DNA from: Hyphomicrobium sp.
Lineage (GTDB): Bacteria > Pseudomonadota > Alphaproteobacteria > Rhizobiales > Hyphomicrobiaceae
NCBI RefSeq assembly: GCF_019753045.1
Contig: NZ_JAIELN010000005.1
Coordinates: 186,001 to 250,000, forward strand
Direction of reading: 5' to 3'
Length of the DNA: 64,000 nt
Under the pieces are notes generated by a model. The model was not told the DNA's origin and ran no database searches. It saw nothing but the letters and a program-made list of their open reading frames with translations. Both the position numbers and the translations under genes were made by a program. Of the stretch, positions 1 through 64,000 are shown piece after piece (the stretch's first letter is position 1; each line of letters opens with the position of its first letter).

Positions 1-336
1 CGTCGCCTGGATGCGGCCGCCATCGAGCAGCGCGACGGCATTATAAATTTTGCCCTCGTGGTTCCAGATCGCGCCGATCAAAATCGCCGGGCCTTCGGCG
101 CAGGCGGCGGCCAGCCATTCGAGCCGCTCGCGCGTCGCCTGTTGGAACGCGGGCTTCAGCACGAGATCTTCGGGCGGGTAGCCGTTGAGAAAAAGCTCGG
201 GGAACACGACGACGTCGGCGCCGAGTTCCTTGGCGCGGGCGTGGGCGGCTGCGGCGCGCTCGGCATTACCGTTCAAATCCCCGACGACGGGATTGAGCTG
301 CGCGAGGGCGATCTTGAGTGAATGAGGTGCGATCAT
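1..336 (-). CDS. nadE: NAD+ synthase (glutamine-hydrolysing), N-terminal fragment
   Basis: Only the first 112 codons lie in the window; the gene runs off the left edge, so the ORF track misses it. The reverse strand reads MIAPHSLKIALAQLNPVVGD, then VVFPELFLNGYPPEDL. This is the start of the carbon-nitrogen hydrolase (nitrilase-type) glutaminase domain of glutamine-dependent NAD synthetase, with the catalytic Glu in FPELFL. The domain releases ammonia from glutamine for amidation of nicotinate adenine dinucleotide in the cytoplasm. The ATP-binding synthetase half should lie outside the window. A free-standing nitrilase-family amidase is less likely because GYPPEDL is typical of NadE. It is the last visible gene of a minus-strand run. 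Confidence 0.85.
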   Translation of the reverse strand, partial: MIAPHSLKIALAQLNPVVGDLNGNAERAAAAHARAKELGADVVVFPELFLNGYPPEDLVLKPAFQQATRERLEWLAAACAEGPAILIGAIWNHEGKIYNAVALLDGGRIQAT

Positions 337-405
337 GCCCGGTATTTAGAGTGCACCGCAATCAAGGTCCAGGACCACAACGTTCTCGCGGCAGCGGAAC
401 CCTCC

Positions 406-567
406 TCAACCATCATCGTCTTCACAGGGAACCGGGAATTCCACGTCGGGGTCCCAGCAGATTTCGGCTGCATGGATGCGGGAATCGACAGGGGCCGTTC
501 GCGCGTGGGCCGATGCCGCGGAAATTCCCGCGAGAACGGCCAAGATCAGAAAGAGGCGTATTCGCAT
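406..567 (-). CDS. small secreted peptide, 53 aa
   Basis: This ORF is too short for the track. The reverse strand encodes MRIRLFLILAVLAGISAASA, a textbook signal peptide (basic n-region, hydrophobic core, small residues before the cleavage site). A short mature part of about 32 residues follows, with two cysteines (EICWDP and PVPCED), ending in the acidic run EDDDG. A TATACT-like -10 box (623-628) lies upstream. It fills the gap between the DAHP synthase and nadE genes on the same strand. Function is unknown; one disulfide in a periplasmic peptide is an inference. It has no strong ribosome binding site, which lowers confidence. Confidence 0.55.
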   Translation of the reverse strand: MRIRLFLILAVLAGISAASAHARTAPVDSRIHAAEICWDPDVEFPVPCEDDDG

Positions 568-660
568 AGCCGCAACATCCGGTAAAACCGAATTGGCGGC
601 TCGCTATCGCAAGCCGTCATTCAGTATACAGCATTTGCAGTCGGCGGGAAATCGCGCCGG

Positions 661-2064
661 CTATGCGATCAGCGTTTTCGGCTCCGGCCGCCCCTCAGCA
701 TCTCGCTCTTTCTTCAATTGCTCAGCAACGAGGAAGGCAAGTTCCAACGCCTGATCGGCGTTGAGGCGCGGATCGCAGTGGGTGTGGTAGCGGTCCGAAA
801 GATCCTGCTCGGAAATGGCCGTCGCGCCGCCGGTGCATTCGGTAACGTTCTGGCCCGTCATCTCGACGTGGATGCCGCCCGCATGCGTTCCTTCGGCCCG
901 GTGGACTTCGAAGAACGACAGGCTTTCCTTCAGGATGCGATCGAAGGGGCGCGTCTTGTAGCCATTGACGGCGGAGATCGTGTTGCCGTGCATCGGGTCG
1001 CAAGACCAGACGACGGAACGGCCGGCCTTCTTCACCGCGCGAATGAGCTTCGGGAGATGCGCCTCGACCTTATCGTAACCGAACCGGCAGATGAGCGTCA
1101 GGCGGCCGGGCTCGTCCTTCGGGTTCAGAAGGTCGATCAGGCGCAACAGACCGTCGGCGTCGAGGGACGGACCGCACTTCAGGCCGATCGGATTCTTGAT
1201 GCCGCGGCAGTACTCGATGTGGGCGTGATCGGGCTGGCGCGTTCTGTCGCCGATCCAGATCATGTGTCCGCTCGTCGCGTACCAGTCGCCGCTCGTCGAA
1301 TCCTTGCGCGTCAGAGCCTGCTCGTAGCCGAGAAGCAGCGCTTCGTGGCTCGTGTAGAAGCTCGTTGCGCGAAGTTGCGGCGTGTTGTCGGACGTGATCC
1401 CGCAGGCGCGCATGAACTGTAGCGTCTCGGCGATGCGGTCGGCGATCTCCTGATAGTGATGGCCTTGAGGGCTATCCTTCACGAAGCCCATGTTCCACTG
1501 ATGCACGCGCTCTAGGTCGGCATAGCCGCCCGTTGCGAAGGCGCGGATCAGGTTCAGCGTCGCCGCCGATTGGCGATAGGCTTCGAGCTGACGGACGGGA
1601 TCGGGAATACGCGCTTCCGAAGTGAACTCCGGGCCGTTGATGATGTCACCGCGATAGCTCGGCAGTTCCTGACCGTTCTTCTTCTCGGTCGGCGACGACC
1701 GCGGCTTCGCGAACTGCCCGGCAATGCGCCCCAGTTTCGTAACGGGTTCGCCGCCGGCATACGTCAGCACGACCGCCATCTGAAGAAAGACGCGGAAGAA
1801 ATCGCGGATGTTATCGGCGCGGTGCTCGGCGAAGCTTTCGGCGCAATCGCCGCCCTGGAGCAGAAAACCGGTGCCCGATGCGATGACCGCGAGCTGCTTT
1901 TTCAGCTCCCGCGCTTCACCTGCAAAAACGAGCGGCGGGAACGTCGCGAGCTTGGCTTCGGCATCGGCCAAAGCCTTGGGGTCCGGATACTCCGGCACCT
2001 GCATGATGGGCTTGTTACGCCAGCTGTCCGGCGACCATTTTTCAGTTTGGGCGTTCGACGCCAT
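661..2064 (-). CDS. aroG: class II 3-deoxy-7-phosphoheptulonate synthase
   Basis: Catalyses the first step of the shikimate pathway, condensing phosphoenolpyruvate and erythrose 4-phosphate to DAHP in the cytoplasm. The whole 467-aa product reads as a class II (plant/AroAII-type) enzyme: [19 protein letters not shown] near the N terminus, the [10 protein letters not shown] block with the metal-binding Cys, [15 protein letters not shown], and [14 protein letters not shown] chose the internal ATG at 2064 rather than the ORF start at 2118 because AGGAG lies 6-7 nt upstream and the extra 18 residues look non-coding. This type is usually feedback-regulated by aromatic amino acids; no attenuator is visible. 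Confidence 0.95.
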
Positions 2065-2200
2065 AGTTAACTCCTGAAGAGCACATATCGGGCGCGTACC
2101 CAGCGGCGGCGCCTTCAACTGCTCTGTGGCATATTATCTCGGGGCTTATAGGAGATATCCGCGGCCCGCGCTAGCGCCAGAGTGACCTGCTTTCATGCGC

Positions 2201-2956
2201 TCAGAGTCCGGCAGACATACCGCCATCGACTGCCAGTTCCGAGCCAGTGCAATATAGGCTGTCGTCGGAGGCAAAAAAGACCACGGCTCCGGTCATGTCT
2301 TCGGGCCGCCCGAGGCGTCCCATCGGCGTCTTGTCGATCAGGGCCTTCTTGACCGGCGGCAGTTTCAAGAGGCGGTCGGTAATGCCGGTTTCGACATAAC
2401 CAGGCGCGACGGAATTCACGCGAACGTTAAAGGGGGCGTATTCGACGGCGAGGCCCTTGGTCAACGCGGTGATCGCGCCCTTGGTCGCCGTGTAGGCTGC
2501 GAGCGGACGCAAGCCCCGGTTCGCCATGATGGACGAGATATTGATAATCGACGGCGCCTTCGACTTCCGCAGAAGCGGCAGCCCATCGCGCGAAAGCCTC
2601 AGAATTGCGTCGAGGTTGACCTCGCGCAGTTTCGCCCAATCGGAATCCGACAACTGACGAACTTCGCCGCGAACGAGAATGCCCGCGTTATTTACGAGGA
2701 CGTCTGCGTATCCATGCGCCTTCTCGACATTGCGGAGGAGCGCCGTCGTATCCTGCCCCTTTGAGACATCGACGGTCATCGCGGTCGCGGCGCCGCCCTT
2801 CGACTTGATGTAGCCGACCGTCTCTTCTGCGGTTTCGCCGTTGATGTCGGTGACCCAAACATGCGCGCCTTCGACAGCAAAGCGCTCGGCGATGGCTCGC
2901 CCGATGCCGCCGCCCGAGCCCGTTACGATGGCGATCTTTCCGCTGAGCCGCGTCAT
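2201..2956 (-). CDS. SDR family NAD(P)-dependent oxidoreductase
   Basis: Classical short-chain dehydrogenase of 251 aa. The cofactor loop TGSGGGIG lies in the first 20 residues, NNAGI around residue 88, the catalytic Ser in INISSIM, and the Tyr-Lys pair in YTATK. The C-terminal block with [10 protein letters not shown] resembles FabG-like 3-oxoacyl reductases and sugar or alcohol dehydrogenases; the substrate cannot be told from sequence. The start at 2956 is preferred over 2989 because GAGGGAAC precedes MTRLSGK. It lies between gor and the DAHP synthase on the same strand, with gaps of about 85-135 bp, so co-transcription is possible. Confidence 0.88.
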
Positions 2957-3043
2957 GTGTTCCCTCTGGTCGTGGCGCCCGGCCGTCATGAAGCCGTCTT
3001 GTCGTGAAGTGGGCCGAAGGCATACGGCGGGGCTATCCCCCGA

Positions 3044-4423
3044 TCAACCGGCAGCTTCGCCAGGTGCGAGCCATTTTTCGCGAAGTGTTACCAGTTCCTC
3101 TGCGGCGGATGGATGCAAGGCCATCGTCCGGTCGAAATCGGCCTTGCAGGCGCGCATGCGAACAGCAACTGCCGCCATCTGCACAATTTCGGCGGCATCC
3201 GGCCCGAGGACGTGGACGCCGACGACCCGATCCGTCGCGCCCTCGACAACAATCTTTACGAGCATTTTCTCATCGCGGCCGGCCACGATGGCCTTCATCG
3301 GCCGGAAGCTCCCTTTGTAGATATGGACGTCGGCGTATTGGGCGCGGGCTTCCTGCTCGGTGTAACCGACGGTGCCGATCTCTGGCGTCGAGAAGACGGC
3401 GGTCGGGATCGTGGTGTAGTCGACCATCCATGGCTTCTTGCCGAATAGCGTGTCGGCAAAAGCGTGGCCTTCGCGGATGGCTACCGGCGTCAGGTTCACG
3501 CGATTGGTGACGTCGCCGACGGCATAGATCGACGGCACCGACGTTTGCGAGGCGTTGTCTACGACGATGGCGCCTGCGGGATCGAGATGGACGCCGAGGG
3601 CTTCGAGACCGAGATTCTTCGCGTTCGGAGAGCGGCCGATGGCGAACATGATCTGATCGGCTTCGAGCGTCTCGCCTCCGGTGATCGTGCCGGCGAGGCC
3701 CGATGCCGTCTTCGCGATCTTCGTGAATACTTGCCCGGTGATGATGCGAATGCCGCGCGCCGTCATCGCGGCTGCGAGCCCGTCGCGCAAATCCTCGTCG
3801 AAGCCGCGAAGGAATTTGTTGCCGCGATAGATCAGCGTCACTTCGGAGCCGAGGCCATTGAAGATCGAGGCGAACTCGACGGCGATGTAGCCGCCGCCCG
3901 CAATGACGATGCGGCGCGGCAGTTCTTTCAGATTGAATGCTTCATTGGACGTGATGACGTGTTCGACGCCCGGAAGCTTGGGATCGACGTTGGGATGTCC
4001 ACCGGTCGCGACTAGAATCGTCTTCGCAGTGACGATCCGGCCCGACGTCGCGAGGCGAATCTCGTTGGGCGAGACGAGCGTTGCCCTTTCGGCGAAAACC
4101 TCCACTTTGAATTTTTGGAGCGTGGCGCGATAGGCGGCTTCGAGACGCGATATTTCGTTGTCTTTCGCGCGTATCAGGGACGGCCAATCGAACGTCTCGC
4201 TGACGGTCCAGCCAAAGCCCTTGGCGTCTTCGAAGTCATCGGCGAAGCGGCTGGCGTAGACGAGAAGCTTTTTCGGAACGCAACCGCGGATGACGCAGGT
4301 CCCGCCGACCCGATACTCCTCGGCGATGGCGACCTTGGCGCCGTAGCTTGCCGCAATGCGGGCAGCCCTGACGCCACCGGAGCCCGCGCCGATGACGAAG
4401 AGATCAAAATCAAAGTTTGTCAT
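3044..4423 (-). CDS. gor: glutathione-disulfide reductase
   Basis: A 459-aa FAD-dependent pyridine nucleotide-disulfide oxidoreductase that regenerates reduced glutathione with NADPH in the cytoplasm. The FAD-binding GAGSGG motif is at residues 12-17. The redox-active pair is C43 and C48 in [13 protein letters not shown]. The NADPH domain has [10 protein letters not shown], and the C-terminal dimerisation domain ends with the proton-relay HPSAAEE motif of glutathione reductases. The rpiA-DUF2059-gor order on one strand is conserved in Hyphomicrobiales and supports the name over mercuric reductase or dihydrolipoamide dehydrogenase. Confidence 0.95.
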
Positions 4424-4441
4424 GGCTCGGTCTGATGTGAA

Positions 4442-4933
4442 CTATTTCTGATCGGCGGGCTGCGGTGTTGCGCTCGCCTTCATCTCGTCGGCGATCTTGC
4501 TTGAGTATTTCAGGCCGATCTCGGCGCCCTTCCGCATCAGCTCCGGCGTTTTCTGGATGAACTTGGCGCCTGGGCCCGAGCGATAGAAATCGGTGACAGC
4601 TTTCAATTCTTCGGCCGTGAACGTCTCGGCGTAAAGGTTGGCGCAATCGGTAATCAACTGCTCCTGATAATCGAGGAGCTTCTTCATGCCGATATCGAAC
4701 TCCTCGGAACGCTTTTTACCCGCTTCCGATGCGTCGGCACCGACGCCTTGGGCAAAGCCGCGCGCCATGGCTTCGATCATGCCAGCCATCTGCTTCTTTA
4801 CGCCCGTCACTTCGAGCAGTTCGCGCGCCGCGGCGACACGCGCGGGATCGGGAGGCGGCGGGGCATTATCCGCGAGCGCCGCAGTTGTGAAGCAGATAAG
4901 GCACAAAGCAGCTATTCGCAGGGTTTGCCCCAT
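4442..4933 (-). CDS. DUF2059 domain secreted protein
   Basis: A 163-aa protein with an N-terminal signal peptide (MGQTLRIAALCLICFTTAALA). The mature helical domain contains VTGVKKQMAGMIEA, then FTAEELKAVTDFYRSGPGAKF, the signature of DUF2059. The family is found in the periplasm or envelope of many proteobacteria and has no settled biochemical role. It starts 2 bp after the rpiA stop and ends 18 bp before gor, so it is almost certainly in an operon with both. Nothing suggests truncation. Confidence 0.88.
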   Translation of the reverse strand: MGQTLRIAALCLICFTTAALADNAPPPPDPARVAAARELLEVTGVKKQMAGMIEAMARGFAQGVGADASEAGKKRSEEFDIGMKKLLDYQEQLITDCANLYAETFTAEELKAVTDFYRSGPGAKFIQKTPELMRKGAEIGLKYSSKIADEMKASATPQPADQK

Positions 4934-4935
4934 AA

Positions 4936-5658
4936 TCAGAAGTCCTCTTCAAAATCGGCTTCAATGCCGGACAGCACTTCAACGCCTTTTGGCCCCGCAA
5001 TGATCCCGACGTCCGCTATTCCTATGAACAGGCCGGATTCGACGACTCCGGGCACCAGCTTCAGAGCGTCGTCCAGGGCTTCGGGATCGTCAATCAAGCC
5101 GAAGGCGCAATCGAGAATATGATTGCCGTTGTCGGTTACGAATGGCTTGCCATTCGTGCCAGCACGCAGCTTCACCTCGCCTTCGCATCCGCAATCGGCG
5201 GCAAGCTTGATGATCAAGTTCTGGGTCGCCGCCAGTCCGAACGGCACGACTTCGAGCGGCAACGGGAAGGCGCCGAGATTTTCGACGCGCTTGGTGTTGT
5301 CGGCGATGATGACGACACGATCGGAGGCGACCGCCACGATTTTCTCCCGGAGGAGTGCACCGCCGCCGCCCTTGATGAGCCGCAGGTCCGAATCGATTTC
5401 GTCGGCGCCGTCGATCGTCAAATCGAGTTCCGGCGTCTCGTCGAGCGTCGTCAGCGGGATGCCCAGCGCTGCCGCCTGCGCGCGCGTCGCCTCCGATGTC
5501 GGCACGCAAACGACCTTCAGGCCGCTTTTCACTTTGGCGCCCAGAAGATCGACGAATTTTGCTGCAGTCGAGCCCGTGCCGAGGCCAAGCTTCATACCGT
5601 CTTCAACGTACGTCAGCGCCTGTTCGGCGGCTTGTCGCTTCCAATCGTCAGTGCTCAT
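4936..5658 (-). CDS. rpiA: ribose-5-phosphate isomerase A
   Basis: Interconverts ribose 5-phosphate and ribulose 5-phosphate in the non-oxidative pentose phosphate pathway. The 240-aa product has all the family motifs: [13 protein letters not shown] (phosphate-binding loop, near residue 27), DGADEID (catalytic Asp pair) and [11 protein letters not shown]. The length matches bacterial RpiA. It is the first gene of the rpiA-DUF2059-gor run and diverges from gph, with about 158 bp between their starts. In ribulose monophosphate or serine-cycle methylotrophs this enzyme also serves carbon assimilation, but the window alone does not show that. Confidence 0.95.
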
Positions 5659-5816
5659 TACGGCCTCAAGCTTTTGCGAAAATCGCGCCCTCCGCGCGGG
5701 ACCTCTCTAGGCTCCGGATGCGGCTCTTTCAAGCCAGCCATCCGAGCGAGCCGTCGTGACGCCGTGACAGGGGCGCCTGAGATGAATACGCTACTTTGAA
5801 AATGCGAGGAGAATTC

Positions 5817-6524
5817 ATGCAGGGCTGGACCATCGTCTTCGACCTTGACGGCACGCTCATCGATACGGCTCCCGACCTTGCCGAAGCGACGAATCACGTG
5901 CTCGCGACGCTCGGACTCGACCGCATCAACGAACTCGAAATTCGCCCGTTCGTCGGGCACGGGGCGCTGGCGATGATCGAGGGGGCGGTGAAAGCCCATG
6001 GCCGGAAGCTGTCGGAGCGGGAGCTGCACGACCTCTTCGAGGTGTTCATCGTCTATTATTCCGCACACATCGCAGACTATAGCGTCCCTTATCCGCACGT
6101 CATCGCGACGCTCGAAGGGCTCAAGGCCCGGGGCGCCGCGCTCGCGGTCTGCACGAACAAGATGGAGACCCAAGCGCGCGCCGTTCTGGAGACGATGAAG
6201 CTCGACCACTATTTTTCGGCTTTGACCGGCCGCGATAGCCTCGGCGCCTATAAGCCCGATCCGCGACACCTGACGGGCACCATCGCGCTGGCGGGCGGGC
6301 GGCCAGAGACCAGCATCATGATCGGCGACAGCGAGACTGACATCAAAACGGCGAAAGCCGCTTCGATCCCGGTCGTCGCGGTCAGCTTCGGCTACAGCGT
6401 CGATCCCGTCGCGTCGTTCGGGCCCGACGCCATCATCGACGACTACCGGCACCTGCCGCGCGCGATCGAGACGTTTCTCGGAAGTGCCGTCAGTATGTCA
6501 GAACCCGGCAGTCGCTCGACATGA
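5817..6524 (+). CDS. gph: phosphoglycolate phosphatase, HAD-IA family
   Basis: A 235-aa haloacid dehalogenase-type hydrolase. The nucleophile motif FDLDGTLID is at residues 8-16, motif II lies in CTNKM, the Lys of motif III in YKPDPRHL, and motif IV is MIGDSETDIKTA. A helical cap (about 20-85) follows motif I, as in Gph, which removes 2-phosphoglycolate. The ORF track starts at a TTG (5796); ATG 5817 is better because CGAGGAG lies 6 nt upstream. The 3' end overlaps the convergent DsrE-like gene by 35 nt. Substrate identity within HAD-IA is an inference. Confidence 0.88.
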   Translation: MQGWTIVFDLDGTLIDTAPDLAEATNHVLATLGLDRINELEIRPFVGHGALAMIEGAVKAHGRKLSERELHDLFEVFIVYYSAHIADYSVPYPHVIATLEGLKARGAALAVCTNKMETQARAVLETMKLDHYFSALTGRDSLGAYKPDPRHLTGTIALAGGRPETSIMIGDSETDIKTAKAASIPVVAVSFGYSVDPVASFGPDAIIDDYRHLPRAIETFLGSAVSMSEPGSRST

Positions 6525-6867
6525 TTTCCTCGATGAAATGCGCGGCGCCGATGACGCCGCTGCATTCGGGGATCACGTCTTCCTTGCGCATGGCGCAGAC
6601 ATCGAGCCCCGGCGAGAAGCAGAAGAACCTGACGCCTGCGGCGTGCGCTTCCTTGATGAAATCGTAGATCGAGCGGGCTTCATCGGGTTTCAGCCGAATG
6701 CTGGCTGCGACCCCGGTTTTCAGAAGCGTCGCCGCGGTACCCGTGCAGATGACCTCGACGTGATAGTCCATTCCGGCGGCGACAGATGCCTGGAAGAGCG
6801 GTGCGCTCAAGCTCTCGCCGCTTCGCTGATCGGCGTTCGCCAGGACGATGATGAGCTTCTGCGGCAT
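6490..6867 (-). CDS. DsrE family protein
   Basis: A small 125-aa protein starting MPQKLIIVLANADQ, with the alternating strand-helix pattern of the DsrE/TusD fold. It has one internal cysteine in VEVICTGTA, one in RFFCFSP and a Cys in LDVCAMRK; a Cys-type sulfur-relay or peroxiredoxin-like role is possible but unproven. Start 6867 is preferred over 6903 because GAGGGG lies upstream and the extra residues are unlike the family. The end overlaps the convergent gph gene. It lies 82 bp downstream of the MMPL transporter on the same strand. Confidence 0.75.
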   Translation of the reverse strand: MPQKLIIVLANADQRSGESLSAPLFQASVAAGMDYHVEVICTGTAATLLKTGVAASIRLKPDEARSIYDFIKEAHAAGVRFFCFSPGLDVCAMRKEDVIPECSGVIGAAHFIEEIMSSDCRVLTY

Positions 6868-6949
6868 CGCTGCCCCTCGCTCCGCTGAGAATGAGGGACA
6901 CACTACGCCCGCGGGGCCGCCTGCTGCAACCTTGCGGCAACCCGCTTCG

Positions 6950-9262
6950 TCAGACGTCGTGACCGCTGATGTAACGGCGATAGACGAGAATCGTCGCGGG
7001 CAGGAACACGAGATCGGCGATGAGCGATGCGAGAAGCGTCACGCCGCAGACGAGGCCGAAGAGCCGAAGCGACGGCAGCTCGGAAAAAACGGTCACGCCG
7101 AGGCCGAAGGCGAGCACGATCGTCGTCAGGATGATCGCGGGGCCGACGAGCACGCGGGCGTTGCGGATCGCAACCTCGGGAGGCACCCCGGGCTTTTCCT
7201 CCAATCGCAGGCGATTGAGGAAGTGAATGAGCGCGTCGACGCCCAATCCGAACACCACGATCAGCGCGACGACGGACGAGAACTCGAGGCCTCCTCCCAG
7301 AAACCACAGCATCGCTCCCGTCGTGACGACCGGGAAAAGCCCAGGCAGCAAGCTGATGACGCCGACAAAGAAGGAGCGGAACGCAATGGCGAGCAGCACC
7401 GCGGCGATAAGCACGCAAATCGGGATGCTTTCATCGAGCTGCGTGATCATGCGGTGGCTGTTGCGGGCGGCGATCGCCGGCAATCCCGTCACCGATATTT
7501 CATAGGCAGGAAAGGCTTTGCGGACCGGATCGAGCGCCTCGTCGACCTTATGGACGAGCGGCAGAATCTGACTGGCGTCGACGTCCGGCAGGCGGCCGGT
7601 GACAAGCACCGCGTCCTGCTCCTTGGCGATGAAGCGGCGGACCAGATGGTCGGGAAGCAGATTGACGTACTTCTTCACCGTTTCGACGTTGTCGTCGCCG
7701 TTTTCGCGCAGCCAGCGCCTGAGGCTTTCAAGCGACCAGACGTTGCCGAGGCCTGCTGCCTTTTCGAGCGCGAGGTGCGTCTCCTCGATGACTTTGAGCG
7801 TGCCGGGATCGTAAAGGCTGGCGCCGTTGTTCCAGCGAATCATGACGTGGAAGGGGTTGGCGCCGGTCAGCTTGGAGTCGATGCGGCCCGTCGCGGCGAG
7901 CGCCTGCTCGCGGTCGGGCACCTGATCGGCGAGCCGGTAGCGCGGCTCAAGCTGCAGATGGAGCGAGGCGAAATAGATGAAAAGTCCAACTCCAAGGAGC
8001 GTATAGAGGACCGAGTGCTTGATGACGCGATCGACGATGGCGCCGACGAACGTGCCAAGCGCGTCCATCATACCGTCGGCAGGCGCGTGATCGCGCGCCA
8101 AGGACTTTTCATTGCGGATGAACAGCAGACCCAGGATCGGCAGGACGACGATCACGGCCACGAAGGAGATGCAAACCGCCATCGCGCCGGCTTCTCCGAA
8201 CGTGCGGATGAGGCCCGATTCCGACAACAGAAGTGCCAGGAACGCGAGAAGCGTCGCGCCATGCGCCAGTACGCACGCGGGACCGACGACGTTCACTGCG
8301 AACGTCACGGCCTGAAGCTTGGTATCGCCCTCGCGCAGACGAATGCGAATGGCGGACACCATCTGCATGCTGTCCGCGAAGCCCATCACCAGGATGAGCG
8401 GCGTCATCACGTTCAGGAAGAGATTGAGCTTAAAATTGAACCAGCCGAGCAGACCCAGCGACCAGCAGACCGCGATGACGGGCGGCAGCGCGGCGACGAG
8501 CATCAGAGACACGCGCCGGAAGAACAGCGCCGCAATGGCCGCGCCGAACAACAGGCCGAGGCCGTTATAGACGATCTGATCGCGTTCGACGGCGTTGCGG
8601 ATTTCGAGTTGCATCACCGGTGCGCCGGCGAGTTTCACGCTGAGACCGGCGGGTTCCAGATCTTCCTTCGCGGTCCGCTCGATGTCGCCGATAACGGCTT
8701 TCGCGGATTTCTCGGCGACGAAATCACGATTGAGCGAGAGGACTATCAACGCAAGCTGGCCGTCTTCCGACAGGAACTTGCCCTTGACGATGTCGTTGCT
8801 TTTCAGCGCGTCCATGATCTGGTCGAAGGCCGGACCTTCGGGCAGCTCATCCGGAACGATGGGCGGCGCGTATCCCGTGGGATCGGGTTTGCCGCGGGCC
8901 GAGAGCATCGAGACGATGCCGTTGACGCCGTCGGCCAGCTGCAGATCGGCGGCCGCGCCTGAGAAGGCCTTCAGGCCATCGTGGGTGAGAAGGTTCTTGC
9001 CTTCGACGACGACCAGTACATCGTATTCGCTGGACGGGAAGCGGCGGTCGATCTCTTCGTAGGTGTGGAACTCCGGTGTCTTCGTTCGAAACAGCTCAGA
9101 GAGGCTGTCGTCCACTTTCAAGCGCGTCAACCCGGTGACGGCAGCGGCGGTGAGGAGCACGACGATGATGGCGGCGAGGATTGGGGCCTTGATGCCGATG
9201 AGGCCGAGCTTGTTCAGGCCCAACGACATCAGATGCGGGCGTTGCGGCTCCGTTGGCTTCAA
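6950..9262 (-). CDS. MMPL/RND-superfamily transporter
   Basis: A 770-aa polytopic inner-membrane protein with the two-fold RND layout. TM1 is near residues 24-45 (ILAAIIVVLLTAAAVTG), followed by a periplasmic loop of about 170 residues starting VDDSLSELFRTKTPEF. TM2-6 lie around 230-400, a second loop follows, and a second six-TM block (about 605-760) contains GVDALIHFLNRLRLEEKP. The DDSLSELF motif after TM1 and the overall length are those of the MMPL-type predicted exporters of lipids or hopanoids, not heavy-metal or drug RND pumps. No adaptor gene is adjacent. Substrate unknown. An ATG 33 nt downstream (MSLGLNKLG) is an alternative start. Confidence 0.85.
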   Translation of the reverse strand: MKPTEPQRPHLMSLGLNKLGLIGIKAPILAAIIVVLLTAAAVTGLTRLKVDDSLSELFRTKTPEFHTYEEIDRRFPSSEYDVLVVVEGKNLLTHDGLKAFSGAAADLQLADGVNGIVSMLSARGKPDPTGYAPPIVPDELPEGPAFDQIMDALKSNDIVKGKFLSEDGQLALIVLSLNRDFVAEKSAKAVIGDIERTAKEDLEPAGLSVKLAGAPVMQLEIRNAVERDQIVYNGLGLLFGAAIAALFFRRVSLMLVAALPPVIAVCWSLGLLGWFNFKLNLFLNVMTPLILVMGFADSMQMVSAIRIRLREGDTKLQAVTFAVNVVGPACVLAHGATLLAFLALLLSESGLIRTFGEAGAMAVCISFVAVIVVLPILGLLFIRNEKSLARDHAPADGMMDALGTFVGAIVDRVIKHSVLYTLLGVGLFIYFASLHLQLEPRYRLADQVPDREQALAATGRIDSKLTGANPFHVMIRWNNGASLYDPGTLKVIEETHLALEKAAGLGNVWSLESLRRWLRENGDDNVETVKKYVNLLPDHLVRRFIAKEQDAVLVTGRLPDVDASQILPLVHKVDEALDPVRKAFPAYEISVTGLPAIAARNSHRMITQLDESIPICVLIAAVLLAIAFRSFFVGVISLLPGLFPVVTTGAMLWFLGGGLEFSSVVALIVVFGLGVDALIHFLNRLRLEEKPGVPPEVAIRNARVLVGPAIILTTIVLAFGLGVTVFSELPSLRLFGLVCGVTLLASLIADLVFLPATILVYRRYISGHDV

Positions 9263-9563
9263 AGCATCCTCCCCAACGACTTCGATCTAAGAAGCCGCCC
9301 AGGCGCCCCCTGCAATCGTGCGTTTGTTTGCGGGAGACATCGCATTTTGCTGGGGTTCCGTGCAAGAACTACATAGCATTGAACGCAGCGGTAAATGCGC
9401 CGTCAACAAGCGTGCGCCGGCATTGCCGACAACTTTGGCTAGAGGTGCCGCGTTACAGGCGACGCGAATCACACAGGTCACGCAAACTCTCCTTGCTTCA
9501 AGTCCGCCGGGTGTGGAACAGCCTCATGTTCATCCCCCCAACGCCTCCGATCTAGGATCTTCG
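9263..9563. other. intergenic region between divergent genes
   Basis: About 300 bp between the starts of the MMPL exporter (minus) and a secreted protein (plus). The plus-strand ORF runs open here (from 9318), but its residues before the internal ATG at 9564 look non-coding and precede a clear signal peptide. I see no RNA gene, terminator or strong operator. It presumably holds the two divergent promoters. Confidence 0.5.
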
Positions 9564-10094
9564 ATGCTTAGAACCTCGCCGTTGCCGATTATCGCCACCC
9601 TATTCTTCGCCGCAATCGCCTTGGCCTTCGCGGGAGTGCCGAGCGCATTTGCGTTGAAAAAGGCGGTCGTCGGGCCTGTCACGCTCGAGGTGCCGGACGA
9701 TTTCAAAGAGGTCGCGGGCGCCGAAACGCCGACCATCCGTCAGGATGCTTCGGGTATCACAGTCGAAGTCTCAGAGCTTCCGCCGGAAGCATTGGAGGAA
9801 TTCAGGGGGCAACCGTTTCTCGATTTTCTCGCGAGCCTCAAGTATACGAACGCCGCGTACGCCACCGGTGCGCTGAACCGGAGAGACACATACAGCTACG
9901 TCCTGGCTGATGCTGTCGGGGCCAAGGGGCCCGAGTCGCGGTTCCTGCTGATTATCGGCGATTCCAAACGGGCCGCCATCATCACCGCTTACGCGCCGAA
10001 GAGCGAGATCGACAACGGTCACGCGACCCGCGCCGCGATTGAGGCGATCCTTTCGAGCGCTGCTATCCTCCCGGCCGGTGCGGCGAAGCGGTGA
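9564..10094 (+). CDS. hypothetical secreted protein
   Basis: A 176-aa product starting at ATG 9564, preceded by AGGA. The first 32 residues (MLRTSPLPIIATLFFAAIAL and on to VPSAFA) form a clear signal peptide. The mature part begins KKAVVGPVTLEVPDDF and reads as a small alpha/beta domain ending AILSSAAILPAGAAKR. I recognise no family. The predicted location is periplasmic. It is followed 46 bp later by tRNA-Val. The longer ORF-track start at 9318 is rejected because it would bury the signal peptide. Confidence 0.65.
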   Translation: MLRTSPLPIIATLFFAAIALAFAGVPSAFALKKAVVGPVTLEVPDDFKEVAGAETPTIRQDASGITVEVSELPPEALEEFRGQPFLDFLASLKYTNAAYATGALNRRDTYSYVLADAVGAKGPESRFLLIIGDSKRAAIITAYAPKSEIDNGHATRAAIEAILSSAAILPAGAAKR

Positions 10095-10140
10095 GCTTGA
10101 CAGTGCCATGCGACGCCTCGCATATGGGCCATCCCAAAAT

Positions 10141-10215
10141 GGGCGGTTAGCTCAGCGGTAGAGCACACGCTTCACACGCGTGGGGTCATAGGTTCAATCC
10201 CTATACCGCCCACCA
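10141..10215 (+). tRNA. tRNA-Val (anticodon CAC)
   Basis: A complete cloverleaf can be drawn: acceptor GGGCGGT/ACCGCCC, D stem GCTC/GAGC, anticodon stem CACGC/GCGTG with loop TTCACAC (anticodon CAC), a five-base variable region, T stem ATAGG/CCTAT with TTCAATC loop, discriminator A and encoded CCA. It decodes GUG. No integrase or attachment-site duplication is seen nearby. Confidence 0.96.
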
Positions 10216-10391
10216 TCCTTAATGCTTCGCATATTGAACCGCGTGTTCGCCTTTTTGGCGTGCGCGCAGGGAGACGCGCGTGGTTTAATCGTACCATTGG
10301 AAGCCATTTATCGCGTTTTCGCCACATTGCGCGCAAATTCGGCCATCAAACGCCGTCACTAGTCAACCGGGGGAGTTCGAGGGAGAACACT

Positions 10392-10940
10392 ATGTCTATC
10401 AGGGGAATGAGCGTCGCGTTGCTGGTGCTGTTTGCAATCGTCATGGCTGCGCCCGAGAGCCGTGCGGCATCCGCGCGCGAGATCGATGGCAGCGTGCACG
10501 AAACGCTCGAGAGATTTTTCTACAAGATCGGCGGGGCGCGTGACCTCGCGAACAAGGCTGCCGGCATTCTCGTCTTTCCGTCCGTCGTGAAAGCCGGATT
10601 TGGCGTCGGCGGCGAATACGGCGAAGGCGCGCTTCTCGTCCACGGACGTAACGCAGGGTATTATAACACGATCTCGGCCTCGTTCGGCTTTCAGCTCGGC
10701 GTGCAAGCGCGGTCCGTCATCATCGCGTTCATGACGCCTGAAGCGCTCGAACAGTTCCGGCGCACGGCCGGATGGAAGGTCGGGGTCGACGGCTCCGTCG
10801 CGATTATCACCGTGGGCGTCGGCGGCTCGATCGATACGAACAAGATCACGAGCCCCGTCGTCGGCTTCATCCTCGATCCGAAGGGCTTGATGTACAATCT
10901 CACGCTCGAGGGATCAAAGATCTCGCGCATTTCAAAGTAA
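10392..10940 (+). CDS. SYLF-domain (Ysc84-like) lipid-binding protein
   Basis: A 182-aa secreted protein. The N-terminal signal peptide (MSIRGMSVALLVLFAIVMAA, ending around ESRAASA) is followed by the SYLF domain: AAGILVFPSVVKAGFGVGGEYGEG, then SFGFQLGVQ, and a C-terminal block with GVDGSVAIITVGVGGSID. SYLF domains bind phosphoinositides in eukaryotes; bacterial members are envelope proteins of unclear role. ATG 10392, with AGGGAG 8 nt upstream, is preferred over the GTG-type start at 10260. A strong hairpin follows 23 nt after the stop. Confidence 0.88.
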   Translation: MSIRGMSVALLVLFAIVMAAPESRAASAREIDGSVHETLERFFYKIGGARDLANKAAGILVFPSVVKAGFGVGGEYGEGALLVHGRNAGYYNTISASFGFQLGVQARSVIIAFMTPEALEQFRRTAGWKVGVDGSVAIITVGVGGSIDTNKITSPVVGFILDPKGLMYNLTLEGSKISRISK

Positions 10941-10962
10941 GCCCGGTTCTCTGGGCATTTGG

Positions 10963-10990
10963 CCGGGCTGTTCCGCAGGGAACAGCCCGG
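10963..10990. terminator. perfect 12-bp hairpin after SYLF gene
   Basis: CCGGGCTGTTCC, loop GCAG, GGAACAGCCCGG is an uninterrupted 12-bp GC-rich stem with a four-base loop, beginning 23 nt after the SYLF stop codon. No U-tract follows (TCAACTGG), so it may be a Rho-assisted terminator or a 3'-end stabiliser rather than a classical intrinsic terminator. Confidence 0.65.
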
Positions 10991-11036
10991 TCAACTGGAT
11001 AAGTGCTGTGCTGCCCCGGTTTACGAAGGGGCACAC

Positions 11037-11177
11037 ATGCAAAAATCATTTTTGAAGGGCCGCGCGTTTGGCGCCGCCGTTATCGCATTCGCCGGCATTG
11101 CAAGCGGCGTTGCACACATTGATCATTTCCGATGCCGGGCGGTAACGAAGCCCGCAGATCCAGCGTACACGCCGTAA
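11037..11177 (+). CDS. small putative membrane/secreted peptide, 46 aa
   Basis: From ATG 11037, with GAAGGGG about 6 nt upstream, the frame gives MQKSFLKGRAFGAAVIAFAG, then IASGVAHIDHFRCRAVTKPA and stop. A basic start and a hydrophobic run of about 16 residues suggest a signal peptide or single membrane segment. The ORF track contains it only as the tail of a longer, less plausible ORF (10959). Isolated between the hairpin after the SYLF gene and msrA, it has no recognisable family. The good ribosome binding site is the main support. Confidence 0.4.
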   Translation: MQKSFLKGRAFGAAVIAFAGIASGVAHIDHFRCRAVTKPADPAYTP

Positions 11178-11234
11178 CGTAGTCATTATGCAGCGAGCCC
11201 GCGTCAGCGCAGCCCTACTGCCGGAGCGACCCCC

Positions 11235-11978
11235 ATGGCACTGAACAGCACACCGTTCTCGAAGCCAGATCGCTGGTTCTTTTGGCTCACCCTCGCCGCC
11301 GCGATCCTCGGCGTGTTGTCGTTCTTGAGCGGATCGCGGCTCGTCGCCGAGGAAGGCGTGCCTATCCCGGCGCCGGTTGCCGATGAGCACCCGGCGGCGG
11401 ATGCCGGTTTGGAGACAACGGTGCTAGCCGGCGGCTGCTTCTGGGGCGTGCAAGGCGTGTTCCAGCACGTTCAAGGCGTGACGAGCGCGACGTCGGGCTA
11501 CACCGGCGGCAAGCAGGCGGACGCGCACTACAATGTCGTCGGCACGGGCGATACGGGCCATGCCGAGTCGGTTCAAATCAAATTCGATCCCAAGACGATC
11601 AGCTACGGGAAGCTCTTGCAGATCTACTTCTCGGTCGCGCACGATCCGACATCGCTCAACCGGCAGGGACCCGACACGGGGACGCAGTACCGGTCGACGA
11701 TTTTCCCGCAGACGCCTGAACAGGGCAAAATCGCGGAGGCGTATATCGCGCAGCTCGAAAACGCTCACGTCTTCCCGTGGAAGATTGCGACGACGGTGGA
11801 ACCCGGCCGCACGTTCTATGCAGCCGAGGACTATCATCAGAATTTTCTGACGCTCAATCCGACTTATCCGTACATCGCCATCAACGACATGCCGAAGGTC
11901 GAGAACCTGAAGAAGCTTTTCCCGGAAAACTATCGGGCCGCGCCGGTGTTGGTCGCGGTCGCGAAACCGGCGAACTGA
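11235..11978 (+). CDS. msrA: peptide-methionine (S)-S-oxide reductase, membrane-anchored
   Basis: Reduces methionine-S-sulfoxide in damaged proteins. The catalytic Cys is in GGCFWGVQGVFQ (about residue 69), followed by GYTGG, GHAESVQIKFDP, the YFSVAHDPTSLNRQG block and EDYHQNF, all standard MsrA elements. Unlike cytosolic MsrA, the 247-aa product carries an N-terminal hydrophobic segment (FFWLTLAAAILGVLSFLSG, about residues 16-34) and a linker. It is therefore probably anchored with the catalytic domain in the periplasm, where it would repair envelope proteins. Downstream and convergent is the decarboxylase gene. Confidence 0.94.
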   Translation: MALNSTPFSKPDRWFFWLTLAAAILGVLSFLSGSRLVAEEGVPIPAPVADEHPAADAGLETTVLAGGCFWGVQGVFQHVQGVTSATSGYTGGKQADAHYNVVGTGDTGHAESVQIKFDPKTISYGKLLQIYFSVAHDPTSLNRQGPDTGTQYRSTIFPQTPEQGKIAEAYIAQLENAHVFPWKIATTVEPGRTFYAAEDYHQNFLTLNPTYPYIAINDMPKVENLKKLFPENYRAAPVLVAVAKPAN

Positions 11979-11995
11979 AGCTATAAGTCGCGTGC

Positions 11996-13174
11996 TTAGG
12001 CGTTGCGCGCCATCGGCTCGAGGTCTTCGGTATAGATCGAATACATCGGCTCATCCTGCAGAATGACGTCGGTGTATTCGCCGTAGCCGTTGAAGCGCGT
12101 TCCCATAGCGCGCGCGTACGCACCGAGATTGCCGATCTCGATGTAATCGCCTTCACGGACGGACGCGGGCAGCATGAACGGTCCTTTCATGCGATCGATC
12201 GAGTCACACGTCGGGCCCCAGAATTCGAATGGCTCGAGCGGCTCGTTCGGATCGAGACCTGGGCGGATCAGCCGGACCGGGAAGATGAAGCCAAGGTGTG
12301 CGCTGTCGAACAGCGCGCCGTAAGAGCCGTCGTTGATGAACAGCTGGTTGCCGGGCTTTCTGAGATCGACCTTTACGATCAAGCTCTCTGCTTCGGCCAC
12401 GAGCGCCCTCCCCGGTTCGCAGATCAGGCGGCAATGCTCGGTCACCGGCATCTTCGCCATCGACGATTTGATGACCTCCATGAAGTCGGAGAGGCGCGCG
12501 GGGACACTATCGGTGTAGCGCGACGGGAACCCGCCGCCGATGTCGATCGCGTCAACGACCACACCGGCTTTCACGATGTGCTTCTTCACTTCCTCGAAGG
12601 CCATTGCATAGGCGTCTGGCGTCACCGTCTGCGAGCCGACGTGGAACGTGATGCCCAGCTCGTCGGCGACCTGGCGCGCCTTGACGAGCAGGCGCTGCGC
12701 CCGTTGGCCCGTGATGCCGAACTTATGCTCGAGGGGAACGCGGCTGTTTTTCGCCGGCACCGAGATGCGGACGAACAGCTCGAGGTCTTTCGCCCCTTCG
12801 GTCTCTTCGACGATCTTCTGCAGCTCGTCCTCGCTGTCGAGGGCAAAGCACTTGATGTCGTAGTCGAAGTACGCGCGCCGGATTGCGTAGCGGGATTTGA
12901 CCGGATGCATGAAGTGGAGCCGCACGCCCGGAATGGTCGCGGCGTCTTCCAGTTCGGCCACCGAGGCGACGTCGAACTGCTTGATTCCCGCGCCGAAGAG
13001 AGCGCCGATCAGAAACACGGAGCTGTTCGCCTTGTAGGCGTAGGCCACCTCGCCCGGAAAGTTCTTGATGAACCAGCGGGCGGCACGGCCGGCTGCGTGG
13101 GGCCGAGCTGCGAAGACCGGAAGATCCGGCTTCATCTCGGTCACCATTTCAAGGGCGCTGGCAAACTTCTCCAT
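11996..13174 (-). CDS. type III PLP-dependent ornithine/lysine decarboxylase
   Basis: A 392-aa alanine-racemase-fold decarboxylase (Orn/DAP/Arg decarboxylase 2 family) that would make putrescine and/or cadaverine. The PLP Lys is in VAYAYKANSS (near residue 49), the phosphate-binding glycine stretch is DIGGGFPSRY, and the second-subunit catalytic Cys lies in EFWGPTCDSID. Start 13174 has AGGAGG upstream (GCAGGAGGTTC); the 13264 start in the track lies inside the leader. Ornithine versus lysine preference cannot be read from the sequence. The polyamine link is echoed by the carboxynorspermidine synthase at the right end of the window. Confidence 0.9.
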   Translation of the reverse strand: MEKFASALEMVTEMKPDLPVFAARPHAAGRAARWFIKNFPGEVAYAYKANSSVFLIGALFGAGIKQFDVASVAELEDAATIPGVRLHFMHPVKSRYAIRRAYFDYDIKCFALDSEDELQKIVEETEGAKDLELFVRISVPAKNSRVPLEHKFGITGQRAQRLLVKARQVADELGITFHVGSQTVTPDAYAMAFEEVKKHIVKAGVVVDAIDIGGGFPSRYTDSVPARLSDFMEVIKSSMAKMPVTEHCRLICEPGRALVAEAESLIVKVDLRKPGNQLFINDGSYGALFDSAHLGFIFPVRLIRPGLDPNEPLEPFEFWGPTCDSIDRMKGPFMLPASVREGDYIEIGNLGAYARAMGTRFNGYGEYTDVILQDEPMYSIYTEDLEPMARNA

Positions 13175-13400
13175 CGCGAAAGAACCTCCTGCGGAAGACC
13201 TATCCGGTTTCGCTCGCGGCAGCCGAGCAATGTCGGCTCTGGATGCAATATTGAAGGGGTGCATTTAGGTATCTCGGCCCCTGCTGTAAAGCCTTTCGGA
13301 ACCCAAACGCTCTCCATGGTCGCTGGATTCTCGCTCCGTGGCGAGGGACTGCCGCGAATGACGCACCTTGCGATGCCTTTTGGCACCTCTCACGCGCGGC
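13175..13400 (-). promoter_or_regulatory. probable speF-type leader RNA of the decarboxylase gene
   Basis: About 225 nt upstream of the decarboxylase start contain conserved-looking blocks on the minus strand: GGTGCC-AAAA-GGCATC (hairpin), AAGGTGCGTCATTCGCGG, and GGGTTCCGAAAGGCTTTAC followed by GGGGCCGAGATACC. Alphaproteobacterial ornithine decarboxylase genes of this family are preceded by the speF RNA motif, and the position and sequence blocks agree with my memory of it. I cannot run a covariance model, so this is a tentative family call. A short peptide-coding frame through the same region is an alternative explanation. Confidence 0.5.
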
Positions 13401-13454
13401 ACATGTCAGTTTGATGAAGGTCTAGATGAAGGTCCGGCGTACGCGAATCGCAGG

Positions 13455-15782
13455 CTAGCTGCGCCCGAGGACGAGAATCGCGCGCCCGTCCCTCAGAGAC
13501 TTCTCGCTCGCCACGTCCGGCCGCGGCGCGGGAATGCGTTCGCCGCGATCCTGCTGGCGGCGAAGGGCGCCTGATCGCGCGATACGGGCGCGCTCGGCCT
13601 TTTCCGGATTCGTCCGCATCTCCCAATCGGTGACGAGCGTGTCCTGAAGGAAGTTCTCCCAATTGCCGAGAACCGTAAAACGCTGCCGTTCGAAATCATG
13701 CTCGATACCGACAGGCGGCGTCGCGCTCGTCGAACAGCGTCCGAGGATCGTTTCGCTGCCTTCGGCCTTGTAGCGCAGTTGAAACGGCGCGTCGGAGGGC
13801 GGGATGCTGACGGCTTCACCCGCGGTGATGAGGTTGTCGGTCTGGAAGTCGCTCGGGAAGAGTACCGTCGCGACGCCCGCTGAATCGACGCTAATGACGG
13901 TCAGATAGCATTGGTTGTCGGCCTCGGCCTTGATCGTCACGAGGTCGCCCGGCGCCGGACGCGGTTTGTCGAACCACATCGTCAGCCCGATCTCCGACTT
14001 GACGTCGCGCAGAAAGCCCGCCGACGCCGTGGTTTGAACCGGCGCATCCGTGCCTTTCAGAAGCGAAAAAAGATGCTCGAGCTCATTGCGGGAGAGCACG
14101 CCATGCAAGAGGCGGCGTGCGAGCGGGGCGGCCGCGCCCTTCGCATCGGCCAGCTCCTTCAGAAATTCCGGACGTTCAAGACCTGTTTCTCCCAGCGCCA
14201 CCTCGAAGTCGGCGCCTTCGCGATAGCGGCGCGCCAAGCCCGTGACCAGCTCGTCGCCGTGCACTCTCGCATCGAGATCGATGCCTACGGCCTTGGCGGC
14301 GGCGCGATAGCGATCCCATCCGCCGAGCATCAACAATGCATTTTCGCTGTCGGTGCCAAAGAGCGGCAGCGCGGCACGACGGTCGGGCGTCATCGGTCCC
14401 GCGGTGATATCGACCGGACCGGCTGCGCGGAAATCATCCTTGGCTTGCACCAGTCCGTCCGTGTGGCACGCAAAGCAATTGGCGCCCGCTTTCGTCACCG
14501 GTTCGACGGCATCGGCCTCGACACCTGCGTAGGGCTTTTCGATACCCGGTAAGGCACGGTCGACGCGATTGCCCGCAGCGTCGAACAGCGCGAAGGCGTA
14601 AAACCCGTTTGGAAGTGCGAAGAGCGCGCGTATCTGATCCGGCTTGAACGGCTGCTTCGCCTTCATCGCCGATTTCGGACCCTGCGGGTGCTCGAAGACA
14701 TTCTGCTCTCCGGTACTCGTCGCGAAGTCGTAGGCGAGCCAGAGACCGGCGGGCTTTCCGGGGTGTCTTTCGATCAGCCGGTTGCCACGCGTCACAGCGC
14801 TTTCCCGGATTGCAATGCGGCGCACCGAGCCGGCTCGAATGTTCGCGTCGAGGTCGGTTCCGTTCATTATCGCGAGGTCGGCAAGCTTCGCGGGAAGCCC
14901 GAGCAGCGCGTAATAGAGCGGCGTTTCTCCGGCCGCGGCAGCGAGCCAATCGCCGTTGACCACGATGGCCGGACTGCCGGCGGTTTTCACGACATCCGGC
15001 GCGACGACGTGCTGGAGCGCGGAAGGATATGCCTTTTCGATCAGCTTCCAGCGCGCGTCATCCCAGCCGTAATCGGCGAGGCGGAAGGAGAACAGCGTGC
15101 CTGCATCGTCGAGCGGTGTCAGCTTTAGCGGTTCAGGGGCCCACGACAGACTGTTCATGAGCTTGTTGAGCGCTTTGCCGTAAGCCGTCATTTCAGCTGG
15201 GGTGGCGCACGAGTTGTAGAGATGGACGAGCGAGATGAAGCGCACGTCCTTGCCTTGATCGCGTTCGAGGTGCTGGGCCTCTCGCATCAGCTTATCGATC
15301 ACAGCCGGGCGCACGGACTGGCGCGACGGGCAGCTCTGCACGGCGGGGGCAAGATCCTTGATCCACCGGCGAACGGCTTGGATGTCATCCGGCGTCGGCT
15401 CGGGCTTCGCGTCAGGACCGGTGAAAACGTCGAGCGGCGCATGGCGCGTTTCGAAAACGTCGTAGAGACGCGACGCGTCGGGGAGACCGGGCTTCACCAG
15501 AACCGGATCGCGCGCCTGATCATCGATCGCCAGAATGTTCGCGAGGCCGCCCGATGGGAGAGGCCGCTCCAGCCGTCCGGCCTGGTGACAGCGGGCGCAG
15601 TGAGTCTCGAGCGCACTATAGGCCTTCGCCGCGCGCGGCTCGTCGGGCCGAGCTGGCACCGATACGGCAGCGTTCTTCGTGGCGTTGGGGCTCACCTGCG
15701 CGATGACGAGATTGCTTGCACTCACCAAGCCGAGCAGGCTCGCAATCACGCATGAAAAATTTATCAGGTTTCTCAACCGCAC
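13455..15782 (-). CDS. secreted cytochrome c-like protein with DUF4384 domain
   Basis: A 775-aa exported protein (signal peptide LINFSCVIASLLGLVSASN). An N-terminal region carries THCARCHQ (about residue 59), a c-type heme-binding CxxCH motif. The middle region has a second motif, NCFACHTDG (about residue 437). The C-terminal quarter (MWFDKPRPAPGDLVTIKAEA, then NQCYLTVISVDSAG) matches DUF4384. The two heme sites suggest an electron-transfer or redox-sensing periplasmic protein, but neither substrate nor partner is known. It is monocistronic in appearance; the next gene on the strand is the decarboxylase. Cysteine motifs and DUF4384 are seen directly; function is inferred. Confidence 0.75.
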   Translation of the reverse strand: MRLRNLINFSCVIASLLGLVSASNLVIAQVSPNATKNAAVSVPARPDEPRAAKAYSALETHCARCHQAGRLERPLPSGGLANILAIDDQARDPVLVKPGLPDASRLYDVFETRHAPLDVFTGPDAKPEPTPDDIQAVRRWIKDLAPAVQSCPSRQSVRPAVIDKLMREAQHLERDQGKDVRFISLVHLYNSCATPAEMTAYGKALNKLMNSLSWAPEPLKLTPLDDAGTLFSFRLADYGWDDARWKLIEKAYPSALQHVVAPDVVKTAGSPAIVVNGDWLAAAAGETPLYYALLGLPAKLADLAIMNGTDLDANIRAGSVRRIAIRESAVTRGNRLIERHPGKPAGLWLAYDFATSTGEQNVFEHPQGPKSAMKAKQPFKPDQIRALFALPNGFYAFALFDAAGNRVDRALPGIEKPYAGVEADAVEPVTKAGANCFACHTDGLVQAKDDFRAAGPVDITAGPMTPDRRAALPLFGTDSENALLMLGGWDRYRAAAKAVGIDLDARVHGDELVTGLARRYREGADFEVALGETGLERPEFLKELADAKGAAAPLARRLLHGVLSRNELEHLFSLLKGTDAPVQTTASAGFLRDVKSEIGLTMWFDKPRPAPGDLVTIKAEADNQCYLTVISVDSAGVATVLFPSDFQTDNLITAGEAVSIPPSDAPFQLRYKAEGSETILGRCSTSATPPVGIEHDFERQRFTVLGNWENFLQDTLVTDWEMRTNPEKAERARIARSGALRRQQDRGERIPAPRPDVASEKSLRDGRAILVLGRS

Positions 15783-16034
15783 GTCCTTGGGGCCCCGCCC
15801 GTGTCTTCTTCTTGTCCGACGCTCCCTAGCGGCCGGGTATATTTAAGCGACGCGGCACCATCGTGGCGCGGCCCGTTGGGTCGCCGCGGCGTGCCGTCGT
15901 TAACAGAGATGAAGAATTCGTTAAATCGCTGAAGTGCGAGTTAGGCATTCCGCGACTTCAAAATCGACCCGAAATCAAAGATCGGTTACAAAGATCTTAC
16001 TTCAATCGATCAAACAGGCGCAGGCAACTAAGCA

Positions 16035-16202
16035 ATGGACCTCAAGGCAGGGTATCGGAATTCGCCAGCCGACCGTCTGGCTTTAGCGACCATGATGATC
16101 TGCTTCCTTGCGACCGGAGCACTCTTGATCACGACGCTTGCCCGTATGCCCCACGCTCAAGTTCAAGACGCAAAGATCCCAAGCACCGTCACTACAAAGT
16201 AG
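16035..16202 (+). CDS. small single-pass membrane peptide, 55 aa
   Basis: Missed by the ORF track because of length. ATG 16035 opens MDLKAGYRNSPADRLALATM, then MICFLATGALLITTLARMPH, then a polar tail AQVQDAKIPSTVTTK and TAG. One transmembrane segment (about residues 16-36) is flanked by charged residues, as in genuine small membrane proteins. An intrinsic terminator begins 60 nt after the stop, which supports a dedicated transcript in this otherwise empty 500-bp gap. The ribosome binding site is weak. No family recognised. Confidence 0.6.
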   Translation: MDLKAGYRNSPADRLALATMMICFLATGALLITTLARMPHAQVQDAKIPSTVTTK

Positions 16203-16262
16203 TCACTTGCCTATCTGACTCACCCTTCGATCCTGACTTTCTAGATCCATACCGATCCGATT

Positions 16263-16299
16263 GGGCCCCTCGCCAGCAGCGCGGGGCCCTTTTTCTTTC
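16263..16299 (+). terminator. intrinsic terminator
   Basis: GGGCCCC, an 13-nt loop, then GGGGCCC followed directly by CTTTTTCTTTCTT-type T-rich sequence. The orientation fits the plus-strand 55-aa peptide gene, not the facing ilvA gene, whose transcript would meet an A-rich run instead. Confidence 0.8.
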
Positions 16300-16316
16300 T
16301 TGTTCGGCCTTGCGCA

Positions 16317-17573
16317 TCAGGGCGTGCCGGCGCCTGAACTTTTCACAACCACCACATAGCCGCCGGCCTTGAGCTCGGCGACGACCTGCTCGAGATGTCT
16401 TCGGTCGCGCGTCTCGATGACGAGATTGAGCTCGGTGCCTTTCGCCGGCACATCGGTGAAAACGCGCTGGTGGTAGACTTCGACGACGTTCGCACCGGCT
16501 TTGCCGATAATTCCGGAGACCCTGGCGAGCTGGCCGGGACGATCGGGAATATCGATGGCGAGGCGCGAGAGGCGGCCGTCGCGCGCGAGTTCGCGCGTCA
16601 GTACGCTCGCGAGCAGCCGCGTATCGATGTTGCCGCCGCAAAGCACCAAACCGATCTTCTTGCCCTTATAGAGCCTGTTGGCCCCGATGAGCGCCGCCAA
16701 TCCAGCGGCGCCCGCGCCTTCGACGACGGTCTTCTCGATCGTTATCAGCAGTGAGACGGCGCGTTCGAGATCGACTTCCGAAACAAGCAAGATATCGTCC
16801 ACGAGGGTCTCGATGATCTGCTGCGTGAGGCTTCCCGGAGCCGTGACCGCGATGCCTTCCGCGAGCGTATCGCCGCCGACGGGCAGATGCGATTTTTTCA
16901 CCGCGTTGAGCATCGATGGATAAAGCTGGGCTTCGACGCCGACGACCTTGATGTTCGGGTTGATCGCTTTCGCGGCGACCGCCATGCCCGAGATCAAGCC
17001 GCCACCGCCGATCGGCACGATCAGCACATCGAGATCGGGGGCGGCCGCGAGCATTTCGAGCGCCACCGTCCCCTGCCCTGCGATGATCGCGGGGTCGTTG
17101 TACGGGTGAACGAAGGTCATGCCGCGTTCGGCGCCGTAGCCGACGGCAAAGCCGTAGGCTTCCTCAAGGCTCTGGCCTTCGAGAATGACGTTCGCACCGT
17201 GGCTACGGGTGTTCTCGACTTTGATCGTCGGCGTCCAGGCCGGCATGATAATCGTCGCGGGGATGCCAAGGCGATGGGCATGGTAGGCGACGCCTTGCGC
17301 GTGATTGCCGGCCGACATCGCGATCACGCCGTTTTCGCGCTCCGCCGGGGACAGCGAGAGCAGCTTGTTCAACGCGCCTCGCTCCTTATAGGACGCCGTG
17401 AACTGCAGATTTTCGAATTTCAGCCAGATCTCGGCATTGAGCAGCGCGCCCAGTGTCCGGCTCTGCTCGAAGCGAGTCGGGATCACGGCGCCCCGAATGG
17501 CGTCGGCGGCGCGGACGATGTCGTCATAGCCGACGGCAAGCTCAGGCGGATGAAACGTCGCTAATTTGGTCAT
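16317..17573 (-). CDS. ilvA: threonine ammonia-lyase with ACT domain
   Basis: PLP-dependent deaminase converting threonine to 2-oxobutanoate, the entry to isoleucine synthesis. The 418-aa protein has a fold-type II catalytic domain with the PLP Lys in ASYKERGALNK (near residue 62), the SAGNHAQGVA loop, and the glycine-rich phosphate site PIGGGGLISGMA. A C-terminal ACT-like domain (about 335-410, RLAIDIPDRPGQLARVSGII) follows. The length and single ACT domain match the TdcB/IlvA-short class found in alphaproteobacteria. Biosynthetic versus catabolic role is not decided by sequence. A perfect tandem 12-bp repeat lies 35 bp upstream of its start. Confidence 0.92.
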   Translation of the reverse strand: MTKLATFHPPELAVGYDDIVRAADAIRGAVIPTRFEQSRTLGALLNAEIWLKFENLQFTASYKERGALNKLLSLSPAERENGVIAMSAGNHAQGVAYHAHRLGIPATIIMPAWTPTIKVENTRSHGANVILEGQSLEEAYGFAVGYGAERGMTFVHPYNDPAIIAGQGTVALEMLAAAPDLDVLIVPIGGGGLISGMAVAAKAINPNIKVVGVEAQLYPSMLNAVKKSHLPVGGDTLAEGIAVTAPGSLTQQIIETLVDDILLVSEVDLERAVSLLITIEKTVVEGAGAAGLAALIGANRLYKGKKIGLVLCGGNIDTRLLASVLTRELARDGRLSRLAIDIPDRPGQLARVSGIIGKAGANVVEVYHQRVFTDVPAKGTELNLVIETRDRRHLEQVVAELKAGGYVVVVKSSGAGTP

Positions 17574-17607
17574 TATCTTCCGGCAGGTTTGATCAGTTTT
17601 GCAGGTC

Positions 17608-17631
17608 TTATCACACTGGTTATCACACTGG
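17608..17631. repeat. tandem 12-bp repeat upstream of ilvA
   Basis: TTATCACACTGG occurs twice head to tail without a mismatch, in the 216-bp divergent gap between ilvA (minus) and a secreted protein gene (plus). The position fits a regulator-binding direct repeat, but the two copies are only about one helical turn apart and nothing else identifies a binder. Confidence 0.6.
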
Positions 17632-17789
17632 CACGCGGTTGGCCCTCAGCGCTTTTTTTCGAAGTGGTTTAGCGCGCGGGGCTGCGGAGGCCGAGGCGTT
17701 ATACCGTTCAGCGTCGGCTCAGGTAGGGTCCGTTTCAATTGCGGGCGCGGAATTCAATACGTCTGTGACATCTGCTGCGGAGATAATGC

Positions 17790-18458
17790 ATGGCTGCCCT
17801 GCTCGCGAAGACGGCTTGTGCGGTGGCCGTTGGTCTTGCCGCCGTTCTCACAGCAAACCCGTCACTCGCCGATCCCGCCGGCTCGAGCACAGCCCCGGCG
17901 GGCCAGAGGTTCGAGTACGGTCCCTATGGGTCGCCGAACAACTCGCCGGGCGGCGGTCAGGCGCTTCCGCAAAACAATGCCATCGATCCAGCCGGTAACG
18001 ACGGCGGCGGCGCAGCCGAAAGGCCGTCAACTGACGATCAGAGCCAGGCACCCGCTTACCGGGATGACTATCGGGGCGACAACCGGGACGACGGGCGCGG
18101 AAATGCTCAACCGGGCGCAGACGACAACGATGATGTTGACGGTCCGCCAGTCGATGCCGCCGGACCTCCGCCGGGTGACTACGATCGCGGGCTACCTCGC
18201 GTTGAAGTTCGCGCCAGTGCCCCCGACAGCAACGTTCCCTACGAAATCCGCGAACACGATGCACGAAGTGCGGCCATCAAAGCGTGGCGCAGCAAGGTCG
18301 CGGGTCGCTTCGGCCCCGAGTTCGCCCATTGGCGCACCGCCGCCGACAAACACGTCGACTGCAGGCCCGACGCCCGCGAAGGTCTCGTCTGCATCGCGAG
18401 CGGGCTGCCTGTGCGCGGATTTGACCGGTACGGACGATGGCACCGCGAAGGCCAATAG
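17790..18458 (+). CDS. hypothetical secreted protein, low-complexity linker
   Basis: A 222-aa product beginning MAALLAKTACAVAVGLAAVL, a signal peptide cleaved around ADPA. Residues about 35-135 are low-complexity, rich in Pro, Gly, Asp and Arg (for example DDYRGDNRDDGRG). A conserved-looking C-terminal domain of about 65 residues follows: AIKAWRSKVAGRFGPEFAHW, then two cysteines (VDCRPD, VCIASG). That cysteine-pair module resembles the short C-terminal domains of several alphaproteobacterial secreted proteins. No function can be given. The overlapping longer ORF (17599) is a shadow. Confidence 0.65.
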   Translation: MAALLAKTACAVAVGLAAVLTANPSLADPAGSSTAPAGQRFEYGPYGSPNNSPGGGQALPQNNAIDPAGNDGGGAAERPSTDDQSQAPAYRDDYRGDNRDDGRGNAQPGADDNDDVDGPPVDAAGPPPGDYDRGLPRVEVRASAPDSNVPYEIREHDARSAAIKAWRSKVAGRFGPEFAHWRTAADKHVDCRPDAREGLVCIASGLPVRGFDRYGRWHREGQ

Positions 18459-18627
18459 GAGGCTCTCGCGATCGCTTCACTGCGGCCGCCAACGATCTCT
18501 GGTGATTATCTCCGTCGATCATCTCTGTTGATTTTGGGGCTCCTTTTTGCCATCAGCCGCAGAGGTCGAGCCGCGCTCCCCGTGGGCCGCTCTCCCCGGT
18601 CGATTGGCGCAGATGGGAAATCACAAC

Positions 18628-19509
18628 ATGGCGAAGGTTGCGTGGCTCGGGCTCGGTGTCATGGGCTATCCCATGGCGGGTTATCTGAAAACGCGCGGCG
18701 GCCACGACGTTGTCGTTTACAATCGGACGTCTGCCAAGGCCGAGAAGTGGAAAGAGCAGTTCGGCGGAACCGTCGCGGCAACGCCTGCGGAAGCGGCGCG
18801 CGGCTGCGATGCCGTATTCGCCTGCGTCGGCAACGACGACGACGTGCGGAGCGTCACGATCGGGCCGGACGGCGCGTTCTCAACCATGCGGCCCGGCGCG
18901 ATCTACATCGATCACACGACGGCTTCGGCGAAGGTCGCGCGCGAATTGTCGGAGATCGCGGACACGAGGGGTTTCAAATTTCTCGATTGTCCGGTTTCGG
19001 GTGGACAGTCGGGCGCGGAGAACGGAACGCTGACAGTGATGGCGGGCGGCGACGCGAGCGCCTTCACCACCGCCGAGCCCTTGATCAGGAATTTCGCACG
19101 CAGCATTCGGCTTCTCGGCCCTTCGGGATCGGGACAGCTCGCCAAGATGGCAAATCAGATCGCGATTGCGGGCCTCGTGCAGGGGTTGGCCGAATCCATT
19201 CATTTCGCGGAATGTGCGGGGCTCGACATCAAAGCGTTGATCGAAACGATCTCGAAAGGCGCGGCGCAGTCCTGGCAGATGGATAATCGCTGGCAGACGA
19301 TGCACGCCCGCAAGTTCGACTTCGGCTTTGCCGTCGACTGGATGCGCAAGGATCTCGCGATCTGCTTCGACGAGGCTCAGTCGAACGGCGCCGATCTGAC
19401 GGTTACGAAACTCGTCGATCGATTTTACGCCGAGGTTCAGGAACTCGGCGGACGCCGCTGGGATACGTCGAGCCTTATCGCCCGGCTCGACGCGAAGAAA
19501 GAAACTTGA
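18628..19509 (+). CDS. NAD(P)-dependent beta-hydroxyacid dehydrogenase
   Basis: A 293-aa member of the 3-hydroxyisobutyrate dehydrogenase / tartronate semialdehyde reductase family. The Rossmann motif LGLGVMGYPMAGYL opens the protein, followed by DHTTAS, the substrate loop DCPVSGGQSGAENGTL and the catalytic Lys in GQLAKMANQIAIAG (about residue 171). The exact substrate cannot be assigned. The start at MAKVAWLG (18628) is chosen because the N terminus then matches the family; MGNHN at 18613 is possible. Two structured palindromes lie in its 3' gap. Confidence 0.88.
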   Translation: MAKVAWLGLGVMGYPMAGYLKTRGGHDVVVYNRTSAKAEKWKEQFGGTVAATPAEAARGCDAVFACVGNDDDVRSVTIGPDGAFSTMRPGAIYIDHTTASAKVARELSEIADTRGFKFLDCPVSGGQSGAENGTLTVMAGGDASAFTTAEPLIRNFARSIRLLGPSGSGQLAKMANQIAIAGLVQGLAESIHFAECAGLDIKALIETISKGAAQSWQMDNRWQTMHARKFDFGFAVDWMRKDLAICFDEAQSNGADLTVTKLVDRFYAEVQELGGRRWDTSSLIARLDAKKET

Positions 19510-19524
19510 GAAAAGTTTTTGTTT

Positions 19525-19560
19525 GCCGCGTGCGACTCCCCTCCGGGGAGCCGGCCGCAC
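19525..19560. repeat. structured palindrome family, copy A (right arm truncated)
   Basis: GCCGCGTGCG, A, CTCCCC-TCC-GGGGAG, CCGGC, CGCAC. It shows the family plan seen in copies B-F: outer stem, unpaired A, 15-nt inner hairpin, unpaired CCGGC, outer stem. Its right outer arm is cut to five bases, so only a 5-bp outer stem forms. It lies 16 bp after a stop codon, in a convergent gap. Confidence 0.85.
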
Positions 19561-19574
19561 AAGAGGCTTGGTCG

Positions 19575-19613
19575 CCGCGTGCGACTCCCCTCCGGGGAGC
19601 CGGCCGCACGCGG
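19575..19613. repeat. structured palindrome family, copy B
   Basis: CCGCGTGCG, A, CTCCCC-TCC-GGGGAG, CCGGC, CGCACGCGG. The 9-bp outer stem and 6-bp inner stem are perfect. It is a near-exact direct copy of A, ends one base before the stop codon of the facing Lrp gene, and is therefore within the 3' ends of two convergent transcripts. Confidence 0.9.
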
Positions 19614-19614
19614 A

Positions 19615-20115
19615 TTATGCTTCCGCCCGCTCGCTCTTCGACGAGCGTTCGGTGATCGCGAACTGCAGCGGCAATGCGGTCGTGTACTTGATCTGCTCCA
19701 TCGCAAAAGCAGATGAGACCTTGGCGATGTCGACGCGCGAAATGAGCTTCTTATAGAAAGCGTCGTAGGCGGCGATGTCGGGGACCGCGACGCGGAGCAG
19801 ATAATCGATGTCGCCCGACATGCGGTAGAATTCGACGACCTCGGGAAATTCTGCGACGGCTTCGTGGAACTTCTCGAGCCACGTGAGCGAATGCTTATCC
19901 GTTTTAATGGAGACGAACACCATCACTCCCGCGTTCACCTGATGCGCGTCCAGGATCGCAACGCGGCGTTGGATAACGCCCGATTCCTCAAGTTTTTGAA
20001 CGCGGCGCCAGCACGGTGTGGTCGATAGCCCGACCTCCTTGCCGATGTCGGCTACCGGGCGAGTACAGTCCTGCTGAAGAATTCGCAGGATCTTGACGTC
20101 CATTTCGTCCAACAT
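19615..20115 (-). CDS. Lrp/AsnC family transcriptional regulator
   Basis: A 166-aa protein. The N-terminal winged helix-turn-helix (MDVKILRILQQDCTRPVADI, then GLSTTPCWRRVQKLEE) is followed by a RAM/ACT-like effector domain (about residues 65-150) with MSGDIDYLLRVAVPDIAAYD. These proteins form octamer-type discs and respond to amino acids. The upstream gap (20116-20309) is strikingly AT-rich (TTTGAAATTAATATTTTCTA), suited to autoregulatory Lrp sites. The gene adjacent on the 3' side encodes a beta-hydroxyacid dehydrogenase, but convergent orientation gives no evidence of control. Confidence 0.93.
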   Translation of the reverse strand: MLDEMDVKILRILQQDCTRPVADIGKEVGLSTTPCWRRVQKLEESGVIQRRVAILDAHQVNAGVMVFVSIKTDKHSLTWLEKFHEAVAEFPEVVEFYRMSGDIDYLLRVAVPDIAAYDAFYKKLISRVDIAKVSSAFAMEQIKYTTALPLQFAITERSSKSERAEA

Positions 20116-20309
20116 TCGGCCGCCCTTCGATCAAGAAACATGATTTTGCGTAATCTGCGATTTTGAAATTAATATTTTCTAATTTGCCGGTGTCAATGAG
20201 AGCATTAGCATTTTTTTTCGTTTGAACGACATTCTACCTTGATCGGGCAAGGTGTCTCCCACATGTATGGGCCTTCCCCCTTGGCAATAACGGTTCTTGG
20301 ATTCTCACC

Positions 20310-20750
20310 ATGCCCCCCATCAGGCCCATCTCTGACAGCGTCGCCATAAGCGGTTGGCTGGATGAAGAGGACTTTGCGGAGGTCAAGTCGCTTGGCTTCG
20401 ACAAAGTGATCAACTTCCGCCCGGACAACGAGGCTCGCGATCAGATTCCGAGCACTGAAGCCGAAGCCGCCGCCCACCGCTCGGGCCTCGACTACGTGCA
20501 GATCCCGGTCACGCGACAGGACCTCTTCAAGGACGACATCGTCGCCCTCGCTGCGAAGGAATTCGCATCGGGCGGGCGCACGCTCGCCTATTGCGCGTCC
20601 GGCCAACGAGCCGCCATTGTCTGGGCTGCTGCGACGGCGCGATCTCATCCCGTCGACGAAGTTCTTTCCACGGTTGGGGCCGGCGGCTTCGACCTCCGGC
20701 TCATCCGCGACGATCTCGAGGCGCAGGCCCATCGCGGGGAAGCCTCTTAA
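20310..20750 (+). CDS. TIGR01244 / BLH-phosphatase-like protein
   Basis: A 146-aa protein with the beta-lactamase-hydrolase-like phosphatase fold (DUF442): ISGWLDEEDFAEVKSLGFDKV, then VINFRPDNEA and the catalytic loop YCASGQRAAIVW, a C-x5-R motif like that of dual-specificity phosphatases and TIGR01244 sulfur transferases. In other proteobacteria a similar domain is fused to the persulfide dioxygenase Blh; here it stands alone. Whether it acts as a phosphatase or in sulfide metabolism is open. A structured palindrome (copy C) starts 3 bp after the stop. Confidence 0.82.
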   Translation: MPPIRPISDSVAISGWLDEEDFAEVKSLGFDKVINFRPDNEARDQIPSTEAEAAAHRSGLDYVQIPVTRQDLFKDDIVALAAKEFASGGRTLAYCASGQRAAIVWAAATARSHPVDEVLSTVGAGGFDLRLIRDDLEAQAHRGEAS

Positions 20751-20753
20751 GTT

Positions 20754-20794
20754 GCGCTCGGCGACTCTCCTTCGGAGAGCCGGCCACCGAGCGC
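20754..20794. repeat. structured palindrome family, copy C
   Basis: GCGCTCGGCG, A, CTCTCC-TTC-GGAGAG, CCGGC, CACCGAGCGC. It has the same plan as the other copies, with different bases in both stems: inner CTCTCC/GGAGAG and outer GCGCTCGG/CCGAGCGC, with one mismatch near the bulge. It fills the 50-bp gap between convergent genes, starting just after one stop and ending 7 bp before the other. Confidence 0.88.
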
Positions 20795-20800
20795 GAGAAC

Positions 20801-21418
20801 TCAGGCCTGAGCGCTCGGCCTAGACGAGACCTCGCGATACCATCGCATCGCATTGCCGAAGTCGTCCGGCCGGCCGAGGCGCGCCGGCTTCATGAAGTCG
20901 ATGGCGACGAGCGCCGTTATGTCGGCAATCGAGTAGGTGTCGCCTGCCAAAAAGGGGCTTTCGGCCAGACGCGCGTCGATGCGCGTCAGTTCGTGCGCGA
21001 CCTTTTCCTTGTTGGCTTCACCCCACGCCGCGACTTGCGGCACCTCGAGATGCGCCATCTTGGGGTGCAAATGCCTGAAGACGGCAAAAACCGCATTGAA
21101 TAATCCGATCTCGATACGCCTGTTCCACATCTCCACCTCGGCTTTGCCGACGGGGCCGATGCCGAACAGCGCCGGTTCCGGCGAGATCTCTTCGAAATAG
21201 CGGCAGATGGCGACGGTCTCGGAGATCGCGCGGCCATCATCGAGAATGAGGACCGGCACGCGAGCCCAGGGATTGAGCTTCGCGAAGTCGCCTGTCTTCA
21301 AATCGTCCGTCATCATGTTCAGTTCTTCGCGAGGGACCTCAATTCCCTTTTCGGCAAGGAAGATATTCACGCGTCTTGGACTTGGCGCTGCATGTGTTTC
21401 GATGATCCGCAACTTCAT
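20801..21418 (-). CDS. glutathione S-transferase
   Basis: A 205-aa GST with an N-terminal thioredoxin-like domain (MKLRIIETHAAPSPRRVNIFLAEKG; NPWARVPVLILDDG; the glutathione-contacting ISETVAICRY) and a C-terminal all-helical domain with the DITALVAIDF structural motif. Ser or Tyr catalytic assignment is unclear (APSPRR). The start codon overlaps the stop of the upstream nuclease gene as TAATG, so the two are translationally coupled. Substrate unknown. Confidence 0.9.
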   Translation of the reverse strand: MKLRIIETHAAPSPRRVNIFLAEKGIEVPREELNMMTDDLKTGDFAKLNPWARVPVLILDDGRAISETVAICRYFEEISPEPALFGIGPVGKAEVEMWNRRIEIGLFNAVFAVFRHLHPKMAHLEVPQVAAWGEANKEKVAHELTRIDARLAESPFLAGDTYSIADITALVAIDFMKPARLGRPDDFGNAMRWYREVSSRPSAQA

Positions 21419-22008
21419 TACCTCGTGTCTTCAGAATTGTGCCGCGCACGCCACTTTTGCGGCTCTTCGAATTCGCCGGACCAGACGCCGCGTCGCGATG
21501 ACCTGGCATCGGCTTCATCTTCAGCATAGCCGCCATAGGCGACCGCCATGCCTGCCTGGACCATGGCGGCATTGATGTCGCGACCGCCAGCAGTGCAGCG
21601 CGCGAGAAGCCGGCCGTACCGATCTCGTTCGCGGACATCGCATGAGACTATCTCGCCGCCGATTGCGCGGGCGAGTTCGAGCTTCGCCTCGTCTCCGCAG
21701 TTCCATGTCTGATCGCCGCGCGAACACGTCTGGCGGCCTTCGGGCGCATCTATTCCCAGAAGCCGCACTTCGTTTCCACCTACGAACAGGCTGTCGCCAT
21801 CGATTGGCCGGGCGGCGCCGCTGATGCTGGCTGGGAACGGTTCGTTCTGTGCCCGGCGGACGCGCCAATGGTCGCGGCCCACAAAAATGGCTGCCGCCGC
21901 CAGCGTTAACATCAATACGAGCCTTACATAAGCCCGCCGGGGCCTTACATAGGCGTATCTTCGGCGTCTCTGAGACGAGCGCCATTGCTTCGGCGGTATG
22001 GGTTGCAT
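21418..22008 (-). CDS. thermonuclease (SNase-like) family protein
   Basis: A 196-aa protein with an N-terminal membrane segment after an Arg-rich stretch (VRLVLMLTLAAAAIFVG, about residues 29-45), then an SNase domain: DGDSLFVGGNEVRLLGIDAPEG, QTCSRGDQTWNCG, and CDVRERDRYGRLLARC, including the Arg and Asp/Glu residues of staphylococcal-nuclease active sites. It is likely tethered to the inner membrane and facing the periplasm. A stop/start overlap with the downstream GST indicates a two-gene operon, an unobvious pairing. Confidence 0.87.
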   Translation of the reverse strand: MQPIPPKQWRSSQRRRRYAYVRPRRAYVRLVLMLTLAAAAIFVGRDHWRVRRAQNEPFPASISGAARPIDGDSLFVGGNEVRLLGIDAPEGRQTCSRGDQTWNCGDEAKLELARAIGGEIVSCDVRERDRYGRLLARCTAGGRDINAAMVQAGMAVAYGGYAEDEADARSSRRGVWSGEFEEPQKWRARHNSEDTR

Positions 22009-22129
22009 AACAAACCCCTCAACCAGTTCGGCGAGACTTTAAGTCTTGCTTTAACAAATTGACGCCAATTTACAGGCGTTGCGCGGGCACACCCCCGTAC
22101 GACCCCATCTATAGGACGCGGCTCGCGGT

Positions 22130-23764
22130 ATGGACGATAACGCCTACAGCGTCGAACCGGCAGCTGAAATGCCAGCTCGCCCGGCACGACGAGGCCGTTC
22201 TCGGGATGATCTCAAATCATTCCGGGATAAGCTGACTCACGGCACCGTCCATAAGCCGGAATTCGAGTACGAACTGCTCACGATGTTCGCGCGCAACGAG
22301 ACCAGCGCGCCGTTCGCGATGCCGGCCCTTTGCTTCATCTTCTACATCACGTCGATGTTCTGGGCGTCGTTCACCGAAGCGACGACTTGGATCGCCATCG
22401 TTTCCATCTCCCGCGTCTACATGCTGGACCAGTGCCGGCGGTTGCTTTCAATTCCCCGCACAGAAGTCAACGTCGGCCAGTGGCGCCGCCATTTCAACCG
22501 CATCGAACTCGTCAACGGATTCGCGCTGGCGGCTTTCGCACTCATCGGCATCTCGATCCACAATACCGAGAGCGCGTCGCCAGCGACATTCTCATCGCAT
22601 GTCTTCATTTTCGCGACGTTGATGGTTGTGCTCGCCATCCGCATGACGTTCGCGTCGACACTTCCTCGGCTTTTCCTCGCGGGCACCGTTCCCATGACGG
22701 TCGCGGTCGCCGGCCGACTGTTCTCGCTTGGCGATCCGTTCTATTTCGCGCTCGCCTCGATGGCCATCGGCATCCATGTGTTCTTCGTCTATCTCGCGCG
22801 CGGCTTGCACTCGACAGCGCTCGCCATGGTGGAGTTCCGCGCCGAGAAGGACAACCTGATCTCGGAACTCGAAGAAGCGAGCGCCATTTCGGACGAAGCA
22901 CGCCGCCGCGCCGAGGCTGCCAACAAAGCCAAATCGCGCTTTCTGGCGACCATGAGCCATGAGCTTCGCACGCCGCTCAATGCGATCATGGGTTTTTCCG
23001 AAGTCATGGAAAAAGAGCTGCTCGGACCGATCGGCAACGACATTTACCGGGACTATGCGCGCAACATCTATCAGAGCGGCGATCACCTTCTCTGCATCAT
23101 CAACGAGATCCTCGACCTCTCGCGCATCGAGGCGGGCCGCTACGATCTGCACGAGGAAACGATGCGCCTCACGGACATCGCCGAGGATTGCCAGCGCCTC
23201 GTCAAGATCAAGGCCGATGCGAAAACCCTTTCGATCGTCGAAGACTTTGCCGCGGACTTGCCGCATATCTGGGCCGATCCGCGGGCCCTCCGTCAGATCT
23301 GTCTCAATCTGCTGTCGAACGCGTTGAAGTTCACGCCGAAGGGCGGACGCATCACGCTGATCGTGGGCCACACTCAGGATGGCGGGCAGTTTCTAACGGT
23401 CGCCGATACCGGCCCCGGCATTCCAAAGGAAGAGATTCCACGCGTTCTCCAGGCCTTCGGCCAGGGCTCGCTTGCGCATGAAACGGCCGAGGGCGGAACG
23501 GGTCTCGGGCTTCCGATCGTTCAGAACCTCATTCATTTACATGGCGGCACGTTCGATCTGCAGTCGGAATTGCGCAAGGGAACGGAAGTTACCGTGACGC
23601 TTCCGCCCCAGCGCGTGCTCCAGGCCATTGCGCCATTGCAGCCGCTTGGGCAGGAGCGTCACCGCGATCCCGCGCCGCGTCCGGCGCGTCAGCCCCGCAT
23701 GCGCATGACCCCAGCGGGCGTCCCCGATCAAGTCGCCTACCGAGTTGCGGGCGATGCACGATAG
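22130..23764 (+). CDS. membrane-bound sensor histidine kinase
   Basis: A 544-aa kinase. An N-terminal cytosolic stretch is followed by about six transmembrane helices (residues about 60-230, for example ALCFIFYITSMFWASF and TLMVVLAIRMTFA), with no recognisable periplasmic sensor domain. A short coiled-coil precedes the HisKA domain with the phospho-accepting His in FLATMSHELRTPLNAIMG. The HATPase domain has the N box (LLSNALKFTPKGG), G1 box (VADTGPGIP) and G2 box (GGTGLGLPIVQNL). It resembles the PleC/DivJ-type kinases of alphaproteobacteria. No response regulator is adjacent, so its partner is unknown. A Pro/Arg-rich tail ends the protein. Confidence 0.9.
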   Translation: MDDNAYSVEPAAEMPARPARRGRSRDDLKSFRDKLTHGTVHKPEFEYELLTMFARNETSAPFAMPALCFIFYITSMFWASFTEATTWIAIVSISRVYMLDQCRRLLSIPRTEVNVGQWRRHFNRIELVNGFALAAFALIGISIHNTESASPATFSSHVFIFATLMVVLAIRMTFASTLPRLFLAGTVPMTVAVAGRLFSLGDPFYFALASMAIGIHVFFVYLARGLHSTALAMVEFRAEKDNLISELEEASAISDEARRRAEAANKAKSRFLATMSHELRTPLNAIMGFSEVMEKELLGPIGNDIYRDYARNIYQSGDHLLCIINEILDLSRIEAGRYDLHEETMRLTDIAEDCQRLVKIKADAKTLSIVEDFAADLPHIWADPRALRQICLNLLSNALKFTPKGGRITLIVGHTQDGGQFLTVADTGPGIPKEEIPRVLQAFGQGSLAHETAEGGTGLGLPIVQNLIHLHGGTFDLQSELRKGTEVTVTLPPQRVLQAIAPLQPLGQERHRDPAPRPARQPRMRMTPAGVPDQVAYRVAGDAR

Positions 23765-23791
23765 TTGTTTTGCGTTTGAGGTTCGGCGTTG

Positions 23792-24484
23792 ATGCTCGGC
23801 ATTCTACTCATGGTCATTCTCGGTCTCGGCTCTCTTCTCGCCGCGACCCTTTTCGGCGGCGTGAAGCTCGATGCCGTTCCAGATTTGCCGATTGCCGCAA
23901 CGGTGATCGCGATACTCGTCGCCATCTATTTGGCGACGCTGCTCAATCATCGCGGCGAACGGCGGCTTGCTTTGTGGCCGACGCTCGCTGCTTGCATCTC
24001 GGGCGCCGTGCTCGTCGCGGGCGCGTTCAACAAGAACACGCCGCTGGTCATCGCGGACTTCTTCGCCGGAGCGACCGCTGCCGCAGATGCCCCCCCGACA
24101 AGGCGGGATGCATCTGCATCGGTGCGCATCCGCCGCAACGAGGACGGCACTTTTTTTGCCAATTCCGAAGTCAACGGACAAGCGATGACCATGCGGATCG
24201 ACAATGGGTCGGCGACGGTCGTGCTCCGGCAATCCGACGCCGAGAAGGCAGGCATCGATGTCAGCAATCTCGCTTTCGATACGCCTTTCAAAACCGCGAA
24301 CGGAACGAATTACCTCGCGCCCGTTCGATTGAAGTCGGTACGCATCGGCCCCTTGGCGATCGACGACGTCGAAGGGCTCGTCGCGCGGCCCGGAACCCTT
24401 AACGAAAACCTGCTCGGTACAAGTTTTTTAAGACGTTTGGCGTCTGTTGAACTCACCGGAAATTTTGCAACGCTTCGGCAGTAG
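23792..24484 (+). CDS. TIGR02281-type clan AA aspartic protease with DNG active site
   Basis: A 230-aa protein with three N-terminal membrane helices (about 5-25, 33-52, 62-80), a linker, and a C-terminal retropepsin-like domain (about 110-230). The active-site triad reads MRIDNGSATVVL (D137-N138-G139), where the family has D-T/S-G. The rest (SDAEKAGIDVS, TANGTNYLAPVRL, NLLGTSFLRRL) matches the family well. The Asn substitution could reduce or abolish proteolysis. It sits directly upstream of an intact paralogue, with 48 bp between them. Start ATG 23792 has GAGG upstream; the TTG one codon earlier is the track's choice. Confidence 0.82.
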   Translation: MLGILLMVILGLGSLLAATLFGGVKLDAVPDLPIAATVIAILVAIYLATLLNHRGERRLALWPTLAACISGAVLVAGAFNKNTPLVIADFFAGATAAADAPPTRRDASASVRIRRNEDGTFFANSEVNGQAMTMRIDNGSATVVLRQSDAEKAGIDVSNLAFDTPFKTANGTNYLAPVRLKSVRIGPLAIDDVEGLVARPGTLNENLLGTSFLRRLASVELTGNFATLRQ

Positions 24485-24532
24485 AGCGCCGATCACGATC
24501 TTGAACTGCTCTCTTGGACAGGGGCATCTGGA

Positions 24533-25108
24533 ATGTCATCGGCAACGGTCAGCCTCTTCGGGTCTTTTGCGCTCGCCGCTCTCGGAGCGGCAGGCCTCGC
24601 ATATACTCTGACGCATCCCGGCGTTCTCGTCTCGGCGTTCGATCATGCGAAGGCGACGACGGGTCTCTCCGCGCAGACAGCGGCCGGTCAAAGCGATGCC
24701 CCGGTTCTCGACGCCCAGGAAGCGACACGTGTTCAATCCGGCACCGTGACATTGCCCGCCGGTGACTATGGACATTTCCGGGCCGAGGCCGACATCAACG
24801 GGCGCGATATCGATGTGATGGTCGACACGGGCGCTTCCCTTGTCGCGCTGACTTACGAAGACGCGCGCCGGGCCGGCATTCTCGTGAAGCCCTCGGACTT
24901 CACCCACACGGCCCAGACGGCCAACGGAATCGCCCGAGTTGCGCCTGTCACAATTCCGCGCATCAGCATCGGCGACATTACGGTACGGAACGTGGCCGGA
25001 GTCGTGTCCGAGCGTGGCGCATCTGAACGGACGCTGCTCGGCATGTCGTTTCTAGGGCGGCTGTCCCGTGTCGAAATGCGCGGAGGAACGCTCGTGCTGC
25101 AAGAGTAA
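24533..25108 (+). CDS. TIGR02281-type clan AA aspartic protease
   Basis: A 191-aa single-pass protein: one N-terminal hydrophobic helix (VSLFGSFALAALGAAGLAYT), a spacer, and a retropepsin-like domain from about residue 70. The catalytic motif is intact, VMVDTGASLVALTYEDARRAGI (D98-T99-G100-A101), with TANGIARVAPVTIPRISIG and LLGMSFLGRLSRVEMRGGTL following, as in TIGR02281. The probable site of action is the periplasm. It is a tandem paralogue of the upstream DNG protein. Physiological substrates of this family are not known to me. Confidence 0.88.
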   Translation: MSSATVSLFGSFALAALGAAGLAYTLTHPGVLVSAFDHAKATTGLSAQTAAGQSDAPVLDAQEATRVQSGTVTLPAGDYGHFRAEADINGRDIDVMVDTGASLVALTYEDARRAGILVKPSDFTHTAQTANGIARVAPVTIPRISIGDITVRNVAGVVSERGASERTLLGMSFLGRLSRVEMRGGTLVLQE

Positions 25109-25246
25109 CTTTCCCCTTTGCCGCAATTTTACGCTCCACTATTCCACTATTCCGCCCTCAACATTGCTGATAGAGCGCAACCCGGAACCCCGCCCTGGTC
25201 GCAGTGCGTTAGGTTCCCCGAATGAATCACGTTCGAGGAGAGGCAT

Positions 25247-26752
25247 ATGCTGCCGAAGCCACGCGCCGACCTGAAGCCGAATACCGCCGACTTTGAGCGC
25301 CTGCCCCTCGTCAAGCCAACCGGCTTTCGCGAATACGATGCGCGGTGGCTCTACCCGCAAGAAATCAACCTCATGGGCCTCAATGCCGTCGGGCTCGGCA
25401 TGGCGACCCTCTTCGCGCGGCGCGGCGTTCCGAAGCGTCTCGTGGTCGGCCACGACTACCGGTCGTATTCCGCCGCCGTTAAACAGGCGCTCATGACCGG
25501 CCTTTTGGCCGGAGGCTGCGAAGTTCACGATATCGGATTGGCCCTGTCGCCGATGGCGTACTTCGCGCAGTTCGCGCTCGACGTCGAAGGCGTCGCAATG
25601 GTGACCGCGAGTCATAACGACAACGGCTGGACCGGCATCAAGATGGGATTGGCGCGTCCACTGACGTTTGGGCCCGACGACATGTCGGAATTGAAGTCCA
25701 TTGTTCTCAACGGCGAGTTCGAGCCGAAAACAGGCGGCCGGTATATCTTCGTGCCGGATCTGGCCGAGCGTTACATCAAATCGCTGACGGATCGTCCGAA
25801 GCTCAAGCGCCGCCTGAAAGTCGTCTGTGCGAGCGGCAACGGCACGGCGGGCGCCTTCGCGCCGCAAGTGCTCGCGGCGATCGGCTGCGAAGTCGTGCCT
25901 CTCAACACCGACCTCGACTACACGTTCCCGAACCACAATCCCAATCCCGAAGACATGAAAATGCTTCACGCGGTTTCGGCGAAGGTTCTCGAAACCGGCG
26001 CGGATGTCGGGCTTGCTTTCGACGGCGACGGGGACCGTTGCGGCGTCGTTGCCAACGACGGGCATGAGATCTTCGCGGATAAGGTCGGCGTGATGCTGGC
26101 TCGCGATCTTTCCGCGATCTACAAGAACGCGAAATTCGTCGTCGACGTGAAATCGACGGGGCTTTTCTCGACCGACCCGGTGCTGGTCGCCAACGGCGCG
26201 ACCACGAGCTACTGGAAGACGGGTCACAGCTACATCAAGCGTTATAATTTCGAGCACAAGACGCTCGTCGGCTTCGAGAAGTCGGGCCACTTCTTCTTCA
26301 ACGAGCCGCTCGGCCGGGGCTACGATGACGGGCTCGTTTCGGCCATCGCCGTTTGCGACATGCTCGATCGCAGCCCGGGGAAGACGGTCGCCGATCTGCG
26401 CGACGCGCTGCCGAAGACTTATGGCTCGCCGACTATGTCGCCTCATTGCGATGACGAGAAGAAGTACGGCGTGGTCGATCGCATCACAGAACATTATACG
26501 CGCCAGAAGGAGAGCGGCGGACACGTCGCCGGACAGGCGATCCGCGATCTCATCACCGTCAACGGCGTGCGCGTGATGCTGGAAGACGGCACGTGGGGTC
26601 TCGTTCGCGCCTCGTCGAACAAGCCCGAACTCGTCGTCGTCGTCGAAAGCCCGACGTCGGAAGCAAACATGAAGGCGATCTTCAAGGACATCGACCAGCA
26701 GCTGGCGCGCTTCCCCGAGGTCGGCGAATACAATCAGAAGATCGCAGTTTAA
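25247..26752 (+). CDS. phosphomannomutase/phosphoglucomutase
   Basis: A 501-aa alpha-D-phosphohexomutase that shifts phosphate between C6 and C1 of mannose or glucose, feeding nucleotide-sugar synthesis for envelope polysaccharides. The four domains are evident: the phosphoserine loop VTASHNDNGWTGIK (about residue 125), the metal-binding FDGDGDRCG (about 260), the sugar-recognition loop GFEKSGHFFFN (about 345) and the phosphate-contacting C-terminal domain (RASSNKPELVVVVESP). The start ATG 25247 has AGGAGAGG upstream. Two structured palindromes follow the stop within 5 and 60 bp. The antisense 461-aa ORF is a shadow. Confidence 0.93.
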   Translation: MLPKPRADLKPNTADFERLPLVKPTGFREYDARWLYPQEINLMGLNAVGLGMATLFARRGVPKRLVVGHDYRSYSAAVKQALMTGLLAGGCEVHDIGLALSPMAYFAQFALDVEGVAMVTASHNDNGWTGIKMGLARPLTFGPDDMSELKSIVLNGEFEPKTGGRYIFVPDLAERYIKSLTDRPKLKRRLKVVCASGNGTAGAFAPQVLAAIGCEVVPLNTDLDYTFPNHNPNPEDMKMLHAVSAKVLETGADVGLAFDGDGDRCGVVANDGHEIFADKVGVMLARDLSAIYKNAKFVVDVKSTGLFSTDPVLVANGATTSYWKTGHSYIKRYNFEHKTLVGFEKSGHFFFNEPLGRGYDDGLVSAIAVCDMLDRSPGKTVADLRDALPKTYGSPTMSPHCDDEKKYGVVDRITEHYTRQKESGGHVAGQAIRDLITVNGVRVMLEDGTWGLVRASSNKPELVVVVESPTSEANMKAIFKDIDQQLARFPEVGEYNQKIAV

Positions 26753-26756
26753 TATT

Positions 26757-26797
26757 GGCGCCGGCGACTCGCGTTCCGCGAGCCGGCCGCCGGGCGC
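26757..26797. repeat. structured palindrome family, copy D
   Basis: GGCGCCGGCG, A, CTCGCG-TTC-CGCGAG, CCGGC, CGCCGGGCGC. The inner stem is perfect. The outer stem has one base fewer on the left arm than copy E. It begins 4 bp after the phosphomannomutase stop codon. Confidence 0.88.
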
Positions 26798-26811
26798 GGA
26801 GTTCTAGGTTT

Positions 26812-26852
26812 GCGCCCGGCGACTCGCGTTCCGCGAGCCGGCCGCCGGGCGC
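26812..26852. repeat. structured palindrome family, copy E
   Basis: GCGCCCGGCG, A, CTCGCG-TTC-CGCGAG, CCGGC, CGCCGGGCGC. It is the best-formed member: a perfect 10-bp outer stem and 6-bp inner stem. It is a direct neighbour of copy D in the same convergent gap. Confidence 0.92.
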
Positions 26853-26884
26853 GGGATTGCTTCGTCGTCAGTGCCACATGTGTC

Positions 26885-26923
26885 GCGCTGGCGGCCGGCT
26901 CCGCGTAGCGGAGTCGCCAGCGC
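26885..26923. repeat. structured palindrome family, copy F (inverted)
   Basis: On the minus strand: GCGCTGGCG, A, CTCCGC-TAC-GCGGAG, CCGGC, CGCCAGCGC. The element is reversed relative to A-E, has a perfect 9-bp outer stem and a different inner stem, but keeps the bulge A, CCGGC and a T-N-C loop. It ends 3 bp before the stop codon of the facing TauE/SafE gene. Confidence 0.9.
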
Positions 26924-26926
26924 CAA

Positions 26927-27733
26927 TCAAAGAAGCGTCCAAAGAAAGCGAGCGACGACGGTCGAGATGAAGACCGCGAACGCCAGTTCGAGCGTCCGTT
27001 TCGAAATGCCGTGCGCAACCTTCACGCCCAAGGGTGCCGTCAACACCGCGAGCGGAGCTATAACGCACGCGCCGAGGTTGACGTAGCCCAGCGATAGCGG
27101 CGGCAAGTCCGCTTCGCCCCAGCCCGAAATAATATATCCGGCGATACCGGGAACGGCGATGACCGTACCAATGCCGGTCGCGGTTCCGACGGCTCTCAGC
27201 AGCGGCATCCCGTAAAGCGTGAGCAGCGGAACGGTGAATGTCGCGCCGCCGATCCCCATGAGCGTCGAGATGAGGCCGATGATGCCTGCCGCGCCCTCGA
27301 GCCACGGCGGCCGCGGAAGCTTGCCGGCAATCTTCCAATCATCCCTGCCGAGAAACATTTTCGCGGCGAGCGCCGTGCCGAAGACGACCCAGATCCAGCG
27401 GAGCGCTTCGCTGCTGGCATAATGCGCAATGACGATGCCCGCGATCACGCCAAGGACGATCCAGGGCCCCATGCGTTTGACGACGTCGATATCGACGGTC
27501 CCTCGCGCGCGAAACGCGGAGAAGGATCGAAACACCGTCGGCGCGATGACGCCGAGCGTCGTCCCGAGCGTGACGTGCATTCTGACGTCCTCGGGAACGC
27601 CCACCACGCCGAAGGCTTCGTAGAGCACAGGCACGAGAACGCCGCCCCCGCCGATGCCGAGCAAACCTGAGAGAAACCCAGCGAGGAGGCCTGCAACGGC
27701 GAGCAGCGCGAGCAACGCGATCAGATATTCCAT
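26927..27733 (-). CDS. TauE/SafE family membrane transporter (intact copy)
   Basis: A 268-aa polytopic inner-membrane protein, starting MEYLIALLALLAVAGLLAGF, with about eight hydrophobic helices in two related halves. The first half contains LSGLLGIGGGGVLVPVL and the second STLMGIGGATFTVPLL, the paired Gly-rich motifs of the sulfite/sulfonate/organic-anion exporter family. The track's longer start (27814) extends into the dusA fragment and is rejected. The gene overlaps the left copy of an 871-bp duplication (27299-28169), so its N-terminal half has a second, truncated copy at 29802-30236. Substrate unknown. Confidence 0.9.
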   Translation of the reverse strand: MEYLIALLALLAVAGLLAGFLSGLLGIGGGGVLVPVLYEAFGVVGVPEDVRMHVTLGTTLGVIAPTVFRSFSAFRARGTVDIDVVKRMGPWIVLGVIAGIVIAHYASSEALRWIWVVFGTALAAKMFLGRDDWKIAGKLPRPPWLEGAAGIIGLISTLMGIGGATFTVPLLTLYGMPLLRAVGTATGIGTVIAVPGIAGYIISGWGEADLPPLSLGYVNLGACVIAPLAVLTAPLGVKVAHGISKRTLELAFAVFISTVVARFLWTLL

Positions 27734-28169
27734 CGATATGGCGGCGGGCATCCGGGTTGCCTCAAGCCGCGTCCGACTGGTCTTCGCGGCCGAGGCCGTG
27801 CTCGGCGAGAGCAATCGCGTCCCGCAGCACGTCGACCGTGGCGGACGGATCCGTCACTCGCTCGCTCAGCAGACGACGAAACGCCCGTCCGCGCGGCTGA
27901 CCATGATAAATGCCGAGGATGTGCTTGGTGATGTTCGACAGGCGGCCGCCGTTTTGGATATGGCGTTCCGCGTAGGGAATGAGCTTCGAGAGCGCTTCTT
28001 CCCTTGAAGGCGGGGTGGAATTCTCGCCGAATATCCAGCTGTCGACGTCTGCGAGAATGAAAGGATTTTGATAGGCGGCGCGGCCGAGCATGACACCGTC
28101 GACGTGCTCGAGATGACCGCTGGCTTCATCGAGCGTTTCGATGCCGCCATTGATGACGATCGTGAGTTC
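27299..28169. repeat. left copy of 871-bp segmental duplication
   Basis: This segment (5' half of tauE/safE plus 3' third of dusA) recurs in the same orientation at 29802-30672, at a constant offset of 2503 bp. I see no indel along its length and roughly 95% identity by eye. The left edge lies inside tauE; the right edge is sharp, where GTGAGTTC stops matching. The divergence is spread over both genes and includes many third positions, so the event is not recent. Confidence 0.93.
27762..28169 (-). pseudogene. dusA: dusA 3' fragment (truncated duplicate)
   Basis: Encodes the C-terminal 135 residues of DusA, from ELTIVINGGIETLDEASGHL to GLGREDQSDAA, nearly identical to the end of the complete gene at 30265. 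The catalytic Cys and FMN-binding front part are missing. The ORF remains open upstream to 28376 only by reading through unrelated sequence antisense-free of DusA similarity and overlapping the mgtC-like gene, so no functional product is expected. Substitutions such as DSWIFGENSTPPS versus DSRIFGENAAPAS suggest relaxed selection. Confidence 0.85.
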
Positions 28170-28240
28170 TTGAAGCGGTTGCTGACGCCGGAGGACACAT
28201 TCACGTGGCGGGGTAGTGCGCAAAAAAATTCGGCACACTC

Positions 28241-28687
28241 TCATTCTGCATCGCCGCGAGCTTTTTTCTTGAGCGGCCTCGAATAACGCAATGTCACAAA
28301 CGTAACGATGCTCAAGATCAGCGCAATATCGTAAAGCCCATAACCAACCGCAGCACCCAAAGCTCCGGTCGCCCACAGACTGGCGGCGGTCGCCGTGCCG
28401 GAAGCGCCTTCGCTTGTCTTGAGGATGGCGCCACCGCCGATGAAGCCGACACCGGTGATCAGTCCCTCGATAATCCGCGCCTGACCGGTCGAAGTCTCAC
28501 CCAAAACGCGGATCGCGATCAGGACGAAACTGCAACCGCCGATCGCCACGAGAGGAAATGTCCGAACGCCCGCGCTGCGATCCTCGTGCTCCCGGTCCCA
28601 GCCTATGGGAAGCGCCAGAACATAAGCAATCGCGAGATCCAGCAGGTGGGAGGCGACCTCCCACACCATCAGGGCGTTCATTCTCAT
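28241..28687 (-). CDS. MgtC/SapB family membrane protein
   Basis: A 148-aa protein with four or five hydrophobic helices. The family signature is clear: LALPIGWDREHEDRSAGVRTF (the conserved Arg/Glu loop) and LITGVGFIGGGAILK, then TATAASLWATGALGAAVGYG. MgtC-type proteins influence Mg2+ homeostasis and F-type ATPase activity in other bacteria; this short version lacks the C-terminal cytoplasmic ACT-like domain. It lies in the 1.6-kb segment between the two duplicated blocks, downstream of a zinc-ribbon gene on the same strand. Confidence 0.9.
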   Translation of the reverse strand: MRMNALMVWEVASHLLDLAIAYVLALPIGWDREHEDRSAGVRTFPLVAIGGCSFVLIAIRVLGETSTGQARIIEGLITGVGFIGGGAILKTSEGASGTATAASLWATGALGAAVGYGLYDIALILSIVTFVTLRYSRPLKKKARGDAE

Positions 28688-28854
28688 TGATGGCTGTTAC
28701 CACAGTCTGTGCCACATCGATAGTTGACCTCGGCGCTTTCTCGCGCCGTGATGCGTGTCTGGGCCGGCGGACGCGAATGACGAAATTCGGTATACCCCGG
28801 ATGATGGGTCCAGACCGGTCTGGCCATATGAAATCCTCGCCCAAGAAGGCGCCC

Positions 28855-29175
28855 TCAAGCTGCCCCAGCCCCTCCGGAGGTGACAGAGGTGCCGCATGAA
28901 GGGCAGAACTTGGTTCCCGGAGGAAGGGTCACTCCACATTTGGCGCAAGCCTGCTCCACAGAGCCGAGTGACTGCCCGCATTGCGCGCAGAACCGGCTGT
29001 CGGGCGCGTTGTCCGCGCGGCACGACGGACATACGACTACACGCTGAAACGCAGCCGTTCTTTGGCCCGACGGCGACCCGTAGCCATAGTCGCCACGATC
29101 GCCGTGGCCGCGCCGCCCATGACGGCTGCCACCGCCGAAACCGCCGAGCAGGCGACTTAAAAAATGCGAGCCCAT
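28855..29175 (-). CDS. double zinc-ribbon protein
   Basis: A 106-aa protein. The N terminus is Gly/His/Arg-rich (LLGGFGGGSRHGRRGHGDRG). Two tandem zinc ribbons follow: CPSCRADNAPDSRFCAQCG (about residues 49-67) and CAKCGVTLPPGTKFCPSCG (about 77-95), each with two CxxC knuckles. Such DZANK-type ribbons act as adaptors in protein or nucleic-acid contacts; no catalytic domain is attached. It lies 167 bp upstream of the mgtC-like gene and could be co-transcribed with it. It is absent from the duplicated block itself. Confidence 0.8.
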   Translation of the reverse strand: MGSHFLSRLLGGFGGGSRHGRRGHGDRGDYGYGSPSGQRTAAFQRVVVCPSCRADNAPDSRFCAQCGQSLGSVEQACAKCGVTLPPGTKFCPSCGTSVTSGGAGAA

Positions 29176-29554
29176 GATCCCTTACCTCATCTGCGGGTGA
29201 CGCCGTCAGCCCGAGCCTTCACTCACCATCATATAGATACTGCGGCCACAAAAACCACAGCGCTAGAAGAGAAGCCGATCAAACCAAAGCCACTATGTCC
29301 GCTACAATGGCCGCCATTGTCTACGCGAAAATGATGACCGTAATAGCCCCCGAACAGGCCCAACCGGCGCGTAGTCTTAAGCGTATGGCGAGGAGTAATA
29401 GCGTACGGATAGTAAGGGCGGCACTCAAGTATTCGTACCAAGATCAATGGAGACCGATAGGGAGCGGTGGCTCGAACCATCATCTCAACACTCGCCTCAG
29501 GTTTCTGCGTCAGCCGGATTGACGAGCACACCGAGGGTGTCCTTTGGCGCCGTG

Positions 29555-29801
29555 CTAGTGGGAGCGCCGTCCGTAGGCCGCCGCAAACGCGCCGAGTATC
29601 CTTGGCAGGAACATGATCGCGAGAGCGCCCAACCCAGATCACGATGGCGAATGGCTTCAGGATGACTCTCAGCAGCGAAACTGACTGGTCGAAGATTCCG
29701 CTGGACTTCAGGCTGTCGATCGCGCCCCCGATTTCCCTGCCGACGCCGATCGCGCTTCCGGCGTTCTTGCCCGCTTCCAGCACGGCGCCGCCGCTGGTCG
29801 A
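29555..29801 (-). pseudogene. decayed 3' remnant of an unrecognised membrane-protein gene
   Basis: Just left of the duplication junction the minus strand reads TSGGAVLEAGKNAGSAIGVG, IDSLKSSGIFDQSVSLLRVI and LKPFAIVIW. One base later, in another frame, it continues LGALAIMFLPRILGAFAAAY-GRRSH and stop. A single extra G in GGTTGGG would restore one frame, giving a hydrophobic C terminus. The 5' end has been replaced by tauE sequence at 29802. The rest of the region 29176-29554 holds no gene I can support, only a His/Gly-rich open frame (GLFGGYYGHHF) of doubtful value. Confidence 0.5.
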
Positions 29802-30236
29802 GAGCCATGGCGGCCGCGGAAGCTTATCAGCAATCTTCCAATCATCCCTGCCCAAAAACATTTTCGCGGCGAGCGCCGTGCCGAAGACGACCCAGATCCA
29901 GCGGAGAGCTTCGCTGCTGGCATAATGCGCAATGACGCTGCCCGCGATCACGCCAAGGACGATCCAGGGACCCATGCGTTTGACGACGTCGATATCGACG
30001 GTCCCTCGCGCGCGAAACGCCGAGAAGGATCGAAACACCGTCGGTGCGATGACGCCGAGCGTCGTCCCGAGCGTGACGTGCATCCTGACGTCCTCGGGAA
30101 CGCCTACCACGCCGAAGGCTTCGTAGAGCACAGGCACGAGAACGCCGCCCCCGCCGATGCCGAGCAGCCCTGAGAGAAACCCAGCGAGGAGTCCTGCGAC
30201 TGCGAGCAGCGCAAGCAACGCGATCAGATATTCCAT
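29802..30236 (-). pseudogene. TauE/SafE 5' fragment (truncated duplicate)
   Basis: From the ATG at 30236 (MEYLIALLALLAVAGLLAGF) the first 145 codons match the intact gene at 26927-27733, then homology stops at 29802, after KLPRPPWLS. The reading frame stays open into unrelated sequence down to 29229, producing a predicted chimera of up to 335 aa (364 aa from the track start). Only half of the eight-helix transporter remains and the second Gly-rich motif is missing, so transport is unlikely. An automated annotation might call this a full TauE protein. Confidence 0.8.
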
Positions 30237-30672
30237 CGATATGGCGGCGGGCATCCTGGTTGCCTCAAGCCGCGTCCGACTGCTCTTCGCGGCCGAGGCC
30301 GTGCTCGGCGAGAGCAATCGCATCCCGCAGCACGTCGACCGTGGCGGACGGATCCGTCACTCGCTCGCTCAGCAGGCGACGGAACGCCCGTCCGCGCGGC
30401 TGACCATGATAAATGCCGAGGATGTGCTTGGTGATGTTCGACAGGCGTCCGCCGTTTTGGATGTGGCGTTCCGCGTAGGGAATGAGTTCGGCGAGCGCTT
30501 CTCCCCGTGAAGCCGGGGCGGCGTTCTCACCGAATATCCGGCTGTCGACGTCTGCGAGAATGAAAGGATTTTGATAGGCGGCGCGGCCGAGCATGACGCC
30601 GTCGACGTGTTCGAGATGACTGCTGGCTTCATCGAGCGTTTCGATGCCGCCATTGATGACGATCGTGAGTTC
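29802..30672. repeat. right copy of 871-bp segmental duplication
   Basis: Direct repeat of 27299-28169 at offset 2503. This copy joins an intact dusA on its right and a truncated tauE on its left, the mirror of the left copy. The two copies together imply that one ancestral tauE-dusA neighbourhood was duplicated and about 1.6 kb (mgtC-like, zinc ribbon, gene remnant) now separates the copies. Confidence 0.93.
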
Positions 30673-31269
30673 GGGATGGCGCGCCTTCAGACGGTAGACG
30701 CGCTGATAATCCAGCGGTGGAATTTCCCGGTTCTCTTTCGGCGACAATCCTTTCAGCCACGCCTTGCGCGCGTGGACGATGAACGTGCTGACACCGGTCG
30801 CCGCTACGACGTCGACAAAGCGCTGCAGGTCGGCTTCGGCATCCTGGTCGTCGATGCCGATACGGCACTTGACCGTCACTGGAACAGGCTGGCTCGCGCG
30901 CATCGCCGATACGCATGCGGCGACGAGTTCGGGCTCCGCCATGAGGCAGGCGCCGAAGCGGCCTTCCTGAACGCGGTCCGAAGGGCAACCGATATTGAGA
31001 TTGATTTCGTCATAGCCAAGCTCGGCGCCGATGCTTGCTGCTTCGGCGAGCTTTGCAGGGTTGGATCCGCCGAGCTGCAAAGCAATCGGATGCTCAATTG
31101 GTGAGAAGCCAAGCAGGCGTTGGCGATCGCCGCGGATGACGGCATCCGCCGTCACCATCTCGGTATAAAGCAGCGCACGCTTCGTCAGCCCACGGTGGAA
31201 GACGCGGCAATGCCGGTCAGTCCAATCCATCATGGGGGCGACGGAGAATCTATGGGCTTGGTATCGCAA
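30265..31269 (-). CDS. dusA: tRNA-dihydrouridine synthase A
   Basis: A 334-aa flavoenzyme that reduces uridine to dihydrouridine at positions 20/20a of tRNA D-loops. The N-terminal TIM barrel shows FSVAPMMDWTDRHCR, ALQLGGSNPAKLAEA and NLNIGCPSDRVQEGRFGACL, with the catalytic Cys in GACL (about residue 101). The FMN-phosphate region INGGIETLDEA is followed by DGVMLGRAAYQNP. A helical C-terminal domain completes the protein. DusA-type features (APMMDWTDRHCR) distinguish it from DusB/C. Its last third is duplicated at 27762-28169. This copy is the functional one. Confidence 0.94.
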   Translation of the reverse strand: MRYQAHRFSVAPMMDWTDRHCRVFHRGLTKRALLYTEMVTADAVIRGDRQRLLGFSPIEHPIALQLGGSNPAKLAEAASIGAELGYDEINLNIGCPSDRVQEGRFGACLMAEPELVAACVSAMRASQPVPVTVKCRIGIDDQDAEADLQRFVDVVAATGVSTFIVHARKAWLKGLSPKENREIPPLDYQRVYRLKARHPELTIVINGGIETLDEASSHLEHVDGVMLGRAAYQNPFILADVDSRIFGENAAPASRGEALAELIPYAERHIQNGGRLSNITKHILGIYHGQPRGRAFRRLLSERVTDPSATVDVLRDAIALAEHGLGREEQSDAA

Positions 31270-31511
31270 ACCGGGTCCTGCTTTCAGCGGGCATCGAAAG
31301 CTTGCAGATTGTCAGGCTTAAATGTCCGCGTTAGTAAACGTCCGCGCTAATGGGGCACGGAATAGTGCGAGTTGGCAGTGCGGGCAATGCGCTATGAATG
31401 CTTCAGCAGGCGCGGCGGCACGCCACTGGGGCGGATTACCGAACGTTGATGCATTAACGTCTATATCGTCCAACAGAATCAAGCCTGAAGCCGAAATAGG
31501 AATAACGCCCT

Positions 31512-32210
31512 ATGCCCGATGCCAAACCAAAGGCCCTCATCGTCGGCGCGTCCCGTGGTCTTGGCCTTGCGATGGTCGAGGAATATCTGTCGCGCGGCTG
31601 GGATGTGGTCGGCACCGTTCGGGGCAGCGGCCGGACCGGACTTCACGATCTCAAAGACAAGCACGGCGCCTCACTTCAGATCGAAACCGTCGACATCGCC
31701 GAGCAGGATCAGATCGCGGCTCTTCGCGAAAAGCTCGCGGGCCAGACCTTCGATCTTCTGTTCGTCAATTCTGGTGTCGCCAACGGCCCGGACGAAGCGG
31801 TGAGAAACGTTTCAACCGACGAATTCATCCGCGTGATGGTCACCAATGCGCTCGGCCCTATGCGGGTCATCGAGGAACTCGACGACCTCGTGACGCCGAC
31901 CGGCACGATCGGCGTGATGTCATCCGGCCTCGGCAGCGTGGCCGACAACGAGGATGGCGGCTGGGAGGTCTATCGCGGCAGCAAGGCCGCGCTCAACACG
32001 TTCATGCGCAGCTATGCCGCCGAGCACCGGAAAGACGGCCGGTCCCTGGTGATCATATCTCCCGGCTGGGTGCGCACCGACATGGGCGGGCCTCACGCGA
32101 CGCTCGACGTCAGCGAGAGCATTCCGCGCGTGGTCGATGTGATCACGGCGCAGTCAGGCAAACGCGGCCTCAGCTATCTCAACTATCAGGGCAAGAGCGT
32201 CCGCTGGTGA
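31512..32210 (+). CDS. SDR family oxidoreductase (C-factor-like)
   Basis: A 232-aa short-chain dehydrogenase with the nucleotide-binding motif VGASRGLGLAMVEEY, the structural NSGVANG in place of NNAG, and the YxxxK pair in VYRGSKAALNTFMRS. It continues with PGWVRTDMGGPHATLDV. The spacing and short length resemble the C-factor/sniffer subgroup that acts on carbonyl compounds. It stands alone, facing the hypothetical gene at 32277-32975. No substrate can be assigned. Confidence 0.88.
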   Translation: MPDAKPKALIVGASRGLGLAMVEEYLSRGWDVVGTVRGSGRTGLHDLKDKHGASLQIETVDIAEQDQIAALREKLAGQTFDLLFVNSGVANGPDEAVRNVSTDEFIRVMVTNALGPMRVIEELDDLVTPTGTIGVMSSGLGSVADNEDGGWEVYRGSKAALNTFMRSYAAEHRKDGRSLVIISPGWVRTDMGGPHATLDVSESIPRVVDVITAQSGKRGLSYLNYQGKSVRW

Positions 32211-32276
32211 GCGATTGACGTCGCCGCGCCACCACTCGAGATGCTGAAGAACCTTGATCGCTTCTTGTAATCGAGC

Positions 32277-32975
32277 CTACGGCTGTGCGGTTTCTCCGCC
32301 TTTGGCGGAGCGCCCCGTCGTCGAATAAAGCGGAAGCGTTCCGGTCTGGAAAGCACGCGCGTCGTAGTCGCGCAGCTCCATTGCAAACGTCACCTGCGCG
32401 GGACCACGCCCGAGAATGTGGTCGAGAGGTCCAAAATCGTTAACCTCTGCCTGATCCAGCACCAGACGAAAGTTGTAAGCGCCGGGCTCGCGAATGAGCT
32501 GATCGGGCTTTTGAGCCGGGCCATTCGTGTAGAACAGCACCGTCTGCGTCTTGCTTGACTTGCCGGCCAAGGGGATCGGCGCGAACGGCTCAAAGCCGTT
32601 GGCGCGGGCTTTATCCATCGTCCACCTGCCGATATCGGCGGCGTAGAAACGTTTCGTGTCGCCGGTCTTGGGGTTTGTGGCTTCTAGATCCATCGACAGG
32701 ATCGTGCCAGTGCGGCCCCCATCATTCAGGAGCGTTACGGGCACCTCGATGATCTCGAAATTCGTGTTGTTGTAGGGCGCGCTGAATTGAATGACAGATG
32801 GCACGAAGACTTTGATGTCCGGCGCCTTGAGAGAACTTTCCCAAAGGCTGTAACCGGAGAAGACGAGCGCCAGCACCGAGATCATCGCCGAAAGCGTGCC
32901 CCGGCCATGTCCGGATGGCTCGCTTGCATCGTTTTCCAAGCCGGCACCTGCCAGCTCGTGTTGAGCCTTCGCCAT
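32277..32975 (-). CDS. hypothetical single-pass membrane protein
   Basis: A 232-aa protein from the ATG with GGGGG about 9 nt upstream (longer starts at 32984 and 33014 are possible). After a polar N terminus, one transmembrane helix (LSAMISVLALVFSGYSLW) leads to a beta-rich extracytoplasmic domain with IEVPVTLLNDGGRTGTILSM, reminiscent of Ig-like or Cu-chaperone folds, and AGKSSKTQTVLFYTNG. I recognise no family. It lies 147 bp downstream of the large membrane hydrolase on the same strand and may share its transcript. Confidence 0.65.
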   Translation of the reverse strand: MAKAQHELAGAGLENDASEPSGHGRGTLSAMISVLALVFSGYSLWESSLKAPDIKVFVPSVIQFSAPYNNTNFEIIEVPVTLLNDGGRTGTILSMDLEATNPKTGDTKRFYAADIGRWTMDKARANGFEPFAPIPLAGKSSKTQTVLFYTNGPAQKPDQLIREPGAYNFRLVLDQAEVNDFGPLDHILGRGPAQVTFAMELRDYDARAFQTGTLPLYSTTGRSAKGGETAQP

Positions 32976-33122
32976 ATCTGACATCCCCCAATATACAGTC
33001 CCCGCGGCAAGCAACCAGCATGCTCGACGGACGTCAAGGCACGGCGGGAAGATTGCGATCTCTCGTGTCTTTCAGATGCGCTCTGCCGCGGCGGCAATCG
33101 CGAGAATGCCGCCAATCGACGC

Positions 33123-35039
33123 TTAGGGTGATGCCTTCACGGTCGAGCCGACGACGGCCGCTACGGCTTTTGAATCTTGGGGGCCAGGCTCGCGATCTGC
33201 CGGTTCGTCAGTCGTGCCTGGCGCATTCTCGATCTCATCAAGCCATTTGGCCGTCCGCTCGAAATCGGGGTCGGCCTTGAAGCGTTCGCTTGGAGCAAAG
33301 CCTTCGGCGCGGCTGATGGTCTGAGCGATCAGCTTGCGGAATTCGGGAACGTCGAAATACGAGGCGTGCACGAGTTCCTTCCAGGTGAAGTACGTGCTTA
33401 TCGCCGTGTCCGCGGTATGTGACGGAACCGCAAACCTGATCTGCCCGATGGCGCGGCGAAACTTGGCAATCGACTGGCTCGCTGCGGCATTGCTGTAATC
33501 CGTTATGAGGTCTGCGATGGTCGACGGAAGCCGCGGCAGGGATTTTTCGAGCCACATCGGGCGATCCAACGCGCCGATGGCAATTTCTCCTTCGGTGTCG
33601 TTGCCGTAAGCGGCGCGCTTCACCTCGGCATTGGTGATGCGGTTCAGGAACATGCTCGCGACAGCGCTGATGAACGTCGCGAACGCCTGAATGACGACCA
33701 TCAGTAGAAGCGCGACCACGCCCAAGATAACGGGGACGATAATCGCGGGAACAAACAGCGACCAGAACCAACGCTTCCGCCGATCCTGGAGGTCGGCGGC
33801 TCCGAGCGCCCATGATAGCTCGTCAGTCACGACATGAAGCAGGAGGCCGCTATTGGTGACGACGTCACGTCCGCCTCCACACAATGTGCCACCGTCACAC
33901 GGGCGTCCCCTCGATTCAAAGAAGCGCTTCTTGAAGCGCATGCCCCGCTCGATCGCGTCGAGGTTCGGATATTGGGTTTCAAGTTGCTGGCGCTTTTCGC
34001 GGTACTGCCGCCACGCCGCCTGGCGGTCCAGCGGCGTCTGCACGGCGCCCCCGCTTTCCGTCGTTACGGCTTCGCCATCACCTTTGTGCGCGACCATCAG
34101 CTGCTCGCGGAGCGCGCTCAATGCCGCTTCGGCCTCGGGAGACGCATTTGCGTCGTAGATTTCCGTCTTGAGCCATTCGGCTATGCCGACCATGGCCGGA
34201 GGCGACAGCAGAATGATAAAATAAATTACAGGCAGCGCGATGACGGACAGCAGCGTGATCGACGAGACGGCGAAGGATTTGTCAAAAAAATTCAGCCGCG
34301 CGTCAGGCAGCAGCGCGAGGCCTTGGATGGCTTCATCTTCAGGATGTGACAGCGGCAGCCAGCGCGACCCAAAACTGGTTTTGGCGCGCCGCGTGATCCT
34401 GGAATGATAATTCAGCAAGCTTCGGCTATCGAGCCAGTGCAGCGCTAAGTAGAAAACAAGCGCGGGCAGGCTAGCGAGAACGCCGGTTATAACCCATACA
34501 CGCGGGAAAGTTCTCCCGAAGACCGTCTGGTCGCCGCCGAGCTGGGACGCCAGGACGTATACGATGAACATCAAGAGCAACATCATCGACGCGACGAAGA
34601 TGACCTTGCGCATCAAACTCAGCCGCGTGAGAAGCCAAAGCTCTCGACGCAGCTTGAGAAACGGCGTGCCGACGGTAATCCAGCGCTTAAGGTTCGCGAG
34701 CGGCCTCTTGCGAGCGGCATTGTCGAGCAAGGCATCGGAAAGGATCGAGCCACCGTGGCTATGGCCAACGATGCAATAGGGCTCGCTCTTGGCTTCGAGC
34801 TCGCGCATTGTCTTCGTCAGCCGTTCGCCGGCGTCGCGCCGCTTCATTTCGCTGTTGTCACCGGCCCAGGGAAAGGGCAAGAAGTTCAGCTCGCCGTCAC
34901 GCGCGTCGATGAGAGCGCGCATATCGTTTTCGAAGACGCTGCCTTTTTCCCACCATTGCAACACAGGCGGAGGTTCGCCGTCGGAGCCCGCAGCTGTCGG
35001 GGCCGCGAACGTACCGTGTACCGCAATAATCGTTGCCAA
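33123..35039 (-). CDS. membrane-associated alpha/beta-hydrolase-like protein
   Basis: About 638 aa from a TTG start at 35039, chosen because a strong GGAGGAGGGG precedes MATIIAVHGTFAAP; the track's GTG start at 35186 adds 49 unlikely residues. The N-terminal part (about 1-130) looks like an alpha/beta hydrolase, with the HGTF oxyanion region and nucleophile elbow GHSHGGSIL. Several transmembrane helices follow (about 145-165, 180-200, 255-280 and 420-455), with a large soluble C-terminal half. Domains resembling a lipase fused to a membrane scaffold are known in uncharacterised proteins. Function unknown. Confidence 0.7.
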   Translation of the reverse strand: MATIIAVHGTFAAPTAAGSDGEPPPVLQWWEKGSVFENDMRALIDARDGELNFLPFPWAGDNSEMKRRDAGERLTKTMRELEAKSEPYCIVGHSHGGSILSDALLDNAARKRPLANLKRWITVGTPFLKLRRELWLLTRLSLMRKVIFVASMMLLLMFIVYVLASQLGGDQTVFGRTFPRVWVITGVLASLPALVFYLALHWLDSRSLLNYHSRITRRAKTSFGSRWLPLSHPEDEAIQGLALLPDARLNFFDKSFAVSSITLLSVIALPVIYFIILLSPPAMVGIAEWLKTEIYDANASPEAEAALSALREQLMVAHKGDGEAVTTESGGAVQTPLDRQAAWRQYREKRQQLETQYPNLDAIERGMRFKKRFFESRGRPCDGGTLCGGGRDVVTNSGLLLHVVTDELSWALGAADLQDRRKRWFWSLFVPAIIVPVILGVVALLLMVVIQAFATFISAVASMFLNRITNAEVKRAAYGNDTEGEIAIGALDRPMWLEKSLPRLPSTIADLITDYSNAAASQSIAKFRRAIGQIRFAVPSHTADTAISTYFTWKELVHASYFDVPEFRKLIAQTISRAEGFAPSERFKADPDFERTAKWLDEIENAPGTTDEPADREPGPQDSKAVAAVVGSTVKASP

Positions 35040-35501
35040 CGCCCCCTCCTCCGTCCCCGCTACGCAGTCCCCTGCGATCACGATTTGATCGCGTTCCGCG
35101 CTCGTTCGCTTTACGGGATTTTTATCTCGCGAAAAATAGTGCTCACATGCCGGATTGGCGGCGGATGATGCCCCATTGTATCCCACGCGGCATCACGGCG
35201 AGCTGCAATCACACCACGAATGCAGGCACCTGTGGCCTCAATGCACTCGTCTCTTTTGTGCAGGAGCGAAGTGCAGGGGCGATCTCAATGCAACTTCTGT
35301 CGTCGACGACTTAGTCTCTGTTCGAGAACAGCTGCGCCCAATGCGCCGTGATGGTTTGACGCGATTTGGAGGCCATCTCCCTCACATCCGATTTTCATCC
35401 CCCGATGAGAAGAGACTGCGACTGCTGAAACCTGTTTTCTTCACTGAGTATTTGCGTGCTGAACAACTTGCGCGATACAAAAACCAAGGAAAAGAAGTTC
35501 A
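35040..35501. other. divergent intergenic region
   Basis: About 460 bp between the hydrolase start and marR. The minus-strand frame stays open to 35186, which leaves a longer hydrolase possible. Otherwise I see no RNA gene, terminator or repeat. Promoters for the two divergent genes are expected; the AT-richer stretch just before marR (ATACAAAAACCAAGGAAAAG) includes its ribosome binding site. Confidence 0.5.
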
Positions 35502-35957
35502 ATGAGCCAACCGCCGTCTACCAATCCCCAGCGTTCCGTCATCCATCTTCTGCGCCGCGTCGATCAGTGCGCTGCCCAACTCTACTTGACCGAAAGCGCC
35601 GACAGCGATCTCACGCTCCGTCAGCTTGCGATCCTCACCGCGATTTCACGTCAAGAGAACCTGAGCCAGACTGATCTCGTCGCGATCACAGGCATTGACC
35701 GCTCTACGGTTGCAGGTATCGTCAGCCGCCTCATCCGTAAGGGCCTTCTGGAACGCAAGCGTTCGCCGCTCGATGGCCGCGCCTACTGCGTTCGTCTTTC
35801 CAAGCGCGGCGCAAAGGCCGTTTCCGGCGCCGACCGCCTCTACTCGCGGGTAGAAAAGAAACTTCTCGCGTCGGTTCCTGCTTCAGAAGCGACAAAGTTC
35901 GCCTCGACCCTCAGAACGATCCTCTCGGCGCACTCAGAAGACGGCGCATCTGCGTAG
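35502..35957 (+). CDS. MarR family transcriptional regulator
   Basis: A 151-aa winged-helix protein. The helix-turn-helix lies in LTLRQLAILTAISRQENLSQTDL and VAITGIDRSTVAGIVSRLIRKG, with the wing LERKRSPLDGRAYCVRLSKRG. The basic recognition helix and the Asp-Arg wing are standard MarR features. It starts with ATG after AAGGAAAAG. The next gene downstream, 129 bp on, encodes an AraC regulator on the same strand, so the two may form a small regulatory locus; the effector and targets are unknown. Confidence 0.92.
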   Translation: MSQPPSTNPQRSVIHLLRRVDQCAAQLYLTESADSDLTLRQLAILTAISRQENLSQTDLVAITGIDRSTVAGIVSRLIRKGLLERKRSPLDGRAYCVRLSKRGAKAVSGADRLYSRVEKKLLASVPASEATKFASTLRTILSAHSEDGASA

Positions 35958-35972
35958 TACTCTGAGTTTTTT
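35932..35972 (+). terminator. probable intrinsic terminator of marR
   Basis: ACTCAGA pairs with TCTGAGT across a 22-nt loop and is followed by TTTTTT. The left arm lies within the last codons of marR. The 7-bp AU-rich stem makes this only moderately strong. Confidence 0.5.
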
Positions 35973-36086
35973 CGCATTCACAAGGTCGCCGGCAATTCAT
36001 CCATAGAATGTCGGCGGCCAATCGAATTTGCAATTGACGTGTCGTGATTGCCACCTATCATCCAAAAGTGGTAGGGGACGAGAATT

Positions 36087-37088
36087 ATGTTGCGCACGCA
36101 GTTGGATTGGCCACATCCGTCGTCAGATGGGCTGGCCGAGTATTCCATTCACACATCCGATGTACACCCGCGGGACCGATTCCAGTATTGGTACGAGTCG
36201 AGCCGCCGTGTGTTGGGACCTTACGAGAACCGCCCGGATCAGCGGGCTGGTTTCGAAGGAGATTTGCGCTTTCTTCCGGTACCGGGGATGTCGCTCATCA
36301 TCTTCCGCTGCAATGGCATGCGAGCGTGGCGCACAGAACGTCAGGCCAACATCTTTGGCGATCTCGTTCATATCATCATGCCCCTCACCGGCACGGTGAA
36401 GCTTAGGCAGGACGGTCGCGAGGCGGAACTCCATACCGGAGACATCTGCCTCAGCGATGCCGGACGGGCGTCGACGTTCATTCAATCGCCGCATGCCCGT
36501 TGCCTTGTGGTTGAATTCCAGAGGCGCGAGTGCGAGGCTCGCCTCGGTCCGCTCAGCCGGTGGACGGCGCGTCGCATCGACGGCAATCAAGGCGGCGGTG
36601 CACTGGCTTCCGCATTTGCGCGACTTCTTCCCGACCAGATCTCCTTCATTAGCACACAAGCGCAGCCGGAGATCGCGCGGCAATTCCTCGATCTCGTCGC
36701 TTTGGCGGTGAAGGAAATGGAAGGCGTCGCTTTTGCTCACTCGTCGGCGCGGCTTGCTTCCTTGATGCGTCTCAAGGCCGTGGTCGAGTCCAACCTGACG
36801 AACAGCAACGTAACCTGCGAAGAACTCGCGACAGCAGCGGGCATTTCGGTTCGTTATGCCAATCAATTACTCGATGCGGAGCAAATTTCGCTGCAAAGGC
36901 TGTTGTTCAGCCAGCGCATAGAGAAATGCCAAGCGGCACTTGCGGATCCCGCCCAGGCGCATCGGCAGATCAGCGATATCGCGTACTCATGGGGCTTCGG
37001 TGACGTCTCGCACTTCGGGCGCCTCTTCAAGGCGATGACCGGTATGACGCCTCGCGAATACAGGAAGCTCAATATCCTCGGTCGTTGA
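36087..37088 (+). CDS. AraC family transcriptional regulator
   Basis: A 333-aa regulator. The N-terminal half (about 20-190) is an AraC-binding-like/cupin domain with VHIIMPLTGTVKLRQDGREAEL, as in the AraC-binding-2 regulators of catabolic and stress genes. The C-terminal double helix-turn-helix (about 230-330) has CEELATAAGISVRYANQLLD and HRQISDIAYSWGFGDVSHFG, then FKAMTGMTPREYRK, all classical. No metabolic gene is divergent, so the target is not visible in the window; autoregulation or control of the adjacent marR are possibilities. Confidence 0.92.
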   Translation: MLRTQLDWPHPSSDGLAEYSIHTSDVHPRDRFQYWYESSRRVLGPYENRPDQRAGFEGDLRFLPVPGMSLIIFRCNGMRAWRTERQANIFGDLVHIIMPLTGTVKLRQDGREAELHTGDICLSDAGRASTFIQSPHARCLVVEFQRRECEARLGPLSRWTARRIDGNQGGGALASAFARLLPDQISFISTQAQPEIARQFLDLVALAVKEMEGVAFAHSSARLASLMRLKAVVESNLTNSNVTCEELATAAGISVRYANQLLDAEQISLQRLLFSQRIEKCQAALADPAQAHRQISDIAYSWGFGDVSHFGRLFKAMTGMTPREYRKLNILGR

Positions 37089-37255
37089 CGAAATCTGAAC
37101 GAAATTCTGGTACGAGATGTGGCTTGCGGAACCTTCCGCGGGCCAATTTACTTTTGTTTGGTCCCCGAGACCATCTGTGGTCAAAATTTCCATCTATAGA
37201 AGTGAAGATTGCGCGCGGGCGCATTGTAAAGGGTAACAGCCGGTAGGATCCCGTC

Positions 37256-38449
37256 TTGAGCGTGCAACAGGAATTGTTAGCCCGTGCCATGGCGCTTCGA
37301 TCCAAGGCCGCGCGCAAGGCACATAGCCTTGCCGTTCGGTATTCGATCACGCTCAGCCGCGTCGTCTTCTTCGGGCTCTTACTCCTTCCACTGCTCGAGC
37401 CCAACAGCTTCTACATCATCCGTGCCGGCCGCGTGAGCCTGCCCGCCGAGCAGGAGTTGCATGCACGATCAGAAGTTAAACCCATAGCGCCTGCGGTTGC
37501 ACCTGGCGTCACCGCCGAAGCGGAGGCACCTTCGGCGACGGCCGCCGGCGAGCCGCCATCGGCGAAGACAACCGACAGTAAAGGCCCGGAGTTACCGGCG
37601 ACCGATACACCTGCTCCGTTGCAGCCGCTGAAGCCGGGCGATCCGCAGGCTGCTCCGGCTAAGCCGCTGCCACCTTCGAAACAGGCCGCGTTGCCGTGGA
37701 CGGATGCGGAGATCGCGGCTGCGAAAGCCGAATGCGCGCAGCTTCTCGCAAACGTCACGGTCGTTTCGGAAGAACTTCCGCCGGCCCGCGAAGGAATTTG
37801 CGGCGCGCCGGCGCCTCGCGAACTCAGGAGTGTCGGCGAGAGCAAAGTGAAGATCGAGCCGCCTGCAACGCTCAATTGTCCGATGATCGCGGGCCTCAGC
37901 ACTTGGATCACCGATAAGCTGCAGCCCGCGGCTCAAAAAAGCTTCGGCTCGCCCGTCACGCGCGTAATTGCGGAATCCTACTCATGCCGGAATCGGTATG
38001 GCCTCGCACGGGCGCCGCTCAGCGAGCATGCGTTGATGGATGCGGTCGACATATCGGCGTTCGTGCTCGCCGACGGAAGGATCATCCGCATTTCCAAGGG
38101 ATGGGGCCCGACAGCAGGCGACCTGAAGCGGGCCGCTGACAAATCCAGCGAGGCGCCCGCCGACGAGAAGATCAAAGGCAGCAAGATCCTTGTATCGGCG
38201 TCCAAGCTCGGCGCTCACGACCTCGCGAAACAGGGCGAAGCAAAAAAGGGCGAAGACAAGCCGAAATCGGAGGAAGCCGAGAAGGAAGCCGCGGCGAAAC
38301 TCGCGTCGTCAACGTTCCTTCGTCAAGCGCACGATGACGCCTGCGATATTTTCGGCACCGTACTCGGGCCGGAAACCAATGATGCGCATCGCGATCATTT
38401 TCATCTCGATATGAAAGTCCGGAAATCCCAGCGCGGGCTCTGTCAGTAA
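37256..38449 (+). CDS. extensin-like family protein
   Basis: A 397-aa envelope protein starting at TTG (AGGA upstream) or ATG 37289. A transmembrane/signal anchor (VVFFGLLLLPLLEP, about residues 33-46) is followed by an Ala/Pro/Thr-rich linker (about 60-140) and an extensin-like C-terminal domain (about 160-397): CPMIAGLSTWITDKLQPAAQ, SYSCRNRYGLARAPLSEHAL and the metalloprotease-like AHRDHFHLDM with SEHA and D-H residues. A Lys/Glu-rich insertion (GEAKKGEDKPKSEEAEKEAA) interrupts the domain and is unusual. The domain resembles LAS/D-Ala-D-Ala carboxypeptidase folds, so a peptidoglycan role is a reasonable inference. Confidence 0.87.
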   Translation: MSVQQELLARAMALRSKAARKAHSLAVRYSITLSRVVFFGLLLLPLLEPNSFYIIRAGRVSLPAEQELHARSEVKPIAPAVAPGVTAEAEAPSATAAGEPPSAKTTDSKGPELPATDTPAPLQPLKPGDPQAAPAKPLPPSKQAALPWTDAEIAAAKAECAQLLANVTVVSEELPPAREGICGAPAPRELRSVGESKVKIEPPATLNCPMIAGLSTWITDKLQPAAQKSFGSPVTRVIAESYSCRNRYGLARAPLSEHALMDAVDISAFVLADGRIIRISKGWGPTAGDLKRAADKSSEAPADEKIKGSKILVSASKLGAHDLAKQGEAKKGEDKPKSEEAEKEAAAKLASSTFLRQAHDDACDIFGTVLGPETNDAHRDHFHLDMKVRKSQRGLCQ

Positions 38450-38492
38450 CTCCGCCTGTAAGACCACATGTGGCCGTCGCCGGGTATCACGC

Positions 38493-41400
38493 TCAGATTT
38501 TCAAAGCGATGAGATCCATCGAACTGCGATGGCGATCGCCGATGTCGTACTCGGCGAATTTGAAGCCTTGCGACTCGAGCAACTTGACGAGCCTCGCGCG
38601 CGTGAAGTGATGATAGCGCTCGATCTCAGCCCAATAGGGGTTTGTTCCCGTCGCATCGAGCGCTCGCCACACAATCGAATCCATGTTGAGCGATGAGATG
38701 AAAAGCGCGCCTCCGCGCTTCATCATCCTGTTGACGAGGCCGAGCGTTGTTGCCGGAAATGGCGTGCGGTCCAGGACGTCGACCATGCTGACGACGCTAA
38801 AGCGGTCCTCGGCGGCGAGGGATTCCAGATCGCGGTGCGCCTCGTATCCGAACTTTTTGAGCTTCGCGACGCTCTCTTCGCTTGCGTCAATTCCGGCCGG
38901 GGAAAATCCCCATTCTGCGGCCGTGAAAAGGAGCGACGCGTTGCCGAACCCGACGTCGAGCCAATCTCCTGACGGCACATGGCGCGCGACGCGGGCGACG
39001 ATTTTCGCCGAGATCTTGCGTTGATTTTCGGCGTCCTTTCCGACTTTCTGTTCGGTCCTGGCCGCCGGATAGACGATCTCGTGACCTTCCGGTGTCAGAT
39101 AGCCTTCGGTGAAGACGTGTGCACAGGATCCGCAACGACACCATTTCAGCATCGGCGGAAGCATCGAATTGTAAGCTGGGTCGTTCGTTATTCGCGCTTC
39201 ATTCGCGCGCGCAATCTCGTGACCTTCGCAAAGCGGGCAGGCATCGTAGATTGCCCGCGGACCTTGCGGCTTCGGCTTGATCGCTTGCACTGTCGGCGGA
39301 ACGCTCGTCTGTTCGACAACCGCAAAGGCCTGAGGGGCTTGGCCCAATCGCATGATTTCCACCATCTTCTCAAAGGATGCTTCGAGGTTGCGTGCATAGC
39401 GCGTGGAATCGAATAACGGCGCGGTATCTCTCATCGATATGAGCTTGCGCCGGATCCGGTCGAGCTCGCCCTTGTCGCGCGCGAGTTCAATCGCGAGGTC
39501 GGTGTAGGCATCGAGGTCGGTGGTGATCAGTTCGGGAAGTCCCATCGCGGAGAGGAGACTCCCGGCGACGCGTCCGGAAAACGTTTCGCCGAGGCACGTC
39601 AGAACAGGCAAGCCGACCCAGAGAGCGTCGCTCGTCGTCGTGTGCGCGTTACAAGGGAGCGCATCCAAGAAGAGATCGGCGAGGCGCTGCCGCGCGAGGT
39701 GCTTTGGAATCGACGTGCGGTTGGCAAAAACGAGACGACCCGGATCGACGCCGCGGCTGGTTGCCTCTCGCCTCAAATTGTTGGCGCAGGTCTCGTTCGG
39801 CACGAGCAGCCAAAGCACTGAGCCCGGCACCTGCCTGAGCACGTGCATCCAGACGTCGAACATCGTCGGATTGAGCTTGTAGCTGTTATTGAATGAACAG
39901 AATACGAAGGCATCCTCCGGCAACCCGCAATCGGCGCGCGTCACCGGCTCATCCGAGATCTTCCGCTGGCGGTCGTTCGGCTGATAGGTATTCGGAAGAT
40001 GGACGATTTTCTCCGAATAGTCCGGCTGGTGCTCCATCGGCGCGACGATGGCATCGGCAAGAATGTAATCGATGAAATCGGCGCCCATCGTCGCGGGATA
40101 TCCTAAGTAATTCACCTGGATCGGCGCGGGGCGATAGCTCGGAATTTCCGAGCGGGCGTCTTTCGTATATCCCTTGAGGTCAATGAGGATGTCGATCGCA
40201 TCGGCATTGATCACTGCCGCGGCATCGCGGCTCGTCATCTCGCCGATTTTTCTGACGTGCTCAAATGCCTTCAGCAGGCGCTGGCGCATCGCGCTGCCAT
40301 CTTCCGGGCTGAAGCAGTAGCCGAAGATCTCGAAACGGTCGTGGTCCAGCTTTTCCAAGACTTCGGCGAACAGCATGGCGGTTGCGTGCTCGAAGAAATC
40401 GTTGGAGAGAAAGCCGAGCCGAATTCGGCGGCCCCGTCCGAGACTGTTCTGATAGGATGCGAACCGAAGCTGCTGCGGAACGGCGATCGGCTTGATGTAG
40501 TTGCGGGCCGCTTTCAGTTGGTCGTCTCGCGTAGACCACAGCGAAATCAGCGGGAACGGCGAGATATGCATCGGCTTCGTTCGGAAGTTTTCGAGGCAAT
40601 AACTTCCCTCTTCGTCGACGCCGTACCAATCACATTGAAAATGGAGCAGGTTCAAATATTCGAACCGGTTGACGAAAGCCTCGGGCGCGCATTCGAGGCA
40701 TTTTCGGAAGGCTAAGTCCGCCTCTTCGTACCGCTCACATATTTTGTGCGTGATCGCGAGATTGTAATGCGCTTGCGCAGAAGTCGGGTCTAGCTTGATC
40801 GCGTGCTCGAGCGCCTGAACGGCGCCCGCTTCCATCTTCAAGGCGCGCAGCACGCCGCCGACGGCGGTGTATGCGTCAGCCCGTTGAGGATCGATCGCGA
40901 GGCCGGCCTGGTAACTTGCAAGGGCTTCCTCCAAATTGCCGCGTGCTTCGAGTGCAAGGGCAAGGTTGAAGACGTAGTCCGCATTATCCGGATTCGCCGC
41001 AACGGCGCGCCGGCAAAGTTCTATCGCTTCGTCGTACCGCCGGTCCTGGCGAAGAAACAAAGCGAGTTCGTCAAGGCGCTTCGCAAGCTCATCGCTGCTC
41101 TTCGATTCTGCTTCGATTTCCGCTGCAATCAACGCCACGGGGCGTGTCATCGCCGATATTCGGCGGTCGAGAACGCGTGCTTCCGCGAAGTCCGGATCGA
41201 GCTGGAGGGCCTGCCTGCAGCGCGCCGCCGCCGCTTCCGGCTGGCCGGACTTCAGCATCAGATTGCCGAGCCGCACGAGCACGGCGGGCTGATCGGGCTT
41301 CAGCTCGAGCGCTTTGACATAGGTCGATATCGCCTCGGTTTCGTTCTCAACCACCGTGAGGAGGTTGCCCAACACCGTGTGGACCTCAGCGTTACGAGGC

Positions 41401-41768
41401 TGCAAAGCGAGGCACTCGCGGCAGGCGGCGATTGCCTCATGGGACCGGCGCATTTCGCCGAGGATGATCGCGAGGTTGAGCCACGCCTCGTGGTAATTTG
41501 GCTGATTGGCGACGCTCTCGCGGATGTATTCGACCGCATCATGCGTTTCCTGCCGCTTATACGCGATGAGGCCCATGTGGTGCAGGCTTGGAGCATGGGT
41601 GGGCAGACGGGAGAGCACGCGCCGATGCGCAACTTCCGATTCGGCCAAGCGGCCGTTTTTGAGATGATCAACTGCCTGATGATAATCGCGTGCGATATCG
41701 GGCTCGCCGGTGCGTTGAGGAATGCTCCGTGACGTCGCCTGCGCAAGCCGCCGATCTCTTCGATTCAT
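38493..41768 (-). CDS. TPR - GT41 (OGT/SPINDLY-like) - methyltransferase fusion protein
   Basis: A 1091-aa cytoplasmic protein with three parts. Residues about 30-390 are tetratricopeptide repeats (for example PDQPAVLVRLGNLMLKSGQP). Residues about 440-830 form the GT41 catalytic region: RIRLGFLSNDFFEHA, DIDILIDLKGYTKDAR, YLGYPATMGADFIDY, LRQVPGSVLWLLVP and the UDP-site block ALPCNAHTTTSDALWVGLP. Residues about 855-1091 carry a zinc-knuckle-like CPLCEG...CRCGSCAHVF, then a class I SAM methyltransferase (DWLDVGFGNASLLFTAAEWG). Stand-alone bacterial GT41 enzymes exist; the C-terminal methyltransferase makes this one unusual. Protein O-GlcNAcylation or glycan modification are inferred possibilities. 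Confidence 0.87.
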   Translation of the reverse strand: MNRRDRRLAQATSRSIPQRTGEPDIARDYHQAVDHLKNGRLAESEVAHRRVLSRLPTHAPSLHHMGLIAYKRQETHDAVEYIRESVANQPNYHEAWLNLAIILGEMRRSHEAIAACRECLALQPRNAEVHTVLGNLLTVVENETEAISTYVKALELKPDQPAVLVRLGNLMLKSGQPEAAAARCRQALQLDPDFAEARVLDRRISAMTRPVALIAAEIEAESKSSDELAKRLDELALFLRQDRRYDEAIELCRRAVAANPDNADYVFNLALALEARGNLEEALASYQAGLAIDPQRADAYTAVGGVLRALKMEAGAVQALEHAIKLDPTSAQAHYNLAITHKICERYEEADLAFRKCLECAPEAFVNRFEYLNLLHFQCDWYGVDEEGSYCLENFRTKPMHISPFPLISLWSTRDDQLKAARNYIKPIAVPQQLRFASYQNSLGRGRRIRLGFLSNDFFEHATAMLFAEVLEKLDHDRFEIFGYCFSPEDGSAMRQRLLKAFEHVRKIGEMTSRDAAAVINADAIDILIDLKGYTKDARSEIPSYRPAPIQVNYLGYPATMGADFIDYILADAIVAPMEHQPDYSEKIVHLPNTYQPNDRQRKISDEPVTRADCGLPEDAFVFCSFNNSYKLNPTMFDVWMHVLRQVPGSVLWLLVPNETCANNLRREATSRGVDPGRLVFANRTSIPKHLARQRLADLFLDALPCNAHTTTSDALWVGLPVLTCLGETFSGRVAGSLLSAMGLPELITTDLDAYTDLAIELARDKGELDRIRRKLISMRDTAPLFDSTRYARNLEASFEKMVEIMRLGQAPQAFAVVEQTSVPPTVQAIKPKPQGPRAIYDACPLCEGHEIARANEARITNDPAYNSMLPPMLKWCRCGSCAHVFTEGYLTPEGHEIVYPAARTEQKVGKDAENQRKISAKIVARVARHVPSGDWLDVGFGNASLLFTAAEWGFSPAGIDASEESVAKLKKFGYEAHRDLESLAAEDRFSVVSMVDVLDRTPFPATTLGLVNRMMKRGGALFISSLNMDSIVWRALDATGTNPYWAEIERYHHFTRARLVKLLESQGFKFAEYDIGDRHRSSMDLIALKI

Positions 41769-41797
41769 GTCGCAGTCCCGATTCGCGTTCGCCGATG

Positions 41798-41829
41798 AAA
41801 AAACGCCGGAGTCTGTTCTGACTCCGGCG
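41798..41829 (-). terminator. intrinsic terminator of the efflux operon
   Basis: On the minus strand CGCCGGAGTC, AGAACA loop, GACTCCGGCG is a perfect 10-bp stem followed by TTTTTT. It lies 42 bp after the RND permease stop and just ahead of the glycosyltransferase gene, ending the efflux transcript and separating the two units. Confidence 0.9.
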
Positions 41830-41870
41830 TCCTGTGCGAGGCTTGCGGGTACCCGAAAGGCGGCTTGCGC

Positions 41871-44800
41871 CTACTCGGCCGGATGAAGCGGCGTCTCGTG
41901 AGATGGTGCCCGAGACCTGCGGCCGAGATCGGACAGCCAGCGGCACACCACATAGAAGACGGGCGTGAAGATCAGGCCGAAGAAGGTTACGCCGATCATG
42001 CCCGCGAATACGGCGGTTCCGAGCGCTTGACGCAGCTCGGCACCGGCGCCGACCGCCCAAACCAACGGCACCACGCCGAGGATGAACGCCAGCGACGTCA
42101 TGATGATCGGTCGCATTCTCAACCGGGCCGCTTCGGTCGCGGCCTCGAATCGGGATTTGCCCTGAGCTTCGAGTTGCTCCGCAAACTCCACAATCAGAAT
42201 AGCGTTTTTCGCCGCTAGACCTATGAGAACGATGAAGCCAACCTGGGTCAGGATGTTGTTGTCCATTCCCCGGAGGATGACGCCCGAGATCGATGCGATG
42301 AGGCTCATCGGGACGATCAGGATGACCGCGAGCGGCAACGTCAGGCTTTCGAACTGTGCGGCAAGGACGAGGAACACGAACAGGACGCCCAGAGCGAAGG
42401 CAAAGATTGCCGTGTTGCCGGCGCGGATCTGCTGATAGGCGAGATCGGTCCATTCATAGCTGAAGCCAGGCGGGAGCGTCTCGGCCGCCAGCTTCTGCAT
42501 GATGTCGATCGCCTGCCCCTGCGAGTATCCGGGAGCAGCAGAACCATCGAGTTCGGCTGCCGGATAAAGGTTGTAGCGGGGAACGCGCGCCGGGCCTGAA
42601 ATATCGCTCACGGTCGTGAACGAGCCGAGCGGGACGGCATCGCCGTTCGAATTGCGCACGCGAATGCTCAGCGCATCTTTTGGCGTCAAACGAAATTCAC
42701 CGTCGGACTGCGCCGTCACGCGGAAGGTGCGGCCGAGGAGGTTGAAGTCGTTGACGTAGATCGAGCCGAGGTACGTTTGCAGCGCGGCAAAGACTTCAGG
42801 GACGCGGATGCCGAGCATCTGCGCCTTGACGCGATCGATGTCGAGATAGAGCTGAGGCGTCGACGTCTCGAAGAGCGAGAACACCTGCCGCACGCCCGTC
42901 GTCTGAGCCGCCTTGCCCATCATCGCATTGACAGCCGCCTGCAACGCAGCCGAGCCGGCACCCGATCGATCCTCCACCATCATGCGGAAGCCGCCGGAGC
43001 TGCCAAGACCGCGGACGGGGGGCGGCGCAACGACAAGCACCATAGCTTCCTGGATCTCAGAAAATTTCTTGAGGAGCGCACCCTGAATAGCTTTCGCCGA
43101 CATGTTCGGATCTTTGGCGCGCTCTTCGAAGGGCTTCAGCGTGACGAAAACCGCGCCAGCGTTCGAGGCATTGACGCGCGTCGCACCGGAGAAGCCCACG
43201 ATATTGACGGCGTGAGCAACGCCCGGAACGGTGAGCGCAAGTTCGACGGCCCGCTTGTTGACCTCGTTGGTACGAGCCAAAGAAGCGGCAGGCGGAAGCT
43301 GGGTGATCGTGATCAGATAGCCGCCGTCCTGGTCGGGGATGAAGCCGACCGGAGTTTTGCGGAACTCGTTCAATCCGAATGCGATGAGGCCCGCGTATAG
43401 CACCAGCATCAGGATGGAGAACCGGACGGCGCGTCCAGCCAGCCATCCATAGCCGTGGGAAAGCCTATCGAAGCTCCAGTTGAACGCATTGAAGAACGCG
43501 CGGATGGGCCACGTGAGGGGGCTATGGCGATGCTCGGTCGAATGGGGCTTCAAGAGCATGGCGCAGAGCGCGGGCGACAGGGTCAACGACACGATCAGCG
43601 AAATCACCGTCGCGCCCGCGATCGTCAGCGCGAACTGACGATAGAACTGGCCCGAGATGCCGGTGATGAATGCCGATGGAACGAACACCGCACTCAAAAC
43701 GAGCGCGATGGCGATGAGCGCCGTGCCCACCTCCTCCATGGTCCGGTAGGAGGCTTCTCGGGGACTCATCCCGTTTGCCATGTTGCGTTCGACGTTTTCG
43801 ACCACGACGATCGCGTCGTCGACGACGATGCCGATCGCCAGCACGAGCCCGAAGAGCGACAGGTTGTTCAGCGAGAAGCCGAACATCTGCATCAGGAAGA
43901 AAGTGCCGATGAGCGAAACGGGGATGGCCACGATCGGGATGATCGCCGCGCGCCATGTTTGCAGGAAGAGGAGGACGACGATCACCACCAGAACGACGGC
44001 TTCGAGTATGGTGTCAATGACGGCGTCGACCGACTGCTGAATGAAGTCAGTCGGGTTGTAGACGATGGTGTACTCGAGCCCCGGCGGGAAGCTCTTCGAC
44101 ATCTCCGCCATGGCTTCTTTGATGTTCTTCGCCGTTTCGATGGCGTTCGAACCGGGCAGCTGGAAGACGCCGAGACCGACCGCCGCCTGCTTATCGAGAT
44201 ACGAGTTGATGCTGTAATCGAGCGCCGCCAGTTCGACTCTCGCGACGTCCTTCACCCGGACGACGGAGTTGGCGTTTTGCTTGACGACGATATTTCCGAA
44301 ATCATTCGGATCTATCAGGCGACCTTGCGTTTGCACCGTGATCTGGAATGCGCCAGGCTTTTCGAGCGGCGGCTGATTGAGCACGCCGGCGGCCACCTGG
44401 ACGTTCTGTCCCTGCAGCGCGGTCACGACGTCGCTTGCCGTCAGCGCCAGCGATTGCAGGCGGTCGGGATCAAGCCAGACGCGCATCGAGTAATCGCGTC
44501 CGCCGAATACCGTGATCGAGCCTACGCCCTGCACTCGGGTGAGCGCATCGACGATGTTCACGCTCGCGTAGTTCGAAATGAAAAGCGTATCGCGTGAATT
44601 GTCGGGCGACAGCAGATGCACGACCATCATGAGGTCGGGCGACGCCTTCGCAACGGTGACGCCGATGTTGCGCACGTCGGCCGGCAATCTCGGCAGTGCG
44701 ATGGAGACGCGGTTCTGCACCTGAACCTGCGCAATATCGAGATTGGTGCCGATATCGAAGGTGACCGAAATCGAGAAGCGGCCGTCATTCGTCGAGTTCG

Positions 44801-45044
44801 ACGATATGAAGAGCATGTGCTCGACGCCGTTGATCTGCTGCTCGAGCGGCGTTGCGACCGTCGCCGCGACGACCTCGGCGCTGGCGCCCGGATATTGCCC
44901 CGTGATGTTCACCACCGGCGGCGCGATTTCCGGATACTGCGCGATCGGCAATCGGCTGACGGATACCAGGCCGATGATGACGAACACGACGGAAATGACG
45001 GCCGCGAAGATCGGGCGGTCGATGAAGAAGTGCGATATGCGCAT
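41871..45044 (-). CDS. RND efflux permease (AcrB/MexB type)
   Basis: A 1057-aa inner-membrane proton/drug antiporter of the hydrophobe/amphiphile efflux-1 family. Twelve TM helices are arranged as 1+5 and 1+5 around two large periplasmic loops. Characteristic stretches are FIDRPIFAAVISVVFVIIGL at the start, VFVPSAFITGISGQFYRQFA, and GIVVDDAIVVVENVERNM with the paired Asp residues of the proton relay in TM4, plus GLAAKNAILIVEFAEQ in TM11. It follows the adaptor gene by 15 bp and is expected to work with an unlinked TolC-like outer membrane channel; no such gene is in the window. Substrate range is unknown. Confidence 0.95.
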   Translation of the reverse strand: MRISHFFIDRPIFAAVISVVFVIIGLVSVSRLPIAQYPEIAPPVVNITGQYPGASAEVVAATVATPLEQQINGVEHMLFISSNSTNDGRFSISVTFDIGTNLDIAQVQVQNRVSIALPRLPADVRNIGVTVAKASPDLMMVVHLLSPDNSRDTLFISNYASVNIVDALTRVQGVGSITVFGGRDYSMRVWLDPDRLQSLALTASDVVTALQGQNVQVAAGVLNQPPLEKPGAFQITVQTQGRLIDPNDFGNIVVKQNANSVVRVKDVARVELAALDYSINSYLDKQAAVGLGVFQLPGSNAIETAKNIKEAMAEMSKSFPPGLEYTIVYNPTDFIQQSVDAVIDTILEAVVLVVIVVLLFLQTWRAAIIPIVAIPVSLIGTFFLMQMFGFSLNNLSLFGLVLAIGIVVDDAIVVVENVERNMANGMSPREASYRTMEEVGTALIAIALVLSAVFVPSAFITGISGQFYRQFALTIAGATVISLIVSLTLSPALCAMLLKPHSTEHRHSPLTWPIRAFFNAFNWSFDRLSHGYGWLAGRAVRFSILMLVLYAGLIAFGLNEFRKTPVGFIPDQDGGYLITITQLPPAASLARTNEVNKRAVELALTVPGVAHAVNIVGFSGATRVNASNAGAVFVTLKPFEERAKDPNMSAKAIQGALLKKFSEIQEAMVLVVAPPPVRGLGSSGGFRMMVEDRSGAGSAALQAAVNAMMGKAAQTTGVRQVFSLFETSTPQLYLDIDRVKAQMLGIRVPEVFAALQTYLGSIYVNDFNLLGRTFRVTAQSDGEFRLTPKDALSIRVRNSNGDAVPLGSFTTVSDISGPARVPRYNLYPAAELDGSAAPGYSQGQAIDIMQKLAAETLPPGFSYEWTDLAYQQIRAGNTAIFAFALGVLFVFLVLAAQFESLTLPLAVILIVPMSLIASISGVILRGMDNNILTQVGFIVLIGLAAKNAILIVEFAEQLEAQGKSRFEAATEAARLRMRPIIMTSLAFILGVVPLVWAVGAGAELRQALGTAVFAGMIGVTFFGLIFTPVFYVVCRWLSDLGRRSRAPSHETPLHPAE

Positions 45045-45059
45045 TGGACGGGCCGTTCT

Positions 45060-46268
45060 TTATTGGGTCCGGACCGTCTGGTCCTTCGGATTGGAAGCGT
45101 CGGCGGCTGCCTGCTGCGGCGTGACTTTCGCGCCGGGTCGGATGCGCATCAGGCCGTTCACGATGACCGTGTCGTCAGGCGAAAGGCCCGTCGTCACGAC
45201 GCGCAGCCCATCGACCAACGGTCCAAGCGTGACGTATTTCGGTGTCGCGACATTGTCGCTGCCGACGGCATAGACGAACTTCCTGACCTGCTCGGTGCCG
45301 ATGGCGGCATCGGGAACGAGCAGCGCCTCCGCCGGTTCAGAAGCCGCAATCCGGATGCGGCCGAACATGCCCGGCGTGAGGCGTCCGTCAGCATTCTTGA
45401 AGACCGCGCGGCCGCGGATCGTGCCGGACGATTTATCGATCGCGTTGTCGATAAAGTCGATGTGTCCGTCGTGGACGAAGTCCTTTTCATCGATCAGCTT
45501 CAGTTGAGCTGGCATGTCCAAGGCACCGCCTTTGCTGTCGGTTGTCTTCGCCGACGCAGCCTTGAGGTAGCGGAGGTATGAGGCCTCATCCATCGTGAAC
45601 TCGAAGCGGATCGGATCGACCGAGGCGATCGTCGCGAGCAGCGTCGTGTTTCCGGTCGTTCCGCCGGTGACGAGGTTTCCGACCGATACGCGGCGATCGC
45701 CTATTTTGCCGTCGATCGGAGCGACAAGCTCCGTGAACTCCAAATCGAGAGTCATCTGCCTCGACGCTGCCTGCTGAGCGGTCAAATCCGCTTCTGCCAC
45801 GCGCTTCGCCTGAAGGCGCTGATCGAGCGACTGCTGCGTGATCGTTGTTCCGCGGACCAGACTTTCACCGCGCTCCAAATCGGACTGTGCGAAGGCGACC
45901 TTCGCCTCCGCTTGCGCGATGGATGCTTTCGCCTGATCAACCGATGCCTGGAATGGACGGCGGTCGATGGTGAAGAGCGGATCGCCGGCCTTGATCATCT
46001 GGCCGTCGGTGAAGTGGATCTTGTCGAGGTAACCCGAAACGCGCGCCCGCACTTCGACGAAGTCGACGGGGACGAATCGCCCGACGTATTCATCGTAGTC
46101 GGCGACGATCTTCTTCGTGGGCTTGGCCACGGTGACCTGCGGCGGTGGCGGAGGCGCCGCTTGAGCTGCGGTTTTCTCTTCGCTGCATGCCGAAAGTCCC
46201 GCTGATAAAGTCAGCAGAACCGCAGCGATTGAGGCGGACCGTTGGAACACGGGTTCTGTCTCCGTCAT
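45060..46268 (-). CDS. RND efflux periplasmic adaptor lipoprotein (AcrA type)
   Basis: A 402-aa membrane-fusion protein that bridges the permease and an outer-membrane channel. Start ATG 46268 places the lipobox LLTLSAGLSAC (Cys about residue 28) at the right distance; the track's 46403 start adds 45 spurious residues. The lipoyl/hairpin/barrel order is visible: VEVRARVSGYLDKIHFTDGQ (about 78-97), the coiled-coil with QAKASIAQAEAKVAFAQSDL, and the beta-barrel with DNAIDKSSGTIRGRAVF. It forms an operon with the permease and is divergent from a TetR repressor. Confidence 0.94.
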   Translation of the reverse strand: MTETEPVFQRSASIAAVLLTLSAGLSACSEEKTAAQAAPPPPPQVTVAKPTKKIVADYDEYVGRFVPVDFVEVRARVSGYLDKIHFTDGQMIKAGDPLFTIDRRPFQASVDQAKASIAQAEAKVAFAQSDLERGESLVRGTTITQQSLDQRLQAKRVAEADLTAQQAASRQMTLDLEFTELVAPIDGKIGDRRVSVGNLVTGGTTGNTTLLATIASVDPIRFEFTMDEASYLRYLKAASAKTTDSKGGALDMPAQLKLIDEKDFVHDGHIDFIDNAIDKSSGTIRGRAVFKNADGRLTPGMFGRIRIAASEPAEALLVPDAAIGTEQVRKFVYAVGSDNVATPKYVTLGPLVDGLRVVTTGLSPDDTVIVNGLMRIRPGAKVTPQQAAADASNPKDQTVRTQ

Positions 46269-46450
46269 GTAGATTTGAAATCGACGCACGAGGGAACCGG
46301 TTGCGTTCCATATCGAGCGCCAGCGTCTAATCGCGCCGAGCGTCGCCGCGTTCGGCCCGTGTGAATTTTCCTTCTGACCCCACCGCGAACGGGCGCACGG
46401 CATTCGTTCCGCGCGCGTTAAGTACCGAGTGACAGAGATGACAGAGTCAT

Positions 46451-46492
46451 GTTACCCGGTACCGATCGGTAACATACAGCTACCGATCGGTA
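46451..46492. promoter_or_regulatory. paired TetR operator palindromes
   Basis: TACCGATCGGTA occurs as a perfect 12-bp palindrome at 46460-46471 and again at 46481-46492, with centres 21 bp apart (two helical turns). Both copies are followed by AACAT, and an extra GTTACC half-site lies just left of the first. The pair sits 20-60 bp upstream of the tetR start and upstream of the divergent adaptor gene, where a TetR repressor would control both. Confidence 0.88.
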
Positions 46493-46511
46493 ACATTCTC
46501 GTCAAGGGCGC

Positions 46512-47150
46512 ATGAGCATTGCGCAGGAGAAAGATTTGCGCAGCGTTGGCGGATCAGAAGCAGTCGCCGAGGGGCAATTTGCCGCCAAGTCACCACGAGA
46601 GCGAATTCTGATCGCAGCTCGCGATCTTTTCTACCGGCACGGCGTGTATGCCGTCGGCGTGGAGGCAATCGCCGAGGCCGCGCTTACAAACAAGATGACA
46701 TTGTACCGTCACTTCAAATCGAAGGACGAATTGATTGTCACATACGTCCAACAGCTCGCCGATGAAGGCGATGACGTTCTCAATCGCATTCTGGCCGAGA
46801 ATGTAGATAGCCCCCAAAAACAAGTCGATGCCTGGGTCGATTTTGTCGAAGACGTGCTGACGAACAAGCTCGAACGCGGCTGCGCGCTGGCGAATGCCGC
46901 CGTCGAACTCGATACCGGCCACCCGGCCCGCGCCGTGATCGAAGCCTACAAACAGCGTAAGCATGACCGCCTCGTCGGGCTCTTCCGCGCCGCCCGATAT
47001 CGCGACCCCGGTTTGCTCGCCGATGAAGTCTTTCTTCTGTTCGAAGGCGCGCGGATCAGCATTCAATGCGGCGGCAAGGGTCCGGCGTCACGCGTCGTCG
47101 GGATGCTGCGCGGACTGCTCTCGTCGCGGCCGAGGTTGGTCGAGGCCTAA
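46512..47150 (+). CDS. TetR/AcrR family regulator of the efflux pump
   Basis: A 212-aa repressor. The N-terminal helix-turn-helix (about 27-80) reads RERILIAARDLFYRHGVYAV, GVEAIAEAALTNKMTLYRHF and KSKDELIVTYV, and the rest is a helical ligand-binding domain with C-terminal TetR_C-like features. It is divergent from the RND adaptor, with two perfect palindromes between them, so local repression of the pump and itself is the natural reading. The inducer is unknown. A sigma-54-type promoter and riboswitch for the next operon begin about 125 bp after the stop. Confidence 0.93.
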   Translation: MSIAQEKDLRSVGGSEAVAEGQFAAKSPRERILIAARDLFYRHGVYAVGVEAIAEAALTNKMTLYRHFKSKDELIVTYVQQLADEGDDVLNRILAENVDSPQKQVDAWVDFVEDVLTNKLERGCALANAAVELDTGHPARAVIEAYKQRKHDRLVGLFRAARYRDPGLLADEVFLLFEGARISIQCGGKGPASRVVGMLRGLLSSRPRLVEA

Positions 47151-47186
47151 TCGTTTTCGTGACGAAAGCGCGGCTCCCGTGGAACT

Positions 47187-47201
47187 GCCTAGGTACTAGG
47201 C
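47187..47201. promoter_or_regulatory. inverted repeat upstream of sigma-54 promoter
   Basis: GCCTAG-GTA-CTAGGC lies about 100 bp upstream of the predicted transcription start of the guanidine operon, a usual distance for an enhancer-binding activator such as NtrC. The sequence does not match the standard NtrC site (GCAC-N-GTGC type), so the binder is open. Confidence 0.4.
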
Positions 47202-47273
47202 GTTCAGCACAAGCAGCTGGCAACGCAATCACCCGCACCCGAAGATTTCCTGCGTTTTTCCTGCAAAAAAGCC

Positions 47274-47290
47274 TTGGCACGCCCCGTGCA
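47274..47290 (+). promoter_or_regulatory. sigma-54 (RpoN) promoter
   Basis: TTGGCACGCCCCGTGCA matches the YTGGCACG-N4-TTGCW consensus well, with GG (47276-77) and GC (47288-89) separated by exactly ten bases. Transcription would start near 47300, immediately before the riboswitch. RpoN dependence fits nitrogen-limitation control of a nitrogen-acquisition operon. Confidence 0.75.
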
Positions 47291-47301
47291 GAGCATGGCG
47301 C

Positions 47302-47412
47302 ATAACGCCTCTAGGGTTCCGGCTTCACAAGCGTCAGGTCCGAGAGAGGCTCTCCCGCTTCGCGCGACGCGAGGCGGAGCCACGGCGGGATAAAAGCCCG
47401 GGAGACCTACAC
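47302..47412 (+). promoter_or_regulatory. guanidine-I riboswitch (ykkC class)
   Basis: The diagnostic conserved blocks are all present and in order: CTAGGGTTCCGGC, then GGTCCGAGAGAG, then CACGGCGGGATAAAAGCCCGGGAGA. These are the signature sequences of the ykkC RNA that binds guanidinium. It lies between the sigma-54 promoter and the guanidine operon, about 135 nt ahead of the first start codon. Binding should switch the operon on. A covariance search with the Rfam ykkC model would settle the borders. Confidence 0.95.
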
Positions 47413-47436
47413 CGCGAGTTGCTCCGGCGCTCGAAC

Positions 47437-47542
47437 GGACAGGCCTCCCTCCGCGCGCTCGTCTCCGCGCTCATCCGAGGTCTTCCGCTCCTGTCCCGAA
47501 GTTCCTTGCGGCCTCACTGAGTGGTCAGCACAAGGACAGGGG
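47437..47542 (+). promoter_or_regulatory. candidate translational expression platform
   Basis: Three short elements follow the aptamer: GGACAGG (47437-43), CCTGTCC (47490-96) and GGACAGG (47534-40). The last includes the ribosome binding site of the first gene, GGACAGGGG. The middle element can pair with either flank but not both, so aptamer-dependent choice could hide or free the ribosome binding site. The downstream pairing extends to 9 bp with a G-U pair, the upstream one to 7 bp. No intrinsic terminator with a U-tract is visible here. Mechanism is inferred. Confidence 0.6.
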
Positions 47543-47548
47543 TTGGCG

Positions 47549-48613
47549 ATGCGCTTTTCCGTCAAGCAAATTTTGAAGGCCGCGATTGGTCTCGCGGCCG
47601 TGACAGGGTTTGCCCTGTCGCCTGCAAATGCCGCCGAGAAGAAAGACTTCAAAGTCGCCTGGTCGATTTATGTCGGCTGGATGCCTTGGGGCTATGCGGC
47701 CGATTCCGGCATCGTGAAAAAATGGGCCGACAAATACGGCATCAACATCGAAGTCAAACAGTTCAACGATTACGTCGAATCCATCAACCAGTATACGGCG
47801 GGCTCGTTCGACGCGGTCACCGTGACGAACATGGATGCGCTCTCCATTCCGGCTGCCGGCGGCGTCGACACCACGGCCGTGATCGTCGGCGACTTCTCGA
47901 ACGGCAACGACGCCGTCATCCTGAAGAACAAAGACAAGCTCGCGGACATCAAGGGCCAGAACGTCAATCTCGTCGAGTTCTCGGTTTCGCACTACCTGCT
48001 GGCGCGCGGTCTTGAAAGCGTCGGGCTCGCCGAGAAGGACCTGAAAGTCGTCAACACGTCCGACGCCGATATGGCGGCCGCTTACAAGACACCCGACGTC
48101 ACGTCGGTCGTCACTTGGAAGCCCATCGTTTCGACGATCCTTGAATCTCCCGACGCAAAGAAGGTCTTCGACAGCTCGCAAATTCCGGGCGAGATCATTG
48201 ACCTCATGGTCGTCAACACGGCCGTGCTGAAAGACAATCCCAAATTCGCGAAGGCACTCGCAGGTATCTGGTACGAGACGCTTGCGACGCTGAAGGACGG
48301 TACGGCTTCGAAGGAGGCCATGGCCAAGGCTTCAGGCACCGACGTCAAAGGCTTCGACGAACAGCTTGCAACGACGAAGCTGTTTTCAGATCCGAAAGAC
48401 GCCGTGGCGTTTGCCACCGGCAAAGATCTGAAGACGACGACCGAACGCGTCTCCAAATTCCTGTTCGAGAAATCCCTGCTCGGCAAGGACGCGAAGTCCG
48501 ACGGCGCGATCGGCGTCGAGTTCCCCGACAAAACGGTCTTCGGCGACAAGGCGAACGTCAAGTTCCGCTACGACGCGACGTTCATGAAAGAGGCGGAAGA
48601 CGGCAAGCTTTAA
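47549..48613 (+). CDS. guanidine/urea-type ABC transporter substrate-binding protein
   Basis: A 354-aa exported binding protein of the NMT1/SsuA-like family (TIGR03427 type), the kind found beside urea carboxylase genes. The signal peptide MRFSVKQILKAAIGLAAVTG ends near ANAA. The mature protein begins EKKDFKVAWSIYVGWMPWGY and contains VTNMDALSIPAAGGVDTTAV and NLVEFSVSHYLLARGLES. It is the first gene after the guanidine-I riboswitch, and the ATG at 47549 is preceded by ACAGGGG. The track's TTG start two codons earlier is rejected. The ligand is inferred to be guanidine or a related compound. Confidence 0.9.
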   Translation: MRFSVKQILKAAIGLAAVTGFALSPANAAEKKDFKVAWSIYVGWMPWGYAADSGIVKKWADKYGINIEVKQFNDYVESINQYTAGSFDAVTVTNMDALSIPAAGGVDTTAVIVGDFSNGNDAVILKNKDKLADIKGQNVNLVEFSVSHYLLARGLESVGLAEKDLKVVNTSDADMAAAYKTPDVTSVVTWKPIVSTILESPDAKKVFDSSQIPGEIIDLMVVNTAVLKDNPKFAKALAGIWYETLATLKDGTASKEAMAKASGTDVKGFDEQLATTKLFSDPKDAVAFATGKDLKTTTERVSKFLFEKSLLGKDAKSDGAIGVEFPDKTVFGDKANVKFRYDATFMKEAEDGKL

Positions 48614-48652
48614 GCGCCGTTTTCTCGTAACGCACCGAAGGAAGGCGACCGC

Positions 48653-49471
48653 ATGCGCGCTATCAACTACCGGCCGGACAAGACTTGGCGCCTTGCCCTC
48701 GCCTTCCTGCCATTCGCATTACTGTTACTCACTTACATTATCGCTTCCGACATTCGACTGACCGAAAATCCAAACGACAAACTTCTTCCGTCGTTCGCCA
48801 AGATGGGCGAAACGATCGACGCTTACGCGATGAAGCCCGATACCCGCACGGGCGATTATCTGCTTTGGGCTGATACGTCGGCGAGTCTGACGCGGCTCAT
48901 TGCCGGCCTTGCCATCTCGACGGCCATCGCCCTGGTTCTCGGCATCGTCGTCGGGTTGCTGCCGGTGATGAGCGCGACACTCGGGCCGGTCGTGGCGGTG
49001 TTATCGATGGTGCCGCCACTCGCGCTCCTTCCCATTCTCTTCATCGTCATGGGGCTCGGCGAAGCCTCGAAGATCACGCTGATCGTCGTCGGCACATCGT
49101 TGAAGCTCATTCGCGACATCGCGCTCAGGGTCGAAGACATTCCGCGCGAGCAGCTCATCAAGGCGCAGACGCTCGGCGCATCGACGCCGCAGATCGCGTT
49201 GCGCGTCGTGCTGCCGCAAATCCTGCCGCGACTGATCGATTCCGTTCGGCTGGAAATCGGTCCGGCGTGGCTCTTCCTGATTGCTGCCGAGGCGATCGCC
49301 GCCGATTCCGGCCTCGGCTACCGCATCTTCCTCGTTCGCCGCTATCTCTCGATGGATGTGATCCTGCCCTACGTCGCGTGGATCACGCTTCTGGCGTTCG
49401 TCATGGATCTTTCCCTGCGGCTGCTTCAACGCAAGTCGTTCCCGTGGTTTGCCGAAGCGAGAACAGCATGA
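48653..49471 (+). CDS. ABC transporter permease (guanidine operon)
   Basis: A 272-aa inner-membrane subunit with about six helices (LALAFLPFALLLLTYIIA, LIAGLAISTAIALVLGIVVG, ATLGPVVAVLSMVPPLALLP and so on). The EAA-type coupling motif lies in EQLIKAQTLGASTPQIAL, with the conserved Gly. It is a BPD_transp_1 family member of the SsuC/TauC/NrtB subgroup and is expected to pair with the adjacent ATPase. It lies 39 bp after the binding-protein gene, and its stop overlaps the ATPase start as ATGA. Earlier bases of the next track ORF are a shadow of this gene. Confidence 0.92.
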   Translation: MRAINYRPDKTWRLALAFLPFALLLLTYIIASDIRLTENPNDKLLPSFAKMGETIDAYAMKPDTRTGDYLLWADTSASLTRLIAGLAISTAIALVLGIVVGLLPVMSATLGPVVAVLSMVPPLALLPILFIVMGLGEASKITLIVVGTSLKLIRDIALRVEDIPREQLIKAQTLGASTPQIALRVVLPQILPRLIDSVRLEIGPAWLFLIAAEAIAADSGLGYRIFLVRRYLSMDVILPYVAWITLLAFVMDLSLRLLQRKSFPWFAEARTA

Positions 49472-50307
49472 ACGCCATCGTCTTCGACAAGGTTTGGAAA
49501 GAATACGGCGATCACGTCGTCCTCGAGCAGATCAATCTCGAGATCGAGACGCGCTCGTTCGTGGCGCTGGTCGGCCCATCAGGATGCGGCAAGACAACAT
49601 TCTTGCGCATGCTTCTCGGCGAGGAGCGGCCAACGCGCGGCAGCATTCTCGTCGATGGCGTGCCCCTCAAAGCGGAGCCCGATGCGGACCGCGGCGTCGT
49701 CTTCCAGCGCTACTCGGTATTTCCGCACCTGACAGTTCTCGGCAACGTCATCATCGGGCGGGAGTTCGAGATGGCCGGCGCGCTCGGCCGATTATTCGGT
49801 CGCGCGCGGAAACAGGCGGAAGACGATGCGCGCGAGCTTCTTGCCGCTGTCGGCCTCGCCGGCCAGGAAGCAAAATATCCGGCCGCGCTTTCGGGCGGTA
49901 TGCAGCAACGTCTTGCACTGGCGCAGGCAATCATGCGGCGGCCGAAGGTGCTTTTGCTCGACGAGCCCTTCGGCGCGCTCGATCCCGGCATTCGGTCCGA
50001 CATCCACGTTCTGATGCGGCGCATCTGGAATGAATCCTCGCTGACGGTCGTGATGGTCACTCACGACCTCAGTGAAGCTTTCGAACTCGGTACGCGGATC
50101 ATCGCATTCGAGCGGCCGCGCAGCCGGCCCGAGGAACTCGAGCGATATGGCGTCCGGCTATCGGCCGACATTCCGACACCACCTCCGACAGCGCCTCTGC
50201 TGCCGAAGGGCGCGACGATCACCAAGGATATCGAGATCTGGCCGAAGAAAGTTGCAGGCAGCCCCGGCGTTCTAACGCGTCACGGGCACTCTGCTCCGCG
50301 CTCTTAG
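49468..50307 (+). CDS. ABC transporter ATP-binding protein (guanidine operon)
   Basis: A 279-aa ATPase. Walker A GPSGCGKTT (about residue 39), Q-loop VFQRYSVF, ABC signature LSGGMQQRLALAQA and Walker B VLLLDEPFGALDP with the switch His in MVTHD. It powers the permease encoded upstream. The start ATG 49468 forms an ATGA overlap with the permease stop; the ORF-track start at 49267 runs back through the permease and is a shadow. A Pro-rich C-terminal extension of about 50 residues (IPTPPPTAPLLPKGATI) is longer than usual for the SsuB/TauB group. Confidence 0.93.
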   Translation: MNAIVFDKVWKEYGDHVVLEQINLEIETRSFVALVGPSGCGKTTFLRMLLGEERPTRGSILVDGVPLKAEPDADRGVVFQRYSVFPHLTVLGNVIIGREFEMAGALGRLFGRARKQAEDDARELLAAVGLAGQEAKYPAALSGGMQQRLALAQAIMRRPKVLLLDEPFGALDPGIRSDIHVLMRRIWNESSLTVVMVTHDLSEAFELGTRIIAFERPRSRPEELERYGVRLSADIPTPPPTAPLLPKGATITKDIEIWPKKVAGSPGVLTRHGHSAPRS

Positions 50308-50418
50308 GTGTTCACGCTTTCCGCGAGGGACGACCCTCGGCGGCTTCTGACGAACCCGGGACGGCCCGGACTGGCGCGCCAGCGTCTTGCGAGGAACGCT
50401 TCTGCTTTGAGGTCAAAA

Positions 50419-51153
50419 ATGGGCAACTTGGTCTACGGGGATACGCTGCCAGGAGGCAAACACTGGTCGCTGCTGCTGCGCCGAAACATGCGGCTGCGCC
50501 TGACTGATGTGGAGGGCGGTGCCAACATCGGGATGCTCTTCTACAATCCGCTGAATTTGCTCGAGCGCTACAACGCGCCCGACACGCTGAAATGTCAGCA
50601 CACGTTCAAGCTCACCGCCGGTCATTGCCTCTACTCGGATATGGGTCGCATCTTTTGCTCGGTCGTGTCGGACACGTTCGGCTGGCACGATACGGTCTCC
50701 GGCAATACGACGAAGGCCATCGTCGCGCGGAAATGGGGCGAGAAGAACTATCAGAACGCACGCAACGACTGGCAGCAGAACGGCCACGACAGCTTCCTCG
50801 TCGAAGGAGCGAAGTATGGGCTGACGCGCCGCGATCTGGCGGCGAACGTCAACTGGTTCAGCAAGATCGCCGTCGCCTCCGATGGCGCGATGTCGCTCGA
50901 TACCTCAGCAGCGAAGGCTAGAGCTCAGGTTGAACTGCGCTTCGAGATCGATACGCTCGTTCTCTTTCACACCTGTCCGCATCCCTTGAACCTCGCGAAT
51001 GCGTATCCCCGGAAAGCAGTGCACTTCGAGATCTTCGAGGGGGCGCCGGCGGCGGCCGACGACCCCGCGCGGCTTTCCGCGCCCGAGAACGAGCGCGGTT
51101 TCGAGAACAACCGCATTTTCCTCGCCGGTTGCTGTGGAGACGCGCATCAATGA
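50419..51153 (+). CDS. DUF1989 protein, carboxyguanidine deiminase subunit (1 of 2)
   Basis: A 244-aa member of the DUF1989 family, annotated elsewhere as urea carboxylase-associated protein (UAAP). It starts at [16 protein letters not shown] with TTGAGG upstream; the track's earlier GTG adds 37 spurious residues. [23 protein letters not shown] and [20 protein letters not shown] are family blocks, and a metal-binding Cys lies in [16 protein letters not shown]1989 pairs have been shown to form a carboxyguanidine deiminase that turns carboxyguanidine into allophanate. It overlaps the next gene by ATGA. Confidence 0.85.
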
Positions 51154-51797
51154 TCAAAGAAAGCACGCTTCGCGAAGTCGACGCGATCTATCGCCGTATC
51201 GTTCCGGCCGGCGAATATTGGATGCACGTCGTCCACGAAGGCGAAACGCTTCGCCTCCTCGATCTCGAAGGCAATCAGGCGGCAGACACCCTGTTCTTCA
51301 ACGCCGACGATCCAGCGGAACGCTACTCGGCGTCCGACACCATCCGGGAGCAAGGCAATATCTACCTGACCGCGGGATCGGTACTTCGTTCCGACATCTG
51401 CCGTCCGATGCTGACGATCACGGCCGATACGGTCGGCCGTCACGATACGCTCGGCGGCGCCTGCGCGACGGAGAGCAATACCGTTCGCTACGCGCTCGAG
51501 AAGAAATCGATGCACGCATGCCGCGACAGCTTCCTGCTCGCGATCGCCGAGAACGAGCAGTACGGCCTCTCGAAACGCGACATCGGACACAACATCAATT
51601 TCTTCATGAACGTGCCGGTGACGCCCGAAGGCGGGTTGACGTTCGAGGATGGTTTGTCGGCGCCGGGCAAATACGTCGAGATGACCGCGCACATGAACGT
51701 CATCGTGCTCATCTCGAACTGTCCGCAGCTCAACAATCCTTGCAACGCCTACAACCCCACGCCGATCGAAGTTCTCATCTGGGGTAAGGGGGCCTGA
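51150..51797 (+). CDS. DUF1989 protein, carboxyguanidine deiminase subunit (2 of 2)
   Basis: A 215-aa paralogue of the previous product, sharing the DUF1989 core: [37 protein letters not shown] and [20 protein letters not shown], with conserved Cys in [18 protein letters not shown]. The pair likely forms the heteromeric deiminase that hydrolyses carboxyguanidine, releasing ammonia. ATG 51150 overlaps the preceding stop as ATGA, and GTGGAG precedes it; the track start (51129) is earlier and weaker. The carboxylase begins 5 bp after the stop. Confidence 0.86.
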
Positions 51798-51802
51798 CGT
51801 CC

Positions 51803-54800
51803 ATGTTCCGCAAAGTCCTGATCGCCAACCGCGGCGCTATCGCCTGCCGTATCATCAGAACGCTCGACCGCATGGGGATCGCGAGCGTCGCGGTCTATTC
51901 CGAGGCCGATCGCCATTCGATGCATGTCATGCAGGCGGGCGAAGCCGTCGCCATTGGCCCATCGCCGGCAGCCGAGAGCTATCTCAAGTTCGACGCCATT
52001 CTCGACGCCGCGAAGATGACCGGCGCGGAAGCCATTCATCCGGGCTACGGCTTTCTGTCGGAAAATCCTGATTTCGCGGAGGCGTGCGAAGCGGCAGGCA
52101 TCGTGTTCATCGGGCCGAAGGCAAAGCACATGCGAGCCTTCGGATTGAAGCACAAGGCGCGCGAGCTTGCGCTTCAGGCGAACGTGCCGTTGGCGCCGGG
52201 CTCCGGGCTCATCCGCGATGTCGAACATGCCAAGAGCGAAGCCCAGCGCATCGGCTATCCGGTGATGATCAAGAGCACGGCCGGCGGCGGCGGCATCGGG
52301 TTGCAGCTCGTGTCGACGGCGGAAGAAATCGCCCCGATGTTCGAGCGCGTCGAACGCCTCGCCCGCAACAACTTCAAGGACGCCGGTATCTTCATCGAGA
52401 AGTACGTGGCGCGCGGCCGCCACATCGAGGTGCAGATTTTCGGCGATGGTCGCGGCAACGTCGTCTCGCTCGGCGAACGCGATTGCTCGGCGCAGCGGCG
52501 GAACCAAAAGGTCATCGAGGAGACGCCTGCGCCAAATCTACCCGAGAAGACGCGCGCGGCGCTCTGGGAGACAGCGCGACGCCTCGGCCAGTCCGTCAAT
52601 TACGAAAGCGCGGGCACCGTCGAATATCTCTACGACGCCGAGACGAACGAGTTCTATTTTCTCGAGGTCAATACGCGGCTTCAGGTGGAGCACGGCGTGA
52701 CCGAAGAGGTCGTCGGCGCCGATCTCGTCGAATGGATGGTGCGGCAAGCGGCGGGAGAACTGCATCCGCTCGATCAATCCAAGATTTCGCCAACGGGCGC
52801 GTCGATCCAAGTCAGGCTTTATGCGGAAGATCCTGCGCGCGATTTCCGGCCAAGCTCCGGTCGGCTGACACATGTCTCCTGGCCGTCTGACGCGCGCATA
52901 GAAACATGGGCGCAAAGCGGATCGGAGGTTTCGCCCTACTACGATCCGATGATCGCAAAGATCATCGTCAAGGGATCGACACGCGACGACGCGCTGGCGC
53001 GACTTCGATCGGCGCTCGATCAAACGCGCATCGGCGGTCTCGAAACCAATCTCGATTATCTGCGCCAGCTCGCGGGCTCCAGCGTCTTCGCGAAAGCCGA
53101 AATGCTGACGCGGACACTGCAGACGTTCACTTATAAGGCTGACACGATCGAAGTTCTGTCGCCGGGCACGCAGACGACGATCCAGGATTGGCCGGGACGC
53201 GTCGGCTACTGGGCGGTCGGCGTGCCGCCATCAGGACCGATGGATGCGCTGTCGTTTCGCCTCGCCAATCGCATCGTCGGCAACGACGAAGGCGCTGCCG
53301 GGATCGAGACGACGCTCGCGGGGCCTTCCCTCAAGTTCAACACCGACGCCGTGATCTGTCTAGCGGGAGCGGAGCTGACGGCGACGCTCGACGGCGCGGC
53401 TGTCGACTACTGGCAGGCTATCCAGATCCGGGCCGGACAGGTGCTCAAGATCGGCGGCGTCAAGGGTCCGGGCGTGCGCGCCTACATCGCCGTTCGCGGC
53501 GGCATCGATGTTCCGTCTTATCTCGGAAGCAAATCGACATTCACGCTCGGCAAGTTCGGCGGGCACGGCGGCCGCGTGTTGATGACGGGCGACGTGCTTC
53601 ACATCGGCCGCGACGCGACGAGCTTTCCTTCGGCACGTCTTCCGGCGGAACTCAAGCCTCGCCTCGTCCATACCTGGGATATCGGCGTTCTCTACGGTCC
53701 ACATGGCGCGCCGGATTTCTTTGCGCCGGAATACATCGATACGTTCTTCTCGAGCGATTGGGAGGTTCATTACAATTCCAATCCGACCGGCATTCGGTTG
53801 ATCGGGCCGAAGCCCGTCTGGGCACGCACCGATGGTGGCGAAGCCGGGCTTCATCCGAGCAATATTCACGACAACGCCTATGCCATCGGTACGATCGATT
53901 TCACCGGCGACATGCCCGTCATTCTCGGCCCCGACGGTCCGTCGCTCGGCGGCTTCGTGTGTCCGGCGACCATCGTGCAAGCCGAGCTTTGGAAGATGGG
54001 CCAGCTTCGGCCGGGCGACAAAGTCCGCTTCACGCGCCTCTCTCCTGCGGAGGCGGCTGCGCGTCTTGCCAAGCAGAACGCAGAGATCGCATCGCTCAAG
54101 TCTATCGCCGCGCCGTCGTTTCCGCATGCGAAGTGGGGAGCGGATGATTGCATCGTCGGCGGCCGCGAAGCGTCCGGCGACAAGCCGCGCGTCGTTTATC
54201 GCCGCGCGGGCGATGCTTACATGCTCGTCGAGTACGGCCCGATCATCCTCGATTTCACGTTACGTTTCCGCGCGCACGCTCTGATGACCGCTCTCGAACA
54301 GCGAAAGCTCAGCGGCATTCTCGACCTGACGCCGGGCATCCGGTCCTTGCAGGTCCATTACGACAGCACGGTTCTGCCGCTCGAAGATCTGCTCGCCGAA
54401 CTTTCGCGCATCGAAGATACGCTCGGCGACCTGAGCGACATCGAGGTGCCGTCGCGCATCGTGCATCTGCCGCTGTCGTGGAACGACCCCGCGGTGCAGA
54501 AGACGATCGACAAATATATCCAGGGCGTTCGACCAGACGCGCCGTGGTGTCCTTCCAACATCGAGTTCATTCGGCGCATCAACGGGCTCGAGTCCATCGA
54601 GGACGTGTTGCGGATCGTTTTCGACGCGACGTACGTCGTCCTCGGACTCGGCGATGTGTATCTCGGCGCGCCGGTCGCGACGCCGATCGATCCTCGTCAT
54701 CGTCTCGTCACGACGAAATACAATCCGGCGCGAACGTGGACACCCGACAACGTCGTCGGCATCGGCGGCGCTTACATGTGCATCTACGGCATGGAGGGTC

Positions 54801-55423
54801 CCGGCGGCTATCAGCTCTTCGGGCGGACGTGCCAAGTCTGGAACACGTATCGCACCACGGAAGCGTTTGAAGCCGGGTCGCCGTGGCTTTTGCGGTTCTT
54901 CGATCAGATCCGTTTCTATCCAGTCTCGAGCGAAGAGCTGGTGAAGTTCCGTGACGGCTTTCTCGAAGGGCAGGCAAGCGTCAAAGTCGAAGAGACAACG
55001 TTTCGTCTCAGGGATTATCAGGCTTTTGTTACCGAGAACGCCCAATCGATCAGCGCCTTCAAGTCGCGTCAGCAGGCCGCCTTCGAGGCTGAGCGGGCGC
55101 GCTGGCAGCAGGTCGATCAGGAAGGTGCCGCTGGCGCATCCGACGGCGGTATCGAAGAGGATGGAGCCGCCGCGCTGCCGCCAGGGGCCACGGCCGTCGA
55201 GAGCCCGGTTCCCGGCAGTGTCTGGAAGGTTCTCGTCGAGCCCGGAACACCCGTCGCCGAGGGCGAGACGCTGATAATCGTTGAATCGATGAAAATGGAA
55301 ATGGCCGTGCCGGCTCCGCAAAGCGGGGTCGTTCACGAAGTACGCTGCGTCGAAGGGCGGCCTGTGGCCCTTGGCCAGGCTCTCGTTATCTTAAGAGAGC
55401 CACATGCGGAGGCGACGGCGTGA
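51803..55423 (+). CDS. guanidine (urea-family) carboxylase
   Basis: A 1206-aa biotin-dependent enzyme. Biotin carboxylase at about 1-450 ([23 protein letters not shown]-grasp [28 protein letters not shown]). The urea-carboxylase-type transferase region follows, with two KipA/KipI-like halves (about 450-780 and 790-1090). C-terminal biotin carrier with ESMKMEM, the biotin Lys being K1164. A key residue is D699 in GTIDFTGD, where the corresponding Asn in yeast-type urea carboxylases recognises urea; Asp is reported for guanidine-specific enzymes. It carboxylates guanidine to carboxyguanidine. GTGA overlap with the next gene. Confidence 0.9.
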
Positions 55424-57207
55424 CCCTATCGCTCGACATTGCAAATCTCGCCGCCCTCTACGCGCGGGGGGAAACGACACCCGAAGCAACGGTCGAAGAG
55501 GTCTTCGCGCGCATCGGAGCCAAGGGCGTTGCGCCCGACTGGATTGCGCTTCGCGATAAGGCGAACGTTCTCGATAGCCTTCGCCGCGCGCCGCACGGGC
55601 CCCTTTACGGCATTCCATTTGCCGTCAAGGACAACATCGATGTCGCCGGTATGCCGACGACATGTGCCTGTCCGGCTTTCGCCTATGTGCCCGTGCGTTC
55701 GGCGACCGTCGTCGAACGGCTTGAAGCGGCAGGCGCCATCCTGATCGGCAAAACGAACCTCGACCAGTTTGCGACCGGGCTTAACGGCACGCGCTCGCCA
55801 TATGGCATTCCGGCGAGCGTCTTCAATACGGACTACATTTCCGGCGGCTCGAGTTCGGGTTCGGCCGTCGTCGTGGCCGCGGGTCTTGTTTCGTTTTCTC
55901 TCGGGACGGACACTGCGGGATCGGGCCGCGTTCCGGCGGCCTTCAACAACATCGTGGGTCTGAAGCCGACTAAAGGCATCATCTCTACGCGTGGCGTCGT
56001 ACCCGCATGCAAGAGCCAAGACGCCGTTTCGATTTTTGCGCTGACTGTTGCGGACGCCGCGAAGGTTGCGGAGGCAGCCGTCGCCTTCGACAAGGACGAC
56101 TGTTTCGCGCGGGCCGACGCGCCACCATTCGCCGTCGAGACGGCCGGACGTCCGCTGAGAATTGGCATTCCCAATGCGCCGCTCTCGTTCTTCGAGGACA
56201 GCGAATACCGCCGTCTCTATCATCACACGATCGATCGCCTCGCCGGGCTCGGCGCCGAGATCACTCCCTTCAACTTCGCGCCATTTCGCGACACGGCGGC
56301 GATGCTGTACGACGGTCCTTGGGTTGCCGAACGGCTATTTGCCGTCGACGACATGAACGATGACGATCTTCATCCCGTCGTTCGCGACATCATCCATAAC
56401 GGCCGGAATAAATCCGCGCTCGCGACGTTCGAGAGCTTTTATCGTCTCGCAGAGTATCGCCGCGCTGCGGACGCCGAGTGGAACCGCATGGACGTGATGG
56501 TGCTGCCGACGGCGGGCACGACGTACAAAATCGCCGATATCCTGGCCGACCCAGTTCGCCTCAATTCGAACCTCGGCGCGTATACGAATTTCGTCAATCT
56601 TCTCGACCTCTCGGCTCTCGCCGTTCCGGCGGGCTTTCGCGAGGACGGCATCCCGTTCGGCGTGACACTGATCGGACGAGCGTTCGCCGACGGACAACTC
56701 GCGGCGATCGGTGACACTCTTCACCGCACGCTCGATGGTGCGAAGCTTGGCGCGACGCAGGCCGCATTATCCGATGCCGCGCCGGTCACCCCGCAGCCCG
56801 CCACGAAGAAGAAAACGGTCGAGGTCGCAGTGGTCGGCGCGCATCTCAGAGGCCAGCCGCTCAACAGTCAGCTCACAGAGCGCGACGCCATTTACCGGGA
56901 GACGGCGCGCACGGCGGCGGGATACCGGCTTTATGCCTTGCCCGGAACGACCCCGCCAAAGCCGGGCCTCGTTTTCGAAGGCACGGGGCCCGGTGCGATC
57001 GAAGTCGAAATCTGGGAAATGGACGAGGCCGCGTTCGGGTCGTTCGTGGCGCTCATACCGGCCCCGCTCGGGATCGGGACGCTTCTGCTCGAAGGCGGCC
57101 GACAGGTGAAAGGCTTCCTTTGCGAAAGCCATGCCGTTCGGGGCGCCGAGGACATTACGGAGTTCGGGGGCTGGCGCGCGTGGCTCGGCCGGTCGGCCGT
57201 CGCCTGA
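55420..57207 (+). CDS. atzF: allophanate hydrolase
   Basis: A 595-aa two-domain enzyme that hydrolyses allophanate to two ammonia and two CO2, the final step of guanidine/urea nitrogen release. The amidase-signature part (about 1-440) has the catalytic Lys in GIPFAVKDNIDVAG (about residue 71) and the Gly-Ser stretch SGGSSSGSAVVVAAG, with the second Ser and the nucleophile. The C-terminal domain (about 460-595) has the EVAVVGAHLRGQPLNSQLTE segment typical of AtzF. GTG start overlapping the carboxylase stop, consistent with tight coupling. No strong terminator follows. Confidence 0.93.
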   Translation: MTLSLDIANLAALYARGETTPEATVEEVFARIGAKGVAPDWIALRDKANVLDSLRRAPHGPLYGIPFAVKDNIDVAGMPTTCACPAFAYVPVRSATVVERLEAAGAILIGKTNLDQFATGLNGTRSPYGIPASVFNTDYISGGSSSGSAVVVAAGLVSFSLGTDTAGSGRVPAAFNNIVGLKPTKGIISTRGVVPACKSQDAVSIFALTVADAAKVAEAAVAFDKDDCFARADAPPFAVETAGRPLRIGIPNAPLSFFEDSEYRRLYHHTIDRLAGLGAEITPFNFAPFRDTAAMLYDGPWVAERLFAVDDMNDDDLHPVVRDIIHNGRNKSALATFESFYRLAEYRRAADAEWNRMDVMVLPTAGTTYKIADILADPVRLNSNLGAYTNFVNLLDLSALAVPAGFREDGIPFGVTLIGRAFADGQLAAIGDTLHRTLDGAKLGATQAALSDAAPVTPQPATKKKTVEVAVVGAHLRGQPLNSQLTERDAIYRETARTAAGYRLYALPGTTPPKPGLVFEGTGPGAIEVEIWEMDEAAFGSFVALIPAPLGIGTLLLEGGRQVKGFLCESHAVRGAEDITEFGGWRAWLGRSAVA

Positions 57208-57387
57208 TCCGGCGCGGGTCAAGATGAAATAAAATGCTGCGAATACCGTGTTTTAGACCACCGTCCGCCGGCGCGCGGCCGCGCCTTGGGAAATAGATGA
57301 CTGCGTTACGATATTAATGTAGTCTTTTATTCTAGATTTAGCGTCCCGGACGCATGAGATCGCCCTAAAGCGACGAGCGAGGAAACG

Positions 57388-58209
57388 ATGCGCAACAGAA
57401 TATTCCGCTCCACGATTGTTGCCGGATTGACGGCGGTCCTGGGGATGATCGCGGCCCAGTCGGGCGCGCGGGCCGACGACACGGCTGTCATCTGGGACAG
57501 CATCCGGACAGATCTCTTCGGAACGCGCGAGGTTGCTGACGGTGCCGGAAAAGTGGCGCTCGAAGCACCGTACCGGGCCGAAGACGCCTCTACGGTTCCT
57601 CTCACCGTTCGCCTTCCGGCTGAATTCGCCAAGGACGTGAAATCCCTGACGCTCGTCATCGACAAGAACCCTTCCCCCGTCGTCGCTACGTTCACGTACG
57701 GCGATGCGGCTGGCAATGGCGAACGCGTTCTAGCCACGCGCGTCCGCATCGACCAGTATTCGAATGTTCGCGCGATCGCCGAGACGAACGACGGCAAACT
57801 CTTCATGACGATCAAGTTCGTGAAGGCGTCGGGCGGCTGCTCGGCTCCGGCCGGCAAGGACCCGGAAGAAGCGGCGAAGACCATGGGCAAGATGAAGGTG
57901 ATGACCGCCTTCAAGGACCCGCAAAACGCGACTGCGCAAGAAGCTCAGGTGATGATCCGTCATCCCAACAATTCCGGCTTGCAGATGGATCAGGTGACCG
58001 GCCTCTATATCCCGACGCATTTCGTGGACAAGGTGGCCGTGAAGACTGGCGGCAAAACTGTCTTCACGATGACGGGCGGCATCTCGATCAGCGAGAACCC
58101 GAACTTCCGTTTCACCTATCAGGGCAATCCGTCCGATGTGATGAGCGTCGATGCCGAGGATTCGCAAGGCAACGCGTTCAAGGGCAATTCAACTCCGAGC
58201 CAATCCTGA
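57388..58209 (+). CDS. fused SoxYZ-like sulfur carrier
   Basis: A 273-aa exported protein: signal peptide MRNRIFRSTIVAGLTAVLGM ending around ARADD, then a SoxY-like domain (about 30-150; VIWDSIRTDLFGTREVADGA) and a SoxZ-like immunoglobulin domain (about 165-273; VMIRHPNNSGLQMDQVTGLY). The carrier Cys is C151 in KASGGCSAPAGK, corresponding to the GGCGG end of SoxY, here internal. The family (TIGR04557) is annotated as quinoprotein dehydrogenase-associated SoxYZ-like. It precedes SoxC with 21 bp spacing, so it may deliver the substrate to SoxCD. Confidence 0.87.
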   Translation: MRNRIFRSTIVAGLTAVLGMIAAQSGARADDTAVIWDSIRTDLFGTREVADGAGKVALEAPYRAEDASTVPLTVRLPAEFAKDVKSLTLVIDKNPSPVVATFTYGDAAGNGERVLATRVRIDQYSNVRAIAETNDGKLFMTIKFVKASGGCSAPAGKDPEEAAKTMGKMKVMTAFKDPQNATAQEAQVMIRHPNNSGLQMDQVTGLYIPTHFVDKVAVKTGGKTVFTMTGGISISENPNFRFTYQGNPSDVMSVDAEDSQGNAFKGNSTPSQS

Positions 58210-58230
58210 CGTTGTTTGCGGAACGGCCTC

Positions 58231-59535
58231 GTGGCCCGCAAGCTTGCAAGTGAAGATCTAACTCCGGTTGCCGGCGGCGGGCTTTTGCATCGCCGCCTTT
58301 TTCTCAAGGCGGGACTGGTTCTCGCGACGGCCCAGACGGCAACATCGCTCAGGGCGGAAGAAGTTGCAGCCACGACGCCCAGGGCGAAGCCTGAAGATCC
58401 GGCTGATCCCTCCTGGATCCACAAACCCGGACTTCCGTTCACTGGCTACGGCACGCCGTCAAAATACGAGAAGCACGTCGTTCGCAACATCGGCGGCAAC
58501 CGCACGCCTCAGGGCGACGGCGTTTCGTGGACGCCTCTCGAAGAGCTCGAAGGCATCGTCACGCCGAGCGGCCTCCACTTCGAGCGCCATCACGACGGTG
58601 TGCCGGACATCGATCCGGCCGTGCACAGGCTCGTCATTCACGGTCTCGTGCAGCGGCCGCTGGAATTTACCGTCGCGAACCTGCTTCGATATCCCATGCG
58701 CTCCCGCTTCCTCTTCATCGAGTGTGGCGGGAACAGCAACGCCGGGTGGCACGAGGAACCGATCCAACGTCCCGCCGGGTCTTTTCACGGGCTCGTTTCG
58801 TGTTCGGAATGGACCGGCGTGCCGCTCTCCCTTCTGCTCGACGAGGCGGGCGTCGATCCGAAGGCCTCGTGGGTGATCGCCGAGGGCGCCGATGCCGGGC
58901 TGCTCAACGTCAGCCTGCCGCTTTCGAAGCTGATGGATGATGCGATGGTCGGCCTCTATCAGAACGGCGAACGCGTGCGGCCCGAGAACGGCTATCCGTT
59001 ACGGCTAATCGTGCCGGGCTGGGAAGGCATCACCAACGTCAAATGGCTGCGCCGCCTGCACGTCACCGATGCGCCCGCGATGACGCGCAATGAAACGGCG
59101 AAATACACCGAGCTTCTGCCGTCCGGCAAAGCGCGCATGTTCACCTTCGTGATGGATGCCAAATCGCTGATCACGTCGCCTTCGCCGGGGCAAAAGATGC
59201 ACGGGGCGAATGTCTATGAAATTCGCGGGCTCGCGTGGAGCGGCCGCGGAAAGATCAGCAAGGTGGAGGTTTCGGCGGACGGCGGCAAATCGTGGGCCGA
59301 GGCAGAGTTGCAGGACCCTGTCATGTCCCAATGCTTCACGCGGTTTCGTTCTCCGTGGGCTTGGGACGGCAAGGCTGCGCTGCTCAAAAGCCGCGCGACG
59401 GACGAAACCGGCTACGTCCAACCCGAGCGCGACGTGTTGATCAAAGAGCGCGGGCGCGAAGGGTACTTTCATTACAACGCCATTGTCTGCTGGGCCGTCG
59501 ATGAAGATGGTACGATCAGCCATGTCTATGCTTAG
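58231..59535 (+). CDS. soxC: sulfane dehydrogenase SoxC (molybdopterin subunit)
   Basis: A 434-aa molybdopterin oxidoreductase of the sulfite oxidase family. A Tat signal motif HRRLFLKAG lies near residue 25. The molybdenum-ligating Cys is in FIECGGNSNAGWHEEP (about residue 165), with LHVTDAPAMTRNETAKYTEL and a C-terminal Mo-co dimerisation domain. SoxC with SoxD oxidises the sulfane sulfur held on SoxY. GTG 58231 is chosen over the track's TTG 58216 because of a weak GGAA upstream; certainty is low. It is flanked by the fused carrier and soxD. SoxAX, SoxB are not in the window. Confidence 0.9.
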   Translation: MARKLASEDLTPVAGGGLLHRRLFLKAGLVLATAQTATSLRAEEVAATTPRAKPEDPADPSWIHKPGLPFTGYGTPSKYEKHVVRNIGGNRTPQGDGVSWTPLEELEGIVTPSGLHFERHHDGVPDIDPAVHRLVIHGLVQRPLEFTVANLLRYPMRSRFLFIECGGNSNAGWHEEPIQRPAGSFHGLVSCSEWTGVPLSLLLDEAGVDPKASWVIAEGADAGLLNVSLPLSKLMDDAMVGLYQNGERVRPENGYPLRLIVPGWEGITNVKWLRRLHVTDAPAMTRNETAKYTELLPSGKARMFTFVMDAKSLITSPSPGQKMHGANVYEIRGLAWSGRGKISKVEVSADGGKSWAEAELQDPVMSQCFTRFRSPWAWDGKAALLKSRATDETGYVQPERDVLIKERGREGYFHYNAIVCWAVDEDGTISHVYA

Positions 59536-60118
59536 GTGCGTTGCGGCCCTGATGATTGCGGTTTCGGTCGCGTCATTGGCGGTCGCGGAAGAGGACACTC
59601 GCGTCAAAGGCCACATTGATGGCGCTCACGGCTCCGCTGCCGTGGAGCCGGCCGCGAGCGCAAACATGCGCCTCGGCACGCCATTAACCTCCGACGATAT
59701 CGCCAAGTGGGATCGCACGATCTTCCCCGATGGCCGCGGGCTGCCGCCGGGGCGCGGCTCGGCGAAAGAGGGCCGCGTCATCTACGAACAGAAATGCGCG
59801 CGTTGTCATGGCGAGCACGGCGAAGGCGGCACGTCGGAAGAACTCGTCAGCGGGCCAACGCCGCCCTCGCCCGATAATCCGAGCAAAGCGATCGGTTCTT
59901 ATTGGCCGTATGCGACGACGATCTTCGATTTCGTTCGCCGCAGCATGCCGCCTGCGGCTCCGGGTTCACTATCCGCGGATGAGACCTACGCCGTCACGGC
60001 CTACCTGCTCGCCGCGAATGCGATCATTCCGGAGAGCGCAGAGATGAATGCGGAAACGCTCGCCGCGGTGCGGATGCCGAACCGCGACGGCTTCATCTGG
60101 ATCGACGTAAAAAAGTAA
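59522..60118 (+). CDS. soxD: SoxD-like c-type cytochrome
   Basis: A 198-aa periplasmic cytochrome that takes electrons from SoxC. Signal peptide MSMLRCVAALMIAVSVASLA; heme site KCARCHGEHGEGG (C92, C95, H96); likely distal Met in RRSMPPAAPGS. It is short compared with the two-heme SoxD of Paracoccus (about twice as long), so it is a mono-heme form. The start overlaps the soxC end by 14 nt in another frame, indicating coupled translation. It converges with a porin gene only 13 bp away. A family-like palindrome (59622-59661) lies inside it. Confidence 0.87.
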   Translation: MSMLRCVAALMIAVSVASLAVAEEDTRVKGHIDGAHGSAAVEPAASANMRLGTPLTSDDIAKWDRTIFPDGRGLPPGRGSAKEGRVIYEQKCARCHGEHGEGGTSEELVSGPTPPSPDNPSKAIGSYWPYATTIFDFVRRSMPPAAPGSLSADETYAVTAYLLAANAIIPESAEMNAETLAAVRMPNRDGFIWIDVKK

Positions 60119-60131
60119 GTTTGCGCCGCTT

Positions 60132-61514
60132 TCAGAAATTGATCTTCGCGCCAAAGATGCCCGCCTGGAAGGAATCGAGCGAGGTTTTCCCCACGGGAGC
60201 GCCACCACCCGCAGCCGTCACGCTGTTGCCGAAGATGTCTCCATCGGCGTGCTCGTAAACTGCATAAAGGGTCAAGTCAGCAGCGTCGACAAACTGAATG
60301 ATGCCGCCCTGCCAGAAATTGATGCTCGAGGAAACCGTCTTACCCGGATTGGAACCCGCATCGTCATGACGGTACTCGCCAAAAATGTTCGTTTTGCCGA
60401 GCGAAATCCACTTCTGTTCGATACCGGGCTGGATGAACCACACATTGCTAACAGGCTCTATAAGCTGCGGCTCTGTGGTCGGGTTCCCGGTAGCAATGTG
60501 TTGCGTACCCCAGCCGCCGAATACGAATAGTCCGGTCGGCTTGTGCATGATCGTGGTGGCGGCGCCGCCCCAGTCGCATCGAAAGTTCGGCAATGATGCC
60601 GTCGTCGTGCTCGAAGATATGCAGGCCGTTCCTCCGGCGACGTAGGTGCTCGGGGTGCCGCTGAACTGGGTGCCGGGATTATTGCTTTGGCCATAACCGC
60701 CACGGGCGAGAACACTGAAATCGCCGATATCGTTTTTGTACTGGAGTGCGACATCCCATAAAGTGGCTTCGCCCCAAGCAGCAGCGGCCGAAAAGCCTTC
60801 ATAAGTCGGCGAGTCGTAGCGAACGACATTGCGACGGCCGCTATCGCCAGGCGTCGAATTATTGAAGCCTCGCAAGGCGTCGGTCCATCTGAGCGCAGGC
60901 GAGCCAATGGGGAGCCCATTGGCCCTCAGTTGAAACTGCGACAGGTAGATCGCGGCGCCCTCCGCGTCGTTGACGTTACGTGTCAAAGTGAAATCGGCAT
61001 CGTCGAGAAGGTGGTAAGTTGCGGTGCCGTTTTGGCCGACGGCGGCCTGTCCCCATTCCTTACTCTTGACGTACCAATAGCTTTTGCGGACCAAAAGCTG
61101 ATTGTCCTGGTTATTCGGATTGCTGCTCGATGAACTCGGAGAATTCTGATTCCACTGATTTGACGGATGGCCCTGCACGCCGATCTCAAGCAGGTAACCC
61201 GCCGACACGTCAGACGTGATCTTTGCCTCGCCGACGAACCGGAAGCGCGACTGCTCGACGGAGTTCGTGCCGACGTAGGCGTTATGCTCCGTGCCATCAT
61301 CCCAAACGATGAGATTCTCGTTGACCCAGCCCGAAACCGTCAGACTGACTTTGCGGTTGCCCTTGCGCGCGGTGGTCGCTTCCAATTCGGCGATACGCTC
61401 CTCGAGGTCAGCGCAGCAATTTCCGCCTAGATCAGCAGCAGCCGCTGGCGACATGAGAGCCAGTGCGATCGCAATGCCGCCGAAGCCGCTTTCAAACGCA
61501 CGAGATATTCTCAT
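60132..61514 (-). CDS. alphaproteobacterial porin (porin_2 type)
   Basis: A 460-aa outer-membrane protein: signal peptide MRISRAFESGFGGIAIALAL, cleaved around AAAADLGG, a short coiled-coil (DLEERIAELEATTARKGNRK) and a beta-barrel with the typical KVSLTVSGWVNENLIVWDDG opening strand, aromatic-terminated strands and terminal Phe (IFGAKINF). GAGGGGG is about 9 nt ahead of the ATG; the track's GTG is three codons earlier. Porins of this family form the general diffusion channels of Hyphomicrobiales. It may serve uptake for the neighbouring catabolic genes, but nothing here shows specificity. Confidence 0.87.
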   Translation of the reverse strand: MRISRAFESGFGGIAIALALMSPAAAADLGGNCCADLEERIAELEATTARKGNRKVSLTVSGWVNENLIVWDDGTEHNAYVGTNSVEQSRFRFVGEAKITSDVSAGYLLEIGVQGHPSNQWNQNSPSSSSSNPNNQDNQLLVRKSYWYVKSKEWGQAAVGQNGTATYHLLDDADFTLTRNVNDAEGAAIYLSQFQLRANGLPIGSPALRWTDALRGFNNSTPGDSGRRNVVRYDSPTYEGFSAAAAWGEATLWDVALQYKNDIGDFSVLARGGYGQSNNPGTQFSGTPSTYVAGGTACISSSTTTASLPNFRCDWGGAATTIMHKPTGLFVFGGWGTQHIATGNPTTEPQLIEPVSNVWFIQPGIEQKWISLGKTNIFGEYRHDDAGSNPGKTVSSSINFWQGGIIQFVDAADLTLYAVYEHADGDIFGNSVTAAGGGAPVGKTSLDSFQAGIFGAKINF

Positions 61515-61974
61515 GAATGCCACCCCCTCGCGGAATCATCTGCATGCCGATCATATGTGCGCGGCGCGACTGGCCAACGTTGAACGGACCGCAATTACCG
61601 GAAGATGATTGGGTGTGACTCAAAAGACATTATTCAGAGCCGTAGAATTATTCGCCGCGGCGCAACTTGAAGCCGTTGATGCATTTTGACTTGAGCCGGA
61701 GACATTCAGTTGTTTCCATCGCAATTCGGCTCACGTGGCGGTTCATATTCCGCGTGCATCGTGGAGAAAATTGCAATTTGAGCCTTTAGCGGATCAAAAA
61801 TTCGTAAGGCTCTGCCGTCGCATATTGTAAGGCTGGAGGCGCCTCCGAATATCATAATATGCAGAGTGGCGACGTCCCGAGACCGGGCCTGGCACAGGAC
61901 GCCACTATCAAGACTGCTGACAGGCTTGGGACGAACGTCCCGCCAGTCGCAACTCCCAATCAAGGACGAAAGCC
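61515..61974. other. divergent intergenic region with a dyad
   Basis: About 460 bp between the porin start and a secreted-protein gene. It is AT-richer than its surroundings. At 61821-61861 there is an extended dyad: CATATT, eight bases, GGAGGC|GCCTCC (12-bp perfect palindrome), nine bases, AATATG. No other gene or RNA is evident; the plus-strand ORF at 61866 is a shadow of the next gene. Confidence 0.5.
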
Positions 61975-62364
61975 ATGACAATATCACGAGTGTCGGCCAC
62001 CGCCGCTGCCGTGATGGCGGCAGGTATGGTGATGGCAACAAGCGCGTTCGCGGCGGATCCGGGAACGCCTGCCTCGGTAATCGCAATGAACCAGAAGCCG
62101 AAGGGCGAATCCGTTTCGATTACCTATGCCTTTGCCCCCGCAGACGGCACTTTGGCGATTTTCTCGGTCGATCCGGCAGGACACGCATCCGCGCAACCCC
62201 TCGGCTCAGCTGCGCTAACGCGTGGAGATCATCGCGACGTGAAAATCAAACTCAACGAAGAGTTGAAGCCGGGAACAACGCTTTGGGCAGTCGCGCGAAG
62301 CAAGGACGGCAAACCTTTCCGGAATGTCGACGGCCCCGCTGAACAGACCTTCAATATCCTCTAG
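61975..62364 (+). CDS. hypothetical secreted protein
   Basis: A 129-aa product with a signal peptide MTISRVSATAAAVMAAGMVM ending at FAADPG. The mature 100 residues form a compact beta-type domain: GESVSITYAFAPADGTLAIFSVDPAGH, then LTRGDHRDVKIKLNEELKPG and TTLWAVARSKDGKPFRNVDG. The pattern resembles small periplasmic Ig-like domains (DUF7282-like), which I cannot confirm. Purine-rich AAGGACGAAAGCC is upstream of the ATG. It is a lone gene; no function inferred. Confidence 0.7.
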   Translation: MTISRVSATAAAVMAAGMVMATSAFAADPGTPASVIAMNQKPKGESVSITYAFAPADGTLAIFSVDPAGHASAQPLGSAALTRGDHRDVKIKLNEELKPGTTLWAVARSKDGKPFRNVDGPAEQTFNIL

Positions 62365-62727
62365 CCGTCGTGAAGTTCCCCGGCGCGATCGCTCCCGCGC
62401 CGGGACTCTGCCAGGGATCGTTGCAGAATGGTGGCACGTTCGCCGGCGAAAGCCCGCTCCCGCGGCAGTAATCGAATGATACCGAAACACGCGTGCCACT
62501 CGGACATATCAGACAGGCCTTTTGGCGAAAATCGTGAAAAAATCGTCTCCTGGACTGTCACAATCCGGCTTTGTGACGGTTTCCGCCTGGAGTTCCATCG
62601 AGATAACCGGCTGCATTGATCGCGGAGTATTGAATTAATGCCCCGCGTGCCCTATTTCGGGCCCCCAGCGCAACTTTACGCGCTTGCTGGAGCCGGAGAG
62701 ACCGGCCTTTCAACATCGGAGCGTTCG
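62365..62727. other. intergenic region with a possible operator
   Basis: The 362 bp between the secreted-protein gene and the synthase start contain one clear feature, a 7-bp inverted repeat GTCACAA-TCCGGCT-TTGTGAC at 62557-62577, that could be a regulator-binding site for the synthase gene. The track's open frame from 62638 to 62727 does not look coding, as it ends just before the family's conserved N terminus. Confidence 0.5.
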
Positions 62728-63942
62728 TTGGACAACGTACTTATCATCGGGGCAGGCGCTGCAGGCTCGGTCGTCGCGAAGAAATGCGCGATGAACCGCG
62801 ATGTTTTCAAAAAGATCCATCTTGCTTCGCGCCGCATCGAAAGCTGCAAGAAGGTCCAGGCCGAATGCAAAACGCCGATCGAGATTTCACAACTCGACGC
62901 GGACAACGTCGCCGATACGGTCGCGCTGCTGAACAAGGTCAAACCTGACCTCGTCATCAACATGGCGCTCCCCTACCAGGATCTCGCGATCATGGACGCG
63001 TGCCTCGAGGCCGGCGTCAACTACATGGACACCGCGAACTACGAGCCCCGCGACGAAGCCAAGTTCACCTACAAATACCAATGGCCGTATAACGATAAAT
63101 TCAAAGCCAAGGGCCTCATGGCCGTCCTCGGCTGCGGTTTCGATCCGGGCGTGACGAACATCTTCTGCGCCTACGCGCAGGAGAATCTGTACGATGAGAT
63201 CCACACGATCGACATCATCGATTGCAACGCGGGCAGCCACGGCAAGGCATTCGCCACGAACTTCAATCCGGAGATCAACCTTCGGGAAGTGACGCAGCGT
63301 GGCAAGTATTGGAAAAACGGCGAATGGATCGAGATCGATCCGCTGTCGATCTCGACGATGATCGACTATCCGGAAGTCGGACCCGTCAAGTCCTACCTCA
63401 TCTACCATGAGGAGGAAGAGAGCCTCGTCGAGAACATCAAGGGTCTGAAAGAGATCCGCTTCTGGATGACGTTCTCGGACAATTACATCAAGCACCTCGA
63501 AGTGCTTCAGAACGTCGGCATGACGCGCATCGACCCCGTCATGTACAAGGGCACGCCCGTCATTCCGATGGAGTTCCTGAAATCCGTTCTTCCGGAGCCG
63601 TCCTCGCTTGCCGAAAATTACACCGGCAAAACGTCCATTGGCGTCGTCCTCAAGGGCGAGAAGAAGGGCAAGAAGAAGCGGTACATGATCTGGAACGTAT
63701 GCGACCACGCCGAGACCAACAAAGAGGTCGGCGCGCAGGCGGTTTCCTACACGACCGGCGTGCCCGCGGTCACCGGCGCGATCATGATGTTCAAGGGCAT
63801 CTGGAAGGGCAAAGGCGTGTTCAACGTCGAGCAGCTGCCGCCCGAGCCGTTCCTCGAAGAGCTCGCCGAGCAGGGTCTGCCCTGGCAAGTGAAGGAAATC
63901 GAGAAGTCCGATCAGAAGAAGCTTTTCTCGGTCGATACCTGA
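62728..63942 (+). CDS. carboxynorspermidine synthase-like saccharopine dehydrogenase
   Basis: A 404-aa NAD(P)-dependent enzyme of the saccharopine-dehydrogenase fold. The start is best placed at TTG 62728 (GGAG upstream), which gives LDNVLIIGAGAAGSVVAKKC, the nucleotide-binding loop characteristic of carboxynorspermidine dehydrogenases; the 62638 start adds 30 non-conserved residues. Other blocks: HLASRRIESCKKVQ, GVNYMDTANYEPRDEAKF, GFDPGVTNIFCAYAQ and TGVPAVTGAIMMF. It condenses aspartate semialdehyde with a diamine in norspermidine/spermidine synthesis. The next gene overlaps its stop (TGATG). Confidence 0.85.
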   Translation: MDNVLIIGAGAAGSVVAKKCAMNRDVFKKIHLASRRIESCKKVQAECKTPIEISQLDADNVADTVALLNKVKPDLVINMALPYQDLAIMDACLEAGVNYMDTANYEPRDEAKFTYKYQWPYNDKFKAKGLMAVLGCGFDPGVTNIFCAYAQENLYDEIHTIDIIDCNAGSHGKAFATNFNPEINLREVTQRGKYWKNGEWIEIDPLSISTMIDYPEVGPVKSYLIYHEEEESLVENIKGLKEIRFWMTFSDNYIKHLEVLQNVGMTRIDPVMYKGTPVIPMEFLKSVLPEPSSLAENYTGKTSIGVVLKGEKKGKKKRYMIWNVCDHAETNKEVGAQAVSYTTGVPAVTGAIMMFKGIWKGKGVFNVEQLPPEPFLEELAEQGLPWQVKEIEKSDQKKLFSVDT

Positions 63943-64000
63943 TGAGCGAAGCCGATATCCTTTCGATCCGCAACGAGCTGACGGGCCTCGTGGTCTCCGT
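63942..64000 (+). CDS. start of the next gene in the operon (partial)
   Basis: ATG at 63942 overlaps the preceding TGA stop (TGATG) and opens MSEADILSIRNELTGLVVS, cut by the window edge. Coupling suggests a functional link to carboxynorspermidine synthase; its usual partner is carboxynorspermidine decarboxylase, but nineteen residues are not enough to name it. Confidence 0.55.
   Translation, partial: MSEADILSIRNELTGLVVS

Follow-up and report, generated by a model that had tools for sequence, protein, structure and literature searches.

Short imperfect palindromes that occur in high copy between genes, and in some cases within them, are best known as REP/REPIN sequences, which carry a GTAG tag and are linked to RAYT transposases. 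The element described here resembles them in these respects, in its preference for convergent and tandem 3' gaps over divergent ones, and in its doublets and clusters. It differs in having TTG and no GTAG at its foot, in the lack of a RAYT gene in the genome, in an additional inner hairpin that a bulged A and the unpaired CCGGC separate from the outer stem, and in stems that are very diverse around a fixed core. In E. coli, REPs are reported from all over the genome and on either strand (PMC12306157), whereas this element is locked to one strand in several species. The CGTC-tagged REPs of alphaproteobacteria were reported without a dedicated transposase (Di Nocera 2013, PMC3733652), so a transposase-less alphaproteobacterial palindrome such as this one has precedent; however, their CGTC end, their CCA tails and their 8-9-bp stems beginning with AT were not seen in the element. 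The CcrM-associated CIR repeats known from Caulobacter and Brucella (Chen and Shapiro 2003, cited here after PMC2229807) are likewise alphaproteobacterial intergenic inverted repeats carrying GANTC. They are about 110 bp long with two separate inverted repeats, whereas the element measures about 60 bp, forms one two-storey hairpin and does not keep GANTC in every subfamily. With prokaryotic MITEs it shares a small, non-coding, non-autonomous and presence/absence-polymorphic character, but neither terminal inverted repeats of a known insertion sequence nor, at the few presence/absence sites, a target-site duplication was seen. The element works like a REP; it is neither a GTAG nor a CGTC REP, because it has neither tag and no RAYT, and it is not a CIR, because its length and layout differ.

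In the window, a 64-kb stretch of the Hyphomicrobium sp. genome, the exact-core pattern ACTCNNNTNCNNNGAGCCGGC matched six times, and all six copies that the sequence-only reading had described were found in place with the fold it gave them: a 5' outer arm, an A, CTCNNN-TNC-NNNGAG, CCGGC and an outer return arm (five copies on the + strand, one on the - strand). Alignment of the 46 exact-core copies of the genome revealed a full unit wider than this core. It starts on the 5' side with a T-rich tail (positions -19 to -15, about TTTTTG) and TTG at the foot, followed by a 10-bp outer stem (9-10 bp, variable), A, CTCNNN-TNC-NNNGAG, CCGGC, the return arm and G, making a single nested (two-storey) hairpin of about 57-60 bp. 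The foot of the palindrome is TTG on one side (last-position G in 238 of 269 copies) and G on the other, and the unpaired bases are invariant in the exact-core alignment.

The codon-usage gene call bore out the placement of all six copies between convergent 3' ends, in gaps 19510-19614, 20751-20800 and 26753-26926; gene products are named by sequence reading. Copies 1 (19513..19571, +; covariance model (CM) score 59.4 bits) and 2 (19562..19620, +; 56.8 bits in its own genome) share the core CCCTCCGGG and lie between a NAD-binding dehydrogenase-like gene (18604..19509, +; ORF 18547-19509) and an Lrp/AsnC-type regulator (19615..20115, -). Copy 3 (20742..20800, +; core TCCTTCGGA; 62.5 bits) begins at the stop codon of a gene at 20310..20750 (+; ORF and gene call) and occupies the whole 50-nt gap before a glutathione S-transferase-like gene (20801..21370, -). 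The third gap follows a phosphomannomutase/phosphoglucomutase-like gene (25247..26752, +) that ends at copy 4 (26745..26803, +; core GCGTTCCGC; 57.6 bits), continues with copy 5 (26800..26858, +; core GCGTTCCGC; 73.6 bits) and the inverted copy 6 (26878..26936, -; core CGCTACGCG; 68 bits), and is closed by a TauE/SafE-like permease gene (26927..27751, -). Outer pairing, described earlier as always preserved, is perfect in copies 2 (9 bp), 5 (10 bp) and 6 (9 bp), but copy 1 has just 5 contiguous outer pairs, copy 3 one C.A mismatch and copy 4 one bulge. A seventh, degenerate copy (59609..59668, +; 30.9 bits) inside a cytochrome c-like gene was recovered by the covariance model. Elsewhere, the window holds Guanidine-I (47300-47406) and Guanidine-II (50322-50369) riboswitches, two classes lying 3 kb apart on the same strand.

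We compared these sites with those of the sister genome G001, which shows about 93% identity and conserved synteny over most of 310 kb and a large part of a second contig. From where its copies lie, G001 is probably H. facile DSM 1565. Most element sites are common to both genomes, which indicates that movement is slow. The cluster at 26745-26936 holds three copies against one in G001, where the site orthologous to copy 4 carries a single copy with core CGCTGCGCG, and both the extra tandem copy 5 and the inverted copy 6 are absent. By alignment and translation, copy 7 is a roughly 57-nt in-frame insertion that is missing from the G001 orthologue. The few presence/absence sites compared showed no clean empty site with a target-site duplication. 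At two shared sites (window 20742 and 26745) the site was kept and the inner cassette differs from that of G001, whose orthologue of copy 3 has the core TCGTTCCGA; such changes suggest conversion or replacement between copies. Several neighbouring observations may be recorded here. An in-frame copy lies inside a MazG-like gene (by sequence reading) at C2:29542-29600 of the own genome (L281 9542-9600), and G001 has a shorter remnant of the element there. A dense cluster of copies in mixed orientation lies beside uvrA and ssb at C13:51000-63500 (L295, L296), and amid it is a nucleotidyltransferase and SLATT-like pair, CBASS-like by sequence reading. The window also contains an 871-nt tandem duplication of 95% identity (27299-28169 and 29802-30672), which takes in the start of a TauE/SafE-like gene together with the end of a dihydrouridine-synthase-like one; the G001 alignment breaks nearby.

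The stem changes between copies, first noted as compensatory, proved to be genuine covariation: the covariation score was 0.548 compared with 0.136 in the shuffle control, with 152 double-change cells against 43. Among 269 distinct copies from all loci, 70% had a perfect 9-bp Watson-Crick outer stem, whereas arms matched between different copies were perfect in only 2.5%. The perfect outer stems took 71 distinct forms, and similarity among the outer 5' arms of different copies was only 58%. If selection acted on RNA of the element strand, G.U pairs should be accepted and A.C pairs not. The mismatches were about evenly divided (G.T 20, A.C 18), and because the two are equally common, the stem pairing looks DNA-level rather than RNA-level. 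A selected RNA fold is thus opposed by the lack of a wobble excess and also by an orientation that ignores gene direction. The inner hairpins fall into few recurring cassettes. Cores TCCTTCGTC, present in 25 of 261 copies from all loci, leave two of the three variable inner pairs unformed; this cassette has multiplied in several species without those two pairs, so perfect inner pairing is not needed for spread.

Placement relative to genes bears on the alternative that the hairpin acts in the 3' ends of convergent transcripts, stopping exonucleases or ending transcription from both sides. The gaps that held copies in the stretches sampled from five genomes numbered 61, of which 33 were convergent, 23 tandem and 5 divergent, compared with 138, 584 and 278 of 1000 background gaps of at least 60 nt. 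The convergent share was therefore 54% against 14% (Fisher P 9e-15), with genes called by a purpose-written codon-usage script that may be wrong in single cases and with own-genome and G001 loci that are partly orthologous and so not fully independent. The exclusively convergent placement claimed for the window copies accordingly holds for those six, but genome-wide it describes only about half of the occupied gaps. For the 64 copies with a stop codon on their 5' side, the median distance to it is 15 nt, and in 34 of them it is 20 nt or less. This enrichment and proximity favour a 3'-end RNA function, as do gaps of only 50 nt with no other content and the same placement of REP families elsewhere (PMC3733652). 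However, no T-run followed the stem on either strand in the 269 copies: the 3' side is G/A-rich, and, read from the opposite strand, the stem runs into the A-rich complement of the T-rich tail. At C13:119144 a copy separates a stop codon from an intrinsic terminator shared by the own genome and G001, direct evidence that termination at this site is not due to the element. The bidirectional terminator proposed earlier finds no support in either observation. Moreover, the fold is asymmetric, yet orientation does not follow gene direction: copies are 15+/2- in ++ gaps, 10+/2- in -- gaps and 42+/5- where the flanking genes converge, and an orientation set by gene direction was rejected on these counts. 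G.U is not in excess over A.C, and copies are missing at some sites in sister species. Taken together, we regard a 3'-end RNA element as unlikely.

One chromosome strand carries nearly all the copies in several species, on both sides of dif and whatever the gene direction. The closed 4.6-Mb chromosome of G003 has 30 exact cores forward and 2 reverse, and other closed or nearly closed genomes gave 44/11, 27/6, 5/51, 40/5, 21/1 and, more weakly, 37/16 (bias tested by per-genome binomial P). G003 position 1,795,155 is what we take to be a dif-like site, with three mismatches to the E. coli-type core; in sampled stretches, GC skew and KOPS polarity flip there. Copies numbered 14+/1- to one side of it and 16+/1- to the other, and their staying + across the flip rejects a replichore-dependent orientation in G003. 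The lock depends on the lineage, since copies occur on both strands in contigs of G006 and G011 and, among the matches listed, apparently in H. sulfonivorans records too. One chromosome arm of the closed genomes G003, G007 and G018 (L106-L165) has strongly positive GC skew at fourfold sites and the other arm has almost none, although intergenic skew and KOPS do change sign. We considered an ancient inversion of a whole chromosome arm combined with lagging-strand insertion, which would also account for the arm whose fourfold-site skew is near zero. On the other hand, copies are gained and lost between sister species, and the few gains observed in the own genome are again mostly +. A further conjecture, to which we give little credence, is that spread or maintenance of the elements depends on a process able to tell one strand of the whole circular chromosome from the other, whatever the direction of replication and irrespective of transcription; this could happen, for example, if one chromosome strand entered or was processed in its entirety as single-stranded DNA. 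If this were true, the copies would be a fossil record of a chromosome-strand-specific process.

The bulged A brings a GANTC site, as GACTC, to about 61 of 76 full-length CM matches, and this raises the alternative that the element is a DNA site for a protein that structures the chromosome or acts in the cell cycle, such as a site linked to CcrM (GANTC) or one for a nucleoid or condensin protein. GANTC density in the elements is 10 times that of coding DNA, proteins with a CcrM-type RAMA domain occurred in 22 of the 23 genomes searched, and the concentration of copies on one chromosome strand in several species would also fit. Nevertheless, a recurrent subfamily has GACACGCG in place of GACTC (L295 12248, L296 2030, L308 15966, L309 2377, L316 14410), in which GANTC is lost (GACAC) and most copies have an A.C mismatch in the inner stem, and this weakens a constant role for GANTC. 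The elements carry merely 83 of 3305 sampled GANTC sites, and the strand lock crosses dif, unlike the polar motifs of FtsK or SMC, and is weak or absent in some congeners. A structuring site is therefore improbable in our judgement.

The 4.52-Mb genome contains 46 exact cores compared with 0 for the reversed control pattern, which places the element far beyond chance. A covariance model built from the copies returned 110 matches up to E 1, about 106 of them below E 0.01, so the repeat is a genome-wide family and not a local accident. The element was present in all 21 Hyphomicrobium relatives searched and in several further genera of the family (up to 92 candidates scored per genome), and in none of the 24 other families of the order searched. 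Among the matches listed, almost all named records with the element were Hyphomicrobium or Hyphomicrobiaceae, and the few scattered records outside Hyphomicrobiaceae are taken to be chance or misbinned. No curated Rfam family matched the copies at gathering thresholds, and literature searches for a Hyphomicrobium repeat returned nothing relevant. Chance or merely GC-rich palindromes, which are common in so GC-rich a genome, are refuted by the empty control and stand against the invariant unpaired bases and strict taxonomic limits, leaving next to no room for that explanation.

A RAYT/REP transposase gene, expected for a REP-like mobile element, did not turn up. With PF01797 searched in the own genome and 60 relatives, no Y1/RAYT transposase reached threshold in the own genome or in 20 of 21 congeners, and control profiles behaved as expected. 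A few Y1 genes were found, in G021, G025 and G030, none with a directly flanking copy. RAYT as the mobiliser was rejected on these results. The REP-like character itself stands, with dispersed and mostly intergenic copies, tandem and inverted doublets, and presence/absence differences between sister species; the RAYT partner does not. We conclude that the element is probably a REP-like, non-autonomous repeated DNA of Hyphomicrobium and near relatives, without GTAG or CGTC tags or a known mobiliser. As single-stranded DNA, each copy would fold into the two-storey hairpin, whose constant unpaired parts (foot, bulged A, CCGGC and TNC loop) may serve as recognition marks for a putative trans-acting protein that copies or moves the element. 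Complementarity of the variable stems would persist because pairing matters, or is re-established, at the level of DNA, possibly by hairpin-templated correction or by conversion between copies, and not for an RNA function. That copies survive chiefly after stop codons and in convergent gaps may mean that they are least harmful in such places, and local duplication would give rise to the tandem and inverted doublets. Several findings weigh against a REP-like repeat: the own genome and 20 of 21 congeners yielded no mobilising enzyme, the Y1 genes of G021, G025 and G030 have no copy close by on their flanks, the sites compared included no clean empty site with a target-site duplication, the many sites shared with G001 speak for slow movement, and lagging-strand transposition does not predict the strand lock.

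That lock, unexpected from lagging-strand transposition and extending across dif, poses the question of what marks one strand of a circular chromosome. The element adds a REP-like class without a defining tag or transposase, and none was found described for this family in the literature searched. It also provides a sharp case of stem covariation within a genome, which is datable through sister species and can be used to test palindrome correction at the DNA level.

Follow-up and report, generated by a model that had tools for sequence, protein, structure and literature searches.

A guanidine-I riboswitch of Hyphomicrobium predicted to control translation through a relay of mutually exclusive helices

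The leader of a guanidine import and degradation operon in Hyphomicrobium sp. is probably a guanidine-I riboswitch with a translational ON platform that works through a relay of mutually exclusive helices, a reading to which we assign a probability of roughly 0.7. The leader lies within a 64,000-nucleotide stretch of contig NZ_JAIELN010000005.1 (positions 186,001 to 250,000), hereafter the window, whose numbering is used throughout; features are on the plus strand unless stated otherwise. The reading is based on the aptamer and the operon behind it, on helices that are conserved and in part covary, on a missing U-tract, and on the sign computed for the effect on the Shine-Dalgarno (SD) sequence. 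From these we infer a structural change driven by guanidine, operation of the switch in living cells, and control at the level of translation, possibly accompanied by effects coupled to Rho.

The aptamer (47300-47406) matches the guanidine-I model RF00442 over its full length (model positions 1-107) with a cmscan score of 77.9 bits (E 3.6e-12), which passes the curated gathering score of 63. This match, just upstream of the segment that the first-pass annotation had attributed to a guanidine-I riboswitch, bears out that choice of class. In the Rfam alignment, the core elements CUAGGGUUCCG and CACGG..GGAUAAAAGCCCGGGAG are intact, and the core is identical in relatives. The same alignment places the 3' tail of the aptamer, GGGAGACCU (47400-47408, strand T), whose GGGAG is kept in the leaders that we read. 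Because G47401 pairs in Rfam helix P3 of the aptamer, pairing of T elsewhere breaks the aptamer. Judged by sequence, guanidine is the probable ligand, and its binding would be what changes expression.

The aptamer is placed upstream of genes for guanidine transport and degradation, the genomic context of RF00442. The first of these, with its true start at ATG 47549, encodes the periplasmic substrate-binding protein of a guanidine ABC transporter, annotated as 'urea' (47549-48613; TIGR03427, 541 bits), and is 97% identical at the protein level to its counterpart in Hyphomicrobium facile, the closest named genome. An ABC transporter permease (48653-49471; NCBIfam TauC/SsuC-like, score under the cut-off) and an ABC transporter ATP-binding protein (49468-50307; NCBIfam matches under the equivalog cut-offs) follow. 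The operon's second switch, a guanidine-II riboswitch (RF01068, 50322-50369, 41.5 bits), sits between the ATPase gene and UAAP1. The remaining genes encode the carboxyguanidine deaminase subunits UAAP1 (urea amidolyase associated protein; 50419-51153, TIGR03425) and UAAP2 (51150-51797, TIGR03424), urea/guanidine carboxylase (51803-55423; TIGR02712, 1899 bits), and allophanate hydrolase (55420-57207; TIGR02713, 783 bits). Upstream, the operon adjoins a region (41871-47150) that encodes an RND efflux pump and a membrane-fusion protein on the minus strand, together with a divergent TetR-type regulator; downstream, it adjoins a fused SoxYZ-like carrier of the quinoprotein-dehydrogenase-associated type (57388-58209, TIGR04557).

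A substrate-binding protein gene lies downstream of the guanidine-I aptamer in every one of the leaders L001-L030 and in 177 of 216 guanidine-I leaders, and guanidine-II was found in 47 of 103 family genomes, frequently about 3 kb beyond guanidine-I. Three leaders from other members of the order (L037, L039, L064) have a UAAP-like gene, not an importer, directly after guanidine-I. The leaders L074 and L080 carry, just past the aptamer and between the leader and the permease gene, a short ORF that replaces the binding-protein gene and ends in an arginine run plus a cysteine (e.g. MALKAFVPPVPSSSQVRRRRPFCI before the stop); it is possibly a leader peptide or a small regulator.

Between the aptamer and the start codon we found strands that can pair in more than one way. 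The antisequestor A (CCGCGAG, 47412-47418) has two partners, A' (CUCGaaCGG, 47430-47438) in the predicted OFF state and B in the predicted ON state; A' lies inside an anti-aptamer hairpin and most relatives have a UUCG-type loop there. The conserved sequestering strand B (CCUUGCGGCC, 47504-47513) can pair with A through its CUUGCGG portion (47505-47511) or, over its full length, with C (GGUCAGCACAAGG, 47523-47535), the 3' strand of a conserved hairpin that lies at the SD or immediately in front of it. Finally, the anti-aptamer stem, made up of T and T' (AGGcCUCCC, 47441-47449), is present in the minimum free energy (MFE) structure of the OFF state.

These pairings were assessed in a MAFFT alignment of 33 Hyphomicrobiaceae leaders built without structure, using as controls partner strands slid by 1-3 columns and, for covariation, 500 column shuffles. 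A:A' is paired in 93.6% of cells, A:B in 79.8% (37-46% when slid), and B:C in 83.0% (35-49% when slid), or 80-94% for all three helices together compared with 18-49% for slid partners, a control that handles kinship, yet is applied to strands picked by inspecting the same sequences. The covariation score was 0.168 for A:B (0.122 shuffled) and 0.292 for B:C (0.191 shuffled, with 21 double-changed cells), and 0 of 500 shuffles reached the real score in either case, although column shuffles, like the p-values given below, ignore the kinship of the leaders. Compensatory pairs can also be seen by eye, as in GCCGCGAGA/UCUCGCGGC (L010), GCCGCAAAGA/UUUUUGCGGC (L003), CGCAGGGAG/CUCCUUGCG (L006), and GCAGGG/CCCUGC (L019). 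The three-way exclusivity of A':A, A:B, and B:C is thus real, on strands other than those first proposed. For T:T', a first version of an ungapped helix score was uninformative, and the energy gain showed no excess over shuffles in Hyphomicrobiaceae leaders; since shuffles pair the tail as favourably as the real leaders do, the case for T:T' is made here by homology and conserved sequence rather than by energy.

We propose that without guanidine T would pair with T', closing a hairpin with A:A' inside. B would then be free to pair with C, and in the window strain CCUGUCC would pair with the SD segment GGACAGGGG as well, so that ribosomes would be kept off the binding-protein gene. Once guanidine is bound, the folded aptamer would retain T and the T:T'/A:A' hairpin would open; A would take B, the B:C hairpin would be lost, and the SD would be exposed. 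The SD itself (AGGGG, 47538-47542) lies inside GGACAGGGG (47534-47542), which ends 6 nt before the ATG, and is found in the same place in relatives. A more direct model, with free CUCCC as the partner of the SD, was rejected because it would turn guanidine into an OFF signal for its own importer and because CCUUGC, not CUCCC, is conserved on the SD side.

The first-pass annotation had assigned the switch to three 7-mers, GGACAGG (47437-47443), CCTGTCC (47490-47496), and GGACAGG (47534-47540), which would form two alternative hairpins, the downstream one burying the SD. All three are present and exactly complementary as described, the 5' copy overlapping A' and T' and the 3' copy running on as GGACAGG(GG) to 47542. 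The triple is locally, if mildly, unusual: among 5000 dinucleotide shuffles of the window leader, 26 had an exact 7-mer, reverse complement, 7-mer arrangement and 220 had a 7-mer complementary to the SD. Of the two hairpins, the downstream one (47490-47496:47534-47540) is predicted in the window, with a pairing probability of 0.96 when the anti-aptamer hairpin is formed and 0.53 when it is blocked, while the upstream one (47437:47490) has a probability of 0.00 in all modelled states. The complementarity that the annotation expected related leaders to keep is not kept: CCTGTCC is missing from 34 of the 35 family leaders, that of the window being the exception, and the 5' helix does no better than shuffles in the 33-leader alignment (55.5% paired cells, equalled by 445 of 500 column shuffles, and no covariation). 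The 3' helix is paired in 64.5% of cells (64 of 500 shuffles equally good), and in 16 of the 33 rows bases are absent from the majority of its pairs. That these 7-mers are themselves the switching strands is therefore very unlikely, for all their exact complementarity and the strength of the 3' hairpin in the OFF model. Both flanking GGACAGG copies are kept in the close Hyphomicrobium group, as parts of A'/T' and of the SD region. CCTGTCC is best seen as a recent, lineage-specific extra arm of this strain's SD-hiding hairpin, because its pairing with the 3' copy is strong in the window but the motif is unique among the 35 leaders. The annotation was nonetheless right in kind: the missing U-tract, the SD opening, and the covariation all fit an SD-burying translational platform with mutually exclusive pairings, with CCGCGAG as the actual antisequestor and CCUUGCGGCC as the conserved sequestering strand.

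Whether the relay would reach the SD was computed by modelling the ligand-free state with the tail forced to pair downstream and the ligand-held state with tail pairing forbidden. In the window, the cost of opening the SD fell from 6.6 to 3.2 kcal/mol once the tail was blocked, a larger drop than in shuffles, but the ON model is only half populated, with A:B at P 0.45 while CCUGUCC:GGACAGG keeps P 0.53. The median change was +0.93 kcal/mol in 95 non-redundant alphaproteobacterial leaders compared with −0.17 for shuffled middles (paired Wilcoxon p 4e-9), +0.73 compared with −0.08 kcal/mol in 33 Hyphomicrobiaceae leaders (p 3e-6), and +4.1 compared with 0.0 kcal/mol in 45 Rhizobiales-type leaders (p 2e-13), p-values that are optimistic because related leaders are treated as independent. 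Rhizobiales-type leaders went from 8.2 to 4.0 kcal/mol, with 43 of 45 changing by more than 0.5; among the Hyphomicrobiaceae, 20 of 33 changed by more than 0.5 and 2 of 33 by less than −0.5, and in about a third the computed change was almost nil. In these models guanidine would act as an ON signal, which is what one would expect of a switch in front of an importer. The SD or its adjacent strand is thus predicted to be paired in one state and released in the other, where an alternative helix forms, and this arrangement is conserved.

Folded as a whole, the leader has an MFE no lower than that of shuffles (z −0.64), and non-native aptamer pairings dominate the structure; this fold lacks a clean switch because the energy model fails to hold the tertiary fold of the aptamer. 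Taken with the third of family leaders that have no computed SD change, this value could be read as a sign that the platform is structured but not gated by guanidine, its helices being fortuitous products of GC-rich sequence. We consider this highly improbable, given the covariation and slide controls, the consistent ON-direction effect relative to shuffles, and the recurrence of the architecture with different sequence in Rhizobiales-type leaders.

The first-pass annotation had also reported no intrinsic terminator, and our analysis agrees, as the anti-aptamer hairpin of the window is without a U-tract; the window leader therefore lacks the transcriptional guanidine-I arrangement of an anti-aptamer hairpin followed by a U-tract. 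Across the 33 Hyphomicrobiaceae leaders, no U-tract was seen after T', with at most four T within the following 9 nt. Loose terminator calls were obtained in 14 of 216 leaders, nearly all Rhizobiales-type, in which the partner of the T-run is the SD strand. We considered this U-run as a terminator and rejected it, as it pairs and covaries with the A-run before the SD. A standard terminator is found in Pantoea (L229), where a homologous T:T' stem is followed by T6, and L263, L279, and L280 look similar. Five other non-alphaproteobacterial leaders (L264, L271, L272, L275, L276) have GGGAG...CUCC without a T-run and a GGAG SD within about 40 nt; their mechanism looks like neither a standard terminator nor the four-strand relay.

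The homology of T:T' to this enterobacterial terminator stem raises the alternative that guanidine controls transcription elongation, either by Rho-dependent termination in the C-rich leader or through a U-less T:T' intrinsic terminator. The class is described as usually transcriptional (PMC12186494), and Rho coupling to translational control in other riboswitches is cited in PMC12508155, but the scarcity of T after T' weighs against an intrinsic terminator, Rho effects could be secondary to translation, and control of elongation would leave the conserved downstream B:C and A:B helices unexplained. We regard this alternative as rather unlikely.

The predicted translational relay also appears outside the Hyphomicrobiaceae. 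In Rhizobiales-type leaders the strands are unrelated in sequence (A, AAGGGAUUGGC; B, GCCGAUCCCUUUU; C, AAAAGGGGA or UGAGGGAU), and helices of 7 bp or more are formed by B:C in 59 of 60 leaders, with B and C changing together, and by A:B, usually with 11-13 bp, in 58 of 60. Here the energy gain of T:T', which uses the strand GACC, is informative relative to shuffles. Other alphaproteobacterial leaders, inspected by eye and included in the pooled energy comparison, show further sequences with tail-pairing and SD-pairing strands. The logic of the relay thus seems to be conserved across related bacteria while the sequences differ. The odds are about even that guanidine-I was rewired from termination to translation in the Alphaproteobacteria sampled (Hyphomicrobiaceae, Rhizobiales, and others), the terminator stem having lost its U-tract and become a cage for the antisequestor within a four-strand relay.

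A guanidine-I plus guanidine-II operon is itself already known. A 2025 review describes this layout in enterobacteria (PMC12186494), and the same pairing in Vreelandella comes with a guanidine-I action presumed to be transcriptional (PMC12508155), a reading that has been extended to new species (PMC11410670, PMC12508155). The operons of Raoultella, Erwinia, and Klebsiella (PMC12186494) and of Vreelandella (PMC12508155) resemble that of the window in having guanidine-I before the importer and guanidine-II before the carboxylase. However, both UAAP genes of the window lie behind guanidine-II, whereas the review puts the deaminase genes with the guanidine-I unit, and guanidine-I is read as translational in the window and as transcriptional in theirs. 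With the transcriptional enterobacterial form of the class (ykkC, RF00442; PMC12186494) the window leader shares the aptamer, the inferred ligand, the importer and carboxylase genes, and an anti-aptamer hairpin in which GGGAG of the 3' tail pairs with CUCC. In contrast to that form, the hairpin of the window has no U-tract and holds the antisequestor, and the SD is predicted to be hidden by a second, conserved hairpin farther downstream. Exposure of the SD on guanidine binding has been proposed for guanidine-II (mini-ykkC, RF01068), of which the window operon has one copy, but the guanidine-II aptamer consists of two ACGR hairpins and is unrelated in sequence to the leader at 47300-47548.

Leaving aside the original guanidine-I papers, we found no statement of a translational guanidine-I platform in open papers, and translational members of the class may already have been noted earlier. 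If translation is indeed the step that the alphaproteobacterial members control, the design of reporters, the use of RNA-seq as evidence for riboswitch activity, and accounts of how the class evolved would need adjusting. If true, this would be a clear case of one aptamer and a conserved anti-aptamer stem serving two expression platforms.
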